From assembly GCA_937877085.1 (NCBI GenBank), contig CALEEY010000044.1, positions 1-54,107 of the forward strand: a stretch of 54,107 nucleotides of DNA, written 5' to 3'. Shown in pieces: positions 1 through 54,107 of this stretch (position 1 is its first letter; every line of letters starts with the position of its first letter). The position numbers and the translations under genes are program-made. The notes under the pieces were generated by a model. It had not been told where the DNA came from and searched no databases. It saw only the letters and a program-made list of their open reading frames with translations. Origin of the DNA: an uncultured Bacteroidota bacterium. GTDB lineage: Bacteria; Bacteroidota; Rhodothermia; Rhodothermales; UBA10348.

Positions 1-249
1 CCCTCGCGGGGTTCTGGATGAACCGATCTAGCAAAAACCTTGTTCGGAACTACAGAAAGCCCGAATCCTGCCAAAGCTAACGTTAGAAAACTACGGCGGG
101 AATGTGGTTGAGCCATGGCAATTACTCTTGAGTTGCAATCGGATACGGAAAGTACATCACAGAAGACGAAAAGTTGAATTGTTGGTTTCTTTTTGCCTTT
201 GCAATCTTACCTTCACCGGATCATCACAAAATTCGTCGGGAGTCATCAA

Positions 250-1809
250 ATGGAAAATGTTCAAAAAGAGGCTGGTCAAGATCGCAGTTGGGTCAATCGA
301 TGGTTGAATGGAATCGAGTCAGTGGGAAATAAGCTGCCCGATCCCTCCATGTTATTCTTGATTTCAATGGTCGTGGTATGGGTGCTTTCGCTCATTATGT
401 CTGGAATGAGCTTTTCCGATATCGATCCACGCTCGGGCAGTCCGATTCAAATAGTCAACCTGCTTAGTGGGACGGCCCTCACCACTTTTTTGTCCCAAAT
501 GGTGACCATCTTTACCAGCTTTGCCCCGCTTGGGGTGGTTCTCGTGGCCATGCTGGGGGTTGGGGTTGCTGACGAAGCCGGATATTTCAATACGAGCATC
601 AAGATTATGCTTGGTTGGACGCCCAAAGCCCTGATGACTCCGATGGTCGTTTTGGTGGGTCTTTTAAGCCACAGCGCGATTGACGCCGGGTACGTCCTGG
701 TAATTCCTCTGGGGGGCATCATTTTCTATGCCGTTGGGAGACATCCCGTTGCGGGGATTGCGGCAGCCTTTGCCGGGGTATCCGGCGGATTTAGCGCCAA
801 TCCTCTCCCCGGTGCTTTGGATCCTCTGTTGCAAGGCTTCACCCAACCAGCCGCTCAAATCCTTGATGCGGCGGTACAGGTTAATCCGCTCGGCAATTAC
901 TTTTTCACATCGATCTCTAGTATCCTCATCATTGCGCTCGGTTGGTTCATTACGGACAAAATTGTCGAGCCTCGCTTAAACCGCACCTCGCCCATAGATG
1001 CAGATTCGGAGAAAGGGCCAGATATGGATAAGGTATCTATCAAAGAGCGTAAAGCGTTCTGGTGGGCGACCCTAGTTATGGTGGCGGGACTCGTGATTTT
1101 GGCGATGACCATGCTTCCCGTTAATTCGCCTTTTAGGGATGAGAACGGCTCCTTAAACTCGTTCTCGGCCCCCATCATGCACTCGATTGTGCCGTTAATT
1201 TTCCTCCTGTTTTTGATTCCCGGAGTGGTTTACGGCTTTGTGGTCGGTAAGTATACTACATCGAAGGATATGGTTGATGCCATGACCAAATCGATGAGCG
1301 GCATGTCCTACTACATCGTGATGGCCTTTTTCTGTTCTTTGTTTGTGTACGCATTCGGGCAGTCAAACATTGGGGCGTTACTGGCGCTTAAAGGAGCTTC
1401 TTTGCTCAAGGCGCTCGCATTTCCGGGAGGCGTCACCATTGTAGGAATCATCTTTCTGACAGCGTTTGTGAACCTATTTGTGGGTTCTGCTTCGGCGAAA
1501 TGGGCTTTACTGGCTCCTATCTTCGTTCCGATGCTCATGCAAGTGGGGATTTCGCCGGAGTTGACGCAAGCCGCCTACCGCGTTGGAGACTCCTCCTCCA
1601 ATATTATCACTCCGTTGATGCCTTATTTCCCCCTTGTGGTCGTGTATTGCCAGCGATATGTCCGCAAAACAGGGATTGGTACGCTTACGTCTTTTATGCT
1701 ACCCTATAGCGTCACGTTCATTGTGGTCTGGTCGCTGTTTTTGCTGCTTTACTGGGCGATCGGGATTCCGCTCGGACTGGGCGCTTCCTACGTCTATCCA
1801 CCGATGTAA
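250..1809 (+). CDS. AbgT family transporter (p-aminobenzoyl-glutamate-type transporter)
   Basis: Polytopic membrane protein; AbgT-like NKLPDPSMLFLI, SHSAIDAGYVLVIPLGGIIFYAVGRHP, AGVSGGFSANP and VGDSSSNIITPLMPYFPL. Start chosen at internal ATG 250 (MENVQKEAG) rather than 193. Confidence 0.93.
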   Translation: MENVQKEAGQDRSWVNRWLNGIESVGNKLPDPSMLFLISMVVVWVLSLIMSGMSFSDIDPRSGSPIQIVNLLSGTALTTFLSQMVTIFTSFAPLGVVLVAMLGVGVADEAGYFNTSIKIMLGWTPKALMTPMVVLVGLLSHSAIDAGYVLVIPLGGIIFYAVGRHPVAGIAAAFAGVSGGFSANPLPGALDPLLQGFTQPAAQILDAAVQVNPLGNYFFTSISSILIIALGWFITDKIVEPRLNRTSPIDADSEKGPDMDKVSIKERKAFWWATLVMVAGLVILAMTMLPVNSPFRDENGSLNSFSAPIMHSIVPLIFLLFLIPGVVYGFVVGKYTTSKDMVDAMTKSMSGMSYYIVMAFFCSLFVYAFGQSNIGALLALKGASLLKALAFPGGVTIVGIIFLTAFVNLFVGSASAKWALLAPIFVPMLMQVGISPELTQAAYRVGDSSSNIITPLMPYFPLVVVYCQRYVRKTGIGTLTSFMLPYSVTFIVVWSLFLLLYWAIGIPLGLGASYVYPPM

Positions 1810-1851
1810 GAATCCGTACGCACGTAGTAGAATGGAAAAAGGCGCTCTGAG

Positions 1852-2406
1852 TTGAATCCTGACAATAAAACCGTGGCAGAAATCCATATCCGGCGCGCCC
1901 TCGTAGAGGACGCGCCGGATATCCATAACCTTATTGATGCCTCCATTCGGGGCTTAGGCGGTCGATACTACGATTCGCAGCAGGTCGAAAGCTCACTAAA
2001 ACACCTGTTTGGCGTCGATTCAACCATGATAGCGGACGGCACCTACGTTGTCGCGACGGTCAAGGGCAAGGTGGTCGGCTCCGGCGGATGGAGTAACAGA
2101 CGGACGCCGTTCGGTGGCGATCAGGCCACAAGCGTCAGAAACGCCGCATTACGAGATCCGGCAAAAGACCCCGCCATTATCCGTGCGATGTATGTCCATC
2201 CGGCTTGGGCTCGGATGAAAATCGGGCAGATGATTATCACCACCTGCGAGTACGCCGCGAGAAATGCCGGCTTTACTGAAATGGAATTGGTTGCGACCCT
2301 AAGCGGCGTCGATTTCTACCGTAAACAAGGCTATTCTTGGCAAGAAAAGGTAGACATTGAGTTGCCTGACGGAACGGTCATACCGTGTTATCGGATGACG
2401 AAATAG
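1852..2406 (+). CDS. GNAT family N-acetyltransferase
   Basis: IRRALVEDAPDIHNLI start, VVGSGGW, MYVHPAWARMKIGQMIITTCE acetyl-CoA loop, VDFYRKQGY. Only non-ATG starts are available (TTG 1852 or GTG 1873). Confidence 0.85.
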   Translation: MNPDNKTVAEIHIRRALVEDAPDIHNLIDASIRGLGGRYYDSQQVESSLKHLFGVDSTMIADGTYVVATVKGKVVGSGGWSNRRTPFGGDQATSVRNAALRDPAKDPAIIRAMYVHPAWARMKIGQMIITTCEYAARNAGFTEMELVATLSGVDFYRKQGYSWQEKVDIELPDGTVIPCYRMTK

Positions 2407-2470
2407 TGGCCACCCAACGGTCGCGGAATAACGCAGTGGCCGGTCAACTGAAACCTAGCGAAGTGCCGTC

Positions 2471-3754
2471 TTAGTTCACCGTGCTTGGGTCGATTCGGGT
2501 AGGCGTTTTTTCACCCGAAATAATGGTCGCGGCGCCAGCGGCAATGGCTTTGATGGCATTGGTCATGTGCTCCAAATCTAGCGTCGAGACTTCATCACTT
2601 GCCTGATGATAGTCGGTGTCCACGTCGATAGGAGTCGTGCTGATGGAATGTGCGGGAACGCCCAGTCTCGCAAGGGTTGCATTATCCGAGCGGTAGAATA
2701 AGTTTTGGTCTGGATACGGATCTGCATAAAAGTTAAATACGGTTCCTTCGACAGCTTCTTGAAGAATGGTTCCAAAATCAGAACGGTCAAAACCAGTAAT
2801 CCAAGCTGTATTGGGTCCTTCAACTGCTGGCTTTCCGATCATTTCAATATTGAACATGGCTACGATTTGGTCAGGATTAACCAATTCAGAGAAATGTCTC
2901 GATCCATAACCACCCGATTCTTCCGCCGTGAATGCAACGAAATAAATGGTTCGTTCTGGTTGGCCCATGGACTTGAAGTACCGAGCCAATTCTATTACGG
3001 CCGTCGTGCCAGAAGCATCGTCGTTGGCGCCATTGAAAATGGAGTCAGGTTCGGCCCCACCACGAACGCCTAGGTGGTCATAATGACCTGAAAAAACAAC
3101 GATTTCGTCGGTCCTTTTACCCTCGATCATCCCAGCCACATTGGCAATCATGGCCTCTGTCGTAGATGCTTTGGCTGCGACCGAGAAGGTTTTTACCGTT
3201 TTGACCGCAGATAACACCATAACCATGTTAGAACCACCGCCTACCGTCATGGAACGCGAAGGACGGCGTAAAAACCCTGCGATTTGGTCGAAGGCTTCTT
3301 TTTGATCTGGATGAACAACCAGTAATGTGTTGGGCACGCTTCTATTAGACCTCCAGGTAGCCATCAAATTGTCTCCGGCTCCTACATATGTCGGGACTAC
3401 CTCCCCTCCTTCCATCCAGTTCAATGAATCCGAAGAAACGCTGGCAGCAACCAAATCAGAAGCGATTTCTTCGCCGTTAATCGATGCTGAAATGGATGCC
3501 GTAGAGACCGTATACAGCGGAAAATCTTGGATGAAGTCTGTATCGCCATTTAGTTTGGACAATCCGATCGCTTCAAATTCGGAACCGATAAAGTTGGCAG
3601 CGTCCATCGCTTCGGGAGCAAAAGCCTGTCTACCTCGCATATCATCGGAAGCCAAGGTCGAAATGACGCGCGTAACATCGGCGATATTCGGCTCTTTAGG
3701 GCCGCACGCAGAAAGTAAAAGGGCTCCAAAAAGCAGGACAGCGAAGTTTTTCAT
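2471..3754 (-). CDS. M28 family metallopeptidase, lipoprotein
   Basis: Lipobox LLLSACG; DDMRGRQ; FSGHYDHLG; NGANDDASGTTAVIELAR; FTAEESGGYGS; DYHQASDE. Confidence 0.93.
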   Translation of the reverse strand: MKNFAVLLFGALLLSACGPKEPNIADVTRVISTLASDDMRGRQAFAPEAMDAANFIGSEFEAIGLSKLNGDTDFIQDFPLYTVSTASISASINGEEIASDLVAASVSSDSLNWMEGGEVVPTYVGAGDNLMATWRSNRSVPNTLLVVHPDQKEAFDQIAGFLRRPSRSMTVGGGSNMVMVLSAVKTVKTFSVAAKASTTEAMIANVAGMIEGKRTDEIVVFSGHYDHLGVRGGAEPDSIFNGANDDASGTTAVIELARYFKSMGQPERTIYFVAFTAEESGGYGSRHFSELVNPDQIVAMFNIEMIGKPAVEGPNTAWITGFDRSDFGTILQEAVEGTVFNFYADPYPDQNLFYRSDNATLARLGVPAHSISTTPIDVDTDYHQASDEVSTLDLEHMTNAIKAIAAGAATIISGEKTPTRIDPSTVN

Positions 3755-3903
3755 GGTAGTCAGCAATGGTTCATCGAAATCAAATCAAAGCATCCATTCA
3801 AAGCGAAAGATGCCGATTAGATCAAAATTAGCGCATGGCCACCTGTAGCACCATCAATACTTGATGGATAAAAAGAGCTCAATAATCAACTGTTGATGGA
3901 GGG

Positions 3904-6717
3904 CTAGCTATCCTTTGCTGCTTTTTCCCTGGCTTCCTTGGCCTTCTTTTTCTCCAGATCCGTTTCTAAAAATGGAATACCGTCCGAAATCCATTTGGCT
4001 GGCTCGCTGTCCCGAAGGAAATGATTAAACCAATCGTGTGTGCGATTGGCATAGTCGAGCTGGTTTTGCCTAAGCCTAAGCCCATGATTTTCGCCGTCAT
4101 ACACCAGAAGTATGAACTCTTTCTCTAAGCGCCGCATGGTGTTATACATTTCAACACCCTGATTGAAATCGACGGCGCCGTCCTCATCACCAAATGCGAC
4201 CAGCAACGGAGTATTGATTTTTGAGGCGTTAAACACCGGGGAGTTTTGAATGAACTTCTCCATATCCTCCCAATACGGTTTGGGAAATCGTCCCTGACTA
4301 ACTTCAAAAATGGATGCGTCGGTGCCTCCTGAATTCCAATAAATGGAATTATACATGCTGATCATGTTGGTCAGCGGAGCTCCAGCGACAGCTGCCGAAA
4401 AAATATCGGTCTGTGTAACCACGAAAGCCGTCTGATAGGCTCCCCACGAATGCCCTGTTAACCCCACGCGGTCGGCGTCTACCATCCCCGAATCGATCAC
4501 CTTTTGGACCGCGGGCACCAACGCTTCTACCGCCGACATCCCAGGATCGCTCAACCGATACACGATATCTGGTTCGTAAACGAAATACCCTTCCGATGAA
4601 AATCGGCGCTGGTTGTAGGCGCTCGATCGGCTAGGCGTGGTGTACGAGTGCAAACTCTGAGACCGTAATTCGTAGATGTATACAATCATTGGATACTTTT
4701 TGCCCGCTTCGTAATTGGCCGGATACAACAAACGCCCCTGAAGGGCAACGCCATTGGCGTTGGCAAAGTCGACCAATTCAGACCTACCCCAATAGTAGTC
4801 CGTTTGCTGCTTGTTCGTGTCGGTTAGCTGAACAGGATTGCTAAACGATTCGTCAACCGCAAAGATATTGGGAGACTCATCCGCTTTCTGGGTCATAAAC
4901 GTAAATACAGGCGCATCATCAGCCTTTCGAAGACTAGAAATCATCCTTGGCTCGTACACCAGTTTTTCCAAAGTAGCCAGGTCTTCACTGCGCCGTGGGT
5001 TTTTGCGCAGGATGTAATATCCCGAGTCTTTGGTTACCTCTCCATAGGCGCTGAAGAAAATAGCGTCATTGGGACCAATGGTCTCCTTTTCAAAATCCAA
5101 CCTGACTTGGCGGAATTGAATTTGGTCTTTCGCACCGTTCGTTAGGCGCTTCGTGCCACTCCCGTCTGCCTTCACCAGATAGGCATCAAATTGATCATAC
5201 AGAATGACGGATCCATCTTTGTCCGTCCACTGAGCACTTCCAAAAGCGCGATCTTCTTCCCGTCCATAGATAGAAGTAAAATCGTTGAACTGGGTATCGA
5301 TGTCCTCGGTTAAATTTCGATGCTCCCCACTTGCCACAGAGTAGGACCACCAATCATTCCCCCGGAAATACAACACGAAATATCCATCTGGCGACGTGCT
5401 AACAAATTCAATGCGCTCCAGAATTCGCTTCCGTTCTCCGGTCTGGGTATCTATTACGTACACATCCTGCCAGGTCTCTCTAAATGCGGGTTCATAGGGC
5501 GTGGTATCGTAACCCACAGCGTGTTTCTGATCTCCGGTAAGGGTAACGCTTCGAATATTGTCGTCAGCTAACTTTGCAAAGCTGTTTTTTGCAAGGGTCC
5601 ACGACGACTGATAGGTATAATTCCGGTCCGAAGAGGCCCTAACTCCTTGACTTGGTTGAACGATTGGGTCTTTCCAGTGCCAAATATCAACCCCAGCAGG
5701 ATCCAAATCTTTGTCGCGATCCGCGTTTGTTTTGCTCTCTGCTTTTGTGGAATCTGATTCGGCCTTCTTTTCTTTTGCGTCCGTTTCATCCTGGATCCGA
5801 GATTTTAGACCAAAAAACAGTTGGGTGCCGTCCTCTGACCACGCAACGGAGCCTTCGGACGCTATGCGAAAATCGATTGGAAACCCGGAAAAAGTGGCCC
5901 CATCAAATATTTTTGAGGTCGACGCGCCATCCAATTTGCTAAATGCATACACCAAATGATCCGGATAATCCTTCCCTTTCCTCGAACCTTCTTTCAAAAA
6001 AGCCAGGTCGAACGAATGATCTCTCCATTCCAATCCGGAATACGTGCGAACATCACTGTCCAATATCTTCGTTGTGGAAGCGTTCAAATCCATTAGTTGG
6101 ACGCCGTTTCCGAGTTTTTCTGATGCATCAATGGCCACCGCAAGCAGAGATCCTTCCGGGCTAAACGCGTATTCCGAAACGTTTCCAACGTTTTGCATCG
6201 TCCCAGTTTTTAGGTTTCGAACCACAAGATCTGAGCCTTCCGTCTTTACTCCTTCCGCCTTGTACTTTCGAATAGCTAAATACCGTCCATCATCCGAAAA
6301 AACAGCAGATTGCACGGCTTTTATAGTGTCGACGTGTGCAGTCTGCAGATTCAGCAATCCTAGAGACAATTTTACTGTTTCTTTCGACTTTTCCTTTTTC
6401 TTGGTCTCATCCTCGGACAATCCAATCGTGAAGGCCAACCAATGGTTGTCGTTTGAAAACCTTGGATTGCTGCCAAACATAAACTTGTGCTCCGAATCTC
6501 CTTTCACCGAGCGCGCCACAAGCCATCCGTCGCCTTCTTCCAAAACAATTTGATAGGCAAACCATTTTCCATCAGGGGAAAGCGTATTGGAACCGATTCG
6601 CTCCCATTGAGCATAATCCTCCAGCGTTAAATCTTTTTTCTGCGCAAACAGAACGACCGGAGTCAGGATGAGAATGAGGGCGAATGCAACCAATTGAGGC
6701 CGAAATAGTCGAGTCAT
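3904..6717 (-). CDS. S9 family peptidase (prolyl oligopeptidase type)
   Basis: Signal peptide, beta-propeller-like N-terminus, GHSWGAYQTAFVVTQT nucleophile elbow, GDEDGAVDFNQGVEMYN and NHGLRLRQNQ catalytic Asp/His regions. Confidence 0.93.
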   Translation of the reverse strand: MTRLFRPQLVAFALILILTPVVLFAQKKDLTLEDYAQWERIGSNTLSPDGKWFAYQIVLEEGDGWLVARSVKGDSEHKFMFGSNPRFSNDNHWLAFTIGLSEDETKKKEKSKETVKLSLGLLNLQTAHVDTIKAVQSAVFSDDGRYLAIRKYKAEGVKTEGSDLVVRNLKTGTMQNVGNVSEYAFSPEGSLLAVAIDASEKLGNGVQLMDLNASTTKILDSDVRTYSGLEWRDHSFDLAFLKEGSRKGKDYPDHLVYAFSKLDGASTSKIFDGATFSGFPIDFRIASEGSVAWSEDGTQLFFGLKSRIQDETDAKEKKAESDSTKAESKTNADRDKDLDPAGVDIWHWKDPIVQPSQGVRASSDRNYTYQSSWTLAKNSFAKLADDNIRSVTLTGDQKHAVGYDTTPYEPAFRETWQDVYVIDTQTGERKRILERIEFVSTSPDGYFVLYFRGNDWWSYSVASGEHRNLTEDIDTQFNDFTSIYGREEDRAFGSAQWTDKDGSVILYDQFDAYLVKADGSGTKRLTNGAKDQIQFRQVRLDFEKETIGPNDAIFFSAYGEVTKDSGYYILRKNPRRSEDLATLEKLVYEPRMISSLRKADDAPVFTFMTQKADESPNIFAVDESFSNPVQLTDTNKQQTDYYWGRSELVDFANANGVALQGRLLYPANYEAGKKYPMIVYIYELRSQSLHSYTTPSRSSAYNQRRFSSEGYFVYEPDIVYRLSDPGMSAVEALVPAVQKVIDSGMVDADRVGLTGHSWGAYQTAFVVTQTDIFSAAVAGAPLTNMISMYNSIYWNSGGTDASIFEVSQGRFPKPYWEDMEKFIQNSPVFNASKINTPLLVAFGDEDGAVDFNQGVEMYNTMRRLEKEFILLVYDGENHGLRLRQNQLDYANRTHDWFNHFLRDSEPAKWISDGIPFLETDLEKKKAKEAREKAAKDS

Positions 6718-6933
6718 GTTCGAAGGACCAAGAATAGGGGTATGCGACAATGAACCGTTGATATAATTATCCGGTAACACAGCCACTGAATCGATGATGC
6801 CTCAAGATTCGACAAGAAAGGATCAAAATGCAAGTGTGACCAACTTGATTGGGTATCAAACAGTTTGTCCAATTCCTCGATTCATCTTCCTATTTTCCTT
6901 TTATCTACAAACGAGTAACTCTTCCCACCCGCT

Positions 6934-7527
6934 ATGCAACTTGAAACCCCGCGCCTCATTATTCGAGATTTCGCTCTAACAGACGCCGCTTTTATACTCC
7001 AATTGGTGAATGAGCCAGCCTTTCATATAAACATTGGAGATAAAGGCGTCCGTACCCTAGACGATGCCCGCGCTTACATTCAAAACGCAGGTCTAGACAG
7101 CTACGAAAAACTGGGTTTTGGGATGTATTTGGTGGTTTTGAAAGACGCGGGGACGCTCGCAGGACGCTCCTCGGAGCCCATTGGAAGCACCTTAAGTCCC
7201 CATACAAACCAGGGGACTCCCATTGGAATGTGCGGGCTTCTCAAGCGGGACTTTCTCCAGCACCCCGATGTAGGGTTCGCATATGCTTCTGCGTATTGGA
7301 ACAAAGGATATGGGACGGAGGCAGCAAAAGCCGTAATGCATTGGGCAACAACAGTTTTGGGCTATTCAACATTGTCCGCCTTTACGACCACAACCAATGG
7401 GGCATCCATTCAACTCTTAAAAAAATCAGGATTTACGTCGTTGGGCGAACAGATTTTCCCTGGGAGAGATGCGAAAAGTCATGTTTTGATCTGGAACGCT
7501 TCTAGCGAACCATACTCAGGGATTTAG
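6934..7527 (+). CDS. GNAT family N-acetyltransferase (RimJ/RimL type)
   Basis: MQLETPRLIIRDFALTDAAFI, DVGFAYASAYWNKGYGTEAAKAVMHWA, SIQLLKKSGFTSLGE. Confidence 0.9.
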   Translation: MQLETPRLIIRDFALTDAAFILQLVNEPAFHINIGDKGVRTLDDARAYIQNAGLDSYEKLGFGMYLVVLKDAGTLAGRSSEPIGSTLSPHTNQGTPIGMCGLLKRDFLQHPDVGFAYASAYWNKGYGTEAAKAVMHWATTVLGYSTLSAFTTTTNGASIQLLKKSGFTSLGEQIFPGRDAKSHVLIWNASSEPYSGI

Positions 7528-9166
7528 TCTGAACGCCTTGGCTCGTTGTGACTCTCAAAAAATACGTCCCACTGGGTAGGGAGCCAGCTTCAAAGGGGAT
7601 TTGATGTCTCCCAGCCTGAAGTTGCCGATTTAAAACAGTCGCGACATTCTTCCCTACCACGTCAAAAAGGGCTATTTGGACAGCCTGTGACCGATCTATC
7701 TCAAAGTCGATCATGGTTCGGTCTTGGAAAGGATTGGGATACGTAGTCAATAGACGGACGGCTTCAGGCTCAGTCCACGGTTCGGTGTTCGTCACAAACG
7801 ACGAATCAAGAATAGAAATGGGGCTAAAAGAGCCAGAAATAAGCGATTCTACTTCTGTCTGCTCAAGACCAAACCAATCCTTCAAAATGGAAGCGTACAG
7901 ACCTCTAAAATCGATACTGTAGTTCATATTTCCCCCAGGTGCGAGCTGGGTAAGACTGGGCTGCGCCCCGATCAATCCTCCGGCTACTCCCCCGCCAAAC
8001 ATAAAAAGGGGCGCGCTAGTGCCATGATCCGTTCCGCCCGACCCGTTTTGATAGATCCGGCGCCCAAATTCAGAAAAAGTCATGACCAGAACTTCTTTAT
8101 CCCATCCGTCAGCTTTTAGGTCGTCCATAAACGCCCCGATCGCGCCGGACAATTCTTGCATTAGACTTTGATGACGGGTCAATTGATTGGAGTGCGTATC
8201 GAATCCACCCAAATTCAGATGATAAATATTCGCCCCTAGTCGTCCCCGTATCAGCTTGGCTGTAATCGCCAAATTACCCGAAAGACCCGTCCTGGACGGG
8301 TACGCTACTAAATTGGAACCTTTGTTGGACGCTGCTTGAATGGAATCCGCAAACTGAAACGAATCGTTGGCCACAGACCGCATAAAGGAAAGCTCACTTC
8401 CGAAGGCGTTGGACGGAGCAAATCCTTCATCAAAAAGAACTCCATCTTGAGCAAATTGCGCCAAAAGGCTGAGATTAGGAAATGCGATTCCCATTCTGGA
8501 AGTCGATCCTTGAAACAGGAGCGGCGCACCGTTTCCGAGTTGTAGAGCCAACGGATAGGTTGGAGCTTGGGTAACAAAATCAGGGTATTCTTGCGTCAGA
8601 TAACGCCCCAGCCATCCCGTGCTCCCAATATGGTCGGACGCATCCCCCGTCAACCAGACATCGGTGGAAGAAAAATGCGACAGTGTCGGGTCTTCGTACC
8701 CGACTCCATTGAGTACTTGCATCACGCCGTCTTTGTACAACCGATCAAAAGAAGTCAAGCTAGGATGGAGTCCAAGATCATTCGAAAGCTTTAAAACGGA
8801 ATTGGGGGAAATAGAAATAGCCGGCCGAATGCGGTAATACTCGGGATCTGAGTAAGGAACGACTGTATTTAATCCATCATTCCCCCCAGAAAGCTGTACC
8901 AAAACCAAAATCCGGTCCGTTCCGGAACGGGACAACGATTGCAGCAATGGAGATGTGGAAAAGGCGCGTACGGTGGACGTTCCAAATCCAAAAGCACTGC
9001 CCGTGGCGGCAAGGCCTAGACCCTCAAGAAATTGACGGCGTGACCATGAAACATGGGCCTGGGCATGTTTTTCGCCATGCTCTATGCACTCGCCCTCTCG
9101 ATGCGCTACGAGCACTTCGTCGCTATTGGGGTTCGATTGATGTGGGCTATGTTCGTGATCGCACAT
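7502..9166 (-). CDS. DUF1501 domain-containing protein with Tat-like signal and T9SS type A sorting domain
   Basis: SRRQFLEGLGLAATG Tat-like motif, VLVQLSGGNDGLNTVVPYSD, FSEFGRRIYQNGSGGTDHGTSAPLFMFGGGV, C-terminal TYPNPFQDRTMIDFEI...SGTYFLRVTTSQGVQTKSLSMVR. Confidence 0.93.
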   Translation of the reverse strand: MCDHEHSPHQSNPNSDEVLVAHREGECIEHGEKHAQAHVSWSRRQFLEGLGLAATGSAFGFGTSTVRAFSTSPLLQSLSRSGTDRILVLVQLSGGNDGLNTVVPYSDPEYYRIRPAISISPNSVLKLSNDLGLHPSLTSFDRLYKDGVMQVLNGVGYEDPTLSHFSSTDVWLTGDASDHIGSTGWLGRYLTQEYPDFVTQAPTYPLALQLGNGAPLLFQGSTSRMGIAFPNLSLLAQFAQDGVLFDEGFAPSNAFGSELSFMRSVANDSFQFADSIQAASNKGSNLVAYPSRTGLSGNLAITAKLIRGRLGANIYHLNLGGFDTHSNQLTRHQSLMQELSGAIGAFMDDLKADGWDKEVLVMTFSEFGRRIYQNGSGGTDHGTSAPLFMFGGGVAGGLIGAQPSLTQLAPGGNMNYSIDFRGLYASILKDWFGLEQTEVESLISGSFSPISILDSSFVTNTEPWTEPEAVRLLTTYPNPFQDRTMIDFEIDRSQAVQIALFDVVGKNVATVLNRQLQAGRHQIPFEAGSLPSGTYFLRVTTSQGVQTKSLSMVR

Positions 9167-9174
9167 AATGATTC

Positions 9175-10677
9175 CTACATCAATTGGTATTCTGGAAATT
9201 GCGAGAGGCGGATCACGTAATGCACGACTCTATCTGCAGCGCCGCCTATACCGAGATCCCATTCATACCATGGGAGACCATTTAAAAACATCTTGACCAA
9301 ATTTCGCTGATAGGCCGGACCGTTTAAAAACCACTCTGGAAACGGATTTACGATTAAGTCGCCTTCAAATGGTTCTTCAATATCGGCCACTTCTACCCAT
9401 TCAATCGGAATAGCCAACATATGATGGGCCAATCCAATGGCCAGCTCCAGGGCAGCGTGTGGAGAGCCTGTCGGGGTCATGGCCTGAGCAAAATGCAATA
9501 TTTGCTCAGGTTCAACATATCGCCGCACAATTTGATCGGATATGGACCATCTCGAAGCTAGCGTACTGGTCGTGATCCATTCGCGGTGTCCGGGCCAACC
9601 CGCCACGTTAGGAGGTGACAAAAGGGTTTGATCTATCGTGATGATGGCCTTTCGAACATAGTTAGCTTGAGGAGTATTGGGGACGATGTCCATTTCTACC
9701 AAATGCCCGACACACAGATCGATGGGCGATTTTTCTCTTCCCCCTACCACTGTGCTGGCAAAAAACGCTTGGTCCGTAAAAAGGGCTTTGTAGGCGGAAA
9801 GTAGGTCAAAATTAGAGTTGAGAAGAACAAGAGCTAGGCTATCGACCAAAGATGGATCTGCGATTCGATACACAAACTCTTCAACCAATTTTTTCGCCAT
9901 AAAATGGGCGATTTGCTCCGCACGCTCTTCAAATAAAATGGTAACTACGTCGTCGTAACCAAACTCTCCTGTTCTTCCAAGAAACGTCTTAGGGCCGTCA
10001 TCAAAGGCAATAAATGAGAAGCGAACATCCCAAGACGCGGGAGTTTGTAAACCCCAACCCGAAAGCGCTTTCGCCATCTCCTGGATATCCGATTCGGTAT
10101 AGTTCGCCGCTCCGTTTTTATCGAGCGGGCCCATAGTGAACAATTCCATGAGCTCGCGGGCATAATTCTCGTTCGGAGCATTTCCATTATTAATGTTGCC
10201 ATCAAGATAGATGAGCATAGCGGCGTCTATTCCAATGGCGTGTACAAAACTCTTAAAATTGCCGAATGCGTTGGTGCGCAATGTATTAAGATATCGATAG
10301 CCCCGCGCGGAGTACACGTAATCTTGGTAGCTCGTAACGAAGTGGTCGTGCCAAAACAACGTCAGGCGTTCTCTGAGCCTATTTTTGGCCATTTGACCAA
10401 TCCAAGCTTCTGTCAATTCAATTCGCCATTCCGTGTTACTCACCACGAATGCGGCTTTCGTCTCTGCGGAGGCCGTTCTAGATGGAGGTAGATCGTTGGC
10501 CCAAGTGGGCGCATTAGGAAGCGGGAAATTATTCGCTCCCGTCAAAAGCTCGTCTACGACCTCTCTGGCAGTCCGACCAACAAAGGTTTCGGCCTCTCCG
10601 GGCTTGGCGCCAAAGCATGTCCGTCTAAGCAGATGCCGAGCTTCGGAAAGGGTCAATGGTGATAGATGTTCTTCCAT
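9175..10677 (-). CDS. DUF1800 domain-containing protein
   Basis: LSEARHLLRRTCFGAKPGE; LFWHDHFVTS; NENYARELMELFTMG; PPNVAGWPGHREWITTSTL. Directly upstream of the DUF1501 gene, the usual pairing. Confidence 0.93.
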   Translation of the reverse strand: MEEHLSPLTLSEARHLLRRTCFGAKPGEAETFVGRTAREVVDELLTGANNFPLPNAPTWANDLPPSRTASAETKAAFVVSNTEWRIELTEAWIGQMAKNRLRERLTLFWHDHFVTSYQDYVYSARGYRYLNTLRTNAFGNFKSFVHAIGIDAAMLIYLDGNINNGNAPNENYARELMELFTMGPLDKNGAANYTESDIQEMAKALSGWGLQTPASWDVRFSFIAFDDGPKTFLGRTGEFGYDDVVTILFEERAEQIAHFMAKKLVEEFVYRIADPSLVDSLALVLLNSNFDLLSAYKALFTDQAFFASTVVGGREKSPIDLCVGHLVEMDIVPNTPQANYVRKAIITIDQTLLSPPNVAGWPGHREWITTSTLASRWSISDQIVRRYVEPEQILHFAQAMTPTGSPHAALELAIGLAHHMLAIPIEWVEVADIEEPFEGDLIVNPFPEWFLNGPAYQRNLVKMFLNGLPWYEWDLGIGGAADRVVHYVIRLSQFPEYQLM

Positions 10678-10827
10678 AGTGCAAGTATCGGTCAATAAGC
10701 CGTCGAATTCCAATCCAATATGTCACAAAAGTATGGTTTTTTCAAGGCCGCCCCTTTCGCCCTTTTTCAATTTCTAGCTCTCCATTTTGTCCTTCCCTTC
10801 GAAACAGTATCCATCCTAGCATAAAAA

Positions 10828-10862
10828 AGAGAGGGGCGGGCCTAAAAGGCCCGCCCCTCTCT
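10828..10862. terminator. GC-rich palindrome, terminator-like (U-run on minus-strand side)
   Basis: Perfect 15-bp stem AGAGAGGGGCGGGCC-taaaa-GGCCCGCCCCTCTCT; A-tract immediately left. Confidence 0.6.
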
Positions 10863-11020
10863 AACTGCTCATCTTGGGCTTCTTTTGGATATATTGCGGC
10901 AGAATCCGACTTGGCCAAGTTGAATTTATAAAGTCGTTTTTAGAAGTAGATCTAAATTCAATTCCGACTAGTAGTGGCTTTTTCTTCGAATAATGGCCGA
11001 TAAAATGTGCAAACGACGTT

Positions 11021-11539
11021 ATGAAAATTTTCCTTCTTTTGATGTGCTTTTTTTGGATGGCTGGCTGTACAGCTCAATCGGAAGCTCCTGAACCTTCTCT
11101 CCCTCCTTCCGATGCCGTGTTGACCTGGGTACCCAAGCTAGATCGGGTTTTGGAAGAAATAGGGATCATGCAAGAAAATGCTGTCACGCAAAGAGACATG
11201 ACATCTTCAGCTTTCTTGGAGTTCGAAGTTTTAGATGCCTCCTTGTATATAGAAATGATGGATTACGCCCAGTATTGCTCTGTTGAAGACAAAACAAAGC
11301 TATTTGAGTCACACTATGAGTGGCTGAAAAACCGAGATACGGCTGGCAAAAACGCTCGACTTGAATATGAAGGGGGCTCTATGGCTCCTCTGATTGAAGC
11401 GACTACCTTGTCTAGAGCGACTGAAAAGCGATTGGCTGCGTTCTCTGAACTGAGTCGTGACGGATTGTGTCCATTCCCAACCGACAACACCGTTTCATTG
11501 GATTCCGGCTCCATAGATAACCCCGACGCCTCAAACTAA
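11021..11539 (+). CDS. Hypothetical lipoprotein
   Basis: MKIFLLLMCFFWMAGCTAQ signal/lipobox; no recognised domain. Confidence 0.7.
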   Translation: MKIFLLLMCFFWMAGCTAQSEAPEPSLPPSDAVLTWVPKLDRVLEEIGIMQENAVTQRDMTSSAFLEFEVLDASLYIEMMDYAQYCSVEDKTKLFESHYEWLKNRDTAGKNARLEYEGGSMAPLIEATTLSRATEKRLAAFSELSRDGLCPFPTDNTVSLDSGSIDNPDASN

Positions 11540-11556
11540 TTGCATGTACTGATCCC

Positions 11557-12033
11557 ATGAAACAACTTCTAATCGGCTTATTCTTGGCTTTGATCGTGCT
11601 TGAGGCGCCAGCTCAATCCAATGAGGCCGCCGTTAATACGGTGCTGGACAATATCCACAAGCTAGCTTCTGAAGCCAATTTCGACGGCTATTTTGTATTG
11701 TATACCGCCGACGCCATTTTTTTAGGTACGGATGCTACCGAGCGGTGGTCTATCGATGAATTCAAAGGCTATGCAAAGCCATCGTTCGACCGAGGGACGG
11801 GTTGGACATACATTCCCACTGAAAGGCACGTTTATCTCTCTCCTGACCAAAATTCAGCCTGGTTTGACGAGAAGCTCGATAATGAAGGGTTCGGCGAATG
11901 TCGCGGGACCGGAGCATTAATCAAGGTAGATGGGGTTTGGAAAGTTACCCAGTACAATTTGACCGTTCCGATTCCAAATGACTTGCTTCGGCCGGTAGCG
12001 GGGCAGATTAAGCAGTTCAAAAAGGGAAATTGA
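11557..12033 (+). CDS. Nuclear transport factor 2 / SnoaL-like (DUF4440-type) exported protein
   Basis: Signal peptide; FDGYFVLYTADAIFLGTDATERWSIDEFKGYAKP; WFDEKL; GTGALIKVDGVWKVTQYNLTVPIPND. Confidence 0.8.
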   Translation: MKQLLIGLFLALIVLEAPAQSNEAAVNTVLDNIHKLASEANFDGYFVLYTADAIFLGTDATERWSIDEFKGYAKPSFDRGTGWTYIPTERHVYLSPDQNSAWFDEKLDNEGFGECRGTGALIKVDGVWKVTQYNLTVPIPNDLLRPVAGQIKQFKKGN

Positions 12034-12101
12034 ACGTACCTGTCATAAATTGTTAGTTTTTCGTCCTATTTTGGTGTGGCGTACCATCCCAATCAATCCA
12101 A

Positions 12102-13190
12102 ATGACCGAAACAAAGATAAAATTTTCTTCCCGCGACGGAGCTGCTTTTGTCAAGGAAGTCAAAGCCGAAGTCAACCAATATTTTGTTGACAACAACCTC
12201 TCAAAACACGCTAATGGAGCCATGCGTCTTAAAACGGCGGCCATTATGCTCATGTTTTTTGGCCCGTATGCCCTCATTATGTGGGGTGGGCTTAGCCTTA
12301 TGCAGATGTGGTTTCTGGCTTTGGTTATGGGGGTTGGTGCAGCTGGCATGGGATTTAGTGTATCGCACGACGCCTTGCACGGGGCCTATTCATCAAAATC
12401 ATGGGTAAACGCCACGCTTGGGTATTTTTTCGACCTGATTGGTGCTAACAGCTACATGTGGAAAATCACCCATAACGTGATTCACCATACCTATACCAAC
12501 ATTACTGGGGTTGATGAAGACCTTACCGTCTCTCCCCTTGTTCGTCTTTCCCCGGAAGCTCCAAGGTACCCATTTCATCGGTTTCAGCACTTTTTTGCAT
12601 TCCCTGCCTACAGCCTTGCTACCATCAACTGGCTATTTGCGAAGGACTTTCAGCAGTTTTTGAAAAAGGATATCGGTCCTTACAAAGACAAAAAGCACCC
12701 GCCAATAGAGATTTTTAAACTGGTAGTAACCAAAGTAGTAGCCATTACCTATCAAGTGATTCTCCCCTTGTGGCTGTTGGACATTACCTTTGGTCAGTTT
12801 TTGATCGGTTTTTTCACCATGCACATGACGGCGGGCCTCATTTTGGGGGTCATCTTTCAGCTCGCACACGTTGTTGAAGGACCTGAATATCTCGCCCCTG
12901 ACGAAAATGGCGATATGGAAAGCTCTTGGCTCATCCACGAAATGCGCACGACAGCCAATTTCGCCCGGAATAACCACCTGCTCACATGGTATGTTGGCGG
13001 TCTTAATTACCAAATTGAACACCATCTTTTTCCGCAAACGTCTAGTATTCACTATCCGAATCTGAGCCCTATTGTGCGTGAAATTGCGGCTCGGCACAAC
13101 GTGCCCTACAACTACCATCCGACCCTGCTCAAGTCCATCAAGTCCCACCTTACGATGCTCAGGCAATTGGGTCGCCCGCCGGCAGCATGA
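12102..13190 (+). CDS. Acyl-CoA / fatty acid desaturase (linoleoyl-CoA desaturase-like)
   Basis: His boxes HDALH, HNVIHHTYTN and NYQIEHHLFP. Confidence 0.93.
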   Translation: MTETKIKFSSRDGAAFVKEVKAEVNQYFVDNNLSKHANGAMRLKTAAIMLMFFGPYALIMWGGLSLMQMWFLALVMGVGAAGMGFSVSHDALHGAYSSKSWVNATLGYFFDLIGANSYMWKITHNVIHHTYTNITGVDEDLTVSPLVRLSPEAPRYPFHRFQHFFAFPAYSLATINWLFAKDFQQFLKKDIGPYKDKKHPPIEIFKLVVTKVVAITYQVILPLWLLDITFGQFLIGFFTMHMTAGLILGVIFQLAHVVEGPEYLAPDENGDMESSWLIHEMRTTANFARNNHLLTWYVGGLNYQIEHHLFPQTSSIHYPNLSPIVREIAARHNVPYNYHPTLLKSIKSHLTMLRQLGRPPAA

Positions 13191-13432
13191 ACAGGATAAA
13201 ATTTACACTTCCCAGTATCGGCTTGATGGAGTTACGAGAAGTGGAAGGGATGGTCTGGATTGAAGATGATTTATTGGTGGTAGAGGTCAGTCATAAACTG
13301 ATTGGCCTTTGGGACGAGCAGGTAGAAACGGTTAAAATCGAACCTTCTGCGCTTCGGGATATCTACCTGAAGACCGGATTTTTCTACCCGTGCAGGTCTT
13401 TCCTACTCCGTGCAGGTCGACGGTTTTCCTGA
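13187..13432 (+). CDS. Small hypothetical protein, possibly 3'-truncated
   Basis: ATGA overlap with the desaturase stop; coherent N-terminal sequence (MELREVEGMVWIEDDLLVVEV...ALRDIYLKTGFF) followed by an unrelated-looking tail. Confidence 0.5.
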   Translation: MNRIKFTLPSIGLMELREVEGMVWIEDDLLVVEVSHKLIGLWDEQVETVKIEPSALRDIYLKTGFFYPCRSFLLRAGRRFS

Positions 13433-13996
13433 TTCTGCCCCATATCGTAAAGTGGAGAGCATACCGGTCCCGTCTTCGCGTAGATGTACGACATACAGTC
13501 GATCAAAATCAAACTCGGTCAGATCAGGCAGCGTCGTTCCAATAAGCAAATTGATCAGTGCGGGTGTCGTATTGCTGTGGCCCGAAATCAAAATGCGCTC
13601 GGCAGTGGATTCCCTGATTGTTGATGCTAGTTCAGCAACAAATCCTGCTTGAACCGCAATTTGGGTGATGGGCTTTCCCGTTGATTCTGAAATAGGAGTG
13701 GCCGTTTCGATGGTCCGATAAAACGGAGTTGAATAGATCTCCTGTATTTCCTCATCCATAAGCACTCGAGCCAGTTCACTGGCTCGATCCCTTCCATAGG
13801 ACGATAAATGGGGATTCGAACCTTGATCGAGACAGGTTTCCCCGTGACGCACTAGATAAACGACTTTGTCTGCCTCAACGAGCCCTGCCCCTACGACGTG
13901 CCCCTTCGACGCAACGTACCCCCGCTCTCCAACAGATCCTGAGCCTCCCATCGAAAAGGACATCAAAAAGACGACTATGAATGCTAAGTATTTCAT
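13403..13996 (-). CDS. Histidine phosphatase family protein (exported)
   Basis: VYLVRHGETCLD RHG motif, IYSTPFYRTIETATPI, ERILISGHSNTTPALI. Start chosen at MKYLAFIVVF signal peptide. Confidence 0.88.
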   Translation of the reverse strand: MKYLAFIVVFLMSFSMGGSGSVGERGYVASKGHVVGAGLVEADKVVYLVRHGETCLDQGSNPHLSSYGRDRASELARVLMDEEIQEIYSTPFYRTIETATPISESTGKPITQIAVQAGFVAELASTIRESTAERILISGHSNTTPALINLLIGTTLPDLTEFDFDRLYVVHLREDGTGMLSTLRYGAESGKPSTCTE

Positions 13997-14153
13997 AAAA
14001 ACGTTGTTTATTGAACACCGAATAACATACGATTCGTCGAATGAAAACGCGTCTCCTACCTTTAATTCTCTTGCCTTCCATCTCCGCAACGGGGCAGAAG
14101 ATCCGCACTTTTTGCGATAGCGTCGTCGTTAGGCGGGGTTACCAGACAATTAT

Positions 14154-15221
14154 ATGAGCCTCTTTCTTTGGATAATTGCCGTAGTGCACGGAACGTTGTT
14201 CGTCAACGCGGTGGCGAATCTCGTGCATTTCAAACGCCAGCGTTCCCGCTCCTTTGAAGGCACTCTGCCCAAGGTCTCTGTGCTGGTTCCAGCTAGAAAC
14301 GAAGAGCCTAATTTACCTCGACTTCTAGCCTCCTTCATTCGGCAGGACCACCCGAATGCCGAACTCTTGGTATATGACGACCTTTCCGAGGATGGCACGT
14401 GGTCCATTATTTCCCGATTCGAAAACGACCAAATCAAGGGGCTACGTGGGTCAACGTTGCCTGATGGATGGGTTGGGAAGGTCCACGGATGCTATCAACT
14501 GTCCCTCGCCGCTACGGGAAGCGTACTGTTGTTCATTGACGCAGACACGGAGTTTCACGATGCTGGCTCTTTGCAAGCCATGTGTCGCCGGTTTGAAGCC
14601 CGACCAAAGGGGACCATGATCACGGGCATGACCTTACTTAAGGGCCGCGGCCAACTGATCGTTACGATGGTTGGAAATTTAATATTGGCTTGGATACCGT
14701 GGTGGTTAGGAAAGCACATGCCTTCACACCGATTGTCCGCTGTAAACGGTCAGTGCTGGATGATTGATACAGTGGATTATCGTCGGCTAGAGCCTCACGT
14801 CTTCGTTAAAAACCAAGTTTTGGAAGACGTCATGATTGGCCGATATCTACACACACAAGGACTGATTCCTTTACTTGACGATGTCCGTCCCGAACTCGCC
14901 GTTTACATGTATACGAGTTTCGTAGAAGCATGGAGGGGGTTTCGCAAAAACGCTGCTGCCGCGCTTGGAGGGTCAACTTGGACTTCCTCAGTCGCTTTAT
15001 GCACCTACTTTGTCGTGTTTTTAATAGCCCCATTCTTCAATATCTGGTTTTTGGCATCCCTTTACGGGATAAAATGGATTACCGACCTGACCACCCGCCA
15101 ACCGTTTACCGTAACGCTGCTGGCACCGATCTCTTATTTTCTGACTATCTTGATCGGGGTTGACTCAATTATCACACGAAGTCGCGGCCAAATCGAGTGG
15201 AAAGGTCGCCAAATTCAATAA
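14154..15221 (+). CDS. Glycosyltransferase family 2 protein (CrtQ/HpnB-like)
   Basis: VSVLVPARNEEPNLPRLLASF, LVYDDLSEDGT, LLFIDADTEF, C-terminal membrane segments. Confidence 0.88.
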   Translation: MSLFLWIIAVVHGTLFVNAVANLVHFKRQRSRSFEGTLPKVSVLVPARNEEPNLPRLLASFIRQDHPNAELLVYDDLSEDGTWSIISRFENDQIKGLRGSTLPDGWVGKVHGCYQLSLAATGSVLLFIDADTEFHDAGSLQAMCRRFEARPKGTMITGMTLLKGRGQLIVTMVGNLILAWIPWWLGKHMPSHRLSAVNGQCWMIDTVDYRRLEPHVFVKNQVLEDVMIGRYLHTQGLIPLLDDVRPELAVYMYTSFVEAWRGFRKNAAAALGGSTWTSSVALCTYFVVFLIAPFFNIWFLASLYGIKWITDLTTRQPFTVTLLAPISYFLTILIGVDSIITRSRGQIEWKGRQIQ

Positions 15222-15604
15222 TGGGCATGAGTGAATTACGATTACGGCTGCTAAAAGAAACTTTTTCGATTCACAGACTCGATCCGAGCCGACCGATTCC
15301 AACCACCGTTTTGGGGTCACCCATTTTTTTCGTTGGCCGTACCAGAGAAGAGTTGTCCATTGTCTGTAGCTCTACCATTCCCGTTCTGCACGCCAAAACA
15401 GAAGAAAATTGGGCGTGCTTTATGGTGGAAGGGCCTCTCAATTTTAATTTGACCGGCATCATAGCCCGGCTTTCCGCGGCATTGGCCGAGGCTGCGGTGA
15501 GTATTTTTGCGATCTCAACCTTTGATACTGACTATATATTGGTCCAGCAGGACGATATAGGTCGCGCAGAGGATGCTTTAAAGACAGCGGGCTATCAACT
15601 GTAA
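15221..15604 (+). CDS. ACT domain-containing protein
   Basis: Start codon overlaps upstream stop (TAATG); EENWACFMVEGPLNFNLTGIIARLSAALAEAAVSIFAISTFDTDYILVQ is ACT_7-like. Confidence 0.8.
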   Translation: MGMSELRLRLLKETFSIHRLDPSRPIPTTVLGSPIFFVGRTREELSIVCSSTIPVLHAKTEENWACFMVEGPLNFNLTGIIARLSAALAEAAVSIFAISTFDTDYILVQQDDIGRAEDALKTAGYQL

Positions 15605-15622
15605 ACAACTAGCTACTTTTAG

Positions 15623-15772
15623 ATGGTACTTCAACCTTTTCTGGAATTGGATGATGTTGAAAAAAGCCCGTTGATGGGGTTCCTATGCCTGCGAGTAGAT
15701 GGCCAATTTTTTGCCTCGTGTAAACCCAAATTGCGTGACCTCCTGAAACGAGTATCACCCTTTACCGCCTAA
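15623..15772 (+). pseudogene. Short ORF of 49 aa, possible truncated TfoX/YjbR-like gene relic
   Basis: Hand translation MVLQPFLELDDVEKSPLMGFLCLRVDGQFFASCKPKLRDLLKRVSPFTA; too short for the ORF track; core resembles TfoX/YjbR-type N-termini. Confidence 0.35.
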
Positions 15773-15775
15773 ACA

Positions 15776-16399
15776 ATGGAACGCTCTTCAGACGCCCACC
15801 ATTGGGACACGATTTACGGAAAATATCGGCGCGATCAATTGGGTTGGCATGCTCCCGTCTTGCAAACCTCGCTGAATTGGATCCTTAAATACGCTGAATC
15901 AAAAAATAGTCCCATCGTAGATATTGGGGGTGGTTCATCCTCCTTGGTTGACCATTTGTTAGGTCATTTTTATTCCAAGGTTACCGTTTTGGACCTGTCT
16001 CAGCGAGCGTTGGATGATTCCGCGAATCGGTTGGGGGCCAAGGCGTCCGATGTGACTTTCGTGTGCGCGGATATTCGCGATGCTAACCTTTTCCTTAAGC
16101 CAACCCAAATCTGGCATGATCGGGCCGCTTTTCATTTCTTGTTTGGATCCGAAGTTGATAGCTATCGAGACCGGCTAAAAAAGACGTTAGCAACTGGTGG
16201 AACGTTCATTTTGGGCGTTTTCTCCGAAAACGCCCCACCTACCTGCTCCAGTCTCGCTGTCAACAGGCACTCAGTAACAGGCTTAGAGCGCATTTTTTCG
16301 CCGGCGTTTCGCCTTTTGGAAAGCAAAATCGAAATTCATTACACACCAACCGCCATTCAACAAGAATACCTGTACACCGCTTGGGAAAGACTTCCCTAG
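15776..16399 (+). CDS. Class I SAM-dependent methyltransferase
   Basis: HHWDTIYGKYRRDQLGWHAP, IVDIGGGSSSLVDHLL, VTVLDLSQRALD, WHDRAAFHFLF. Confidence 0.88.
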   Translation: MERSSDAHHWDTIYGKYRRDQLGWHAPVLQTSLNWILKYAESKNSPIVDIGGGSSSLVDHLLGHFYSKVTVLDLSQRALDDSANRLGAKASDVTFVCADIRDANLFLKPTQIWHDRAAFHFLFGSEVDSYRDRLKKTLATGGTFILGVFSENAPPTCSSLAVNRHSVTGLERIFSPAFRLLESKIEIHYTPTAIQQEYLYTAWERLP

Positions 16400-16419
16400 C
16401 AACACAGTTAAATGTGCCT

Positions 16420-16890
16420 ATGACCTCCATCCTTCTGCGTCCCTCTGTTTTGAGCGATTTGCCTTCCGTCTCATCTTGGTTACAAAACCAAAACGAGTGC
16501 GATCTGTGGTCCGGGGGCGTGGTTCCATTTCCGATCCACATTGACAGCCTTTCAACTAAGATTGTTTGGGATTCCGTGCAGTCTTGGACCGTTACAGACA
16601 ACGGTAAAGTGGTCGGATACGGCCAATTAGTCCCCAAGCCGGAAGGCAGGCTACACCTGGCACGCATTCTCATTGACCCCAGCGCTCGAGGAAACGGGTT
16701 TGGTCGCCTACTGGTTACTCACCTATTGAATGAAGCCATAACCAACCAAGCGTCCAAGATTTCTCTCAACGTCCATCCTGAAAATAAATTGGCCAAAGCA
16801 CTCTACCTTTCGCTCGGCTTTCGTCCTGTCGAAAACTATGAGGCCAGTAACCGAGGAGCTTTTGTGTACATGGAATACAGCCCCAACTAA
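16420..16890 (+). CDS. GNAT family N-acetyltransferase
   Basis: LARILIDPSARGNGFGRLLVTHLL, NKLAKALYLSLGFRPVE. Start at MTSILLRPS. Confidence 0.88.
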   Translation: MTSILLRPSVLSDLPSVSSWLQNQNECDLWSGGVVPFPIHIDSLSTKIVWDSVQSWTVTDNGKVVGYGQLVPKPEGRLHLARILIDPSARGNGFGRLLVTHLLNEAITNQASKISLNVHPENKLAKALYLSLGFRPVENYEASNRGAFVYMEYSPN

Positions 16891-16922
16891 CGCCCGACCG
16901 GTACACCTATCGTCAAAGAAGT

Positions 16923-17438
16923 ATGGTCATAGAAGGAGAATCAAAACGGGTCATGACTGAGGCACTCTTAACAGATGCCCAGGAATTAGTATCTCTAAAA
17001 CAAGCTGTTTTTGAAGATATTCAGCAACGATTTGGGGCTGGTCATTGGCCGCCCGTATCCAATCTTTCTGATGTCGAACGAAGCATTGCTCATTCTAGAA
17101 TACTCGTCTGTAAAGAAGGCCATACCATCGTGGGCATGCTTCGATTATCGATTGAAAAACCATGGGCCATCGATCTGGCCTATTTCAAACCGGTATCCAA
17201 GGCCATATACATTACCGATATGGCCGTGCTCCCTGCCCGTCAACATTCGGGAATAGGCTCTCAACTAATCGAATACGCATCCCAGACTGCCATCGAGAAT
17301 GACGTCCTTGCCCTGCGACTTGACACCTACGATTCTGAAAATGGCGCGGGAGCATTCTACTTAAAGTGCGGATTCGCGGAAAGAGGAAGAGCATCCTTTC
17401 GAGGAACCTCTTTGAGGTACTTCGAAAAGATGCTCTAA
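16923..17438 (+). CDS. GNAT family N-acetyltransferase
   Basis: IYITDMAVLPARQHSGIGSQLIEYA, LRLDTYDSENGAGAFYLKCGFAERGR. Confidence 0.88.
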   Translation: MVIEGESKRVMTEALLTDAQELVSLKQAVFEDIQQRFGAGHWPPVSNLSDVERSIAHSRILVCKEGHTIVGMLRLSIEKPWAIDLAYFKPVSKAIYITDMAVLPARQHSGIGSQLIEYASQTAIENDVLALRLDTYDSENGAGAFYLKCGFAERGRASFRGTSLRYFEKML

Positions 17439-17476
17439 TAATCCTCCCAGGTGCACTCCGCAGCCCTAAATGTCCC

Positions 17477-18523
17477 TTACTGGTTGTTCATTTCAATGGA
17501 GCCATGAGTGGTCCGAGCCTGAATCCTGCGACCACCGCCATTAATAGATCCGGCAACCCGCTCTGCTCCGTTTTCGCCGTTGACCTTGAAATTCCGATCC
17601 ATTTGAATGTCAGGAGCTTCGAAATCGAGATCGGCCCCAGCATTTGCATCCATCGAGATGTCAATATCGCCATGTTCAGTCGACAACGTTGCGCTCTCGT
17701 TTCCAGCCAGAAACACGCGAATGCTGCCGTGTGAGGTCGTTATGTCCGCTTCTCCTACGATACGTTTAATCGAAATATTCGCATGCGAAGTAGCGGCGCT
17801 GAAGCTTTTGGCGTCCACTTCGCCGATCTCAATGTCTGCGTGAGACGTTTCGACATCGACCTGGGATGATGTCAAAGATTGGCCTGAAATATCGCCATGA
17901 GACGACTGGATCGAAATTCTTTCTCCTTTGATTCCACCAAAATCCACGTCCCCATGGGAAGTAAGCAGACTCACTTTCCCTTGGATATCAGCCAAATTTA
18001 CGTCTCCGTGAGAAGTCTGAAGTTCTACGTTGAACGCTTCTGGCACCGTTATCAATACACTAATATTAAGGCTACCATTAAAAGACCAATTGCTGCGGGG
18101 TGACTCGGCTTTCACGTACACAGCTCCACCCTCTTGGTACACTTCCCACTTCATATCTTCAAATCTGGCTCGTGCCCGATCTGAGTTCGAAGAGTTCAAC
18201 GTAACAACGACGGAGGCTTCACTACCGTTTCCAGTAATGATATCTACATCAGCGTGAGCAATATTGATCACGAGATCGTCTCCCTGATTGACATTAAACG
18301 TCTTTTCAATCATAACTTCTGAATCCCTTTCGCGGCTAGACTCTATGCGATCCAGTTTGGCCCGAACTTTGGAAATGATTCTGCTGTGCTCTCCTTCTCC
18401 CATATTGACTGTAAAATCGTCAGAATCCCCGAATTGCTCTTTGTGGGTCATATTCTGAAATAATTGAATACCGCCTAGAACGGTTAACACAACGAGAATG
18501 GAGCCTAATATTTTGGTGCGCAT
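17477..18523 (-). CDS. DUF4097-type putative adhesin / beta-strand repeat protein
   Basis: N-terminal membrane anchor and about eight repeats of the form V-x-T-S-H-G-D-I/V. Confidence 0.85.
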   Translation of the reverse strand: MRTKILGSILVVLTVLGGIQLFQNMTHKEQFGDSDDFTVNMGEGEHSRIISKVRAKLDRIESSRERDSEVMIEKTFNVNQGDDLVINIAHADVDIITGNGSEASVVVTLNSSNSDRARARFEDMKWEVYQEGGAVYVKAESPRSNWSFNGSLNISVLITVPEAFNVELQTSHGDVNLADIQGKVSLLTSHGDVDFGGIKGERISIQSSHGDISGQSLTSSQVDVETSHADIEIGEVDAKSFSAATSHANISIKRIVGEADITTSHGSIRVFLAGNESATLSTEHGDIDISMDANAGADLDFEAPDIQMDRNFKVNGENGAERVAGSINGGGRRIQARTTHGSIEMNNQ

Positions 18524-18734
18524 GATGCTGATTCTGTAAGATGAAGCCGGGGCAAAAACCCTAATGGACCATAGCTGACCCAAAAGGCGCGTAATCGCGA
18601 GGGAGTACCTACGGATGCCATTATTAAAGAGTTACACCAAGATCTATGTATCATAGCAATGAACTTGGGCTGCAAGAACATTTTTATCAATACATTGGCA
18701 TTGATATTTCACGTGTCAACTGACCACCGCGGCC

Positions 18735-20177
18735 ATGCAAAAAGTCTTCATTTTAACTATTTCGGCTCTTTTATTCAGTTCCTGCGCTTCGAAGCCGGAA
18801 GATGAGACGCGCAGTTCCTCGCCGAACGTGGTCATGATTTTTGTCGACGATCTGGGCTATGCAGACATTGGAGCGTATGGAGCAACTGCTTACAAAACGC
18901 CTGAATTAGATAAGCTGGCTGGCGAGGGAGTACTCTTTACCGACTTTTATGTAAGTCAGCCGGTATGCTCGGCCTCTCGGTCTTCCCTGCTAACAGGCTC
19001 GTATGCCAACCGAATTGGCATTCATGGAGCGCTAGGCCCTGGGAACACCCACGGTATAAATCCCGCTGAAACGACTATGGCGGAGCTTTTCAAATCAAAA
19101 GAGTACGCCACGGCCATTTTTGGAAAATGGCATCTGGGTCACTTACCTGAATTTCTGCCGACGGAGCACGGGTTTGATCGATATTACGGCATCCCCTATT
19201 CGAACGATATGTGGCCTTTTCACCCGGAAAACCCAAAAGCATGGGTTGATTTACCGACCATTGAAGGAACAGAGGTCGTCGGTTACAACACCGATCAATC
19301 TAGGTTCACCAGCGATTTTACCGCCCGGGCTGTCGATTTTATTGGTGAGCAAGCCGCTGCTGGGACGCCATTTTTCCTCTACCTGGCTCATCCGATGCCT
19401 CATGTACCGCTTGCCGTATCTGAGGAGCGAGCAGGAGCTAGCGGCGCCGGATTGTTTGGTGATGTTATCCAAGAAATTGACTGGTCCGTTGGCCAGGTTT
19501 TAAAGGCGCTCAAAGACGCGGGGGTAGAGGACAATACCTTGGTCATGTTCGCGTCGGACAATGGCCCCTGGTTGAGCTATGGAAATCATGCAGGGTCTGC
19601 CCTACCGCTAAGGGAAGGCAAAGGAACCGCATTTGATGGTGGTATTCGTGTCCCCTTCATCGCGCGGTGGCCAGAAGTTATTCCAGCAGGACTTCGAGTT
19701 TCTGCCCCAGCTATGACCATCGACGTGTTTCCGACGATGGCCGAACTTATTGGCGCTCCGCTTCCCGAACTTCCAATCGATGGTCGTTCCATTTGGAAGC
19801 TCATGAATGGCACCAGCACAGAATCCGCGCAGGAAGCCTACTACTTTTATTACAATCAGAATGAACTCCACGCCATGAGAAGTGGCCAGTGGAAACTCAA
19901 TTTCCCTCATTCCTATCGGACCATGAAGGGCCAAACCCCCGGAAAAGACGGCATTCCTGGGAAGTACGATTATTCCGCCATCGTCGGACTGGAACTCTTC
20001 AATTTAGACTCAGACATATCAGAATCCATCGACGTATCAAGTCAGCATCCCGATGTGGTGGAACGACTTACGCACTTGGCGGATGCCAAACGTGCCGAAT
20101 TGGGGGATGCTCTTCGTGGCATCGAAGGCACAGCCAATCGGGAGCCTGGTAGGCACGTGTCCGAAACGGCAAATTAA
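18735..20177 (+). CDS. Sulfatase (arylsulfatase-type), lipoprotein, formylglycine-dependent Cys type
   Basis: Lipobox FSSCAS; NVVMIFVDDLGYADIGAYG; QPVCSASRSSLLTGSYANRIG; FGKWHLGH; FASDNGPW. Confidence 0.93.
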   Translation: MQKVFILTISALLFSSCASKPEDETRSSSPNVVMIFVDDLGYADIGAYGATAYKTPELDKLAGEGVLFTDFYVSQPVCSASRSSLLTGSYANRIGIHGALGPGNTHGINPAETTMAELFKSKEYATAIFGKWHLGHLPEFLPTEHGFDRYYGIPYSNDMWPFHPENPKAWVDLPTIEGTEVVGYNTDQSRFTSDFTARAVDFIGEQAAAGTPFFLYLAHPMPHVPLAVSEERAGASGAGLFGDVIQEIDWSVGQVLKALKDAGVEDNTLVMFASDNGPWLSYGNHAGSALPLREGKGTAFDGGIRVPFIARWPEVIPAGLRVSAPAMTIDVFPTMAELIGAPLPELPIDGRSIWKLMNGTSTESAQEAYYFYYNQNELHAMRSGQWKLNFPHSYRTMKGQTPGKDGIPGKYDYSAIVGLELFNLDSDISESIDVSSQHPDVVERLTHLADAKRAELGDALRGIEGTANREPGRHVSETAN

Positions 20178-20244
20178 AACCATTTCGAAGGTTTTTCGAC
20201 CCTGAACCAAGCTCGTAGTCACCAAGCGAGTAGTCTAAGAAACG

Positions 20245-22683
20245 CTAGTTGCTAGGGCGCACACCCGTCGCTAAATCTTGGCCTTTTAAGCGAAGCTCCA
20301 CGCGCAAAGAAGTTTCCGTATCGCCATCCAACTCCGCGGTAAGAGATAAGGAATGAGATCCGGCTTGCGCCAGCAGTGCTGCTGAATCTACTGGTATGCT
20401 CTCCAGGGCGTGCCAAGACGGGTCAAAACGTGTTGCCGATGAACCATCACGAAAAACCAACGATTCTCCCTTTGCTAGGCCAATAGGAATGGCCACTTCC
20501 TGATTATTGTCGAGCGTAAATCGAATGTTGGAAGCCGTGCCTCCGTCGGCGGTTAGGATGAAAGATATAGGGCCTTCAATCTCCTCGGACTCGAAGGTAA
20601 AATTAGATTCTGCCGGTTCTCCCGGCTGACGTTCCCGGTTAAAGCGCCTGAAAATATGCACTTTACTGGGCGTCAGGGTCCATGCGCCATCGGAAGCCAC
20701 TTCCAAGTGGTATTCCAGGTCCCGCGACCGAAGCAGCGCTTTTTGATCCTCCGTAAACACATCGCCAATCCGCAATTTTTCCCATGCTCCCAGCAAGGCC
20801 AATATGGCATCGGTTTGGCCATTTTTTTCCACCGCGTCAAATGAGGTTACAAATCCGTATCCAGCATCATATCCGGCTGAGAGGGAAAGCATCCATTCGA
20901 TGTCCTCCAAACTGGTTTCAGGCGTCATTTTGAACCAACCTAACATGCCGGGCATCAGGTTTCGCTGGAAATACGCCTGATTTTTAAGACGATATTCCGT
21001 TTGACTTTCGCGGAAACCTGCATACCACGGTTCGCCCCAGTTCATCCTCGTATAAATGTGCCAAAAGAAGTGCGTGGTACGACTAGCGTCGGCAATGTAG
21101 TGGGACCGAATGTCCTCGTTAAGATTGTCGTACCAAGACTGGGCAAAGAGCGATTCGCCGTAATTACCCATTCCTGTCGACCGATTCCCTTCCAGACCAT
21201 CAAACGATATTTGACGCAACCCCGCCTCATTGTATAGCGTGGCTAACGTTTTAGCCATTTCCTCGGATAGAGACGTCTCCGTCAGAAAAACCATGTATCC
21301 GTGATCGTCGAGCTTGGAAATCTTGGATCCAACCGGATGTGCTGAAGCCGTTGTTCCAAAAGCTCCCCGTTCCACTCCAACCAATTGCCAGGGCGAATTG
21401 GCCGAAACCGACGTGTATTTGATGATTTCGTCCTCGATTTGAGCGGCCATCAAATAGCTCTTATTCGCCTGATTAAAATATCCAGGGTCTTCTATCGAAA
21501 TGGAAGATTGGTCCGAGGACAACTCCTCCAACAAACGGGTACTACCTACTTTCGCCAGCCGGGAATCGGGCGTAGGCGTTACGTAGGGGTCGTTGGTCGT
21601 GACAAAATTGGACAGGTTGTGGGTCCCGATCATCAATCCCCGCTCCGTGGCGCGGTTTGAGATCCGTTTTAAGCTAGCTACGCCATCCGGGAAGCTTTCC
21701 TCGTTTATTTTGAAATGGCCCCACGTTTCAAACAATCCATCGTGATACAAATATCTTAGTCCCGCCTTTTCGACGATGTCCATAGCTTGTTCGGACGTCG
21801 CTTCACTAAAGTTCATGATGATGTAAGCCGCATTCGCCGTCGGGGATTCTTTCCCCCAAACGCCGTCGATCATGGGATGCGGGAGTCCTTCAGCTTGCTC
21901 AATAATCCCTAACGTGGCCAGCGTTTGTGCCACTGGAACCCCGAAAAGGGCTATTTTGGATCCGACGACCCCTCCATCATCAAAAGCAGGTGCTACATAC
22001 CGATCGTATCCCTGATTCTTGATGACCCTATCCTTTACGCGATTTCGAGTGTAGGCTTGCAGGGTGCTCCCCATCGAATCGGGTTTGGCCGCCTCCACGC
22101 GATAAAGAACCGAACGCGATTTGGCCGGGTCCATATCGTGATAATTTCCGCCCTCGAAAATGTCCATCTCTGGCATGGCGTCGTTTTCATTCCACGGAAA
22201 TCCACCCAAGGTTTTAATGTTCAGAGCTTGGAGCCCAATGGCAAATTCAGCGCCGCGCGCTACACCCACCGTTTCTCCGATGGACTCCCCAATAGTGGTG
22301 GCATAAGGACCCCACAGAACCAGGTCAACCGAATCCGGATTGGACAGCTCCGTCAATTCAAACACAATATGAGCGTCTTTTTCCTCAATTTGAACGTGAG
22401 CCACAAAACCACCAGGAAACGTCAACTCAATTCCATTTCCTTTAGCTCGAGCCGATTGAGGGACCGCAAACGCTCCATTCTTTCGCAATTGGAGGATTGG
22501 CGAAGGACGTGAAACGTACTCCGTGCCATTCTTCCAGTCCTGCAAGTGAATGATCTGGCCTTGTTCTGAAATGACCACCCTGAGGGTGTCTGTTCGCAGA
22601 ACCAAGGCATTTTTCTCGGAGCATCCTAACACGAACGCTCCCAGCAAGGCAAGTACCACGTAAGGGGCTCGCGACGCCTTCAT
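20245..22683 (-). CDS. Large lipoprotein, putative glycoside hydrolase-like (TIM-barrel) enzyme
   Basis: Lipobox VLGCSE; beta-sandwich-like N-terminus; RYLYHDGLFETWGHF, GLMIGTHNLSNFVTTNDPYVTPTPDSRLAKVG, QISFDGLEG; convergent with the sulfatase. Confidence 0.6.
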   Translation of the reverse strand: MKASRAPYVVLALLGAFVLGCSEKNALVLRTDTLRVVISEQGQIIHLQDWKNGTEYVSRPSPILQLRKNGAFAVPQSARAKGNGIELTFPGGFVAHVQIEEKDAHIVFELTELSNPDSVDLVLWGPYATTIGESIGETVGVARGAEFAIGLQALNIKTLGGFPWNENDAMPEMDIFEGGNYHDMDPAKSRSVLYRVEAAKPDSMGSTLQAYTRNRVKDRVIKNQGYDRYVAPAFDDGGVVGSKIALFGVPVAQTLATLGIIEQAEGLPHPMIDGVWGKESPTANAAYIIMNFSEATSEQAMDIVEKAGLRYLYHDGLFETWGHFKINEESFPDGVASLKRISNRATERGLMIGTHNLSNFVTTNDPYVTPTPDSRLAKVGSTRLLEELSSDQSSISIEDPGYFNQANKSYLMAAQIEDEIIKYTSVSANSPWQLVGVERGAFGTTASAHPVGSKISKLDDHGYMVFLTETSLSEEMAKTLATLYNEAGLRQISFDGLEGNRSTGMGNYGESLFAQSWYDNLNEDIRSHYIADASRTTHFFWHIYTRMNWGEPWYAGFRESQTEYRLKNQAYFQRNLMPGMLGWFKMTPETSLEDIEWMLSLSAGYDAGYGFVTSFDAVEKNGQTDAILALLGAWEKLRIGDVFTEDQKALLRSRDLEYHLEVASDGAWTLTPSKVHIFRRFNRERQPGEPAESNFTFESEEIEGPISFILTADGGTASNIRFTLDNNQEVAIPIGLAKGESLVFRDGSSATRFDPSWHALESIPVDSAALLAQAGSHSLSLTAELDGDTETSLRVELRLKGQDLATGVRPSN

Positions 22684-22840
22684 GTCCCCTCCCTTTAAAG
22701 AAAGCTTGTGCAAAAAGGAATAATTAAGCATGATTTTGGCGGTTTACGACCTCTTTTGTTGAAGATAAACCATACATAGGTGTTTGTCCGACTATATTTA
22801 ACCTGAAGTATGCTTCCTGATTACGAAATTGTCCAGTATG

Positions 22841-23017
22841 GCCAGCATTCGAATTCCACTCTATTTCAGCCTCATCTTTATGTTGACGCTAACTTCTTGC
22901 TCCAGCTTGCAGTCTCTAGATCTGAGTGGAGCCTATACCATCTACTCCCAATTGGTGGAACGATACAACTCCATACCATTGTTAAAACGAGTGTTTGGAA
23001 GTAAAGACAAGCGATGA
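22841..23017 (+). CDS. Small lipoprotein-like peptide
   Basis: MASIRIPLYFSLIFMLTLTSCSSLQSLDLSGAYTIYSQL..., lipobox LTSC; ATGA overlap with next gene. Confidence 0.5.
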   Translation, partial: ASIRIPLYFSLIFMLTLTSCSSLQSLDLSGAYTIYSQLVERYNSIPLLKRVFGSKDKR

Positions 23018-23664
23018 AACCTATACTAGCGATCCTCTTCCTCCTCTGCGCCCCTCCAATTGTTGCCGCACAAACTCACAGTGCTGTCAGCGAGGCGCCT
23101 TCAGATACCACGGGATTACCGACGAATCAAGCCCTCTACGCATCCGGCATTCGATTCGGTCTGTTCTTGGATCAAGCCGAAAGACGCCGCGAAATGTGGC
23201 TAGACAATTTTGACAAAGGGAGAGTACCCGTCGATATTCGCAGGCGTGCCTCCGAGCTTCACGGACCTTATTACCTGATTGCTGTGGCCATAGATGGCTG
23301 TAGCGATTCCGTGAATACCATCCCCTATGTAGCCCACTTAGCCAATGCGGCCGAAGCCATCGAGATGCGCATTATATCGCCTGATGCTGGCCGGCATATT
23401 ATGGAGGCACATAGGACTCCAGATGGGCGCCCCTCTACACCCACTATTTTGGTTCTGGACTCCGATTTCAATGAAATAGGTGCGTTTATTGAGCGCCCAA
23501 AGCAACTCCAAGACTGGGCGCTTGGAAGTGGGAAAGAATTATCTTCTTCCGCCTTTATGACAGCAAAATTTGCTTGGTACGACGAAGACCTCGGGCGCAA
23601 CACCATGTCCGAAGTGTTGGACATCATTGAAAAACATCAGGCAGAGGGTGGGCACCAACACTAA
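23014..23664 (+). CDS. Exported thioredoxin-fold-like protein
   Basis: Signal peptide; YLIAVAIDGCSDSVNTIPYVAHLA...TPTILVLDSDFNEIGAFIERP resembles the thioredoxin family with a degenerate active site. Confidence 0.65.
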   Translation: MKPILAILFLLCAPPIVAAQTHSAVSEAPSDTTGLPTNQALYASGIRFGLFLDQAERRREMWLDNFDKGRVPVDIRRRASELHGPYYLIAVAIDGCSDSVNTIPYVAHLANAAEAIEMRIISPDAGRHIMEAHRTPDGRPSTPTILVLDSDFNEIGAFIERPKQLQDWALGSGKELSSSAFMTAKFAWYDEDLGRNTMSEVLDIIEKHQAEGGHQH

Positions 23665-23796
23665 TTTAATTTTTTAATTGACGGCCGCTGCGACGTTACC
23701 TTTCCTTTCTGCTGGTAAAAGACTACCTCGGCTAAAAAGGTCATTTCGGCCTTACAAAGGCGCCTCGGCGCGACTTATACCAGTAGGAATAGTATT

Positions 23797-24180
23797 ATGA
23801 AGTATATTGTACCCTCCTCGAAGACTGTCGATCAGGCTTCAACCGATTTTGAAACAGCCGTTTCCAATCACGGCTTCGGTATTTTGCATACCTACGACTT
23901 AAAAGCTACGCTTAACGGAAAGGGTATCTCGTTTGACAACGAAGTGCGGATTTACGAGGTCTGTAATCCAAAGAGGGCGGCTGAAGTCCTCGCCGCCGAT
24001 ATGGAGATGAATTTGGCCCTACCGTGTCGCGTTTCTGTGTATGAAAAAAACGGCCAGACACAGATCGGTATGATCAGTCCTAGTGCCATGCTTTCCATGC
24101 TCTCCGATGCTCCAGCCTTAGACGATATCGCAGCGAGTGTCGAAAAGTCGATCAAGGCAATGATTTTGGAAGCAAAATAA
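23797..24180 (+). CDS. DUF302 domain-containing protein
   Basis: HGFGILHTYDLKATLNGKG, YEVCNPKRAAEVLAADMEMNLALPCRVSVYEKNGQTQIGMI. Confidence 0.88.
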   Translation: MKYIVPSSKTVDQASTDFETAVSNHGFGILHTYDLKATLNGKGISFDNEVRIYEVCNPKRAAEVLAADMEMNLALPCRVSVYEKNGQTQIGMISPSAMLSMLSDAPALDDIAASVEKSIKAMILEAK

Positions 24181-24361
24181 AACGGCCAAAACAACAATTA
24201 CCGGCCTTCTTTGGTTCTTTAGCCCACGAATCATAGAGCGTTAGATGATCTGCGCGGTGAATATGCGGAAAGCCTGAATTCGAATTCTTTTCGAACCCAA
24301 ACTTCCTGAAATCGACTTCGTTCGACCTTGCCTTCCCCCCATTATCATCTCATTTGCAATC

Positions 24362-25534
24362 ATGAATCGCATTTTAGCTCTATTAACCTTCGTTTTCGTC
24401 CTTACCGGATGTAATACTAACGCAGGTTGGACTCCAGATCCAAACGAACCCCGGGCCTTTGTGACCACCTTGGGCGCAGATACCGTGGCCGTTGAAGTCT
24501 ACACTCGTTCTGGGGATTCTATTGAAGGAATCTTGGTAGACCGCCTTCCATATACACACATTGTGGAGTACGCGGCGAGTCTGGACGCGGACGGCAACGT
24601 CACCAACCTTCAGTTTACTCTCCGTACCCCAGAAGCTAATCCTGCGGGTCCAGCCGGAAGTTCTGCTCGTATTTCAATTGTAGATGGACAAGGGACTGTT
24701 ATCCGTGTAGGCGGCGAAAATCCAGATACCGTGATGGTCGATGTGCCTGCCGGAACGCTTCCTACACTTGGGCGCGCAGACGTGGCCATGTTTGAATTTG
24801 AACAGGTTGCCAACATGCTCAGAGAAGGCGCGAGTCAAATCATGCTACTTGGCGCCAATGGTTCGGCACCTCGGATCAACGAATCAAAAGTGGTTTCAGC
24901 CGATACGGTTTCGATGGACTATTACGGTTATGTAAGATTGGGTTGGACAGACGAAAGTGGCCAGTTGCTGGGCGTTTCTGGTGCAGCAACCACCAACAAA
25001 TCCGAAAGTCGCCGTGTCGAACCGTTTGTAGTTGGTGAAATGGCCGAACGTTGGGCTGCCATGGATGCCTCAGGCAACGGTATCGGAGTACCTTCGCCCG
25101 GAGCTGTTGTCGCCATTACACTCGACAGCGCCAATTTGGAAGTTAAATACAGCCAGCCGGCTAAAAGGGGGCGCGAAATCTGGGGTCAATTGGTTCCAGA
25201 AGGACAAGTTTGGCGAACTGGTGCCAACGCGGCTACTCACTTTACTACAAGTAAAGACCTTTCATTTGATGGTCAAGTCTTGGCCGCTGGAACGTACACG
25301 GTATGGTCCGTCTATGCAGATGGAGGTTTAACCTTGATTTTCAATAGTCAAACGGGTCAGTGGGGAACGGTCCACGATTCAGCCCTCGACTTGTTCAGCG
25401 CGTCTATGATGGGTTCAGACCGTACGGACTCCAGCGAGCGCTTTGTGATCTCTTTGGAAGACACCGAGGCTGGTGGCTCGATCATTTTTGATTGGGATTT
25501 GAAACGGTTTACGCTTCCCTTCACCGTCAACTAG
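24362..25534 (+). CDS. DUF2911 domain-containing lipoprotein
   Basis: Lipobox LTGCNT; C-terminal VKYSQPAKRGREIWGQLVPEGQVWRTGANAATHFTTSKDLSFDGQVLAAGTYTVWS. Confidence 0.9.
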   Translation: MNRILALLTFVFVLTGCNTNAGWTPDPNEPRAFVTTLGADTVAVEVYTRSGDSIEGILVDRLPYTHIVEYAASLDADGNVTNLQFTLRTPEANPAGPAGSSARISIVDGQGTVIRVGGENPDTVMVDVPAGTLPTLGRADVAMFEFEQVANMLREGASQIMLLGANGSAPRINESKVVSADTVSMDYYGYVRLGWTDESGQLLGVSGAATTNKSESRRVEPFVVGEMAERWAAMDASGNGIGVPSPGAVVAITLDSANLEVKYSQPAKRGREIWGQLVPEGQVWRTGANAATHFTTSKDLSFDGQVLAAGTYTVWSVYADGGLTLIFNSQTGQWGTVHDSALDLFSASMMGSDRTDSSERFVISLEDTEAGGSIIFDWDLKRFTLPFTVN

Positions 25535-25599
25535 GGCGCCAACAGATTACTTTCCGCCGATCCTACGTCTACGAAAGACTCGGACCGGCTAAAAATGAC

Positions 25600-25638
25600 G
25601 AGGTGGGGGGCGCAAAAGCGCCCCCCACCTCTTTTTTT
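25600..25638 (+). terminator. Rho-independent terminator
   Basis: Perfect 14-bp stem GAGGTGGGGGGCGC-aaaa-GCGCCCCCCACCTC followed by T7. Confidence 0.93.
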
Positions 25639-25671
25639 GTCTACGCTCTTCCGCCAGGCAAGCGTAGACAA
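25637..25671. terminator. Second hairpin in convergent intergenic region
   Basis: 11-bp perfect stem TTGTCTACGCT ... AGCGTAGACAA, between convergent genes. Confidence 0.55.
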
Positions 25672-25690
25672 GAACTCAAAACGTTTCCGA

Positions 25691-28576
25691 CTACAACTTG
25701 AAGTTGCGTAGCGTATAGGTAAAGTTTAGGATGATGTAGCGGCCCAACACGTTAGAAGAACTGTCTTCCACGTAAAACTCGGTAATATTGCGAGATACGT
25801 TGGTACTCTGATTCAGCAAGTCGGCTAATATCAACCGGACTTCTCCGCCATTGCCTTGCAAGAATTTGTAGCCCAAAGCAGCATTTAGCAGAAAAGACGT
25901 ATTGTCAAATCCTTCGCCCAAACCACCCAACTTGTTGTAGGCCAAGCTCGTTTCTAAGACCAACGATTTGGTCGGCATGGCAGTCACTTTTCCAGTGGCC
26001 CGGTAGCTGGTGTAATCTGAATTCAGATCAGGATAGATGGAGTTTTCAGAGATGTTATAACTGAAGTTCTGAGAAAGCGTAAAGTCAATCCGTTCGCTGA
26101 TATTGGAGCTCAGAACCAGGCCACCGTTTAATCCTTTTTGGTTGGAAAGATTGTCCTGGCCATTAATTACCCCAGGCGTTTCTGACCAGTTAACTCCAGC
26201 GTTAACGTTCATATTGCTCTTAATGAATGGTGCAGGTCTGCCTAGCGTTATAAAGGATCGGAAGCTCTTGTAGCCGTCCACATTGATCGGACGCGAGAAC
26301 TGCGACCCCTGCAGCAAAGGAACCCCTCCTTCCAACACCATGTCTCGCTCAGCGATCAAGGATTCGCTACCAATTTGGTTATTGCTGAACGTCATCGAAG
26401 CAAAGCCAAAGAAAATCGAGCCCGTTTGAAGGTTCGTCGTATTAAAACGGGTGGAGAGCACATTGGTAAAGGACTGGTCGAGGTCTGGATTTCCAGAGGA
26501 CAGTATGAGCGGATTACGATTGTCTATTACATCCTGTAACTGTGAAATGGATGGTGTATTCGTGCTGGTACGATAGGAAAAGCGAAGTGATTTTTGTCTT
26601 GAATTTCCAATCTGGACATCCACGTTCGGCATAATGTTGGTGAACGAACGGTTTACATCGAATGCCAATGGAAACGTCTGGTCACCGGTTAGACTGACAT
26701 TCTGAACGTCTGCACCCGCCGTAATACGAACGGATTCTTTCCGAATGGAATAGCTTAGTCCACCTCGTTGCGTGAACACTTGGTTGTCAAATTGACTCGA
26801 AAGCGCCGGATCCAGCACATTATACAATCCCGTTCTGAGGTCAATAGTATTCGCCAATCGCTCGGAATCGTTGTTGTTAAGTGAAGGAGAATAGTTTAGT
26901 TGAAGTTGACCCGTCTCGCCGATCTGATCGGTATAGGACAACCGAGCAGAATACGACGTCCCGGTAACATCACTATCCGTAATCTGATCAATAACCTGGT
27001 CACGCGATCCATCATCAAAAAACAAATTCGAAGAAACCTGAGCGTTGTTACCAAGCGATGAATTGGCCCCAGCGTTTAGGTTTAACGAAACCGTGCGTCC
27101 CCGTTTATCGAACCCTAATCTGTATAGAAGCCCTGCGCCCGCATTGTAGCCCGAATTATCAGAAACGTAGTTATTGGTCGTTTCGCTCAGCATGGCTGCC
27201 GTATCCAGCACGTTGGTTCCAAACAAATAGCTAGAAGCCGTGTTACTTTGCGTTGAAAAACGAGGGGTGAAGATCAACGAGTTTTTGGGGTTGATCGTGT
27301 ACTGCACCCGACCGTTAAAACGGTGATTGGTGTTGTCGGACGCAGACGTATTGTTTTGATTATAAAACTGACTTGCGCCTCCCGTTAAGTAATATTCGCG
27401 ATCCAACAGAGAAGCACTGGAATTGTCCGAAGCATTGAGGAAGTAACTTCCTGTAACAGACAATTTGGGACCAAATGAGTCGGAATAATTGACGCCCACG
27501 GCGTGAGTGGTGTTTAGACCCCCTTGATTCCCCACTAGAAAGCTCCCGGTGTTTCCGCCACCGCCGCCGCCCCGGGTAAAGCCGCCACCGTCTCCTCCAC
27601 GATCGCCACCGCGATCGCCGCCACCACCACCGCCGCCGCCAGAAGGTCTAGGAGGAGGGCCGCCTTGTCCGCCGCCGCCAAATCCACCCCGTCCGCCGCC
27701 GCTTTGCCCGGTTACGCCCAATAGGTCGTCAATGGCGAAGTTTTGTTGATTGACGTTGTTGGACATTCCAATGATGGAAATGCGACGATCCTGGTCAAAA
27801 ATGTTGATATTTCCACCACCGATATAGCGTTCATCCGAGCCATATCCACCATAAACTTTTCCAAATTGACCGTTACTTTTGCCAGTAAGCGTCACGATGT
27901 TAATGGTTTTCTCGGTAGCGGTGTCTTCAAATCCCGTAAACTGTGCCTGGTCGCTTTGGCGGTCATACACCTCAATTTTATTGATAATCTCAGAAGGGAG
28001 GTTCTTGAGCGCTGCCGCCGGGTCTGTGCCGAAAAACTCGCGCCCGTCAATCAATACGCGGGTAACCGTTTCGCCTTGCGCGGTCACCGTTCCACCATCC
28101 ACCGTAACGCCCGGAAGTTTTGCAATTAAGTCTTCGGCCGTAGCGTCTGGATTAACCTTAAAGGCTGCGGCATTAAAAACGGTTGTATCGCCTTTGACTT
28201 CAACCCGCTCTTGCACGGCTTCGACCCGAACCTCGTCTAATAACATGGTGTCAAATTCCATTTCGACCAAACCGATATCGGTTTGGCCGCTAGACACCGT
28301 AACGCGTTTGGAAACGCTTACATATCCTATGAAAGACATTTTGACGTTATAAGCGCCCGCGCCTTTCACCATGAAGTTAAATCGGCCTTCATTGTTGGTA
28401 GCTTCACCATATTGCAGCGTGGAATCTGCTGCAAACGATGCGACGACGTTTACCCCAGGTAAGGACGTACCGGTCTTCTCGTCAATAATACGCCCAGAAA
28501 TGGTCGCGCTCTGGGCAGTTGCCTGACCAAAAGTCAGAATGGCAAGAAGTAGAAATAACAGTACCGTTTTCATCAT
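25691..28576 (-). CDS. TonB-dependent receptor / outer membrane beta-barrel protein with carboxypeptidase-regulatory-like domain
   Basis: Signal peptide; SGRIIDEKTGTSLPGVNVVASF; LPGVTVDGGTVTAQGETVTRVLIDGREFFGTDP plug; long beta-barrel; Gly-rich insert. Confidence 0.93.
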   Translation of the reverse strand: MMKTVLLFLLLAILTFGQATAQSATISGRIIDEKTGTSLPGVNVVASFAADSTLQYGEATNNEGRFNFMVKGAGAYNVKMSFIGYVSVSKRVTVSSGQTDIGLVEMEFDTMLLDEVRVEAVQERVEVKGDTTVFNAAAFKVNPDATAEDLIAKLPGVTVDGGTVTAQGETVTRVLIDGREFFGTDPAAALKNLPSEIINKIEVYDRQSDQAQFTGFEDTATEKTINIVTLTGKSNGQFGKVYGGYGSDERYIGGGNINIFDQDRRISIIGMSNNVNQQNFAIDDLLGVTGQSGGGRGGFGGGGQGGPPPRPSGGGGGGGGDRGGDRGGDGGGFTRGGGGGGNTGSFLVGNQGGLNTTHAVGVNYSDSFGPKLSVTGSYFLNASDNSSASLLDREYYLTGGASQFYNQNNTSASDNTNHRFNGRVQYTINPKNSLIFTPRFSTQSNTASSYLFGTNVLDTAAMLSETTNNYVSDNSGYNAGAGLLYRLGFDKRGRTVSLNLNAGANSSLGNNAQVSSNLFFDDGSRDQVIDQITDSDVTGTSYSARLSYTDQIGETGQLQLNYSPSLNNNDSERLANTIDLRTGLYNVLDPALSSQFDNQVFTQRGGLSYSIRKESVRITAGADVQNVSLTGDQTFPLAFDVNRSFTNIMPNVDVQIGNSRQKSLRFSYRTSTNTPSISQLQDVIDNRNPLILSSGNPDLDQSFTNVLSTRFNTTNLQTGSIFFGFASMTFSNNQIGSESLIAERDMVLEGGVPLLQGSQFSRPINVDGYKSFRSFITLGRPAPFIKSNMNVNAGVNWSETPGVINGQDNLSNQKGLNGGLVLSSNISERIDFTLSQNFSYNISENSIYPDLNSDYTSYRATGKVTAMPTKSLVLETSLAYNKLGGLGEGFDNTSFLLNAALGYKFLQGNGGEVRLILADLLNQSTNVSRNITEFYVEDSSSNVLGRYIILNFTYTLRNFKL

Positions 28577-28809
28577 CGTTCAATTGTTGGGAGACAATCC
28601 CCTTCTGGATTCCAATACAGGCCGTAGTGGGTTGCGAACAGCGGTTAGACGCAGTGGTCATTCATTCAATTCCGGCGCAATTCCACGTCATTTTGACTTT
28701 AGGACGATTACACACATTTGTGATGGTTCGTGACACTTTTGTGACAAATTGGACTAGGTACGGGGCGTCTAAAAACGCAATAAAAAGCCACTTAGAAACC
28801 TCGGAAATT

Positions 28810-28968
28810 ATGCGTCCACTTTTACAACGGATTCCCCTCTTGCGCCTCGTAATCCTTCTGGTGATGCTTTTTTACGCAGATATTGCCACAGCTCAGCAGA
28901 CGTATGTGGAGGGCATCTTTTCTGCGTTCAGCCTCTCGGTTACCAGCTTACCGTTGCTTAAAGAGTAA
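28810..28968 (+). CDS. Small ORF with N-terminal signal-peptide-like segment (uncertain)
   Basis: MRPLLQRIPLLRLVILLVMLFYADIATAQQTYVEGIF..., 52 aa; overlaps the 3' end of the next minus-strand gene. Confidence 0.3.
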   Translation: MRPLLQRIPLLRLVILLVMLFYADIATAQQTYVEGIFSAFSLSVTSLPLLKE

Positions 28969-30169
28969 AAACAGATTCCCGCCAAACGAAAAAGAGTCCT
29001 AATAGGCTTAAAAAGGCATAAATAACTGTTGATACCGTCAGGTACGGGGCGGAAAAGAAGACCAAGGCGGCCAACGGTACGGCTACGAGGCGAACTATTT
29101 CTAAAAACACGACCCAGTTTCGCTTGGATTCAAAAAAGAAGCTAAAGAGGATCATGGTCGAGACAATCCAAATCGCCAAAAAAGCCTTGATCGGTGGTTG
29201 AAGCTGTGCGAATTGAAAAAGGAAGTAGGCGATGGGGCCTAGAGAAAGCAGAAACTGCGCCAGCAAATACCGATGGGCCTTAGAACGGACATTCTCGTTA
29301 TATTTTTGATGTACGTCCCCAGCATAGGGTTGAGCCGTATACCCCACCATATACTCCGGTTGCCACCCTGGCTTATAAAAAAGCATCTTCAGCTTATCCG
29401 AAAAAGATCGAGCTTTGGGCACCGATCGGGCCAAATCCAAGTAGTGAGACACATTGGCGTACAACGGATTCCAGCTATTTAGAGGTTTGGTTATGCCATA
29501 ATCGGGTCGTTCCTCTTCGCCCGTAAACGTCCCAAATAGGCGATCCCAGACAATGAAGACACCTGCATAGTTTTTGTCTATGTACTTGGGATTTCTGCCA
29601 TGGTGCACGCGGTGGTGAGACGGCGTATTCATGATCCACTCCAATGGCCCTAGGCGATCAATGTGCTCCGTGTGAATCCAAAACTGGTACAACAGATTCA
29701 GGCCTCCCACAAAAACCAATTGGACTGGACTGAATCCCAACAAGGCCAGGGGTAAATAGAATGGAAAGGACCAAATGAACGACGTGGCACTTTGTCTCAA
29801 AGCAACCGAAAGATTGAACTCCTCACTTTGATGGTGAACGACGTGCCCTCCCCAGAAGAGGCTGACCTCATGTGCAAACCGATGACTCCAGTAATAACAG
29901 AAATCGTAGGCTACAAAAAGAACGACAAAGCTGAGCCATCCATCGGGAATCGTGAAGACCGCAAAGAACTCGAAAACAACCGTGTAGATGCCAATGGTAA
30001 CTAGTTTTCCAAATACACCGGTCACTTGATCCAAAGCACCGAGATTGATATTGGTAATGGCATCGTTTAAGCGGTACGTCCGACGGTTGGTGAATCCCTC
30101 AAACACCAGTTCAAAGGCCATCAACAGAAAATAAATCGGAATGGCAAGGATTACGGGATTTAGATTCAT
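28958..30169 (-). CDS. Sterol desaturase / fatty acid hydroxylase superfamily protein
   Basis: HRFAHE, HVVHHQSEEFN, HRVHHGRNPKYIDKNYAG. Confidence 0.93.
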   Translation of the reverse strand: MNLNPVILAIPIYFLLMAFELVFEGFTNRRTYRLNDAITNINLGALDQVTGVFGKLVTIGIYTVVFEFFAVFTIPDGWLSFVVLFVAYDFCYYWSHRFAHEVSLFWGGHVVHHQSEEFNLSVALRQSATSFIWSFPFYLPLALLGFSPVQLVFVGGLNLLYQFWIHTEHIDRLGPLEWIMNTPSHHRVHHGRNPKYIDKNYAGVFIVWDRLFGTFTGEEERPDYGITKPLNSWNPLYANVSHYLDLARSVPKARSFSDKLKMLFYKPGWQPEYMVGYTAQPYAGDVHQKYNENVRSKAHRYLLAQFLLSLGPIAYFLFQFAQLQPPIKAFLAIWIVSTMILFSFFFESKRNWVVFLEIVRLVAVPLAALVFFSAPYLTVSTVIYAFLSLLGLFFVWRESVFTL

Positions 30170-30258
30170 TCAATCAATATGCGTAATTGGGTAGGCCTTC
30201 TTGGTGTAGTTTAATGCTCAGTACGACACCGGACAAACTCATATAGTAAGACCTTGGA

Positions 30259-31761
30259 ATGACGCAGCAGAATCGACTTTCGGAGCGGTTAGTCACCCTG
30301 AAGAACAAAAGCTTGCCCCTTGACCCGGATGCTGCCATACGGGCAGAAATCGGTCATCTGGTTGATTCATACGTTGAGGAATATTTATCGGACGTGGACA
30401 CCGCACCGGCCTTTATAGGGGAAGACGAAGCGTCGAATGTGTTGGAATCTTCCTCCAGTGGCGTCCCGATACAAACGTTACCGGGATTTGTTGAGGATGG
30501 AATGGGTCTTGCAGCTACCCTCAGCCTGTTGAAAACCGAGGTAGACAGACCAGGCATTGCCACTACCTCTCCCCGCTTCTTCGGATATATCCCGGGCGGC
30601 GGTCTGTACTATTCGGCCGTGGCCGATCTGCTAGCATCCGTCACCAATAAGTATGCGGGCGTTTATTTTGCCAGTCCCGGTGCGGTCCGAGTCGAGGATC
30701 AGTGCCTCGACTTCCTAGCGGAATTGGTGGGTTACGGAGCAGGTTATGGAGGATATTTATCTTCCGGGGGAAGCCTGGCCAATTTTACCGCCGTGGTTGC
30801 GGCCCGTGACTTTTACCGTGTTGAAGGTCCAAAAATCGCCCAATCGGTCATCTATTTGACGGACCACGCCCATCATTGTATCGATAAAGCCGTTCATCTC
30901 GCCGGGCTGTCGACCTGCATTGTTCGCCGAATTCCGGTAGACAATCGATATCGCATGCGCACAGATCTTCTCGAAAATCAGCTTGAAGAGGATAAAAACG
31001 CGGGATTGATTCCCTTTTTTGTGGTCGCAACCGCCGGTACCACCAATACGGGATCGGTGGATCCCCTCGAAGCCATTGGCCAGTTAGCGGCAAGGTACGG
31101 TGCGTGGTATCACATTGATGGCGCCTACGGCGCCCTTTTTGCTCTGTGCGATGAAGGAAAGGAAATGCTAAAGGGCATGGAATGGTCCGACTCGATTGTC
31201 ATGGATCCTCACAAAACCCTGTTTTTACCCTATGGCATTGGCGCTTTGTTGGTAAAAGACAAAAATAGGTTATTGGCTTCGCACGCCGTTGGCGCCGATT
31301 ACATGCAGGACGTGATTCACGTAGAGGCCACGTCTCCAGCCACCGTGTCGCCCGAGTTGACCAAACACTTCCGGGGGCTACGGATGTGGCTCCCCCTTCA
31401 AGTGGTTGGTGTGGCTCCGTTTAGAAGTGCACTCGCTGAAAAAATGCTCTTGGCTCGCCATTTTCACTCCAAACTATCTCGTGTGGAAGGATTTGAGGTC
31501 GGACCGGAGCCCGATTTGAGCGTGGTGACGTACAGATTCATACCAAAATTTGAAGATCCCGACCTGTTTAATGAGCGATTGGTACAGGCAATCCACAAAG
31601 ATGGGCGTATTTTTGTATCCTCTACGCGGCTTAACGGGGTATTTATGCTGCGCTTGGCCGTGGTCTGTTTTAGATCGCACCAAACGGACGTCGATACCGC
31701 CCTTCAGGTCTTGGATGAATTGGCCCACGCGCTTGATAATGCATCCTTTTCCACAGAGTAA
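30259..31761 (+). CDS. Pyridoxal-dependent (aromatic-L-amino-acid type) decarboxylase
   Basis: GYLSSGGSLANFTAVVAAR, DHAHHCIDKA, ATAGTTNTGSVDP, WYHIDGAYGALF, MDPHKTLFLPYG. Confidence 0.93.
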   Translation: MTQQNRLSERLVTLKNKSLPLDPDAAIRAEIGHLVDSYVEEYLSDVDTAPAFIGEDEASNVLESSSSGVPIQTLPGFVEDGMGLAATLSLLKTEVDRPGIATTSPRFFGYIPGGGLYYSAVADLLASVTNKYAGVYFASPGAVRVEDQCLDFLAELVGYGAGYGGYLSSGGSLANFTAVVAARDFYRVEGPKIAQSVIYLTDHAHHCIDKAVHLAGLSTCIVRRIPVDNRYRMRTDLLENQLEEDKNAGLIPFFVVATAGTTNTGSVDPLEAIGQLAARYGAWYHIDGAYGALFALCDEGKEMLKGMEWSDSIVMDPHKTLFLPYGIGALLVKDKNRLLASHAVGADYMQDVIHVEATSPATVSPELTKHFRGLRMWLPLQVVGVAPFRSALAEKMLLARHFHSKLSRVEGFEVGPEPDLSVVTYRFIPKFEDPDLFNERLVQAIHKDGRIFVSSTRLNGVFMLRLAVVCFRSHQTDVDTALQVLDELAHALDNASFSTE

Positions 31762-31794
31762 CCAGCCAGAGCCATCACCAGCCATCAAAAAGCC

Positions 31795-32604
31795 ATGAGC
31801 GACCCAAGACCGCCAAGTCCATTTCTTCAATTCGCTCTTCAATTGGCAGGTGCCGCAGCCGCCGAGATTATGCCGCGCTTTCAAAACGTGGTTGTGAACA
31901 CGAAAGTGGATGGCACCCCCGTCACGGAAGCCGATTTGGAAGCCGAGCGCATCATGCGCGAACTTATCCAAGCCAAGTATCCAGAACATGGCATTATGGG
32001 TGAAGAGCACCCGGAGCAAAGCAGTCAGGGTGAATATACCTGGGTTTTAGACCCCATCGACGGTACCGCGTCGTTCGCCTTGGGGATACCGACTTTTGGA
32101 ACCCTAGTCGCTCTACTCAAAAATGGGCATCCTATACTCGGCGTTATCAACCTGCCCGGCCTAAAAGAGACCGTGTATGCTGAACTGGGGTATGGGTGCT
32201 GGTACCTTAATAAGATGGGCGAACTAACCCGCCAGCACGTTTCAGCCACCACATCGTTGACCTCGGCTTACGTCTCCGCTACGGGCGTTTACAATACCGA
32301 TATCGATCCTAAAGGCGATTTGAAACGTTTCAAATTGGGAGAAGTCATTCGCCAGTCCGGTCGTTTTCGCTTTGTTGGGGACTGTTTGCAGCATGCCTTG
32401 GTTGCTAGAGGGCTTCTAGACGCAGCCCTTGATCCTGCCATGCATCCTTGGGATAATGCGGCCGTCATTCCGTGCATATTGGAAGCCGGCGGCACCGTTT
32501 CACATGGAGACGGATCGACCGAAAACTTGGTGATGGCAACGAGTTTGCTTAGTTCATCCACGCCTGACTTGCACGCTGAAATTATTTCCGTACTCAACGC
32601 CTGA
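31795..32604 (+). CDS. Inositol monophosphatase family protein (histidinol-phosphatase-like)
   Basis: GTPVTEADLEAERIMRELI, GEEHPEQSSQGEYTWVLDPIDGTASFALGIPTFGTLVAL, DPAMHPWDNAAVIPCILEAGG. Confidence 0.92.
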   Translation: MSDPRPPSPFLQFALQLAGAAAAEIMPRFQNVVVNTKVDGTPVTEADLEAERIMRELIQAKYPEHGIMGEEHPEQSSQGEYTWVLDPIDGTASFALGIPTFGTLVALLKNGHPILGVINLPGLKETVYAELGYGCWYLNKMGELTRQHVSATTSLTSAYVSATGVYNTDIDPKGDLKRFKLGEVIRQSGRFRFVGDCLQHALVARGLLDAALDPAMHPWDNAAVIPCILEAGGTVSHGDGSTENLVMATSLLSSSTPDLHAEIISVLNA

Positions 32605-32609
32605 TTCCT

Positions 32610-32876
32610 ATGAAATGGTACGATATCCTTGGGAATCTGGGCGTTCTGCTTATTATTCTGGCTTTTGCTGCCGTGCAGACAGGCAAACTCTTGCCCACTC
32701 GATTATCCTATTCACTAATGAATCTGATCGGAGCGGCGCTTATTCTAGTTTCCCTAGCCTACAATTTTAACTTGGCCTCCGCCGTAATGGAAGTCTTCTG
32801 GATTTTGATCAGCGCCGTTGGAATTGTGCAATGGATCCGGGCTCGAAAAGACTCGAAAACCAAGACTTCGATGTGA
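32610..32876 (+). CDS. Small membrane protein (CBU_0592-like)
   Basis: LGNLGVLLIILAFAAVQTGKLLPTRLSYSLMNLIGAALILVSLAYNFNLASAVMEVFWILISAVGI. Confidence 0.78.
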   Translation: MKWYDILGNLGVLLIILAFAAVQTGKLLPTRLSYSLMNLIGAALILVSLAYNFNLASAVMEVFWILISAVGIVQWIRARKDSKTKTSM

Positions 32877-32902
32877 CGCCGTTAACCAACCTGCCTAATT
32901 CA

Positions 32903-33337
32903 ATGCCTGGATATTCCTGGAATATTAAGATAGCCGCTGAGGTAATAGACGCTTACGGACACGTGAATAACGTAGCCTATGTCCAGTGGATGCAGGACAT
33001 AGCCATTCAGCACACGCAAAGCGTTGGCGGCGATCGGGTTGCCAATCAAGCCGGCATTATGTGGGTTGTTAAATCCCACGAAGTTGAGTATTTAAGGCAG
33101 GCTTTTGAAGGGGAAACGCTGCAATTGGAGACATTCATTGAAGACACGCAGCGGGCTACATCGGTAAGGAGAACTGTTTTTACCAGGATGGAGGACCAGA
33201 AGGTGGTGGCGCGCGGCCGGACCCACTGGGTCTGTCTCGATAAAGCTACCGGCCGGCCGCGCGCCATTCCTGACGAAGTAATGAACGCGTACGACCAACC
33301 CACTAACGGCAATCAAACGACAAAAAATCATGAGTAA
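32903..33337 (+). CDS. Acyl-CoA thioesterase (hotdog fold, 4HBT)
   Basis: AAEVIDAYGHVNNVAYVQWMQDIAIQH, VEYLRQAFEGETLQLETFIEDTQRATSVRRTVFTR. Confidence 0.9.
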   Translation: MPGYSWNIKIAAEVIDAYGHVNNVAYVQWMQDIAIQHTQSVGGDRVANQAGIMWVVKSHEVEYLRQAFEGETLQLETFIEDTQRATSVRRTVFTRMEDQKVVARGRTHWVCLDKATGRPRAIPDEVMNAYDQPTNGNQTTKNHE

Positions 33338-34793
33338 GACCGCCGAAGCAGTCCCAACTGGAGGTTTGAGGCGGCCTGTCACCTTTTTGCATTGCATTTT
33401 GCCGATTGCCTTTTTGACGGTAATCATCCTGTACGGGCTCATTGCGCGACCTCTGTTTCTAGGTCAAGAAGCGCTCACGCTGGAAGTTGTTTTTATTCTG
33501 GCTTCCTTTTTCTCGGTATCTGAACTCATTTTTTTGGGGTTTTCCTGGACGCAAATTCAGGATTCCGTGGTTCGAAAAATCGCCTCTGCCCTCCCCGCGT
33601 TTTTTATCCTGTTCGCCATTGGAGTCCTTATTTCGAGTTGGATGATAAGCGGCACCATTCCCATGTTGGTCTACTTTGGATTGGAATTGGTCAGCCCGCG
33701 GTATTTGTATGTTCTGTCCTTTTTAATACCGGTGGTCTTTTCTTCGCTCACGGGCACTAGTTGGGGATCGGCTGGGACCATCGGGGTCGTTCTAATCGGC
33801 ATTGCAGCTGCGTTAGGGGCGAATTTAGGAATTACCGCCGGGGCCATCATTGGAGGGGCCTACTTCGGGGACAAGATGTCTCCTCTTTCTGACACCACCA
33901 ATCTCGCCGCCCTAGCAGCCGAAGTGGATTTATTTGATCACATAAGGTCCATGATGGTAACAACCATTCCATCGGCCATTTTGGCAACCATCGGATATGT
34001 AATCTTGGGCTTTACGCACCCCCCTACGGTCCAAGCTGCTGAATTGGGATCCCTCCATCCGTTCTTGGACTCATTAAAGGTGATGTTCACCTTCAGTCCC
34101 TTATTGCTGATTCCTCCTGCAATCGTGTTGGTTGGCTCGTTAAAAAAAATGCCAACGATTCCGACCCTTTTGACATCGATCCTATCGGCTTGCGTGCTGG
34201 CCCTCGCGTTTCAGCCATACACCATTGCAGACGTGTCCAATAGCCTTTCGACCGGCTTTAATGCCTCCATGGCCCATTGGGCGACCAACCTCCCAGCTCA
34301 GACAGTTGAATTGGTTAATCGAGGGGGCCTTTACTCCATGAGTCAGGCCATTTTTGTAGCCTTTTTAGTGTTCTTTTTTATTGGTTCGATCGACACCATT
34401 AACGCCATGCCTACCGTCGTTTCGCGCGTTTTTGCATTCGCAAAAACGCGCGCAGCTACCATCGTGGCCGCCCTGGGAGCGAGCGCTCTAACCAATTCCA
34501 TGACGTCCAATCAATACGCGACCAGTTTTATTGTCGGAGACGCATTCAAAAGCAGATTCGATGACCTAAAAATACCTAGAAAGGTCCTTTCTAGGTCCCT
34601 GGAGGACTATGGTACCATGATCGAAAGCATGGTGCCGTGGACGTCAACAGCTGTCTTCATGGTAGCTACGTTGGGAGTGCCGTGGGCCGACTACTGGAAC
34701 TGGCAATTTTTAACGCTCATAAATTTAGTCATTGCTCCGACCATTGCTCTTCTGGGAATCGGATGTTTTTATGATGAGGTAGACAACGTATGA
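33330..34793 (+). CDS. nhaC: Na+/H+ antiporter NhaC family protein
   Basis: TGTSWGSAGTIGVVLIGIAAALG, GAYFGDKMSPLSDTTNLA, RKVLSRSLEDYGTMIESMVPW. Confidence 0.92.
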   Translation: MSKTAEAVPTGGLRRPVTFLHCILPIAFLTVIILYGLIARPLFLGQEALTLEVVFILASFFSVSELIFLGFSWTQIQDSVVRKIASALPAFFILFAIGVLISSWMISGTIPMLVYFGLELVSPRYLYVLSFLIPVVFSSLTGTSWGSAGTIGVVLIGIAAALGANLGITAGAIIGGAYFGDKMSPLSDTTNLAALAAEVDLFDHIRSMMVTTIPSAILATIGYVILGFTHPPTVQAAELGSLHPFLDSLKVMFTFSPLLLIPPAIVLVGSLKKMPTIPTLLTSILSACVLALAFQPYTIADVSNSLSTGFNASMAHWATNLPAQTVELVNRGGLYSMSQAIFVAFLVFFFIGSIDTINAMPTVVSRVFAFAKTRAATIVAALGASALTNSMTSNQYATSFIVGDAFKSRFDDLKIPRKVLSRSLEDYGTMIESMVPWTSTAVFMVATLGVPWADYWNWQFLTLINLVIAPTIALLGIGCFYDEVDNV

Positions 34794-35998
34794 GGCCGCC
34801 AAAAAAAGACGCATCCCCAGACACGCTCATGGCACATCTTGGCGAAGATCGTAGCCAATATGACGGAGCGGTTGTCCCTCCCCTTTTTCAAAACTCCCTA
34901 TTCACCTTTAAGGATTGGGACGACATAGATGCCGCGTTTGAGGATCGAACCAACCGGCCCATCTACACCCGATTGGTCAACCCGACTACTCGCATCGCTG
35001 AGAAAAAGATTGCTTCTTTAGCCGGAAATAACAGCCCCGATATCGAGGCGCGTTTAACGGCATCGGGAATGGCAGCTGTTTCAGCTGCGGTTTTCCACGC
35101 CGTGTCCGCCGGAGATCATGTAGTAGCCGTCAAAAACGTGTACGGGCCTACAAACAACTTCCTCAATTCGTATCTGCGACGCAAAATCGGTCTCGACACC
35201 ACGTTTGTGCCCGGGACATCGTTAGAGCAATTCGAAGAGGCCATCACCCCAAAAACCAAGCTGATTGTACTCGAGAGTCCATCGTCGGCAGTTTTTTCTC
35301 TTCAAAATATTACTGAAGTGGCCCAATTGGCGCGTTCCAAAGGTATTCTGACCATGATCGACAATACGTGGGCCACGCCGTTGTATCAAAAACCCCTACA
35401 AATGGGAATCGATTTGGAAGTCCATTCGGCCTCCAAATATCTAGGTGGACATTCAGACGTTGTGGGAGGCGTAATTATTGGATCGAAAGAACGTATGCAA
35501 GCCATTGCAACGCAGGAAGGGGAATTATTTGGGGGCACCATCGCCCCGTGGACCTCTTGGCTCATAACCCGATCCCTTCGAACCCTTTCCATGAGGCTAG
35601 AACGGCATCAAAAAAATGCCATGGAAGTGGCTGCATTTCTCGAAAAGCACCCAAAAATTCGACAAGTTCGATACCCCGGCTTGAAGAGCCACCCGCAATA
35701 CGAACTCGGATGCCAACAAATGAGCGGCTTTACCGGTTTACTTGGATTTGAGCTCGACACCGACGATTTATTCCGGATTAAACGTTTTTTCAACGGATTG
35801 AACTACTTTCAGATAGGAGTTAGCTGGGGCGGACACGAAAGTTTGATCTACGCACCAGCCATCAGCTACCTGAAAGAATTACCGCCTGAGCGGTTCAAGG
35901 AACTGGGTATCTCCATGGGAGACATGCGAATTTCAGTGGGATTGGAAGACGCAGCGGACCTCATTGGGGACCTGTCGGACTCCTTGGACGCTATGTAA
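34790..35998 (+). CDS. Trans-sulfuration PLP-dependent enzyme (cystathionine gamma-synthase/beta-lyase family)
   Basis: ATGA overlap with nhaC; RPIYTRLVNPTTR, ASGMAAVSAAVFH, MIDNTWATPLYQKPLQMGIDLEVHSASKYLGGHSDVVGG. Confidence 0.92.
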   Translation: MRPPKKDASPDTLMAHLGEDRSQYDGAVVPPLFQNSLFTFKDWDDIDAAFEDRTNRPIYTRLVNPTTRIAEKKIASLAGNNSPDIEARLTASGMAAVSAAVFHAVSAGDHVVAVKNVYGPTNNFLNSYLRRKIGLDTTFVPGTSLEQFEEAITPKTKLIVLESPSSAVFSLQNITEVAQLARSKGILTMIDNTWATPLYQKPLQMGIDLEVHSASKYLGGHSDVVGGVIIGSKERMQAIATQEGELFGGTIAPWTSWLITRSLRTLSMRLERHQKNAMEVAAFLEKHPKIRQVRYPGLKSHPQYELGCQQMSGFTGLLGFELDTDDLFRIKRFFNGLNYFQIGVSWGGHESLIYAPAISYLKELPPERFKELGISMGDMRISVGLEDAADLIGDLSDSLDAM

Positions 35999-36014
35999 CA
36001 ATTGGGGCAACACC

Positions 36015-36399
36015 ATGTTTATCGCATTATTATCTGTGACTTTTCTGCTCGCCCTGCTCGTTTCTTGGCTCGTAGCACGCTTGTTTCAGTCGCGCCTTCA
36101 AGCCATTCTGGACCGCATCATTGACGACGGTATTTCAGCGGCTTGGACCAGGTACCTAACCTTTGCAATTTACGTTGTTGGGGTATCTTCAGGCGTCCGC
36201 GTGTGGGAATTTGAAAAATATATCACGCCTGCCGAACCAGGAGCCTTCGTGGCGCAGCTAGCCCCCTGAAGTCTGGACGCTTGAAATCTATCGAGCCATT
36301 ATTGGGACGCTGCAGGGCGTGGCATGGATGCTTTTGATCTTCTTTATTTGCGCTCTTTTGGCCTATGTAATTGTGCGCGGTAGAGAGCTTAAAAAATGA
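36015..36399 (+). pseudogene. Small membrane protein gene interrupted by an apparent +1 frameshift at CCCCCTGA
   Basis: Frame 1 ends ...EPGAFVAQLAP-TGA at 36269; +1 frame continues EVWTLEIYRAIIGTLQGVAWMLLIFFICALLAYVIVRGRELKK to TGA 36397-36399. Confidence 0.75.
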
Positions 36400-36585
36400 A
36401 ATCGTCATTCAATTTTGACGCGTCCATCGCGATCGCTGAACTGGTGCCAAACTAATTGTTTTCGCCCACTCAACCTGAGGAGTACGGTTGGTTTATTGGC
36501 TACGACAACACCTTTGGTTGGCATCAAAAGTGGATAGTTACGGACAAATAGCGACCGTTTCAAAAATGTCGTTCGAATTATAGGA

Positions 36586-37704
36586 TTGCGTTTCTCTAGT
36601 AGAACACTATTGGTTCTACTTCTCGTGATTAACTGCCACGTCCATCTATTTACCATCCGATCCGTGCCGGAGCGATTCTTTGGCCCTCGGATGGTTATGA
36701 GGCTTCTTTCGAGTAAACGATGGGGCCCTTTGATTACACGATTTTTGAAATGGCTAACCCAAGTTACCGGAACGCGGCGCTTCGAACGCATGGCGGCGTT
36801 TGCCGGGGTAGGATCGAGAGAATCCCAGGAAGACATTTTTAATATTCTACAAGGATATTACCCCTCAGATACGGAATTCATCGTCCTACCAATGGATTTT
36901 TCCTATATGGGGGCTGGTCGCTCCAAGCAATCCTATCTGGACCAATTGGGAGAATTGAGACAATTAAAAAGGGACCCCCTTATTGGCCCTCGGATTCATC
37001 CTTTTGTAGCAGTAGATCCTCGACGCCCCGATTTTTTCGAAATGACGCAAGATTTAATTCAAAACCAAGGGTTTACTGGGATCAAGATCTATCCGGCTCT
37101 AGGCTTTTTCCCTTTCGATGACCGACTCACGAAACTCTGGGAATGGGCCGAATCCGAGCAAATTCCGGTCATGAGCCATTGCTCCCGCGGAGGAGTCTAT
37201 TTCCGGGGAAGTCCTCAAGAAATCTCGAGACCCTCCGGATCACACCGTGAGTTTTCGTTGGTGGAATCCAACGCCGAGTGGACGGACCAATTATCCGACC
37301 CCGTCTGTTTTCGCAGGGTCCTCCGGTCTTTTCCGAAGTTAAAAGTGTGTCTGGCGCACATGGGTGGAGAAGACGAATGTGACCAATGGCTATCTGAATC
37401 GTGGCCTTATCATTTACGTCAGTCGAATTGGCTATCCGTCATTTTAGGGCTGATGAAAGAATATCCAAACGTCTATACCGACCTGTCATACACCGGATAT
37501 CAGCCCAAACTGCACCCGCTCATGCATGTTTTAATACGGGACCCAGGAACGGGCGCACGCATCCTTTTTGGCTCCGATTTTTACATGGTCCACCAACATG
37601 CAACGGAGCGAGAATTCAGTATCCGGCTTCGTAGCCTGCTCTCTGAAGACGAGTTTCGACGGATTTCGCACGTAAATCCGCAACATTTCCTTTCTAAAGC
37701 GTAA
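36586..37704 (+). CDS. Amidohydrolase family protein (metal-dependent TIM barrel)
   Basis: INCHVHLF, FTGIKIYPALGFFPFDDRL, VMSHCSRGG, VCLAHMGGEDE, YTDLSYTG, ILFGSDFYM. Start uncertain. Confidence 0.85.
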   Translation: MRFSSRTLLVLLLVINCHVHLFTIRSVPERFFGPRMVMRLLSSKRWGPLITRFLKWLTQVTGTRRFERMAAFAGVGSRESQEDIFNILQGYYPSDTEFIVLPMDFSYMGAGRSKQSYLDQLGELRQLKRDPLIGPRIHPFVAVDPRRPDFFEMTQDLIQNQGFTGIKIYPALGFFPFDDRLTKLWEWAESEQIPVMSHCSRGGVYFRGSPQEISRPSGSHREFSLVESNAEWTDQLSDPVCFRRVLRSFPKLKVCLAHMGGEDECDQWLSESWPYHLRQSNWLSVILGLMKEYPNVYTDLSYTGYQPKLHPLMHVLIRDPGTGARILFGSDFYMVHQHATEREFSIRLRSLLSEDEFRRISHVNPQHFLSKA

Positions 37705-37780
37705 AGCGGTCGAATTCAACGTATTACCTCCTTACCTTGTCGTTGAATGGCATGTGTATATTTCAACTTATGGCTGGCAG

Positions 37781-38749
37781 ATGAGCTCAACATCTAGGAC
37801 TACTGACGAAATAAAGTCGCACGGAATCGTTGGCGAAGAAGGGTCCAATTCACTCGTGGGCGTGGGCGTGGGCGTGGGCGTTGGCGTTGGCGTTGGCGCG
37901 AAAGAAGAGATTAGCCCTAAAAATCACGGTTTGTCGCCGGATGAAGTTAATGAACTCTTTGACCAGGGAATTTACCCTTATAGGCAAAAAGTCAGCAGGC
38001 AAGCTTACGAGTACGAAAAACGGCTCCTTCAAATTGAACTGCTAAAAGTGCAGCGTTGGGTCAAAGAATCCGGGAGTCGCTTGGTAGTTATTTTTGAGGG
38101 TCGGGATGCTGCGGGAAAAGGGGGCACCATAAAACGCTTCATGGAGCATCTAAATCCTCGTGGTGCGCGCATTGTTGCCTTGGATAAGCCCACAGAGGAG
38201 GAACAGGGCCAGTGGTATTTCCAGCGCTATATCAAGCAGTTTCCGACGCACGGAGAGATCGTGTTCTTTGACCGGTCGTGGTACAATCGTGCGGGCGTTG
38301 AGCGGGTCATGAAATTTTGTACCGGAAAGCAATACAAAGAATTTCTTCGCCAAACACCCGAACTGGAACGCATGTTGATCCGATCGGGAACGGTCCTGTT
38401 CAAATATTGGTTTTCTGTAACCCGCGAAGCACAAAGCGAAAGGATGGAGTCCCGGTTGACTGACCCTCTAAAACAGTGGAAATTGAGCCCTATAGATACC
38501 GCTTCACGAGATAAGTGGGACGAGTACACGGAAGCAAAACTCAAAATGTTTTTTCATACAGATACCTTGGAGTCTCCTTGGACTATCATCAAATCCGACG
38601 ATAAAAAGCGGGCAAGATTGAATTGTATGATGCATTTTCTGCACTCTTTGGACTACCCAGGCAAAGATCTGACGGTCGTTCGAGCACCTGACCCTTTGAT
38701 TGTAGGTAGCCCATCTCAAGTGGTCGACAAGCACGATTTCGGCTGGTAG
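37781..38749 (+). CDS. ppk2: Polyphosphate kinase 2
   Basis: LVVIFEGRDAAGKGGTIKRFMEHLNPRGARIVALDKPTEEEQGQWYFQRYIKQFPTHGEIVFFDRSWYNRAGVERVM. Confidence 0.95.
   Translation: MSSTSRTTDEIKSHGIVGEEGSNSLVGVGVGVGVGVGVGAKEEISPKNHGLSPDEVNELFDQGIYPYRQKVSRQAYEYEKRLLQIELLKVQRWVKESGSRLVVIFEGRDAAGKGGTIKRFMEHLNPRGARIVALDKPTEEEQGQWYFQRYIKQFPTHGEIVFFDRSWYNRAGVERVMKFCTGKQYKEFLRQTPELERMLIRSGTVLFKYWFSVTREAQSERMESRLTDPLKQWKLSPIDTASRDKWDEYTEAKLKMFFHTDTLESPWTIIKSDDKKRARLNCMMHFLHSLDYPGKDLTVVRAPDPLIVGSPSQVVDKHDFGW
37856..37897 (+). repeat. Hexanucleotide tandem repeat (GTGGGC)4(GTTGGC)3 inside ppk2
   Basis: Seven consecutive 6-bp units in frame, encoding (Val-Gly)7. Confidence 0.95.
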
Positions 38750-38899
38750 AACCCGTTTTAAAGTCCGGCTCTGCAGGGCCCAATAATAAATTGGGTAAAA
38801 GCGTTACAAAATCAGCCTAAACAGCCTCTTTCTGTTGATACCAATAGGTGCTGTTGCCTATTGAAAGCACAACGTGAAGAAGGATAGAGGAGGTTTGTG

Positions 38900-39511
38900 A
38901 TGATTATAAAACAATGGAGAGGCCTTTTTAGGCTTCAAGGAACTGGGCTCATAGGGGGCCTTTGTCTGGTATGTTTGGGAATAACCGGCTGCGATGCATC
39001 GGCTTTTTCCGACACTCAGGACGAGATGGATTCGCTGAAGTCGACTGACTTGATCGAGTCCATGGTTATGACGCCGATTCCAACCCGAGACGGGACCTTA
39101 GAACAGGAATATGTTCTGGAGGTCACCATGAAAGCGACGGCTAACGTTACCTATCCGGATGCCATCAATTTGCTTGGTTTATCGGAAAAGATGCCCGCCT
39201 CTCTCATTTATGACGATGGGTCGGGCTATGATAAGACACCTGGAGACTTGATTTTTACCGGGGTAGTTACCGAAGCGTGTGCACCGTTCGATCTCCCGAA
39301 GGGTGTGGCAGCAAAAGAAATATTTTTCATTAAGGTTACCTGTTCCGGAGACTTCATTCGCCCAGGCGAAGAATGTGAGGGGTATGGGGTGTGTCCCGAA
39401 CAGGCTAGCCGGTCGTTTCTTTGGGGTCTTATTGAATATGACACGAGCGTTGCCGTCTGCTGGTGTGGTTTAAGTTGTTCCTATGAATTCGAATTAAAAC
39501 TTGGTAAGTGA
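38900..39511 (+). CDS. Hypothetical lipoprotein
   Basis: MIIKQWRGLFRLQGTGLIGGLCLVCLGITGCDAS lipobox; Cys-rich C-terminus (CSGDFIRPGEECEGYGVCPE...CWCGLSCSYEF). Confidence 0.75.
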   Translation: MIIKQWRGLFRLQGTGLIGGLCLVCLGITGCDASAFSDTQDEMDSLKSTDLIESMVMTPIPTRDGTLEQEYVLEVTMKATANVTYPDAINLLGLSEKMPASLIYDDGSGYDKTPGDLIFTGVVTEACAPFDLPKGVAAKEIFFIKVTCSGDFIRPGEECEGYGVCPEQASRSFLWGLIEYDTSVAVCWCGLSCSYEFELKLGK

Positions 39512-39515
39512 GGGC

Positions 39516-39555
39516 CGGCCGGTAGGGGCGGGCCTTGGCCCGCCCCTACCGGCCG
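39516..39555. terminator. GC-rich near-perfect palindrome just after a stop codon
   Basis: 19-bp perfect stem CGGCCGGTAGGGGCGGGCC-tt-GGCCCGCCCCTACCGGCCG, starting 5 bp after TGA at 39509-39511; no strong U-tract. Confidence 0.65.
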
Positions 39556-39580
39556 CATTCTTCAGTCACTTACACGTCTA

Positions 39581-40063
39581 ATGGAGTTTCAGATTGTCCC
39601 TCTCACGCTTATTTTCTTGTTTTCAAGTCTCAAAATGAATAAAAAACCAGTTCCCCCCTCCCTTTCTGCAGGCGTGATCTGCGTAGCACTTGGCCTTATA
39701 GCTTGGTCCAACTTCATTGGCGAAGTCACTAGTGGGGATTTGAACCTGCTAAACTTTGAAACCATTTTATTTCCGATCGGGATCGGACTCATTCGACCAG
39801 GTACTTTCTGGGATTGGGTGGCTCGCCTTCAACTGTTTGCGCTCGCCCTCTATAGCGGTACCGTTTTGATTGGATTCCTCTTTATGTCGGATCAGACCAA
39901 ATTTTTGGTGTATGAATTCCATAACTCAGGCGGATCCTTGTCCGGTACGGGTATCGTTCTGTTTCTGCAGAGTTTGTTTTTTGTAGGGATACTTTGGATC
40001 TATTTTTCTACTTTTGCCGGTCGGAAAAAAACTGAATCAGTCCCAAACCTTCAAATCAATTAA
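39581..40063 (+). CDS. Hypothetical membrane protein
   Basis: About four hydrophobic segments; no recognised domain; precedes pnuC-like gene. Confidence 0.65.
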   Translation: MEFQIVPLTLIFLFSSLKMNKKPVPPSLSAGVICVALGLIAWSNFIGEVTSGDLNLLNFETILFPIGIGLIRPGTFWDWVARLQLFALALYSGTVLIGFLFMSDQTKFLVYEFHNSGGSLSGTGIVLFLQSLFFVGILWIYFSTFAGRKKTESVPNLQIN

Positions 40064-40110
40064 TACGGGTCCGCTAGCTGGACGCATATTAATTGCAGAG
40101 TCTCTACCAG

Positions 40111-40668
40111 ATGGTATTTCTTGAAGCCTTCGCTGCGATTACCGGGCTCATTAGCGTTTATTTAGTCACCAAACAGAATATCTGGTGTTGGCCCATTGGG
40201 TTGGTTTCTGTGGCGGTCGCTGCATTCGTGTTCTTTGACTCCTTATTGTATTCCGACATGATCCTACACGTTTATTTCTTTGGAATGAACGTATACGGAT
40301 GGATTCATTGGTCTAAGAAGCCGGTAGTCGGCGAAGTGTTACCCATTACTACCATGAGTATGGGTCAGAACATCCTTTGGGTTGTGGCAACCGCGGGAGG
40401 GACCATGCTTTGGGGATACACGATGAGCGCCAATACCGACGCCTCGTTTCCGTATGGCGATGCCTTTACGACCGTCGCAAGTTTGATTGCGCAGTGGTTT
40501 ATGGCCCAAAAACGGCTAGAAAACTGGATCTACTGGTTTATCATCGACGTGGTAGCTATCTCCATTTACGCTATGAAGGGGCTTTACCTTTTTTCCGGGC
40601 AATACCTCATTTTTCTACTTCTGTGCGTCGTCGGATTTCGGGATTGGAAAAAAGGTTTGCCTAGTTAA
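40111..40668 (+). CDS. pnuC: Nicotinamide riboside transporter PnuC
   Basis: LEAFAAITGLISVYLVTKQNIWCWPIGLVSVAVAAFVFFDSLLYSDMILHVYFFGMNVYGWIHW; NWIYWFIIDVVAISIYAMKGLYLFSGQYLIFLLLCVVGFRDWKK. Confidence 0.92.
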   Translation: MVFLEAFAAITGLISVYLVTKQNIWCWPIGLVSVAVAAFVFFDSLLYSDMILHVYFFGMNVYGWIHWSKKPVVGEVLPITTMSMGQNILWVVATAGGTMLWGYTMSANTDASFPYGDAFTTVASLIAQWFMAQKRLENWIYWFIIDVVAISIYAMKGLYLFSGQYLIFLLLCVVGFRDWKKGLPS

Positions 40669-40800
40669 TGGTCGTTTGCACATTTTTCCCTAAGATTGCG
40701 GGAGTAGCATATTCCAAACTGTATTCACAGAATGAAACCCCAATCGCTCATGCCTATTTCGACAGGTCGTCTCACCCTAAAAGCATCGCGTTTTACCCTT

Positions 40801-41943
40801 ATGACTTCGTATGTGGGAAATACTAATCGGTTTTTAAGCGCCTTTTTCGTGCTCCTGTTCTGCGCCCCCTTGTCCTTTGCGCAGACAGACCATAGCCATG
40901 GCAGCGGGCGAGCTATCGAATTTCCAGACGTCAACGGTTTTTTGAGTTTAACCTGCGATTTTCACATGCATTCGGTGTTTTCGGATGGAGATGTGTGGCC
41001 CAATACCCGGGTTCAAGAAGCTCAAAAAGACAATCTTGATTGTATTGCCGTTACCGAGCATTTGGAATACCTGCCACACAAAGCGGATGTGCCCGTTCCA
41101 GATCGTAATCGCGCTTTTGATATTGCTGTTAATACCGCTAAAAACAGTGACCTGATTGTTATTAGGGGTTCGGAAATTACCCGGGCACTCCCATTTGGAC
41201 ATGCCAATACCATTTTCATAACCGACGCCAACCCATTGGTCACCGAGGAAGCGACGGATGCTTACGCTGAAGCGCAGCGTCAGGGTGGGTTTACGTTCAT
41301 GAATCATCCGAACTGGACGGCTCAGCGAAAAGATGGCATTGCCCGTTTGGAGGAAATGAATATCACCCTAATTGAGAAGGGACAAATCCAGGGAATTGAA
41401 GTCGTCAACGATATTACTTACTCTGACGAGGCTCTTGAAATTGCGCTCAAGCATAATCTCGCCATCATTGGCACTTCTGATATACATAGCCTCATAGATT
41501 GGCAGTTTGACGTCCCAGGTGGAGGGCACAGGCCAGTAACCATCGTATTTGCGAAGGAGCGTACGCAGGAGGGTATTAAGGAGGCTTTGTTGGCCCGCAG
41601 AACGGTGGCTTGGTATCAAAATACCTTGATCGGCCGTCTAGAACACGTAATGCCTTTGGTTGAGGCTTCGCTGTCCATTACCTCGGCTGCTTACCAAGGC
41701 GATACCAGCATTTTGGATATCCGCATAGAAAACAAATCCGAATCGGACTTTACGCTCAACAACGTCTCCGATTTCCGATTCCATGACCGAGCAGATTTGG
41801 TGGTCATACCCGCCCATCATTCGATCCAGGTATTGGTAAAAACGGGGCCTAGAGTCCCTGAAATCGAGTTGTCATTTGAGGTGTTGAACGTGGTAACCGC
41901 TCCGGGTCAGCACCCCAATTTCAAAATGAAAGCGACCATTTAG
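40801..41943 (+). CDS. PHP-domain phosphodiesterase (Sb-PDE-like)
   Basis: Signal peptide; DFHMHSVFSDGDVWP, IAVTEHLEY, FMNHPNW, IIGTSDIHSLIDW, NTLIGRLEHVMPLVEASL. Confidence 0.85.
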   Translation: MTSYVGNTNRFLSAFFVLLFCAPLSFAQTDHSHGSGRAIEFPDVNGFLSLTCDFHMHSVFSDGDVWPNTRVQEAQKDNLDCIAVTEHLEYLPHKADVPVPDRNRAFDIAVNTAKNSDLIVIRGSEITRALPFGHANTIFITDANPLVTEEATDAYAEAQRQGGFTFMNHPNWTAQRKDGIARLEEMNITLIEKGQIQGIEVVNDITYSDEALEIALKHNLAIIGTSDIHSLIDWQFDVPGGGHRPVTIVFAKERTQEGIKEALLARRTVAWYQNTLIGRLEHVMPLVEASLSITSAAYQGDTSILDIRIENKSESDFTLNNVSDFRFHDRADLVVIPAHHSIQVLVKTGPRVPEIELSFEVLNVVTAPGQHPNFKMKATI

Positions 41944-42017
41944 CAACACCCAAGAAGCGCCGTTTTTGACGTCTTGTTGACTGGCGCAAAGCGTCAGAGG
42001 ATCGGCCGTAAGGCATG

Positions 42018-43358
42018 TCACTGTTGCCAGGCTGTCGCAATCCGATGCATTAGAATGGCGGTTCGAATCGTTTGCATGGGCAGCGTGCTCAGGTCGGCCC
42101 ATTCGGTCGTAGTGTGTGTGCCTTCACCGGTCATTCCTAGTCCATCCAAAGCCATTTCGACGCGACCTGCTGCAAAAGATATATCGGCCGCCCCCGCATC
42201 CGCAGGGTTGCCTGCTCGAACGGACTCATAGCCGGCATCGGTACTCGCTTGGCTCAGAAGCGCCAATAGGCGTTCGTTTCCTTGCGTCATTCCCATGGGA
42301 GGATAACTATCTCGAAATAGTATTTCGGCCCCTGTTCCAGGCAGGTGGTTGGCCACGATGGCGCGCATGGTGGTTTTTACCTCTTCCCTAATGGATGGCG
42401 AGATCGTTCTCAAATCCCCAGTAACGATTGTTTTTTCCGAAATCACGTTGGATTTACCGACGGCGCTTCCTCTGTCGTTTTCTTCATCGAATTCAACGGT
42501 AGTCCCGCCTAGAATCAATCCAGGGTTGAATGTTAAGAGTTCTTGCCCTGTTAGCTGCTCTTGAAAGCCCGTAAGAATTCTTGCGGCTTCATAAATCGAT
42601 CCATATCCCATTTCTTCTGAAAATACGGCCGAAGAGTGCCCCCGAACGCCCGAGGCGTGTACTTCCCATCCCGTAAATCCCCTTCTAGCCAAGACCGCTG
42701 TCTGTGGATCGCCGTCACCTGGCTCAAACGCCAAGGCGATATCGGCCGCATCGGCGGCTTCAACGAGCGACGCACGCCCAACCTCCAACGGACTTCCAGA
42801 AGACTCCTCGTCTCCTATCAAGGCAATGGTTACGGTCATCTGATCCAAAGCTCCGACGGCATGCAGCGCCCTAACCGCTTCCAAGAGGACAACGTCGCCT
42901 CCCTTCATATCAATGACGCCGGGGCCTTCAGCCTGATTTTCATTTAGTCGTGTAAATTTTTGAAAGGAGCTGTCCAGTTCAAAAACGGTATCTAGATGGC
43001 CGATCAATAAAAAATGAGGCCCGGTGTGGCCCCGAGAGGCAAAAAGGTGGCCGGCTCGTCCAAAAGCCTCACCATCAACCCACCATGTTTTAAATCCCAA
43101 TGGCTCCAATTCGTCCGCAAATGCCGCCCCCACCGCTCGGACGCCCGAAAAGTTCATAGAACCGCTATTTATGTTTACGATCTCTTCTAGAAAAGAGATG
43201 GCATCCTCAACACCCGATTCAATAAACGTAACCAGTTGTTGCTCATCAAGGCTTAGATTGGATTGTGCTGAAGTGTCGCGCGTAAATGCCATGAGGAGAA
43301 GAAAAATGATTGCGGTGATTAACTTGGGTCGCAAAGACCCGAACGGATAGAAACACAT
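42018..43358 (-). CDS. M20/M25/M40 family metallo-hydrolase (glutamate carboxypeptidase-like)
   Basis: LLIGHLDTVFE, EGPGVIDMKGGDVVLLEAVRAL, IGDEESSGSP, GVRGHSSAVFSEEMGYGSIYEAARIL. Confidence 0.92.
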   Translation of the reverse strand: MCFYPFGSLRPKLITAIIFLLLMAFTRDTSAQSNLSLDEQQLVTFIESGVEDAISFLEEIVNINSGSMNFSGVRAVGAAFADELEPLGFKTWWVDGEAFGRAGHLFASRGHTGPHFLLIGHLDTVFELDSSFQKFTRLNENQAEGPGVIDMKGGDVVLLEAVRALHAVGALDQMTVTIALIGDEESSGSPLEVGRASLVEAADAADIALAFEPGDGDPQTAVLARRGFTGWEVHASGVRGHSSAVFSEEMGYGSIYEAARILTGFQEQLTGQELLTFNPGLILGGTTVEFDEENDRGSAVGKSNVISEKTIVTGDLRTISPSIREEVKTTMRAIVANHLPGTGAEILFRDSYPPMGMTQGNERLLALLSQASTDAGYESVRAGNPADAGAADISFAAGRVEMALDGLGMTGEGTHTTTEWADLSTLPMQTIRTAILMHRIATAWQQ

Positions 43359-43445
43359 AAGTCGAACCTATGAATGCGGTTTGGGCCTGAAATGGACTGA
43401 CACCAAGATAGGTACTTGGGGAAATAATAGTGATTAGGTACACAT

Positions 43446-44165
43446 ATGATTGATATCGAAATCTGCATTGATTGCACAGACCCGTCTAATGCCCTCTCTT
43501 CTGCAAACGCGGCACTAGAAGGAGGCGCTAAAAGAATCGAATGCTGTAGGGACATGCACGAAGGCGGATTGACGCCCGAATTGCCGATTATTCAACAAAT
43601 TGTCGACCTCGTTGGCGGCAAAATAGAGATTGTTGTCATGATTCGGCCACGCAGCGGCGATTTCAATTTCAATAGATCTGAACGATTGAATATGCTGACT
43701 CAAGCACAAGAAATAATAGCTATTGGCGTCGACGGCATTGTTTTCGGGTCACTCGACAACGGAAAATTAGACGAAGTGCTATGTGAGGAAATGGCCCTAT
43801 TCGCAAGCTATAACGGCGTTAAAAACACATTTCACCGGGTGTTTGACGCACTTTCTGATCCCATAGGTGCCCTCGAATTCCTCGAGGAAGCCCGATTCCA
43901 ACGGATTTTGACTTCGGGAAACCCTTGGGGCAGTTCATCGACTGCCGTCGATGGCATCCCAAACATCAACGCTTATGCCCTAGAATCTCCAAAGATGGAA
44001 TGGGTCATAGGCGGGGGCGTTTCCGCCGAGAATGCTTCGGCTCTCATTCAGGGCATCACCGCAAAACATCTGTCCTTGCACGCGTATTCGTCTGTACTCG
44101 AAAATGGAGTTACTTCGGCGCTAAAAGTGAAACAACTCGTCGAAATAGCTCAAAAAACCCGGTGA
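43446..44165 (+). CDS. cutC: Copper homeostasis protein CutC
   Basis: IEICIDCTDPSNALSSANAALEGGAKRIECCRDMHEGGLTPELPII, VVMIRPRSGDFNF, GVDGIVFGSLD, TFHRVFDALSDP. Confidence 0.93.
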   Translation: MIDIEICIDCTDPSNALSSANAALEGGAKRIECCRDMHEGGLTPELPIIQQIVDLVGGKIEIVVMIRPRSGDFNFNRSERLNMLTQAQEIIAIGVDGIVFGSLDNGKLDEVLCEEMALFASYNGVKNTFHRVFDALSDPIGALEFLEEARFQRILTSGNPWGSSSTAVDGIPNINAYALESPKMEWVIGGGVSAENASALIQGITAKHLSLHAYSSVLENGVTSALKVKQLVEIAQKTR

Positions 44166-45022
44166 ATGTTAAACCCAAATCCCAAGTCGCCTTCGAAGAA
44201 GTTATTTCGGGACTTAGAAGCCACATATTGCGGGACGATCCATTGAGTGGACGTTAGAAACATTTGAAACACGTGTCCTCCCGCTTCTAGGTCGACTCCC
44301 ACAGAAAATGCGTTTTCAGAGCCGTCTGAGCGCGTTCCGATGACAGGAATGTATTCAGCCAGAACGGAGACCTGTTCGGTAATCATATACCGGGAGGCAA
44401 TGCCGATGGTAACTAGGTCCGCCGCCTCTTTTTCAACTCCGCCTCCAAACACACTATTTTCTTTGGCCAAATTGAAATGGGACCATGCGGGGGATACCTG
44501 CAAACTTACCTTTTCGTTGATGGCGTGAGCCAAAAGAACGGACAAATAACTAGATCCACGATCTGAAAAGTCGGCACCGTTATCCTGGGAGTCGATGCCC
44601 ACGTTTCCAAATAGACTCACTATGGTCGGCGAACTTCCTCCAAAAGTAGCCACCTTTGCTTTTACTCGCACGTCATACACCTTATCAAACCTCGATCTTC
44701 CGATACCAATCGAAACATGGTCGGTTAGACCATAATCGAGTCCGAACCTAATATTTGCCGACGCATCCAACCCGAAAAGCTCTTTGACTCCATCGGAAAT
44801 AGGCCCAAAAGCATGCTGAATGGTAAAATTCATGTTCGAAGCAGGCAGCTGAGTCACGCTCGGAAGCGTAATGACGGCTCCAGACAAGAATAATTCCGGT
44901 GCGATTTGGGCTGTTCGCTCTCTTTTCATTTGGCCAAAGGCCATGGATGTAACGAACAAAAAGAGCCCCATAAGGACAACAATTTTTGAAGACATACGGT
45001 GTTGTAATGTATGGCTATTCAT
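44150..45022 (-). CDS. DUF5777-type outer-membrane beta-barrel protein
   Basis: Signal peptide; NMNFTIQHAFGPISDGVKELFGLDASANIRFGLDYGLTDHVSIGIGRSRFDKVYD; C-terminal NFFEGDLGFGFNIHRVF. Confidence 0.85.
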   Translation of the reverse strand: MNSHTLQHRMSSKIVVLMGLFLFVTSMAFGQMKRERTAQIAPELFLSGAVITLPSVTQLPASNMNFTIQHAFGPISDGVKELFGLDASANIRFGLDYGLTDHVSIGIGRSRFDKVYDVRVKAKVATFGGSSPTIVSLFGNVGIDSQDNGADFSDRGSSYLSVLLAHAINEKVSLQVSPAWSHFNLAKENSVFGGGVEKEAADLVTIGIASRYMITEQVSVLAEYIPVIGTRSDGSENAFSVGVDLEAGGHVFQMFLTSTQWIVPQYVASKSRNNFFEGDLGFGFNIHRVF

Positions 45023-45027
45023 TTTTG

Positions 45028-45609
45028 TTATCGAACTACCGGTTGTTTGGGATCGGAGGATAGGATCGCATGAATGCTTATTTCTTGCCTTTCATCGACC
45101 TTCATTACTAATAGTTTGGGCGGCGTGATATTATAGTCACTCAGGTTTAGAGACCAACTAGCATCTAACTGCCACGAGGACCCCGTCCTTTGAAGGGTAC
45201 CACGCACCGTTATTTCCTCTTTCACACCGTGAAGGCCAAAACTTCCCTTCACTTCCACTGGTTGACTAGCCAACGAATTTTGATCCACTGGCTTCACTAA
45301 AGAACCGAAAAATTCGGCGAAAGGATACTTTTTGACTTCCAGTGTGGTCCTCATGTCCTTATCGCGTTTCCCAATTCCGGTATTTAAGGACGCCAAATCG
45401 ACATAAAAATCCACCGTTCCGTCTGCAAAATTGATCGTGCCCACCAACTCCTGAGAGACCCCAGAAAAGGTGTGAAGTGGCACGTGTGAGGTAAATGTAA
45501 CTTCTCCCTGCTTAGTCGCCACTACCTGCGCCGCTAGCGGAATGGAGAGCATCCATGCCCCCATAACCGACAGAAAAATAGCTTTTCTAGTTGTTGAGAG
45601 CGCCTTCAT
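45028..45609 (-). CDS. YceI family protein
   Basis: TKQGEVTFTSHVPLHTFSGVSQELVGTINFADGTVDFYVDLASLNTGIGKRDKDMRTTLEVKKYPFAEFFGSL. Confidence 0.92.
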   Translation of the reverse strand: MKALSTTRKAIFLSVMGAWMLSIPLAAQVVATKQGEVTFTSHVPLHTFSGVSQELVGTINFADGTVDFYVDLASLNTGIGKRDKDMRTTLEVKKYPFAEFFGSLVKPVDQNSLASQPVEVKGSFGLHGVKEEITVRGTLQRTGSSWQLDASWSLNLSDYNITPPKLLVMKVDERQEISIHAILSSDPKQPVVR

Positions 45610-46024
45610 TGATCCACTTTGAAATGGTGCTAATTTTATTGGTTGAAAGGGGGGATTTTCCATCCGGCATTCGTTTACCAAACCGAGGACTAGAGCCGAG
45701 TTTGTCTACTAGTGGACTCAATGAGGCGTTTCCTGCCACAATAATGGGCCCACCGTATGCTGAGCCTATACTTCCCATTGCTGTGGCATAGGTAGTCAAA
45801 TTCACCCCGTTCTTAACATTGTTTATATGACAACCTGACCCGGCACAGGAACTGTGGAATATTTGAGAAACATCCTGAGAAAAGCTAACCGGACCGGCAG
45901 GAACGATCGGATCGTCGTCTCCGGGGCCTACAACGTCATTCCCAGACCCTCCAGAATCGCTCCCGCAGGCCGAAAAGAATATAAAGGTGCTCAATAAACA
46001 GAAAGAAATAAAGCGACTGGACAT
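45587..46024 (-). CDS. c-type cytochrome-like lipoprotein (CX4CH haem motif)
   Basis: Lipobox FFSACGS; FHSSCAGSGCHINNVKNGVNLTTYATAM...MPDGKSPLSTNKISTISKWINEGA. Confidence 0.85.
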   Translation of the reverse strand: MSSRFISFCLLSTFIFFSACGSDSGGSGNDVVGPGDDDPIVPAGPVSFSQDVSQIFHSSCAGSGCHINNVKNGVNLTTYATAMGSIGSAYGGPIIVAGNASLSPLVDKLGSSPRFGKRMPDGKSPLSTNKISTISKWINEGALNN

Positions 46025-46200
46025 AATGAAAACGGTCTGAATGAATCTCTTATCGATGAGTGGCGGAAATAAACGAAGAGTTACGCTTAGTTCTAAGCCT
46101 TTGTAGGGTATTTCCCGATGCCCCTAAAAATAAACTGTTTTACATTTCATCCGCCATTAAATGTTTTTTCAGTTAGTTACCAATCAATTCCATCCACATC

Positions 46201-47664
46201 ATGCGCAAAATACTTTCAGTTTTGGTGGTGTTGCTTATTCCCGCTTGCGGAAAGGATAATATTGTTGTCGTGCCAGAACCCATTGCAATCGCATCCTCAA
46301 TAAAGGACCTCCCGCAGCGATTTGAATGGGCTAGAACGACGGCTTTGTCGTACGCGCACGACGGCGCCGATTCTGTAGGCCTGTGGTATGAAGCCGCCCT
46401 ACCCGGCCGAGATGCCTTTTGTATGCGAGACGTTTCGCATCAAGCGCTAGGAGCCCATTTTCTCGGATTGGATGAGCATACCCGCAATATGCTTTTTCAA
46501 TTCGCCCGGAATATTTCTGAAGGAAAAGATTGGTGCTCGTTTTGGGAAATTACCAAAAATGGCGTCCCTGCGCCTGTCGACTATCGAAACGATGAGGAGT
46601 TTTGGTACAACTTACCCTCTAATTTCGATGTGCTTGACGCCAGTTATCGGATGTACCAATGGACTGGTGATCCAACGTACATCGAGCACCCCGCTTTTTT
46701 GACTTTTTACGAGAAAACCGTTACTGATTACGTTGAAACGTGGGACTTGGGGGCGGAAAACGTGCTCACGCGTTCCCGATACATGAATAGGGATTCGTTT
46801 GACCTAGCCGATCCGTATCAATATGCAAGAGGCATCCCCAGCTATAACGAGAGCCATGTTGGCTCCGTACGTGTCGGAATCGACCTTTTGGCTTTTCAAG
46901 TAGCTGCCTATCGGTCGTATGCGGCGGTTCTACAAAAAAACGGACAGCCTTCAAAATCCGAGGAGATGCTCTCTCGTGCCGTAAGGGCTTCTAATTTGAT
47001 TTCTGAAGCCTTCTGGAAAGAAGATGTGGGCCATTTTTCAGATATGTTAATGGAAAACGGCCAGACCACGATGGGTGGTGGCATGCAAACATATTTATTG
47101 TACAACGATGCCATATCCGATCTATCGAAAGCCAAGCTCGTGGCATCCAATGTAGCCTCTAGTGATCCCGGGAATATCGAAATGCAATCTTACGTTCCCG
47201 AGGTCCTTTATCGGTATGGACTACACGGAGAAGCGTTGGATATGTTGATGCGGATATCTGCCGATTCAACCGATCGCCGAACCTATCCGGAAGTGTCATT
47301 TTCAGTCATTGGAGCTTTGGCAACGGGCCTGATGGGTCTCTCCCCAATTGATAAGGGCCTGGCCAGCATTTCCCGAATCTCGACGGAAGACGATTGGGTA
47401 GAACTTAAAAACGTGCCCCATTTAAAGTCCATCATCAGTCTTAAACACACGGGAACGTCCTCTTCAACATTTACCGTACTGTCTGGGGAAAAACTAATTT
47501 GGAGGGCCGTGTTTGCGGGCTCGCATCCGGAATTGATGGTGCAGGGGAGAAAACTCCGTGCAACAGAGTCGTTCGATCATCTTGGAAATCCGATCTCATT
47601 CATTGAAATTGAGGCGTACCCACTCGAAAATATTACCGTTTCGACTCTGGTGGCCAATAAATGA
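46201..47664 (+). CDS. Lipoprotein with six-hairpin-glycosidase-like (alpha/alpha toroid) fold
   Basis: Lipobox LIPACGK; repeated helical/aromatic pattern (FCMRDVSHQALGAHFLGL, FWYNLPSNFDVLDASYRMYQWTGDPTYIEHPAF, MGGGMQTYLLYNDAI). Confidence 0.6.
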   Translation: MRKILSVLVVLLIPACGKDNIVVVPEPIAIASSIKDLPQRFEWARTTALSYAHDGADSVGLWYEAALPGRDAFCMRDVSHQALGAHFLGLDEHTRNMLFQFARNISEGKDWCSFWEITKNGVPAPVDYRNDEEFWYNLPSNFDVLDASYRMYQWTGDPTYIEHPAFLTFYEKTVTDYVETWDLGAENVLTRSRYMNRDSFDLADPYQYARGIPSYNESHVGSVRVGIDLLAFQVAAYRSYAAVLQKNGQPSKSEEMLSRAVRASNLISEAFWKEDVGHFSDMLMENGQTTMGGGMQTYLLYNDAISDLSKAKLVASNVASSDPGNIEMQSYVPEVLYRYGLHGEALDMLMRISADSTDRRTYPEVSFSVIGALATGLMGLSPIDKGLASISRISTEDDWVELKNVPHLKSIISLKHTGTSSSTFTVLSGEKLIWRAVFAGSHPELMVQGRKLRATESFDHLGNPISFIEIEAYPLENITVSTLVANK

Positions 47665-47882
47665 GCTCTAGGGAAGTCCGTTGGATGCGACGGCAGCCTC
47701 CGACGGACTCGGGCACCGACCCAATTTCATTAAACGGCACAGAATCAACCTTGATGCCTGAATACGATGCCTACACGCAGCGCTTTAAAGACGTCGTACG
47801 ATTACTTTCCATTCTTGCTGAACAATCGCAGGCTGTTAAACAAAACATGCCGTCAGAATTGGATGTTTTATTAGACTCCTAA
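47661..47882 (+). CDS. Small hypothetical protein
   Basis: ATGA overlap with preceding gene; 73 aa. Confidence 0.45.
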   Translation: MSSREVRWMRRQPPTDSGTDPISLNGTESTLMPEYDAYTQRFKDVVRLLSILAEQSQAVKQNMPSELDVLLDS

Positions 47883-47910
47883 AACTAAGTAGAAACCTAT
47901 CGGCTGAATC

Positions 47911-50451
47911 ATGACACGACAATTCACTTCCATCCTTCTCGTTTTGTTTTTGTGGACTACAGCGTCCGTAGCGCAAGACCGGGATCATCATTCGTCTAGC
48001 AAACCGAACTATGATTTGGCCACCAAATTTGCGCCCTATAAAATAGACAAAATGTTGTATTCGACGTCCATTAGCCCTCAGTGGATTGAGGGTACGGAGA
48101 ACTTTTGGTACGAATGGAAATCATCGGAAGGCTCGATGTATTACATCGTTGATAGCAAAATGGGGACAAAAAAGGCCATTTTCGACAATGACCGGTTCGC
48201 TGCAGAACTGACGCGCATTACCAAAGACCCATGGGATGGACAACATCTTCCTATTAACAAAATCAAGTTTTTGAATGCAAACACCCTTCAATTTGAAGTG
48301 CAGGGTTCCGAGGACGAAGAAATCAAAGAAGAAGAGGTGACCGAAGGAGACTCCCAAGAAAAAAAGAAGGATTCCAAGCCAAAAACGCGAAAGAAGGTCT
48401 TCCATTTCGAGTACACGGTAAGTACCCGTTCTTTACGGGAATTGGCTGATTTTGAGGAGCCCCCCAATCATCCGTCGTGGGCTTCTCTTTCGCCTGACGG
48501 GAAAACTATCTTATTTGGACGGAATCACAACATCTACAAAATGAGTGAAGCCGACTACGCCAAAATTTTGGCCGCTCGAGTCGGAAAAACGGGGGAAGAT
48601 GCTACAAAAGCTGAAGAAAAGGTTGAAGTCACGGAAATTCAGCTAACGACAGAAGGCGTTGAGTTTTTCTCCTTCGCCGGCGGTGATTTCGGAGATACTC
48701 AGAAAGAGGTTGAGAAAAACAAAGACAAGCGCAAAAGAGTCGGGGTTACCTGGTCCGCAGATTCCAAGCGTTTTGCTGCAAGCCGAACGGACCAACGCAA
48801 AGTCGAAGACCTATGGGTCATTCATAGCACGGGCAACAAACGTCCTGAGCTCGAAACCTACAAATATGCCATGCCAGGGGACGAATTTGTCGGGGAAGAC
48901 ATCATCCAAATTTACGATCTCACGTCCGACACGCTAGTCACCGTAAAAGGCAACCGTTTTAAGGATGAGAACTTCAGCATAATGACCGCACGGCAGTTTA
49001 GGTATCCGGCGAGCGATGAGCCGTACAGGGCCCTTTGGCTTTCCAACAACTCGGACGATTTTTACTTCTCCAGTATAAGCCGCGACCTGAAACGGGTTGA
49101 TCTGATGAAAGCTGATGCGGCCACCGGCGAAGTGACCGTATTGATCGAAGAAAGGCTAAATACCTACGTCGAGGTGCAGCGACTTGACCAACTGTCCAAT
49201 GGCGATTTGTTGTGGTGGTCGGAGCGCGACGGTTGGGGCCATATTTATCGTTTCGGGCCCGATGGGACACTCAAAAACCAGGTAACCTCGGGTCCTTTTT
49301 CTGTCCGCGGGATCCAATCGGTCGACGAAGCAGCCGGAGTCATGTACTTTACGGCCAATGGAAAAGAAAAAGGTGAAGACCCGTACTACATCCATGCCTA
49401 TAAAGTGAAACTCGATGGATCTGGTTTGCAGCTCCTTAACCCTGGCGATTTCGATCATAGATCCATGTTTAACGAGTCCGGCAAATTTTTTGTCGATAGC
49501 TATTCTCGCGTGAATACCATCCCAGCCATTTCGTTGATCAATCAGTCGGGGCAAAAAGTGCTGGATTTGGAAACCTCTGATTTCAGCCAACTGCTGGCAG
49601 CGGGATATCAATTCCCAGAACCGTTCAAGGTTAAGGCTGGAGATGGAATTACGGATATTTACGGCGTGATGTACAGGCCTTTTGATTTCGATGACACGAA
49701 GTCGTACCCGATTATCGAATATGTTTATCCCGGCCCGCAAACCGAATCGGTATCCAAAGCATTCTCTACCAGCCGGTTTGAAACGGCACTAGCGCAGTTT
49801 GGAATGATTGTCATTACGCTTGGAAACCGAGGCGGCCACCCAGACCGGTCAAAATGGTACCATAATTATGGCTACGGAGACTTAAGGGACTACGGTTTGG
49901 AGGATAAGAAGGTAGCGGTCGAACAGCTTGCAAATCGGCACTCGTACATCGATCAAGATCGGGTCGGCATTTACGGCCATTCGGGTGGCGGATTTATGTC
50001 GACGGCTGCAATGCTCGTCTATCCTGACTTTTTCAAAGTGGCCGTTTCCAGTTCCGGAAACCACACCAATGATATTTACAATCGCTGGTGGTCGGAAAAG
50101 CATCACGGTGTCAAAGAGGTCGTTAGCGATTCGGGTAAAGTCACGTTTGAGTATGCCATTGATACCAACCCCGAATTGGCAAAGAACCTAAAAGGTCACC
50201 TCTTACTTACGACGGGCGATGAAGACAACAACGTCCATCCTGCCAACACGTACCGCATGGTAGACGCGTTGATTAAGGCCAACAAACGATTTGATTTCTT
50301 TCTGTTTACGGGGCAACGTCACGGATATGGATCGATGTCTGATTATTGGTTCTGGCTACGAGCAGAATACTTTGTAGAGCACTTTATGGGCTCAACGGAG
50401 TGGAATCCAGATATTTGGCAACTCAACGTAGAAAAGCCAATGGATAAGTAA
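47911..50451 (+). CDS. S9 family peptidase (dipeptidyl-peptidase IV-like)
   Basis: Signal peptide; DPPIV-like beta-propeller; VGIYGHSGGGFMSTAAMLVYPDFFKVAVSSSGNHTNDIYNRWWSEKHHG; TGDEDNNVHPANTYRMVDALIKANKRFD; GQRHGYG. Confidence 0.93.
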   Translation: MTRQFTSILLVLFLWTTASVAQDRDHHSSSKPNYDLATKFAPYKIDKMLYSTSISPQWIEGTENFWYEWKSSEGSMYYIVDSKMGTKKAIFDNDRFAAELTRITKDPWDGQHLPINKIKFLNANTLQFEVQGSEDEEIKEEEVTEGDSQEKKKDSKPKTRKKVFHFEYTVSTRSLRELADFEEPPNHPSWASLSPDGKTILFGRNHNIYKMSEADYAKILAARVGKTGEDATKAEEKVEVTEIQLTTEGVEFFSFAGGDFGDTQKEVEKNKDKRKRVGVTWSADSKRFAASRTDQRKVEDLWVIHSTGNKRPELETYKYAMPGDEFVGEDIIQIYDLTSDTLVTVKGNRFKDENFSIMTARQFRYPASDEPYRALWLSNNSDDFYFSSISRDLKRVDLMKADAATGEVTVLIEERLNTYVEVQRLDQLSNGDLLWWSERDGWGHIYRFGPDGTLKNQVTSGPFSVRGIQSVDEAAGVMYFTANGKEKGEDPYYIHAYKVKLDGSGLQLLNPGDFDHRSMFNESGKFFVDSYSRVNTIPAISLINQSGQKVLDLETSDFSQLLAAGYQFPEPFKVKAGDGITDIYGVMYRPFDFDDTKSYPIIEYVYPGPQTESVSKAFSTSRFETALAQFGMIVITLGNRGGHPDRSKWYHNYGYGDLRDYGLEDKKVAVEQLANRHSYIDQDRVGIYGHSGGGFMSTAAMLVYPDFFKVAVSSSGNHTNDIYNRWWSEKHHGVKEVVSDSGKVTFEYAIDTNPELAKNLKGHLLLTTGDEDNNVHPANTYRMVDALIKANKRFDFFLFTGQRHGYGSMSDYWFWLRAEYFVEHFMGSTEWNPDIWQLNVEKPMDK

Positions 50452-50500
50452 GTTTAATTCATCTTTTGCCCTTAGGGCATTGGGAAAGCTGTTTTTTTGG

Positions 50501-50533
50501 AGAGGGGCCGCCCGTTGGGCGGCCCCTCTTTTT
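50501..50533 (+). terminator. Rho-independent terminator
   Basis: 13-bp perfect stem AGAGGGGCCGCCC-gtt-GGGCGGCCCCTCT followed by T-run; T-run also on left (bidirectional potential). Confidence 0.92.
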
Positions 50534-50627
50534 GTTTCAATAACAAGATCAGGACCAAATCGTGACACTTTTGACATCAAAAACGGAATCGAAATTTGCA
50601 TTTTTCGAAAAAATCGGACCTCCCCCT

Positions 50628-50798
50628 ATTTCGGAGCACCATTCAAATGAGGGCTTTGCCGATTCTCGCAGATTTAGTTCGGGTTTTGAAGGTAGATTAA
50701 CTAGCCGTCAAGCCATGTCGGTGGCAAACGTGCGGTTCTACCGAAGTGGTAACATGTTTTGGGACGAACGCGCCAATAGCCTTGAAGACCAAGCGCTC
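50628..50798 (+). pseudogene. Remnant of a di-heme cytochrome c peroxidase (MauG/CcpA family)
   Basis: ISEHHSNEGFADSRRFSSGFEGRLTSRQAMSVANVRFYRSGNMFWDERANSLEDQAL matches the family pattern [CxxCH]..FADxRxFSxGxxG..xRxxMSxANxRFY..G.FFWDERAxxLExQ, but the haem motif and the rest of the protein are missing. Confidence 0.7.
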
Positions 50799-50937
50799 GC
50801 AGCCGAACTTCCCAGAATATGAGGCCCGTCAGAGCAACCGTAAGCGTAAAAGAGTTTAGCCAATTCATTTTCTTCAAAAAGGTAGATGAATTACCGGTAA
50901 GTGGCGTATTTAGACAAATTGTTTATTAGAATACAGT

Positions 50938-53133
50938 ATGTCTACGATAAAAAAAGCCGGCGGTTGGGCCTCCATTGCCTACACATTTAGAAAAGCGAGA
51001 GAATCTGGGGGTTTTTTCGCGATGTGGCGCGCTATGCGATCCCGAAACGCATGTAAAACATGCGCCGTCGGGATGGGGGGGCAAAAAGGCGGGATGGTCA
51101 ATGAATCGGGTCATTTCCCCGAGTTTTGTAAAAAAAGCATCCAGGCCATGGCGGCGGACATGCAACCTGCCATACCAGCCGAATTTTGGTCCGACTATCC
51201 CATTAGGCGACTACAGCAAGCAAGTCCTCGTCAGCTCGAAGCATTCGGACGGCTATCCGAACCCGTTCGGTATAGACGGGGCATGCCCGGATATGAAATA
51301 CTGTCCTGGGAAGAGGCTTTTTCGTCCATCACTTCACGCTTAATTGCCACCGACCCGAACAAATCATTCTTCTACTTTAGTGGACGCAGTAGCAACGAAG
51401 CAGGCTTCCTGTTGCAGTTGTTCGCCCGTTTGTACGGCACAAACAATGTCAATAACTGTAGTTTTTATTGCCATCAAGCCAGCGGCGTCGGACTAAATCA
51501 GGTATTGGGAAGCGGGACGGCAACGGTCGTGTTGAAGGACCTGGACAAGGCCGATCTGGTGATTTTGATTGGGGCCAACCCTGCGAGCAACCATCCGCGA
51601 CTCATGAAATCGTTTATGCAGGTGCGCCGCAGAGGTGGAAAAGTAATCGTGATCAATCCCATTAAGGAATCTGGCCTAGAATCTTTCAGTATTCCGTCGG
51701 ACCCTCGTTCGCTGCTTTTTGGAAGTAAAATCGCTTCTAAAATGATCCAGCCGCATATAGGCGGCGACCTCGCCCTCCTTTCGGGAGTGGCCAAGTCTCT
51801 CTTGGAGACCCGAAAAATCGATTACGATTTTGTTCAGTCCCATACGGAAGGCTTCGACGTTTTTCGCGCGGAATTAGACCGGACTAAGTGGGACACGATT
51901 GTCACTCAATCTGGGGTTGACAAATCCACGATTGAACAAATAGCCGCGGACTATGCAGAGTCCAAAAACACCATTTTTGCCTGGGCTATGGGGGTAACAC
52001 ACCACCTCCGCGGAACAGAAACGGTCCAAATGATCGCTACTATAGCCTTGTTAAGAGGCATGGTTGGAAGAGAGGGCTGCGGCCTCATGCCCATTAGAGG
52101 TCATTCCAACGTCCAAGGCATTGGCTCCGTAGGAGTAACGCCACGGTTAAACAAGGTCATTTTTGAGAACCTTGTTTCGGAATACGGAATTGATTTGCCA
52201 ACGGCCGACGGCCTGGACACGATGGGCTGCATAGAGAAAGCACATGCAGGGGAGTTGGAAATCGGGTATTGCTTAGGTGGCAATTTGTACGGCTCGAATC
52301 CCGATTCCGTTTTTGCAGCAAAAGCGCTGTCTAAGCTTAAAATGTTGGTAACCCTCAGCACCACGCTCAATACGGGTCACGCATGGGCTTTGGCAGAAGA
52401 AACCATTGTTTTGCCCGTTTTGCCCCGAGACGAAGAACCTCAGCCTACCACACAAGAGTCCATGTTCAATTTTGTTCGCATGAGCGAGGGCGGGGAATCT
52501 CGCATGGACGGCCCTCGAAGCGAAGTATCGGTCATAGCAGAACTTGCCTCTAGAGTTCATAAGGACGGGCATCAGGACCGCTTGAATGCCATTGATTGGG
52601 CCGACCTTAACGATACGGACAACATTCGATCCATGATTGCACGCGTCGTACCGGGGTGGAAAGCGCTAGCCACGATGAACGAAACCAAAGCTGAGTTTCA
52701 AATAGATGGCCGCACGTTCCATACGCCCATATTCAATACGCCGACTGGCAAAGCTCGAATTTTTCCCGTGTCGCTGACCCAAGCATCCGAGCTCGGAGCA
52801 GGTACCTTCCGTCTCATGACCATCCGTAGCGAAGGTCAGTTTAATACGGTTGTCTACGAAGATCACGATGACTACCGGGGAATTGATAGCCGAGACGTCG
52901 TCCTGATGCATTCTGAAGACCTCCGACATCTGGGACTGCGACATGGACAGCGCGTTACGGTCTACGGTCCGAGCGGGCGCATGCCTCACGTGCAGGCCAT
53001 TCCCTTTGATCGAATCAAACGCGGTAATGTGGCTATGTACTTCCCCGAAGCCAATGTTTTGCTGTCAAGAGAGACCGACCGGCTGAGCAAAACACCAGCG
53101 TTTAAAGGAGCCGTGGTATCCATCCACGATTAG
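50938..53133 (+). CDS. FdhF/YdeP family molybdopterin oxidoreductase
   Basis: CKTCAVGMGGQKGGMVNE; FYFSGRSSNEAGFLLQLFARLYGTNNVNNCSFYCHQASGVGL; DLVILIGANPASNHPRLM; LLRGMVGREGCGLMPIRGHSNVQGIGSVGV. Confidence 0.92.
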   Translation: MSTIKKAGGWASIAYTFRKARESGGFFAMWRAMRSRNACKTCAVGMGGQKGGMVNESGHFPEFCKKSIQAMAADMQPAIPAEFWSDYPIRRLQQASPRQLEAFGRLSEPVRYRRGMPGYEILSWEEAFSSITSRLIATDPNKSFFYFSGRSSNEAGFLLQLFARLYGTNNVNNCSFYCHQASGVGLNQVLGSGTATVVLKDLDKADLVILIGANPASNHPRLMKSFMQVRRRGGKVIVINPIKESGLESFSIPSDPRSLLFGSKIASKMIQPHIGGDLALLSGVAKSLLETRKIDYDFVQSHTEGFDVFRAELDRTKWDTIVTQSGVDKSTIEQIAADYAESKNTIFAWAMGVTHHLRGTETVQMIATIALLRGMVGREGCGLMPIRGHSNVQGIGSVGVTPRLNKVIFENLVSEYGIDLPTADGLDTMGCIEKAHAGELEIGYCLGGNLYGSNPDSVFAAKALSKLKMLVTLSTTLNTGHAWALAEETIVLPVLPRDEEPQPTTQESMFNFVRMSEGGESRMDGPRSEVSVIAELASRVHKDGHQDRLNAIDWADLNDTDNIRSMIARVVPGWKALATMNETKAEFQIDGRTFHTPIFNTPTGKARIFPVSLTQASELGAGTFRLMTIRSEGQFNTVVYEDHDDYRGIDSRDVVLMHSEDLRHLGLRHGQRVTVYGPSGRMPHVQAIPFDRIKRGNVAMYFPEANVLLSRETDRLSKTPAFKGAVVSIHD

Positions 53134-53170
53134 AAAGGTCGAAAATCAGGTCGGCGCGGATCCACGGGTC

Positions 53171-53233
53171 ACGCCCAGAAGGAACGCCCAGTAAGAAGGA
53201 GCGCCAAAAACGCACGCCCAGAAGGAGTGCCCA
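53171..53233 (+). repeat. Short degenerate direct repeats in convergent intergenic region
   Basis: ACGCCCAGAAGGA at 53171-53183 and 53214-53226, with intermediate ACGCCCAgtaAGAAGGA at 53184-53200. Confidence 0.75.
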
Positions 53234-53245
53234 AACCGCCGCTGA

Positions 53246-54073
53246 CTAGTTTTTGGCACCGTATAAATAGAGAAGAAAATCGTCCAGCAGCGGCTTCCAA
53301 TTGTCCCAATTGTGGGCACCCTCGACCTCCAAATACTTGATGGGATAACCCTTTTCGATCAAAATGTCCCTGAATCGACGCGTTTGAGCTTCGTTATCGT
53401 CGTGATCTCCCGAAGAAAGGAAAATATTCAAGGGTAATCGGGTGGAGTCTGAATAGGCAGAATGAATGGTTCGAATAGGATGGGTAGCCGGCGACTGCAT
53501 TCCGATTCCGGAAAAAGTGTTATGTGCGTAGAGTCCAAAGCAAGCTGAATTGAGACCGCCGAAAGATAGCCCCAAGATATTGCGCCCCAACCGATTAGCG
53601 GACGTTTTGTAGGTCGCATCGATCGAAGGAATCAACTCCTCTTTGTAAAATTGAATGAAACCTTTATTGCAAAAATATTGGGCGGTCCTGCGACTGAGAC
53701 TCACGTTTTCTGGAATCCGAGCGTCTAAAAATACGGCTACTAAGGGCTCGATTTCCTGATTTTCTATCATTTGATCCAGTAGTGCCGGCAGTTCGCCTGG
53801 TTCTATGTACCACGCCCCGTCTGATAAAAACAAAACGGGAAGACCGTTCATGGAGTCATAACCGGAAGGGGTATAGACCCAGTATTGAAGATTATACCCG
53901 AGAACTTCGCTCCGAATTCGAACCGCTTCTGTCATGGAAGAAGGCTGAGCCCATACCTCAGCAGGCCAGCCCAAGGATAGAAGCACGACCCCTAAAATCG
54001 AACCAGCGAACAACTTGAGAGACGGAAGGTTTTTGACCACAAACAAATCCATGGGAACTGCGTTGATTTTCAT
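53246..54073 (-). CDS. Alpha/beta hydrolase-fold protein (esterase D/enterochelin esterase-like), exported
   Basis: Signal peptide; NLQYWVYTPSGYDSMNGLPVLFLSDGAWYIEPGELP; NRLGRNILGLSFGGLNSACFGLY; SGDHDDNEAQTRRFRDILIEKG; EGAHNWDNW. Confidence 0.88.
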   Translation of the reverse strand: MKINAVPMDLFVVKNLPSLKLFAGSILGVVLLSLGWPAEVWAQPSSMTEAVRIRSEVLGYNLQYWVYTPSGYDSMNGLPVLFLSDGAWYIEPGELPALLDQMIENQEIEPLVAVFLDARIPENVSLSRRTAQYFCNKGFIQFYKEELIPSIDATYKTSANRLGRNILGLSFGGLNSACFGLYAHNTFSGIGMQSPATHPIRTIHSAYSDSTRLPLNIFLSSGDHDDNEAQTRRFRDILIEKGYPIKYLEVEGAHNWDNWKPLLDDFLLYLYGAKN

Positions 54074-54107
54074 CCAATCCCTAATCTATCGATTTATTAT
54101 TAATGAG

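Follow-up and report, generated by a model that had tools for sequence, protein, structure and literature searches.

The gap between an S9-family peptidase gene and an FdhF/YdeP-family molybdopterin oxidoreductase gene in the window (the whole stretch of 54,107 nucleotides that was analysed, from an uncultured Bacteroidota bacterium, genome G000) is very probably the scar of two lost genes, ccp, encoding a di-haem peroxidase, and sdpI, encoding an SdpI-family membrane protein, and holds a deletion-made remnant at the ancestral locus. The ancestral order would have been S9 peptidase, ccp, an sdpI-like gene on the opposite strand and fdhF/ydeP on the same strand as ccp. Two relatives retain both genes of this slot whole, and in five genomes it has been emptied to differing degrees, a clean example of part-way gene loss in uncultured Bacteroidetes-type bacteria.

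The peroxidase remnant and its flanks

The gap and its flanking genes contain the features listed below, in which G002 is a relative of the same genus and G013 belongs to another genus.

47911-50451, plus strand: intact S9-family peptidase gene (DPPIV_N and Peptidase_S9 domains), left flank, syntenic in G002, G003, G004, G009 and G013
50500-50533, plus strand: terminator-like inverted repeat with a T run after the S9 gene, GAGGGGCCGCCCGTTGGGCGGCCCCTCTTTTT, read directly
50558-50576, plus strand: predicted surviving ccp promoter element, AATCGTGACACTTTTGACA
50562-50822, plus strand: ORF of 86 amino acids with a GTG start, holding the peptide quoted in the preliminary description
50577-50651, plus strand: 75 nt, probably the former 5' leader, in which no significant match to the 5' portion of ccp was seen
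50652-50798, plus strand: di-haem peroxidase gene remnant of 49 codons, GFADSRRFSSGFEGRLTSRQAMSVANVRFYRSGNMFWDERANSLEDQAL
50799-50805, no strand: deletion junction from ccp (plus) to the sdpI-like head (minus), where G002 has about 1.4 kb more
50805-50868, minus strand: start (~21 codons, MNWLNSFTLTVALTGLIFWEV) of a membrane-protein gene of the SdpI family, convergent with ccp, identified by a shuffle test
50938-53133, plus strand: intact FdhF/YdeP-family molybdopterin oxidoreductase gene, right flank (TIGR01701, 687.8 bits, cut-off 582), syntenic in relatives

In total, 27 nt of the terminator-like repeat match G002 at the same place. Elsewhere in the window, positions 45587-46024 of the minus strand hold a lipoprotein-like ORF of 145 amino acids with a haem-like motif, CAGSGCH (CX4CH), followed by a 217-amino-acid ORF that may resemble YceI-type proteins.

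The strong MauG/CcpA-type match claimed earlier for the 86-aa ORF was recovered by the Pfam search, in which CCP_MauG (PF03150) matched with an E value of 3.4e-10 and 41.2 bits, over the curated cut-off of 25.6, with residues 26 to 80 of the ORF aligned to positions 28 to 80 only of the 149-position profile. A separate six-frame scan of the whole genome found the same match at 50637-50804 (E = 1.1e-9) and one further PF03150 gene, complete and on another contig (C9:10416-11009). The latter belongs to a different, intact PF03150 group that is also present in relatives. A move of the missing half of ccp to another place was considered and rejected, as the second half was not found elsewhere in the genome assembly, and no further copy of the ccp core or of SdpI occurs there.

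The core at 50652-50798 is identical to the intact G002 copy at 113 of 147 nucleotides and 40 of 49 amino acids (82%), contains no internal stop or frameshift, and loses its similarity to ccp sharply at both ends. A search of the ORF for CxxCH found none, and the window copy also lacks the PIxxPxEM motif and the second haem domain, as had been noted before; at about 50800 the sequence becomes sdpI antisense. The ORF starts with MTLLTSKTESKFAFF, which, read directly, has no lipobox and no recognisable signal peptide. No peroxidase could be made from this locus because it has no signal peptide, neither of the two haem sites and no electron-transfer domain, and any 86-aa peptide translated there would presumably lack function. 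In annotation, the fitting label for the ORF is pseudogene fragment, not cytochrome c peroxidase.

Probable deletion boundaries on the two sides

The preliminary description regarded the residues EHH as a reduced CxxCH, which implies that point mutation turned the haem site into ISEHH and that a longer, decayed 5' part is still in place. The Ser (TCG) and His (CAC) codons do stand in register with the CxxCH of G002. However, in-register nucleotide identity to G002 upstream of 50652 is 12/30 (p = 0.08) or 24/75 (p = 0.20), against 113/147 just downstream; no upstream homology was detectable in the same comparison with five orthologues (p = 0.06 to 0.76), and in protein-level comparisons of this region 211 to 896 of 1,000 shuffles reached the real score. 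Because no homology is detectable upstream of 50652, EHH cannot be called a reduced CxxCH, and loss by point mutation is quite unlikely. EHH is not demonstrably a relic of the motif, and a deletion junction at about 50651 appears to be the simplest reading. This junction would lie within 50577-50651, where, as judged from the coordinates, about 310 nt net are missing in comparison with G002.

The segment at 50558-50576, which was not in the preliminary description, is identical at 18 of 19 positions to the G013 sequence upstream of ccp, a match equalled by none of 300 shuffles, and is on this evidence taken as a ccp promoter element left in place. Related elements precede ccp in G002 (GTGACATTTCCGACA) and G023 (ATGACACTTCCGACA). 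The motif GTGACAYTTYYGACA is kept upstream of ccp in G002, in G013 and, with one change, in G023. With at most one mismatch it has a single site in the window genome, at 50558-50576, and the exact motif has a single site in G002, at ccp. The conserved element is possibly a regulator site or a -35 region.

On the downstream side, identity to ccp ends after GCGCTCG at 50798/50799, and the DNA alignment of the sdpI head with sister genome G001 starts at CCCAGAA, at 50811. The minus-strand remnant, likewise overlooked earlier and added here, was recognised from comparisons of MNWLNSFTLTVALTGLIFWEV with the SdpI proteins of G003, G002 and G004, in which none of 2,000 shuffles reached the score. The neighbouring proteins of G003 and G002 match PF13630 (SdpI) at 1e-12 and 1.2e-15, respectively; no Pfam match was obtained for 50701-50877 of the minus strand, and none to PF13630 in the window genome. 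The simplest route to this junction would be a single deletion, about 1.4 kb long by comparison with G002, that fused the middle of ccp to the convergent sdpI head.

The scar could thus be described by two deletions. The first would have removed the 5' part of ccp, from past the promoter to just beyond the first CxxCH, and the second the rest of ccp and all of sdpI except its first ~21 codons, so that the promoter element, the 49-codon ccp core and the sdpI head would be left over. Of the internal deletion or decay proposed earlier, deletion, at both the 5' and the 3' side, is the preferred cause rather than point decay.

Intact copies and repeated loss in relatives

A scan of 60 genomes found homologues of the 57-amino-acid peptide quoted in the preliminary description in 20, of which 19 are relatives. 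The best homologue (75% over 55 amino acids) lies within an intact 463-amino-acid frame of G002, whose product contains two CxxCH motifs, a PIQHPVEM motif and a lipoprotein-like leader, MKRISALMLLALVLWTGC. The proposal of a di-haem peroxidase relic between an S9 peptidase and an FdhF/YdeP gene is supported by intact orthologues at the window locus in both G002 and G013, where all four genes follow one another as listed here.

G002, C188:9566-12088, minus strand: S9 peptidase orthologue
G002, C188:8015-9367, minus strand: intact ccp
G002, C188:7572-7778, plus strand (opposite to ccp): SdpI-family gene, between ccp and fdhF
G002, C188:5251-7437, minus strand: FdhF/YdeP orthologue
G013, C21:8120-10690: S9 peptidase
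G013, C21:6395-7786: CCP
G013, C21:5934-6128, opposite strand: SdpI
G013, C21:3570-5741: FdhF

The G002 orthologue matches PF03150 at 8e-55 and the di-haem enzymes 6e1c, 3o5c and 1iqc of the PDB at 3.3e-39, 1e-33 and 3.4e-32, respectively, and scores 228.9 bits against the NCBIfam MbnH model, under its cut-off of 362.85. On these matches the intact orthologue should be filed as a di-haem member of the MauG/MbnH/CCP superfamily and not as MbnH or MauG proper. The ancestral ccp product, a peroxidase of this superfamily, was probably a lipoprotein. In the intact G002 and G013 peroxidases, the two haem domains are separated by a long low-complexity insert rich in Gly, Asn and Pro (NGGPGNGGPGNGG...). 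The frames of the G014 and G018 ccp orthologues are shorter, at 376 to 383 amino acids. The G023 orthologue (C312:1842-2798), which an SdpI gene adjoins (1516-1707), has an in-frame TAG and is possibly another decaying ccp or an assembly error.

The FdhF tree places the window genome with G003 (support 99/99), then with G001 (100/99) and then with G002 (91/97), in the order ((G000,G003),G001),G002. The gap between the S9 and FdhF genes of G003 has no trace of ccp and keeps a longer sdpI fragment (PF13630 positions 1 to 45 of 71). In G001, ccp is absent and sdpI is cut to its first ~21 codons; in G004, ccp is absent and sdpI is whole; and G009 has neither gene. G003 retains a piece that is gone from the window genome and the reverse also holds, and therefore the final deletions of the two were separate. 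The slot is accordingly read from these gaps as having been emptied several times, the sisters having lost ccp with other breakpoints. The S9 peptidase of G001 (C147:8167-8502) also has an internal deletion that leaves residues 1 to 76 and 807 to 845 in a single 114-amino-acid frame, and therefore the whole neighbourhood is eroding there.

The window genome is a fragmented assembly (332 contigs, ~90% complete), and the organism might have an intact ccp that a misjoin or a collapsed strain mixture has hidden. Against such an artefact, the remnant lies in mid-contig with syntenic genes on both sides, the single-copy ccp core and SdpI offer no repeat for a misjoin, and ccp is independently missing from the same slot in the sisters G003, G001 and G004, so an assembly error is very unlikely.

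Timing of the loss and comparison with known families

The core and the G002 copy differ at 9, 5 and 20 sites at codon positions 1, 2 and 3, respectively, so that 20 of the 34 differences fall at third positions (p = 0.002). In the flanking genes, about 0.63 to 0.70 of the fourfold sites differ between the window genome and its sister G003, which is near saturation; dS between the relatives is saturated and dN/dS is of little use. The synonymous divergence of the core is not higher than that of the flanking genes. Coding constraint on the core probably persisted until late on this branch, and the core was probably inactivated recently, because it keeps coding-type substitutions, though even the sisters are near-saturated at synonymous sites, and has no stop. 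The flanks differ at about 0.68 of the fourfold sites and the core at 6 of 17 (Fisher p = 0.007). In sliding windows of the flanking genes, the overall synonymous fraction is as low as or lower than that of the core in 7 to 10%, and in 0.4% for the fourfold measure alone. Recent acquisition of the core from a G002-like donor was considered and is a weak candidate, given that flank windows are as low in 7 to 10% of cases.

The core has no stop or frameshift and, by its third-position differences, looks selected, which is a point against a remnant; this fits a recent death, and residual constraint is also compatible with it. Continued selection on the 49 codons after loss of the enzyme, whether for a small peptide or for a transcript element that is antisense to the fused head of sdpI, is nevertheless most improbable. 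It is equally hard to credit that the 86-aa ORF is expressed as a conserved small protein that goes back to the first domain of a di-haem peroxidase. Its 86 open codons, the excess of third-position substitutions and an AGGA 7 nt upstream of the GTG would suit such a protein. However, no free-standing ORF of this kind occurs in any relative, where the homologues all lie in frames of at least about 200 amino acids that run on through the remaining parts of the protein; the first 30 residues of the ORF and its last ~7 are of non-peroxidase sequence; there is neither a haem site nor a recognisable signal peptide; and the GTG falls within the conserved promoter element. The reading as a deletion remnant of ccp and sdpI is preferred.

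The core is homologous to positions 28 to 80 of the profile of the CCP_MauG proteins (PF03150), which comprise bacterial cytochrome c peroxidase, MauG and MbnH-like di-haem enzymes. Unlike these proteins, the window copy has no leader, neither CxxCH, no PIxxPxEM and no C-terminal haem domain. Because these parts are missing, the fragment is, as judged from its sequence, a pseudogene remnant and not a functional member of PF03150. On the minus strand, the second remnant lines up with the N-terminal end of the SdpI genes that lie beside this locus in G002, G003 and G004 and, in contrast to members of the SdpI/YfhL family (PF13630), keeps only the ~21 codons that precede the Pfam domain, the domain itself being lost. 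As a whole, the locus is an ordinary pseudogene remnant, and it adds nothing new on mechanism. It resembles other bacterial pseudogene remnants formed by deletion in that a fragment persists at the ancestral locus, intact copies occur in relatives and sisters have lost the gene independently. Nothing essential differs, and here one deletion would have fused two neighbouring convergent genes.
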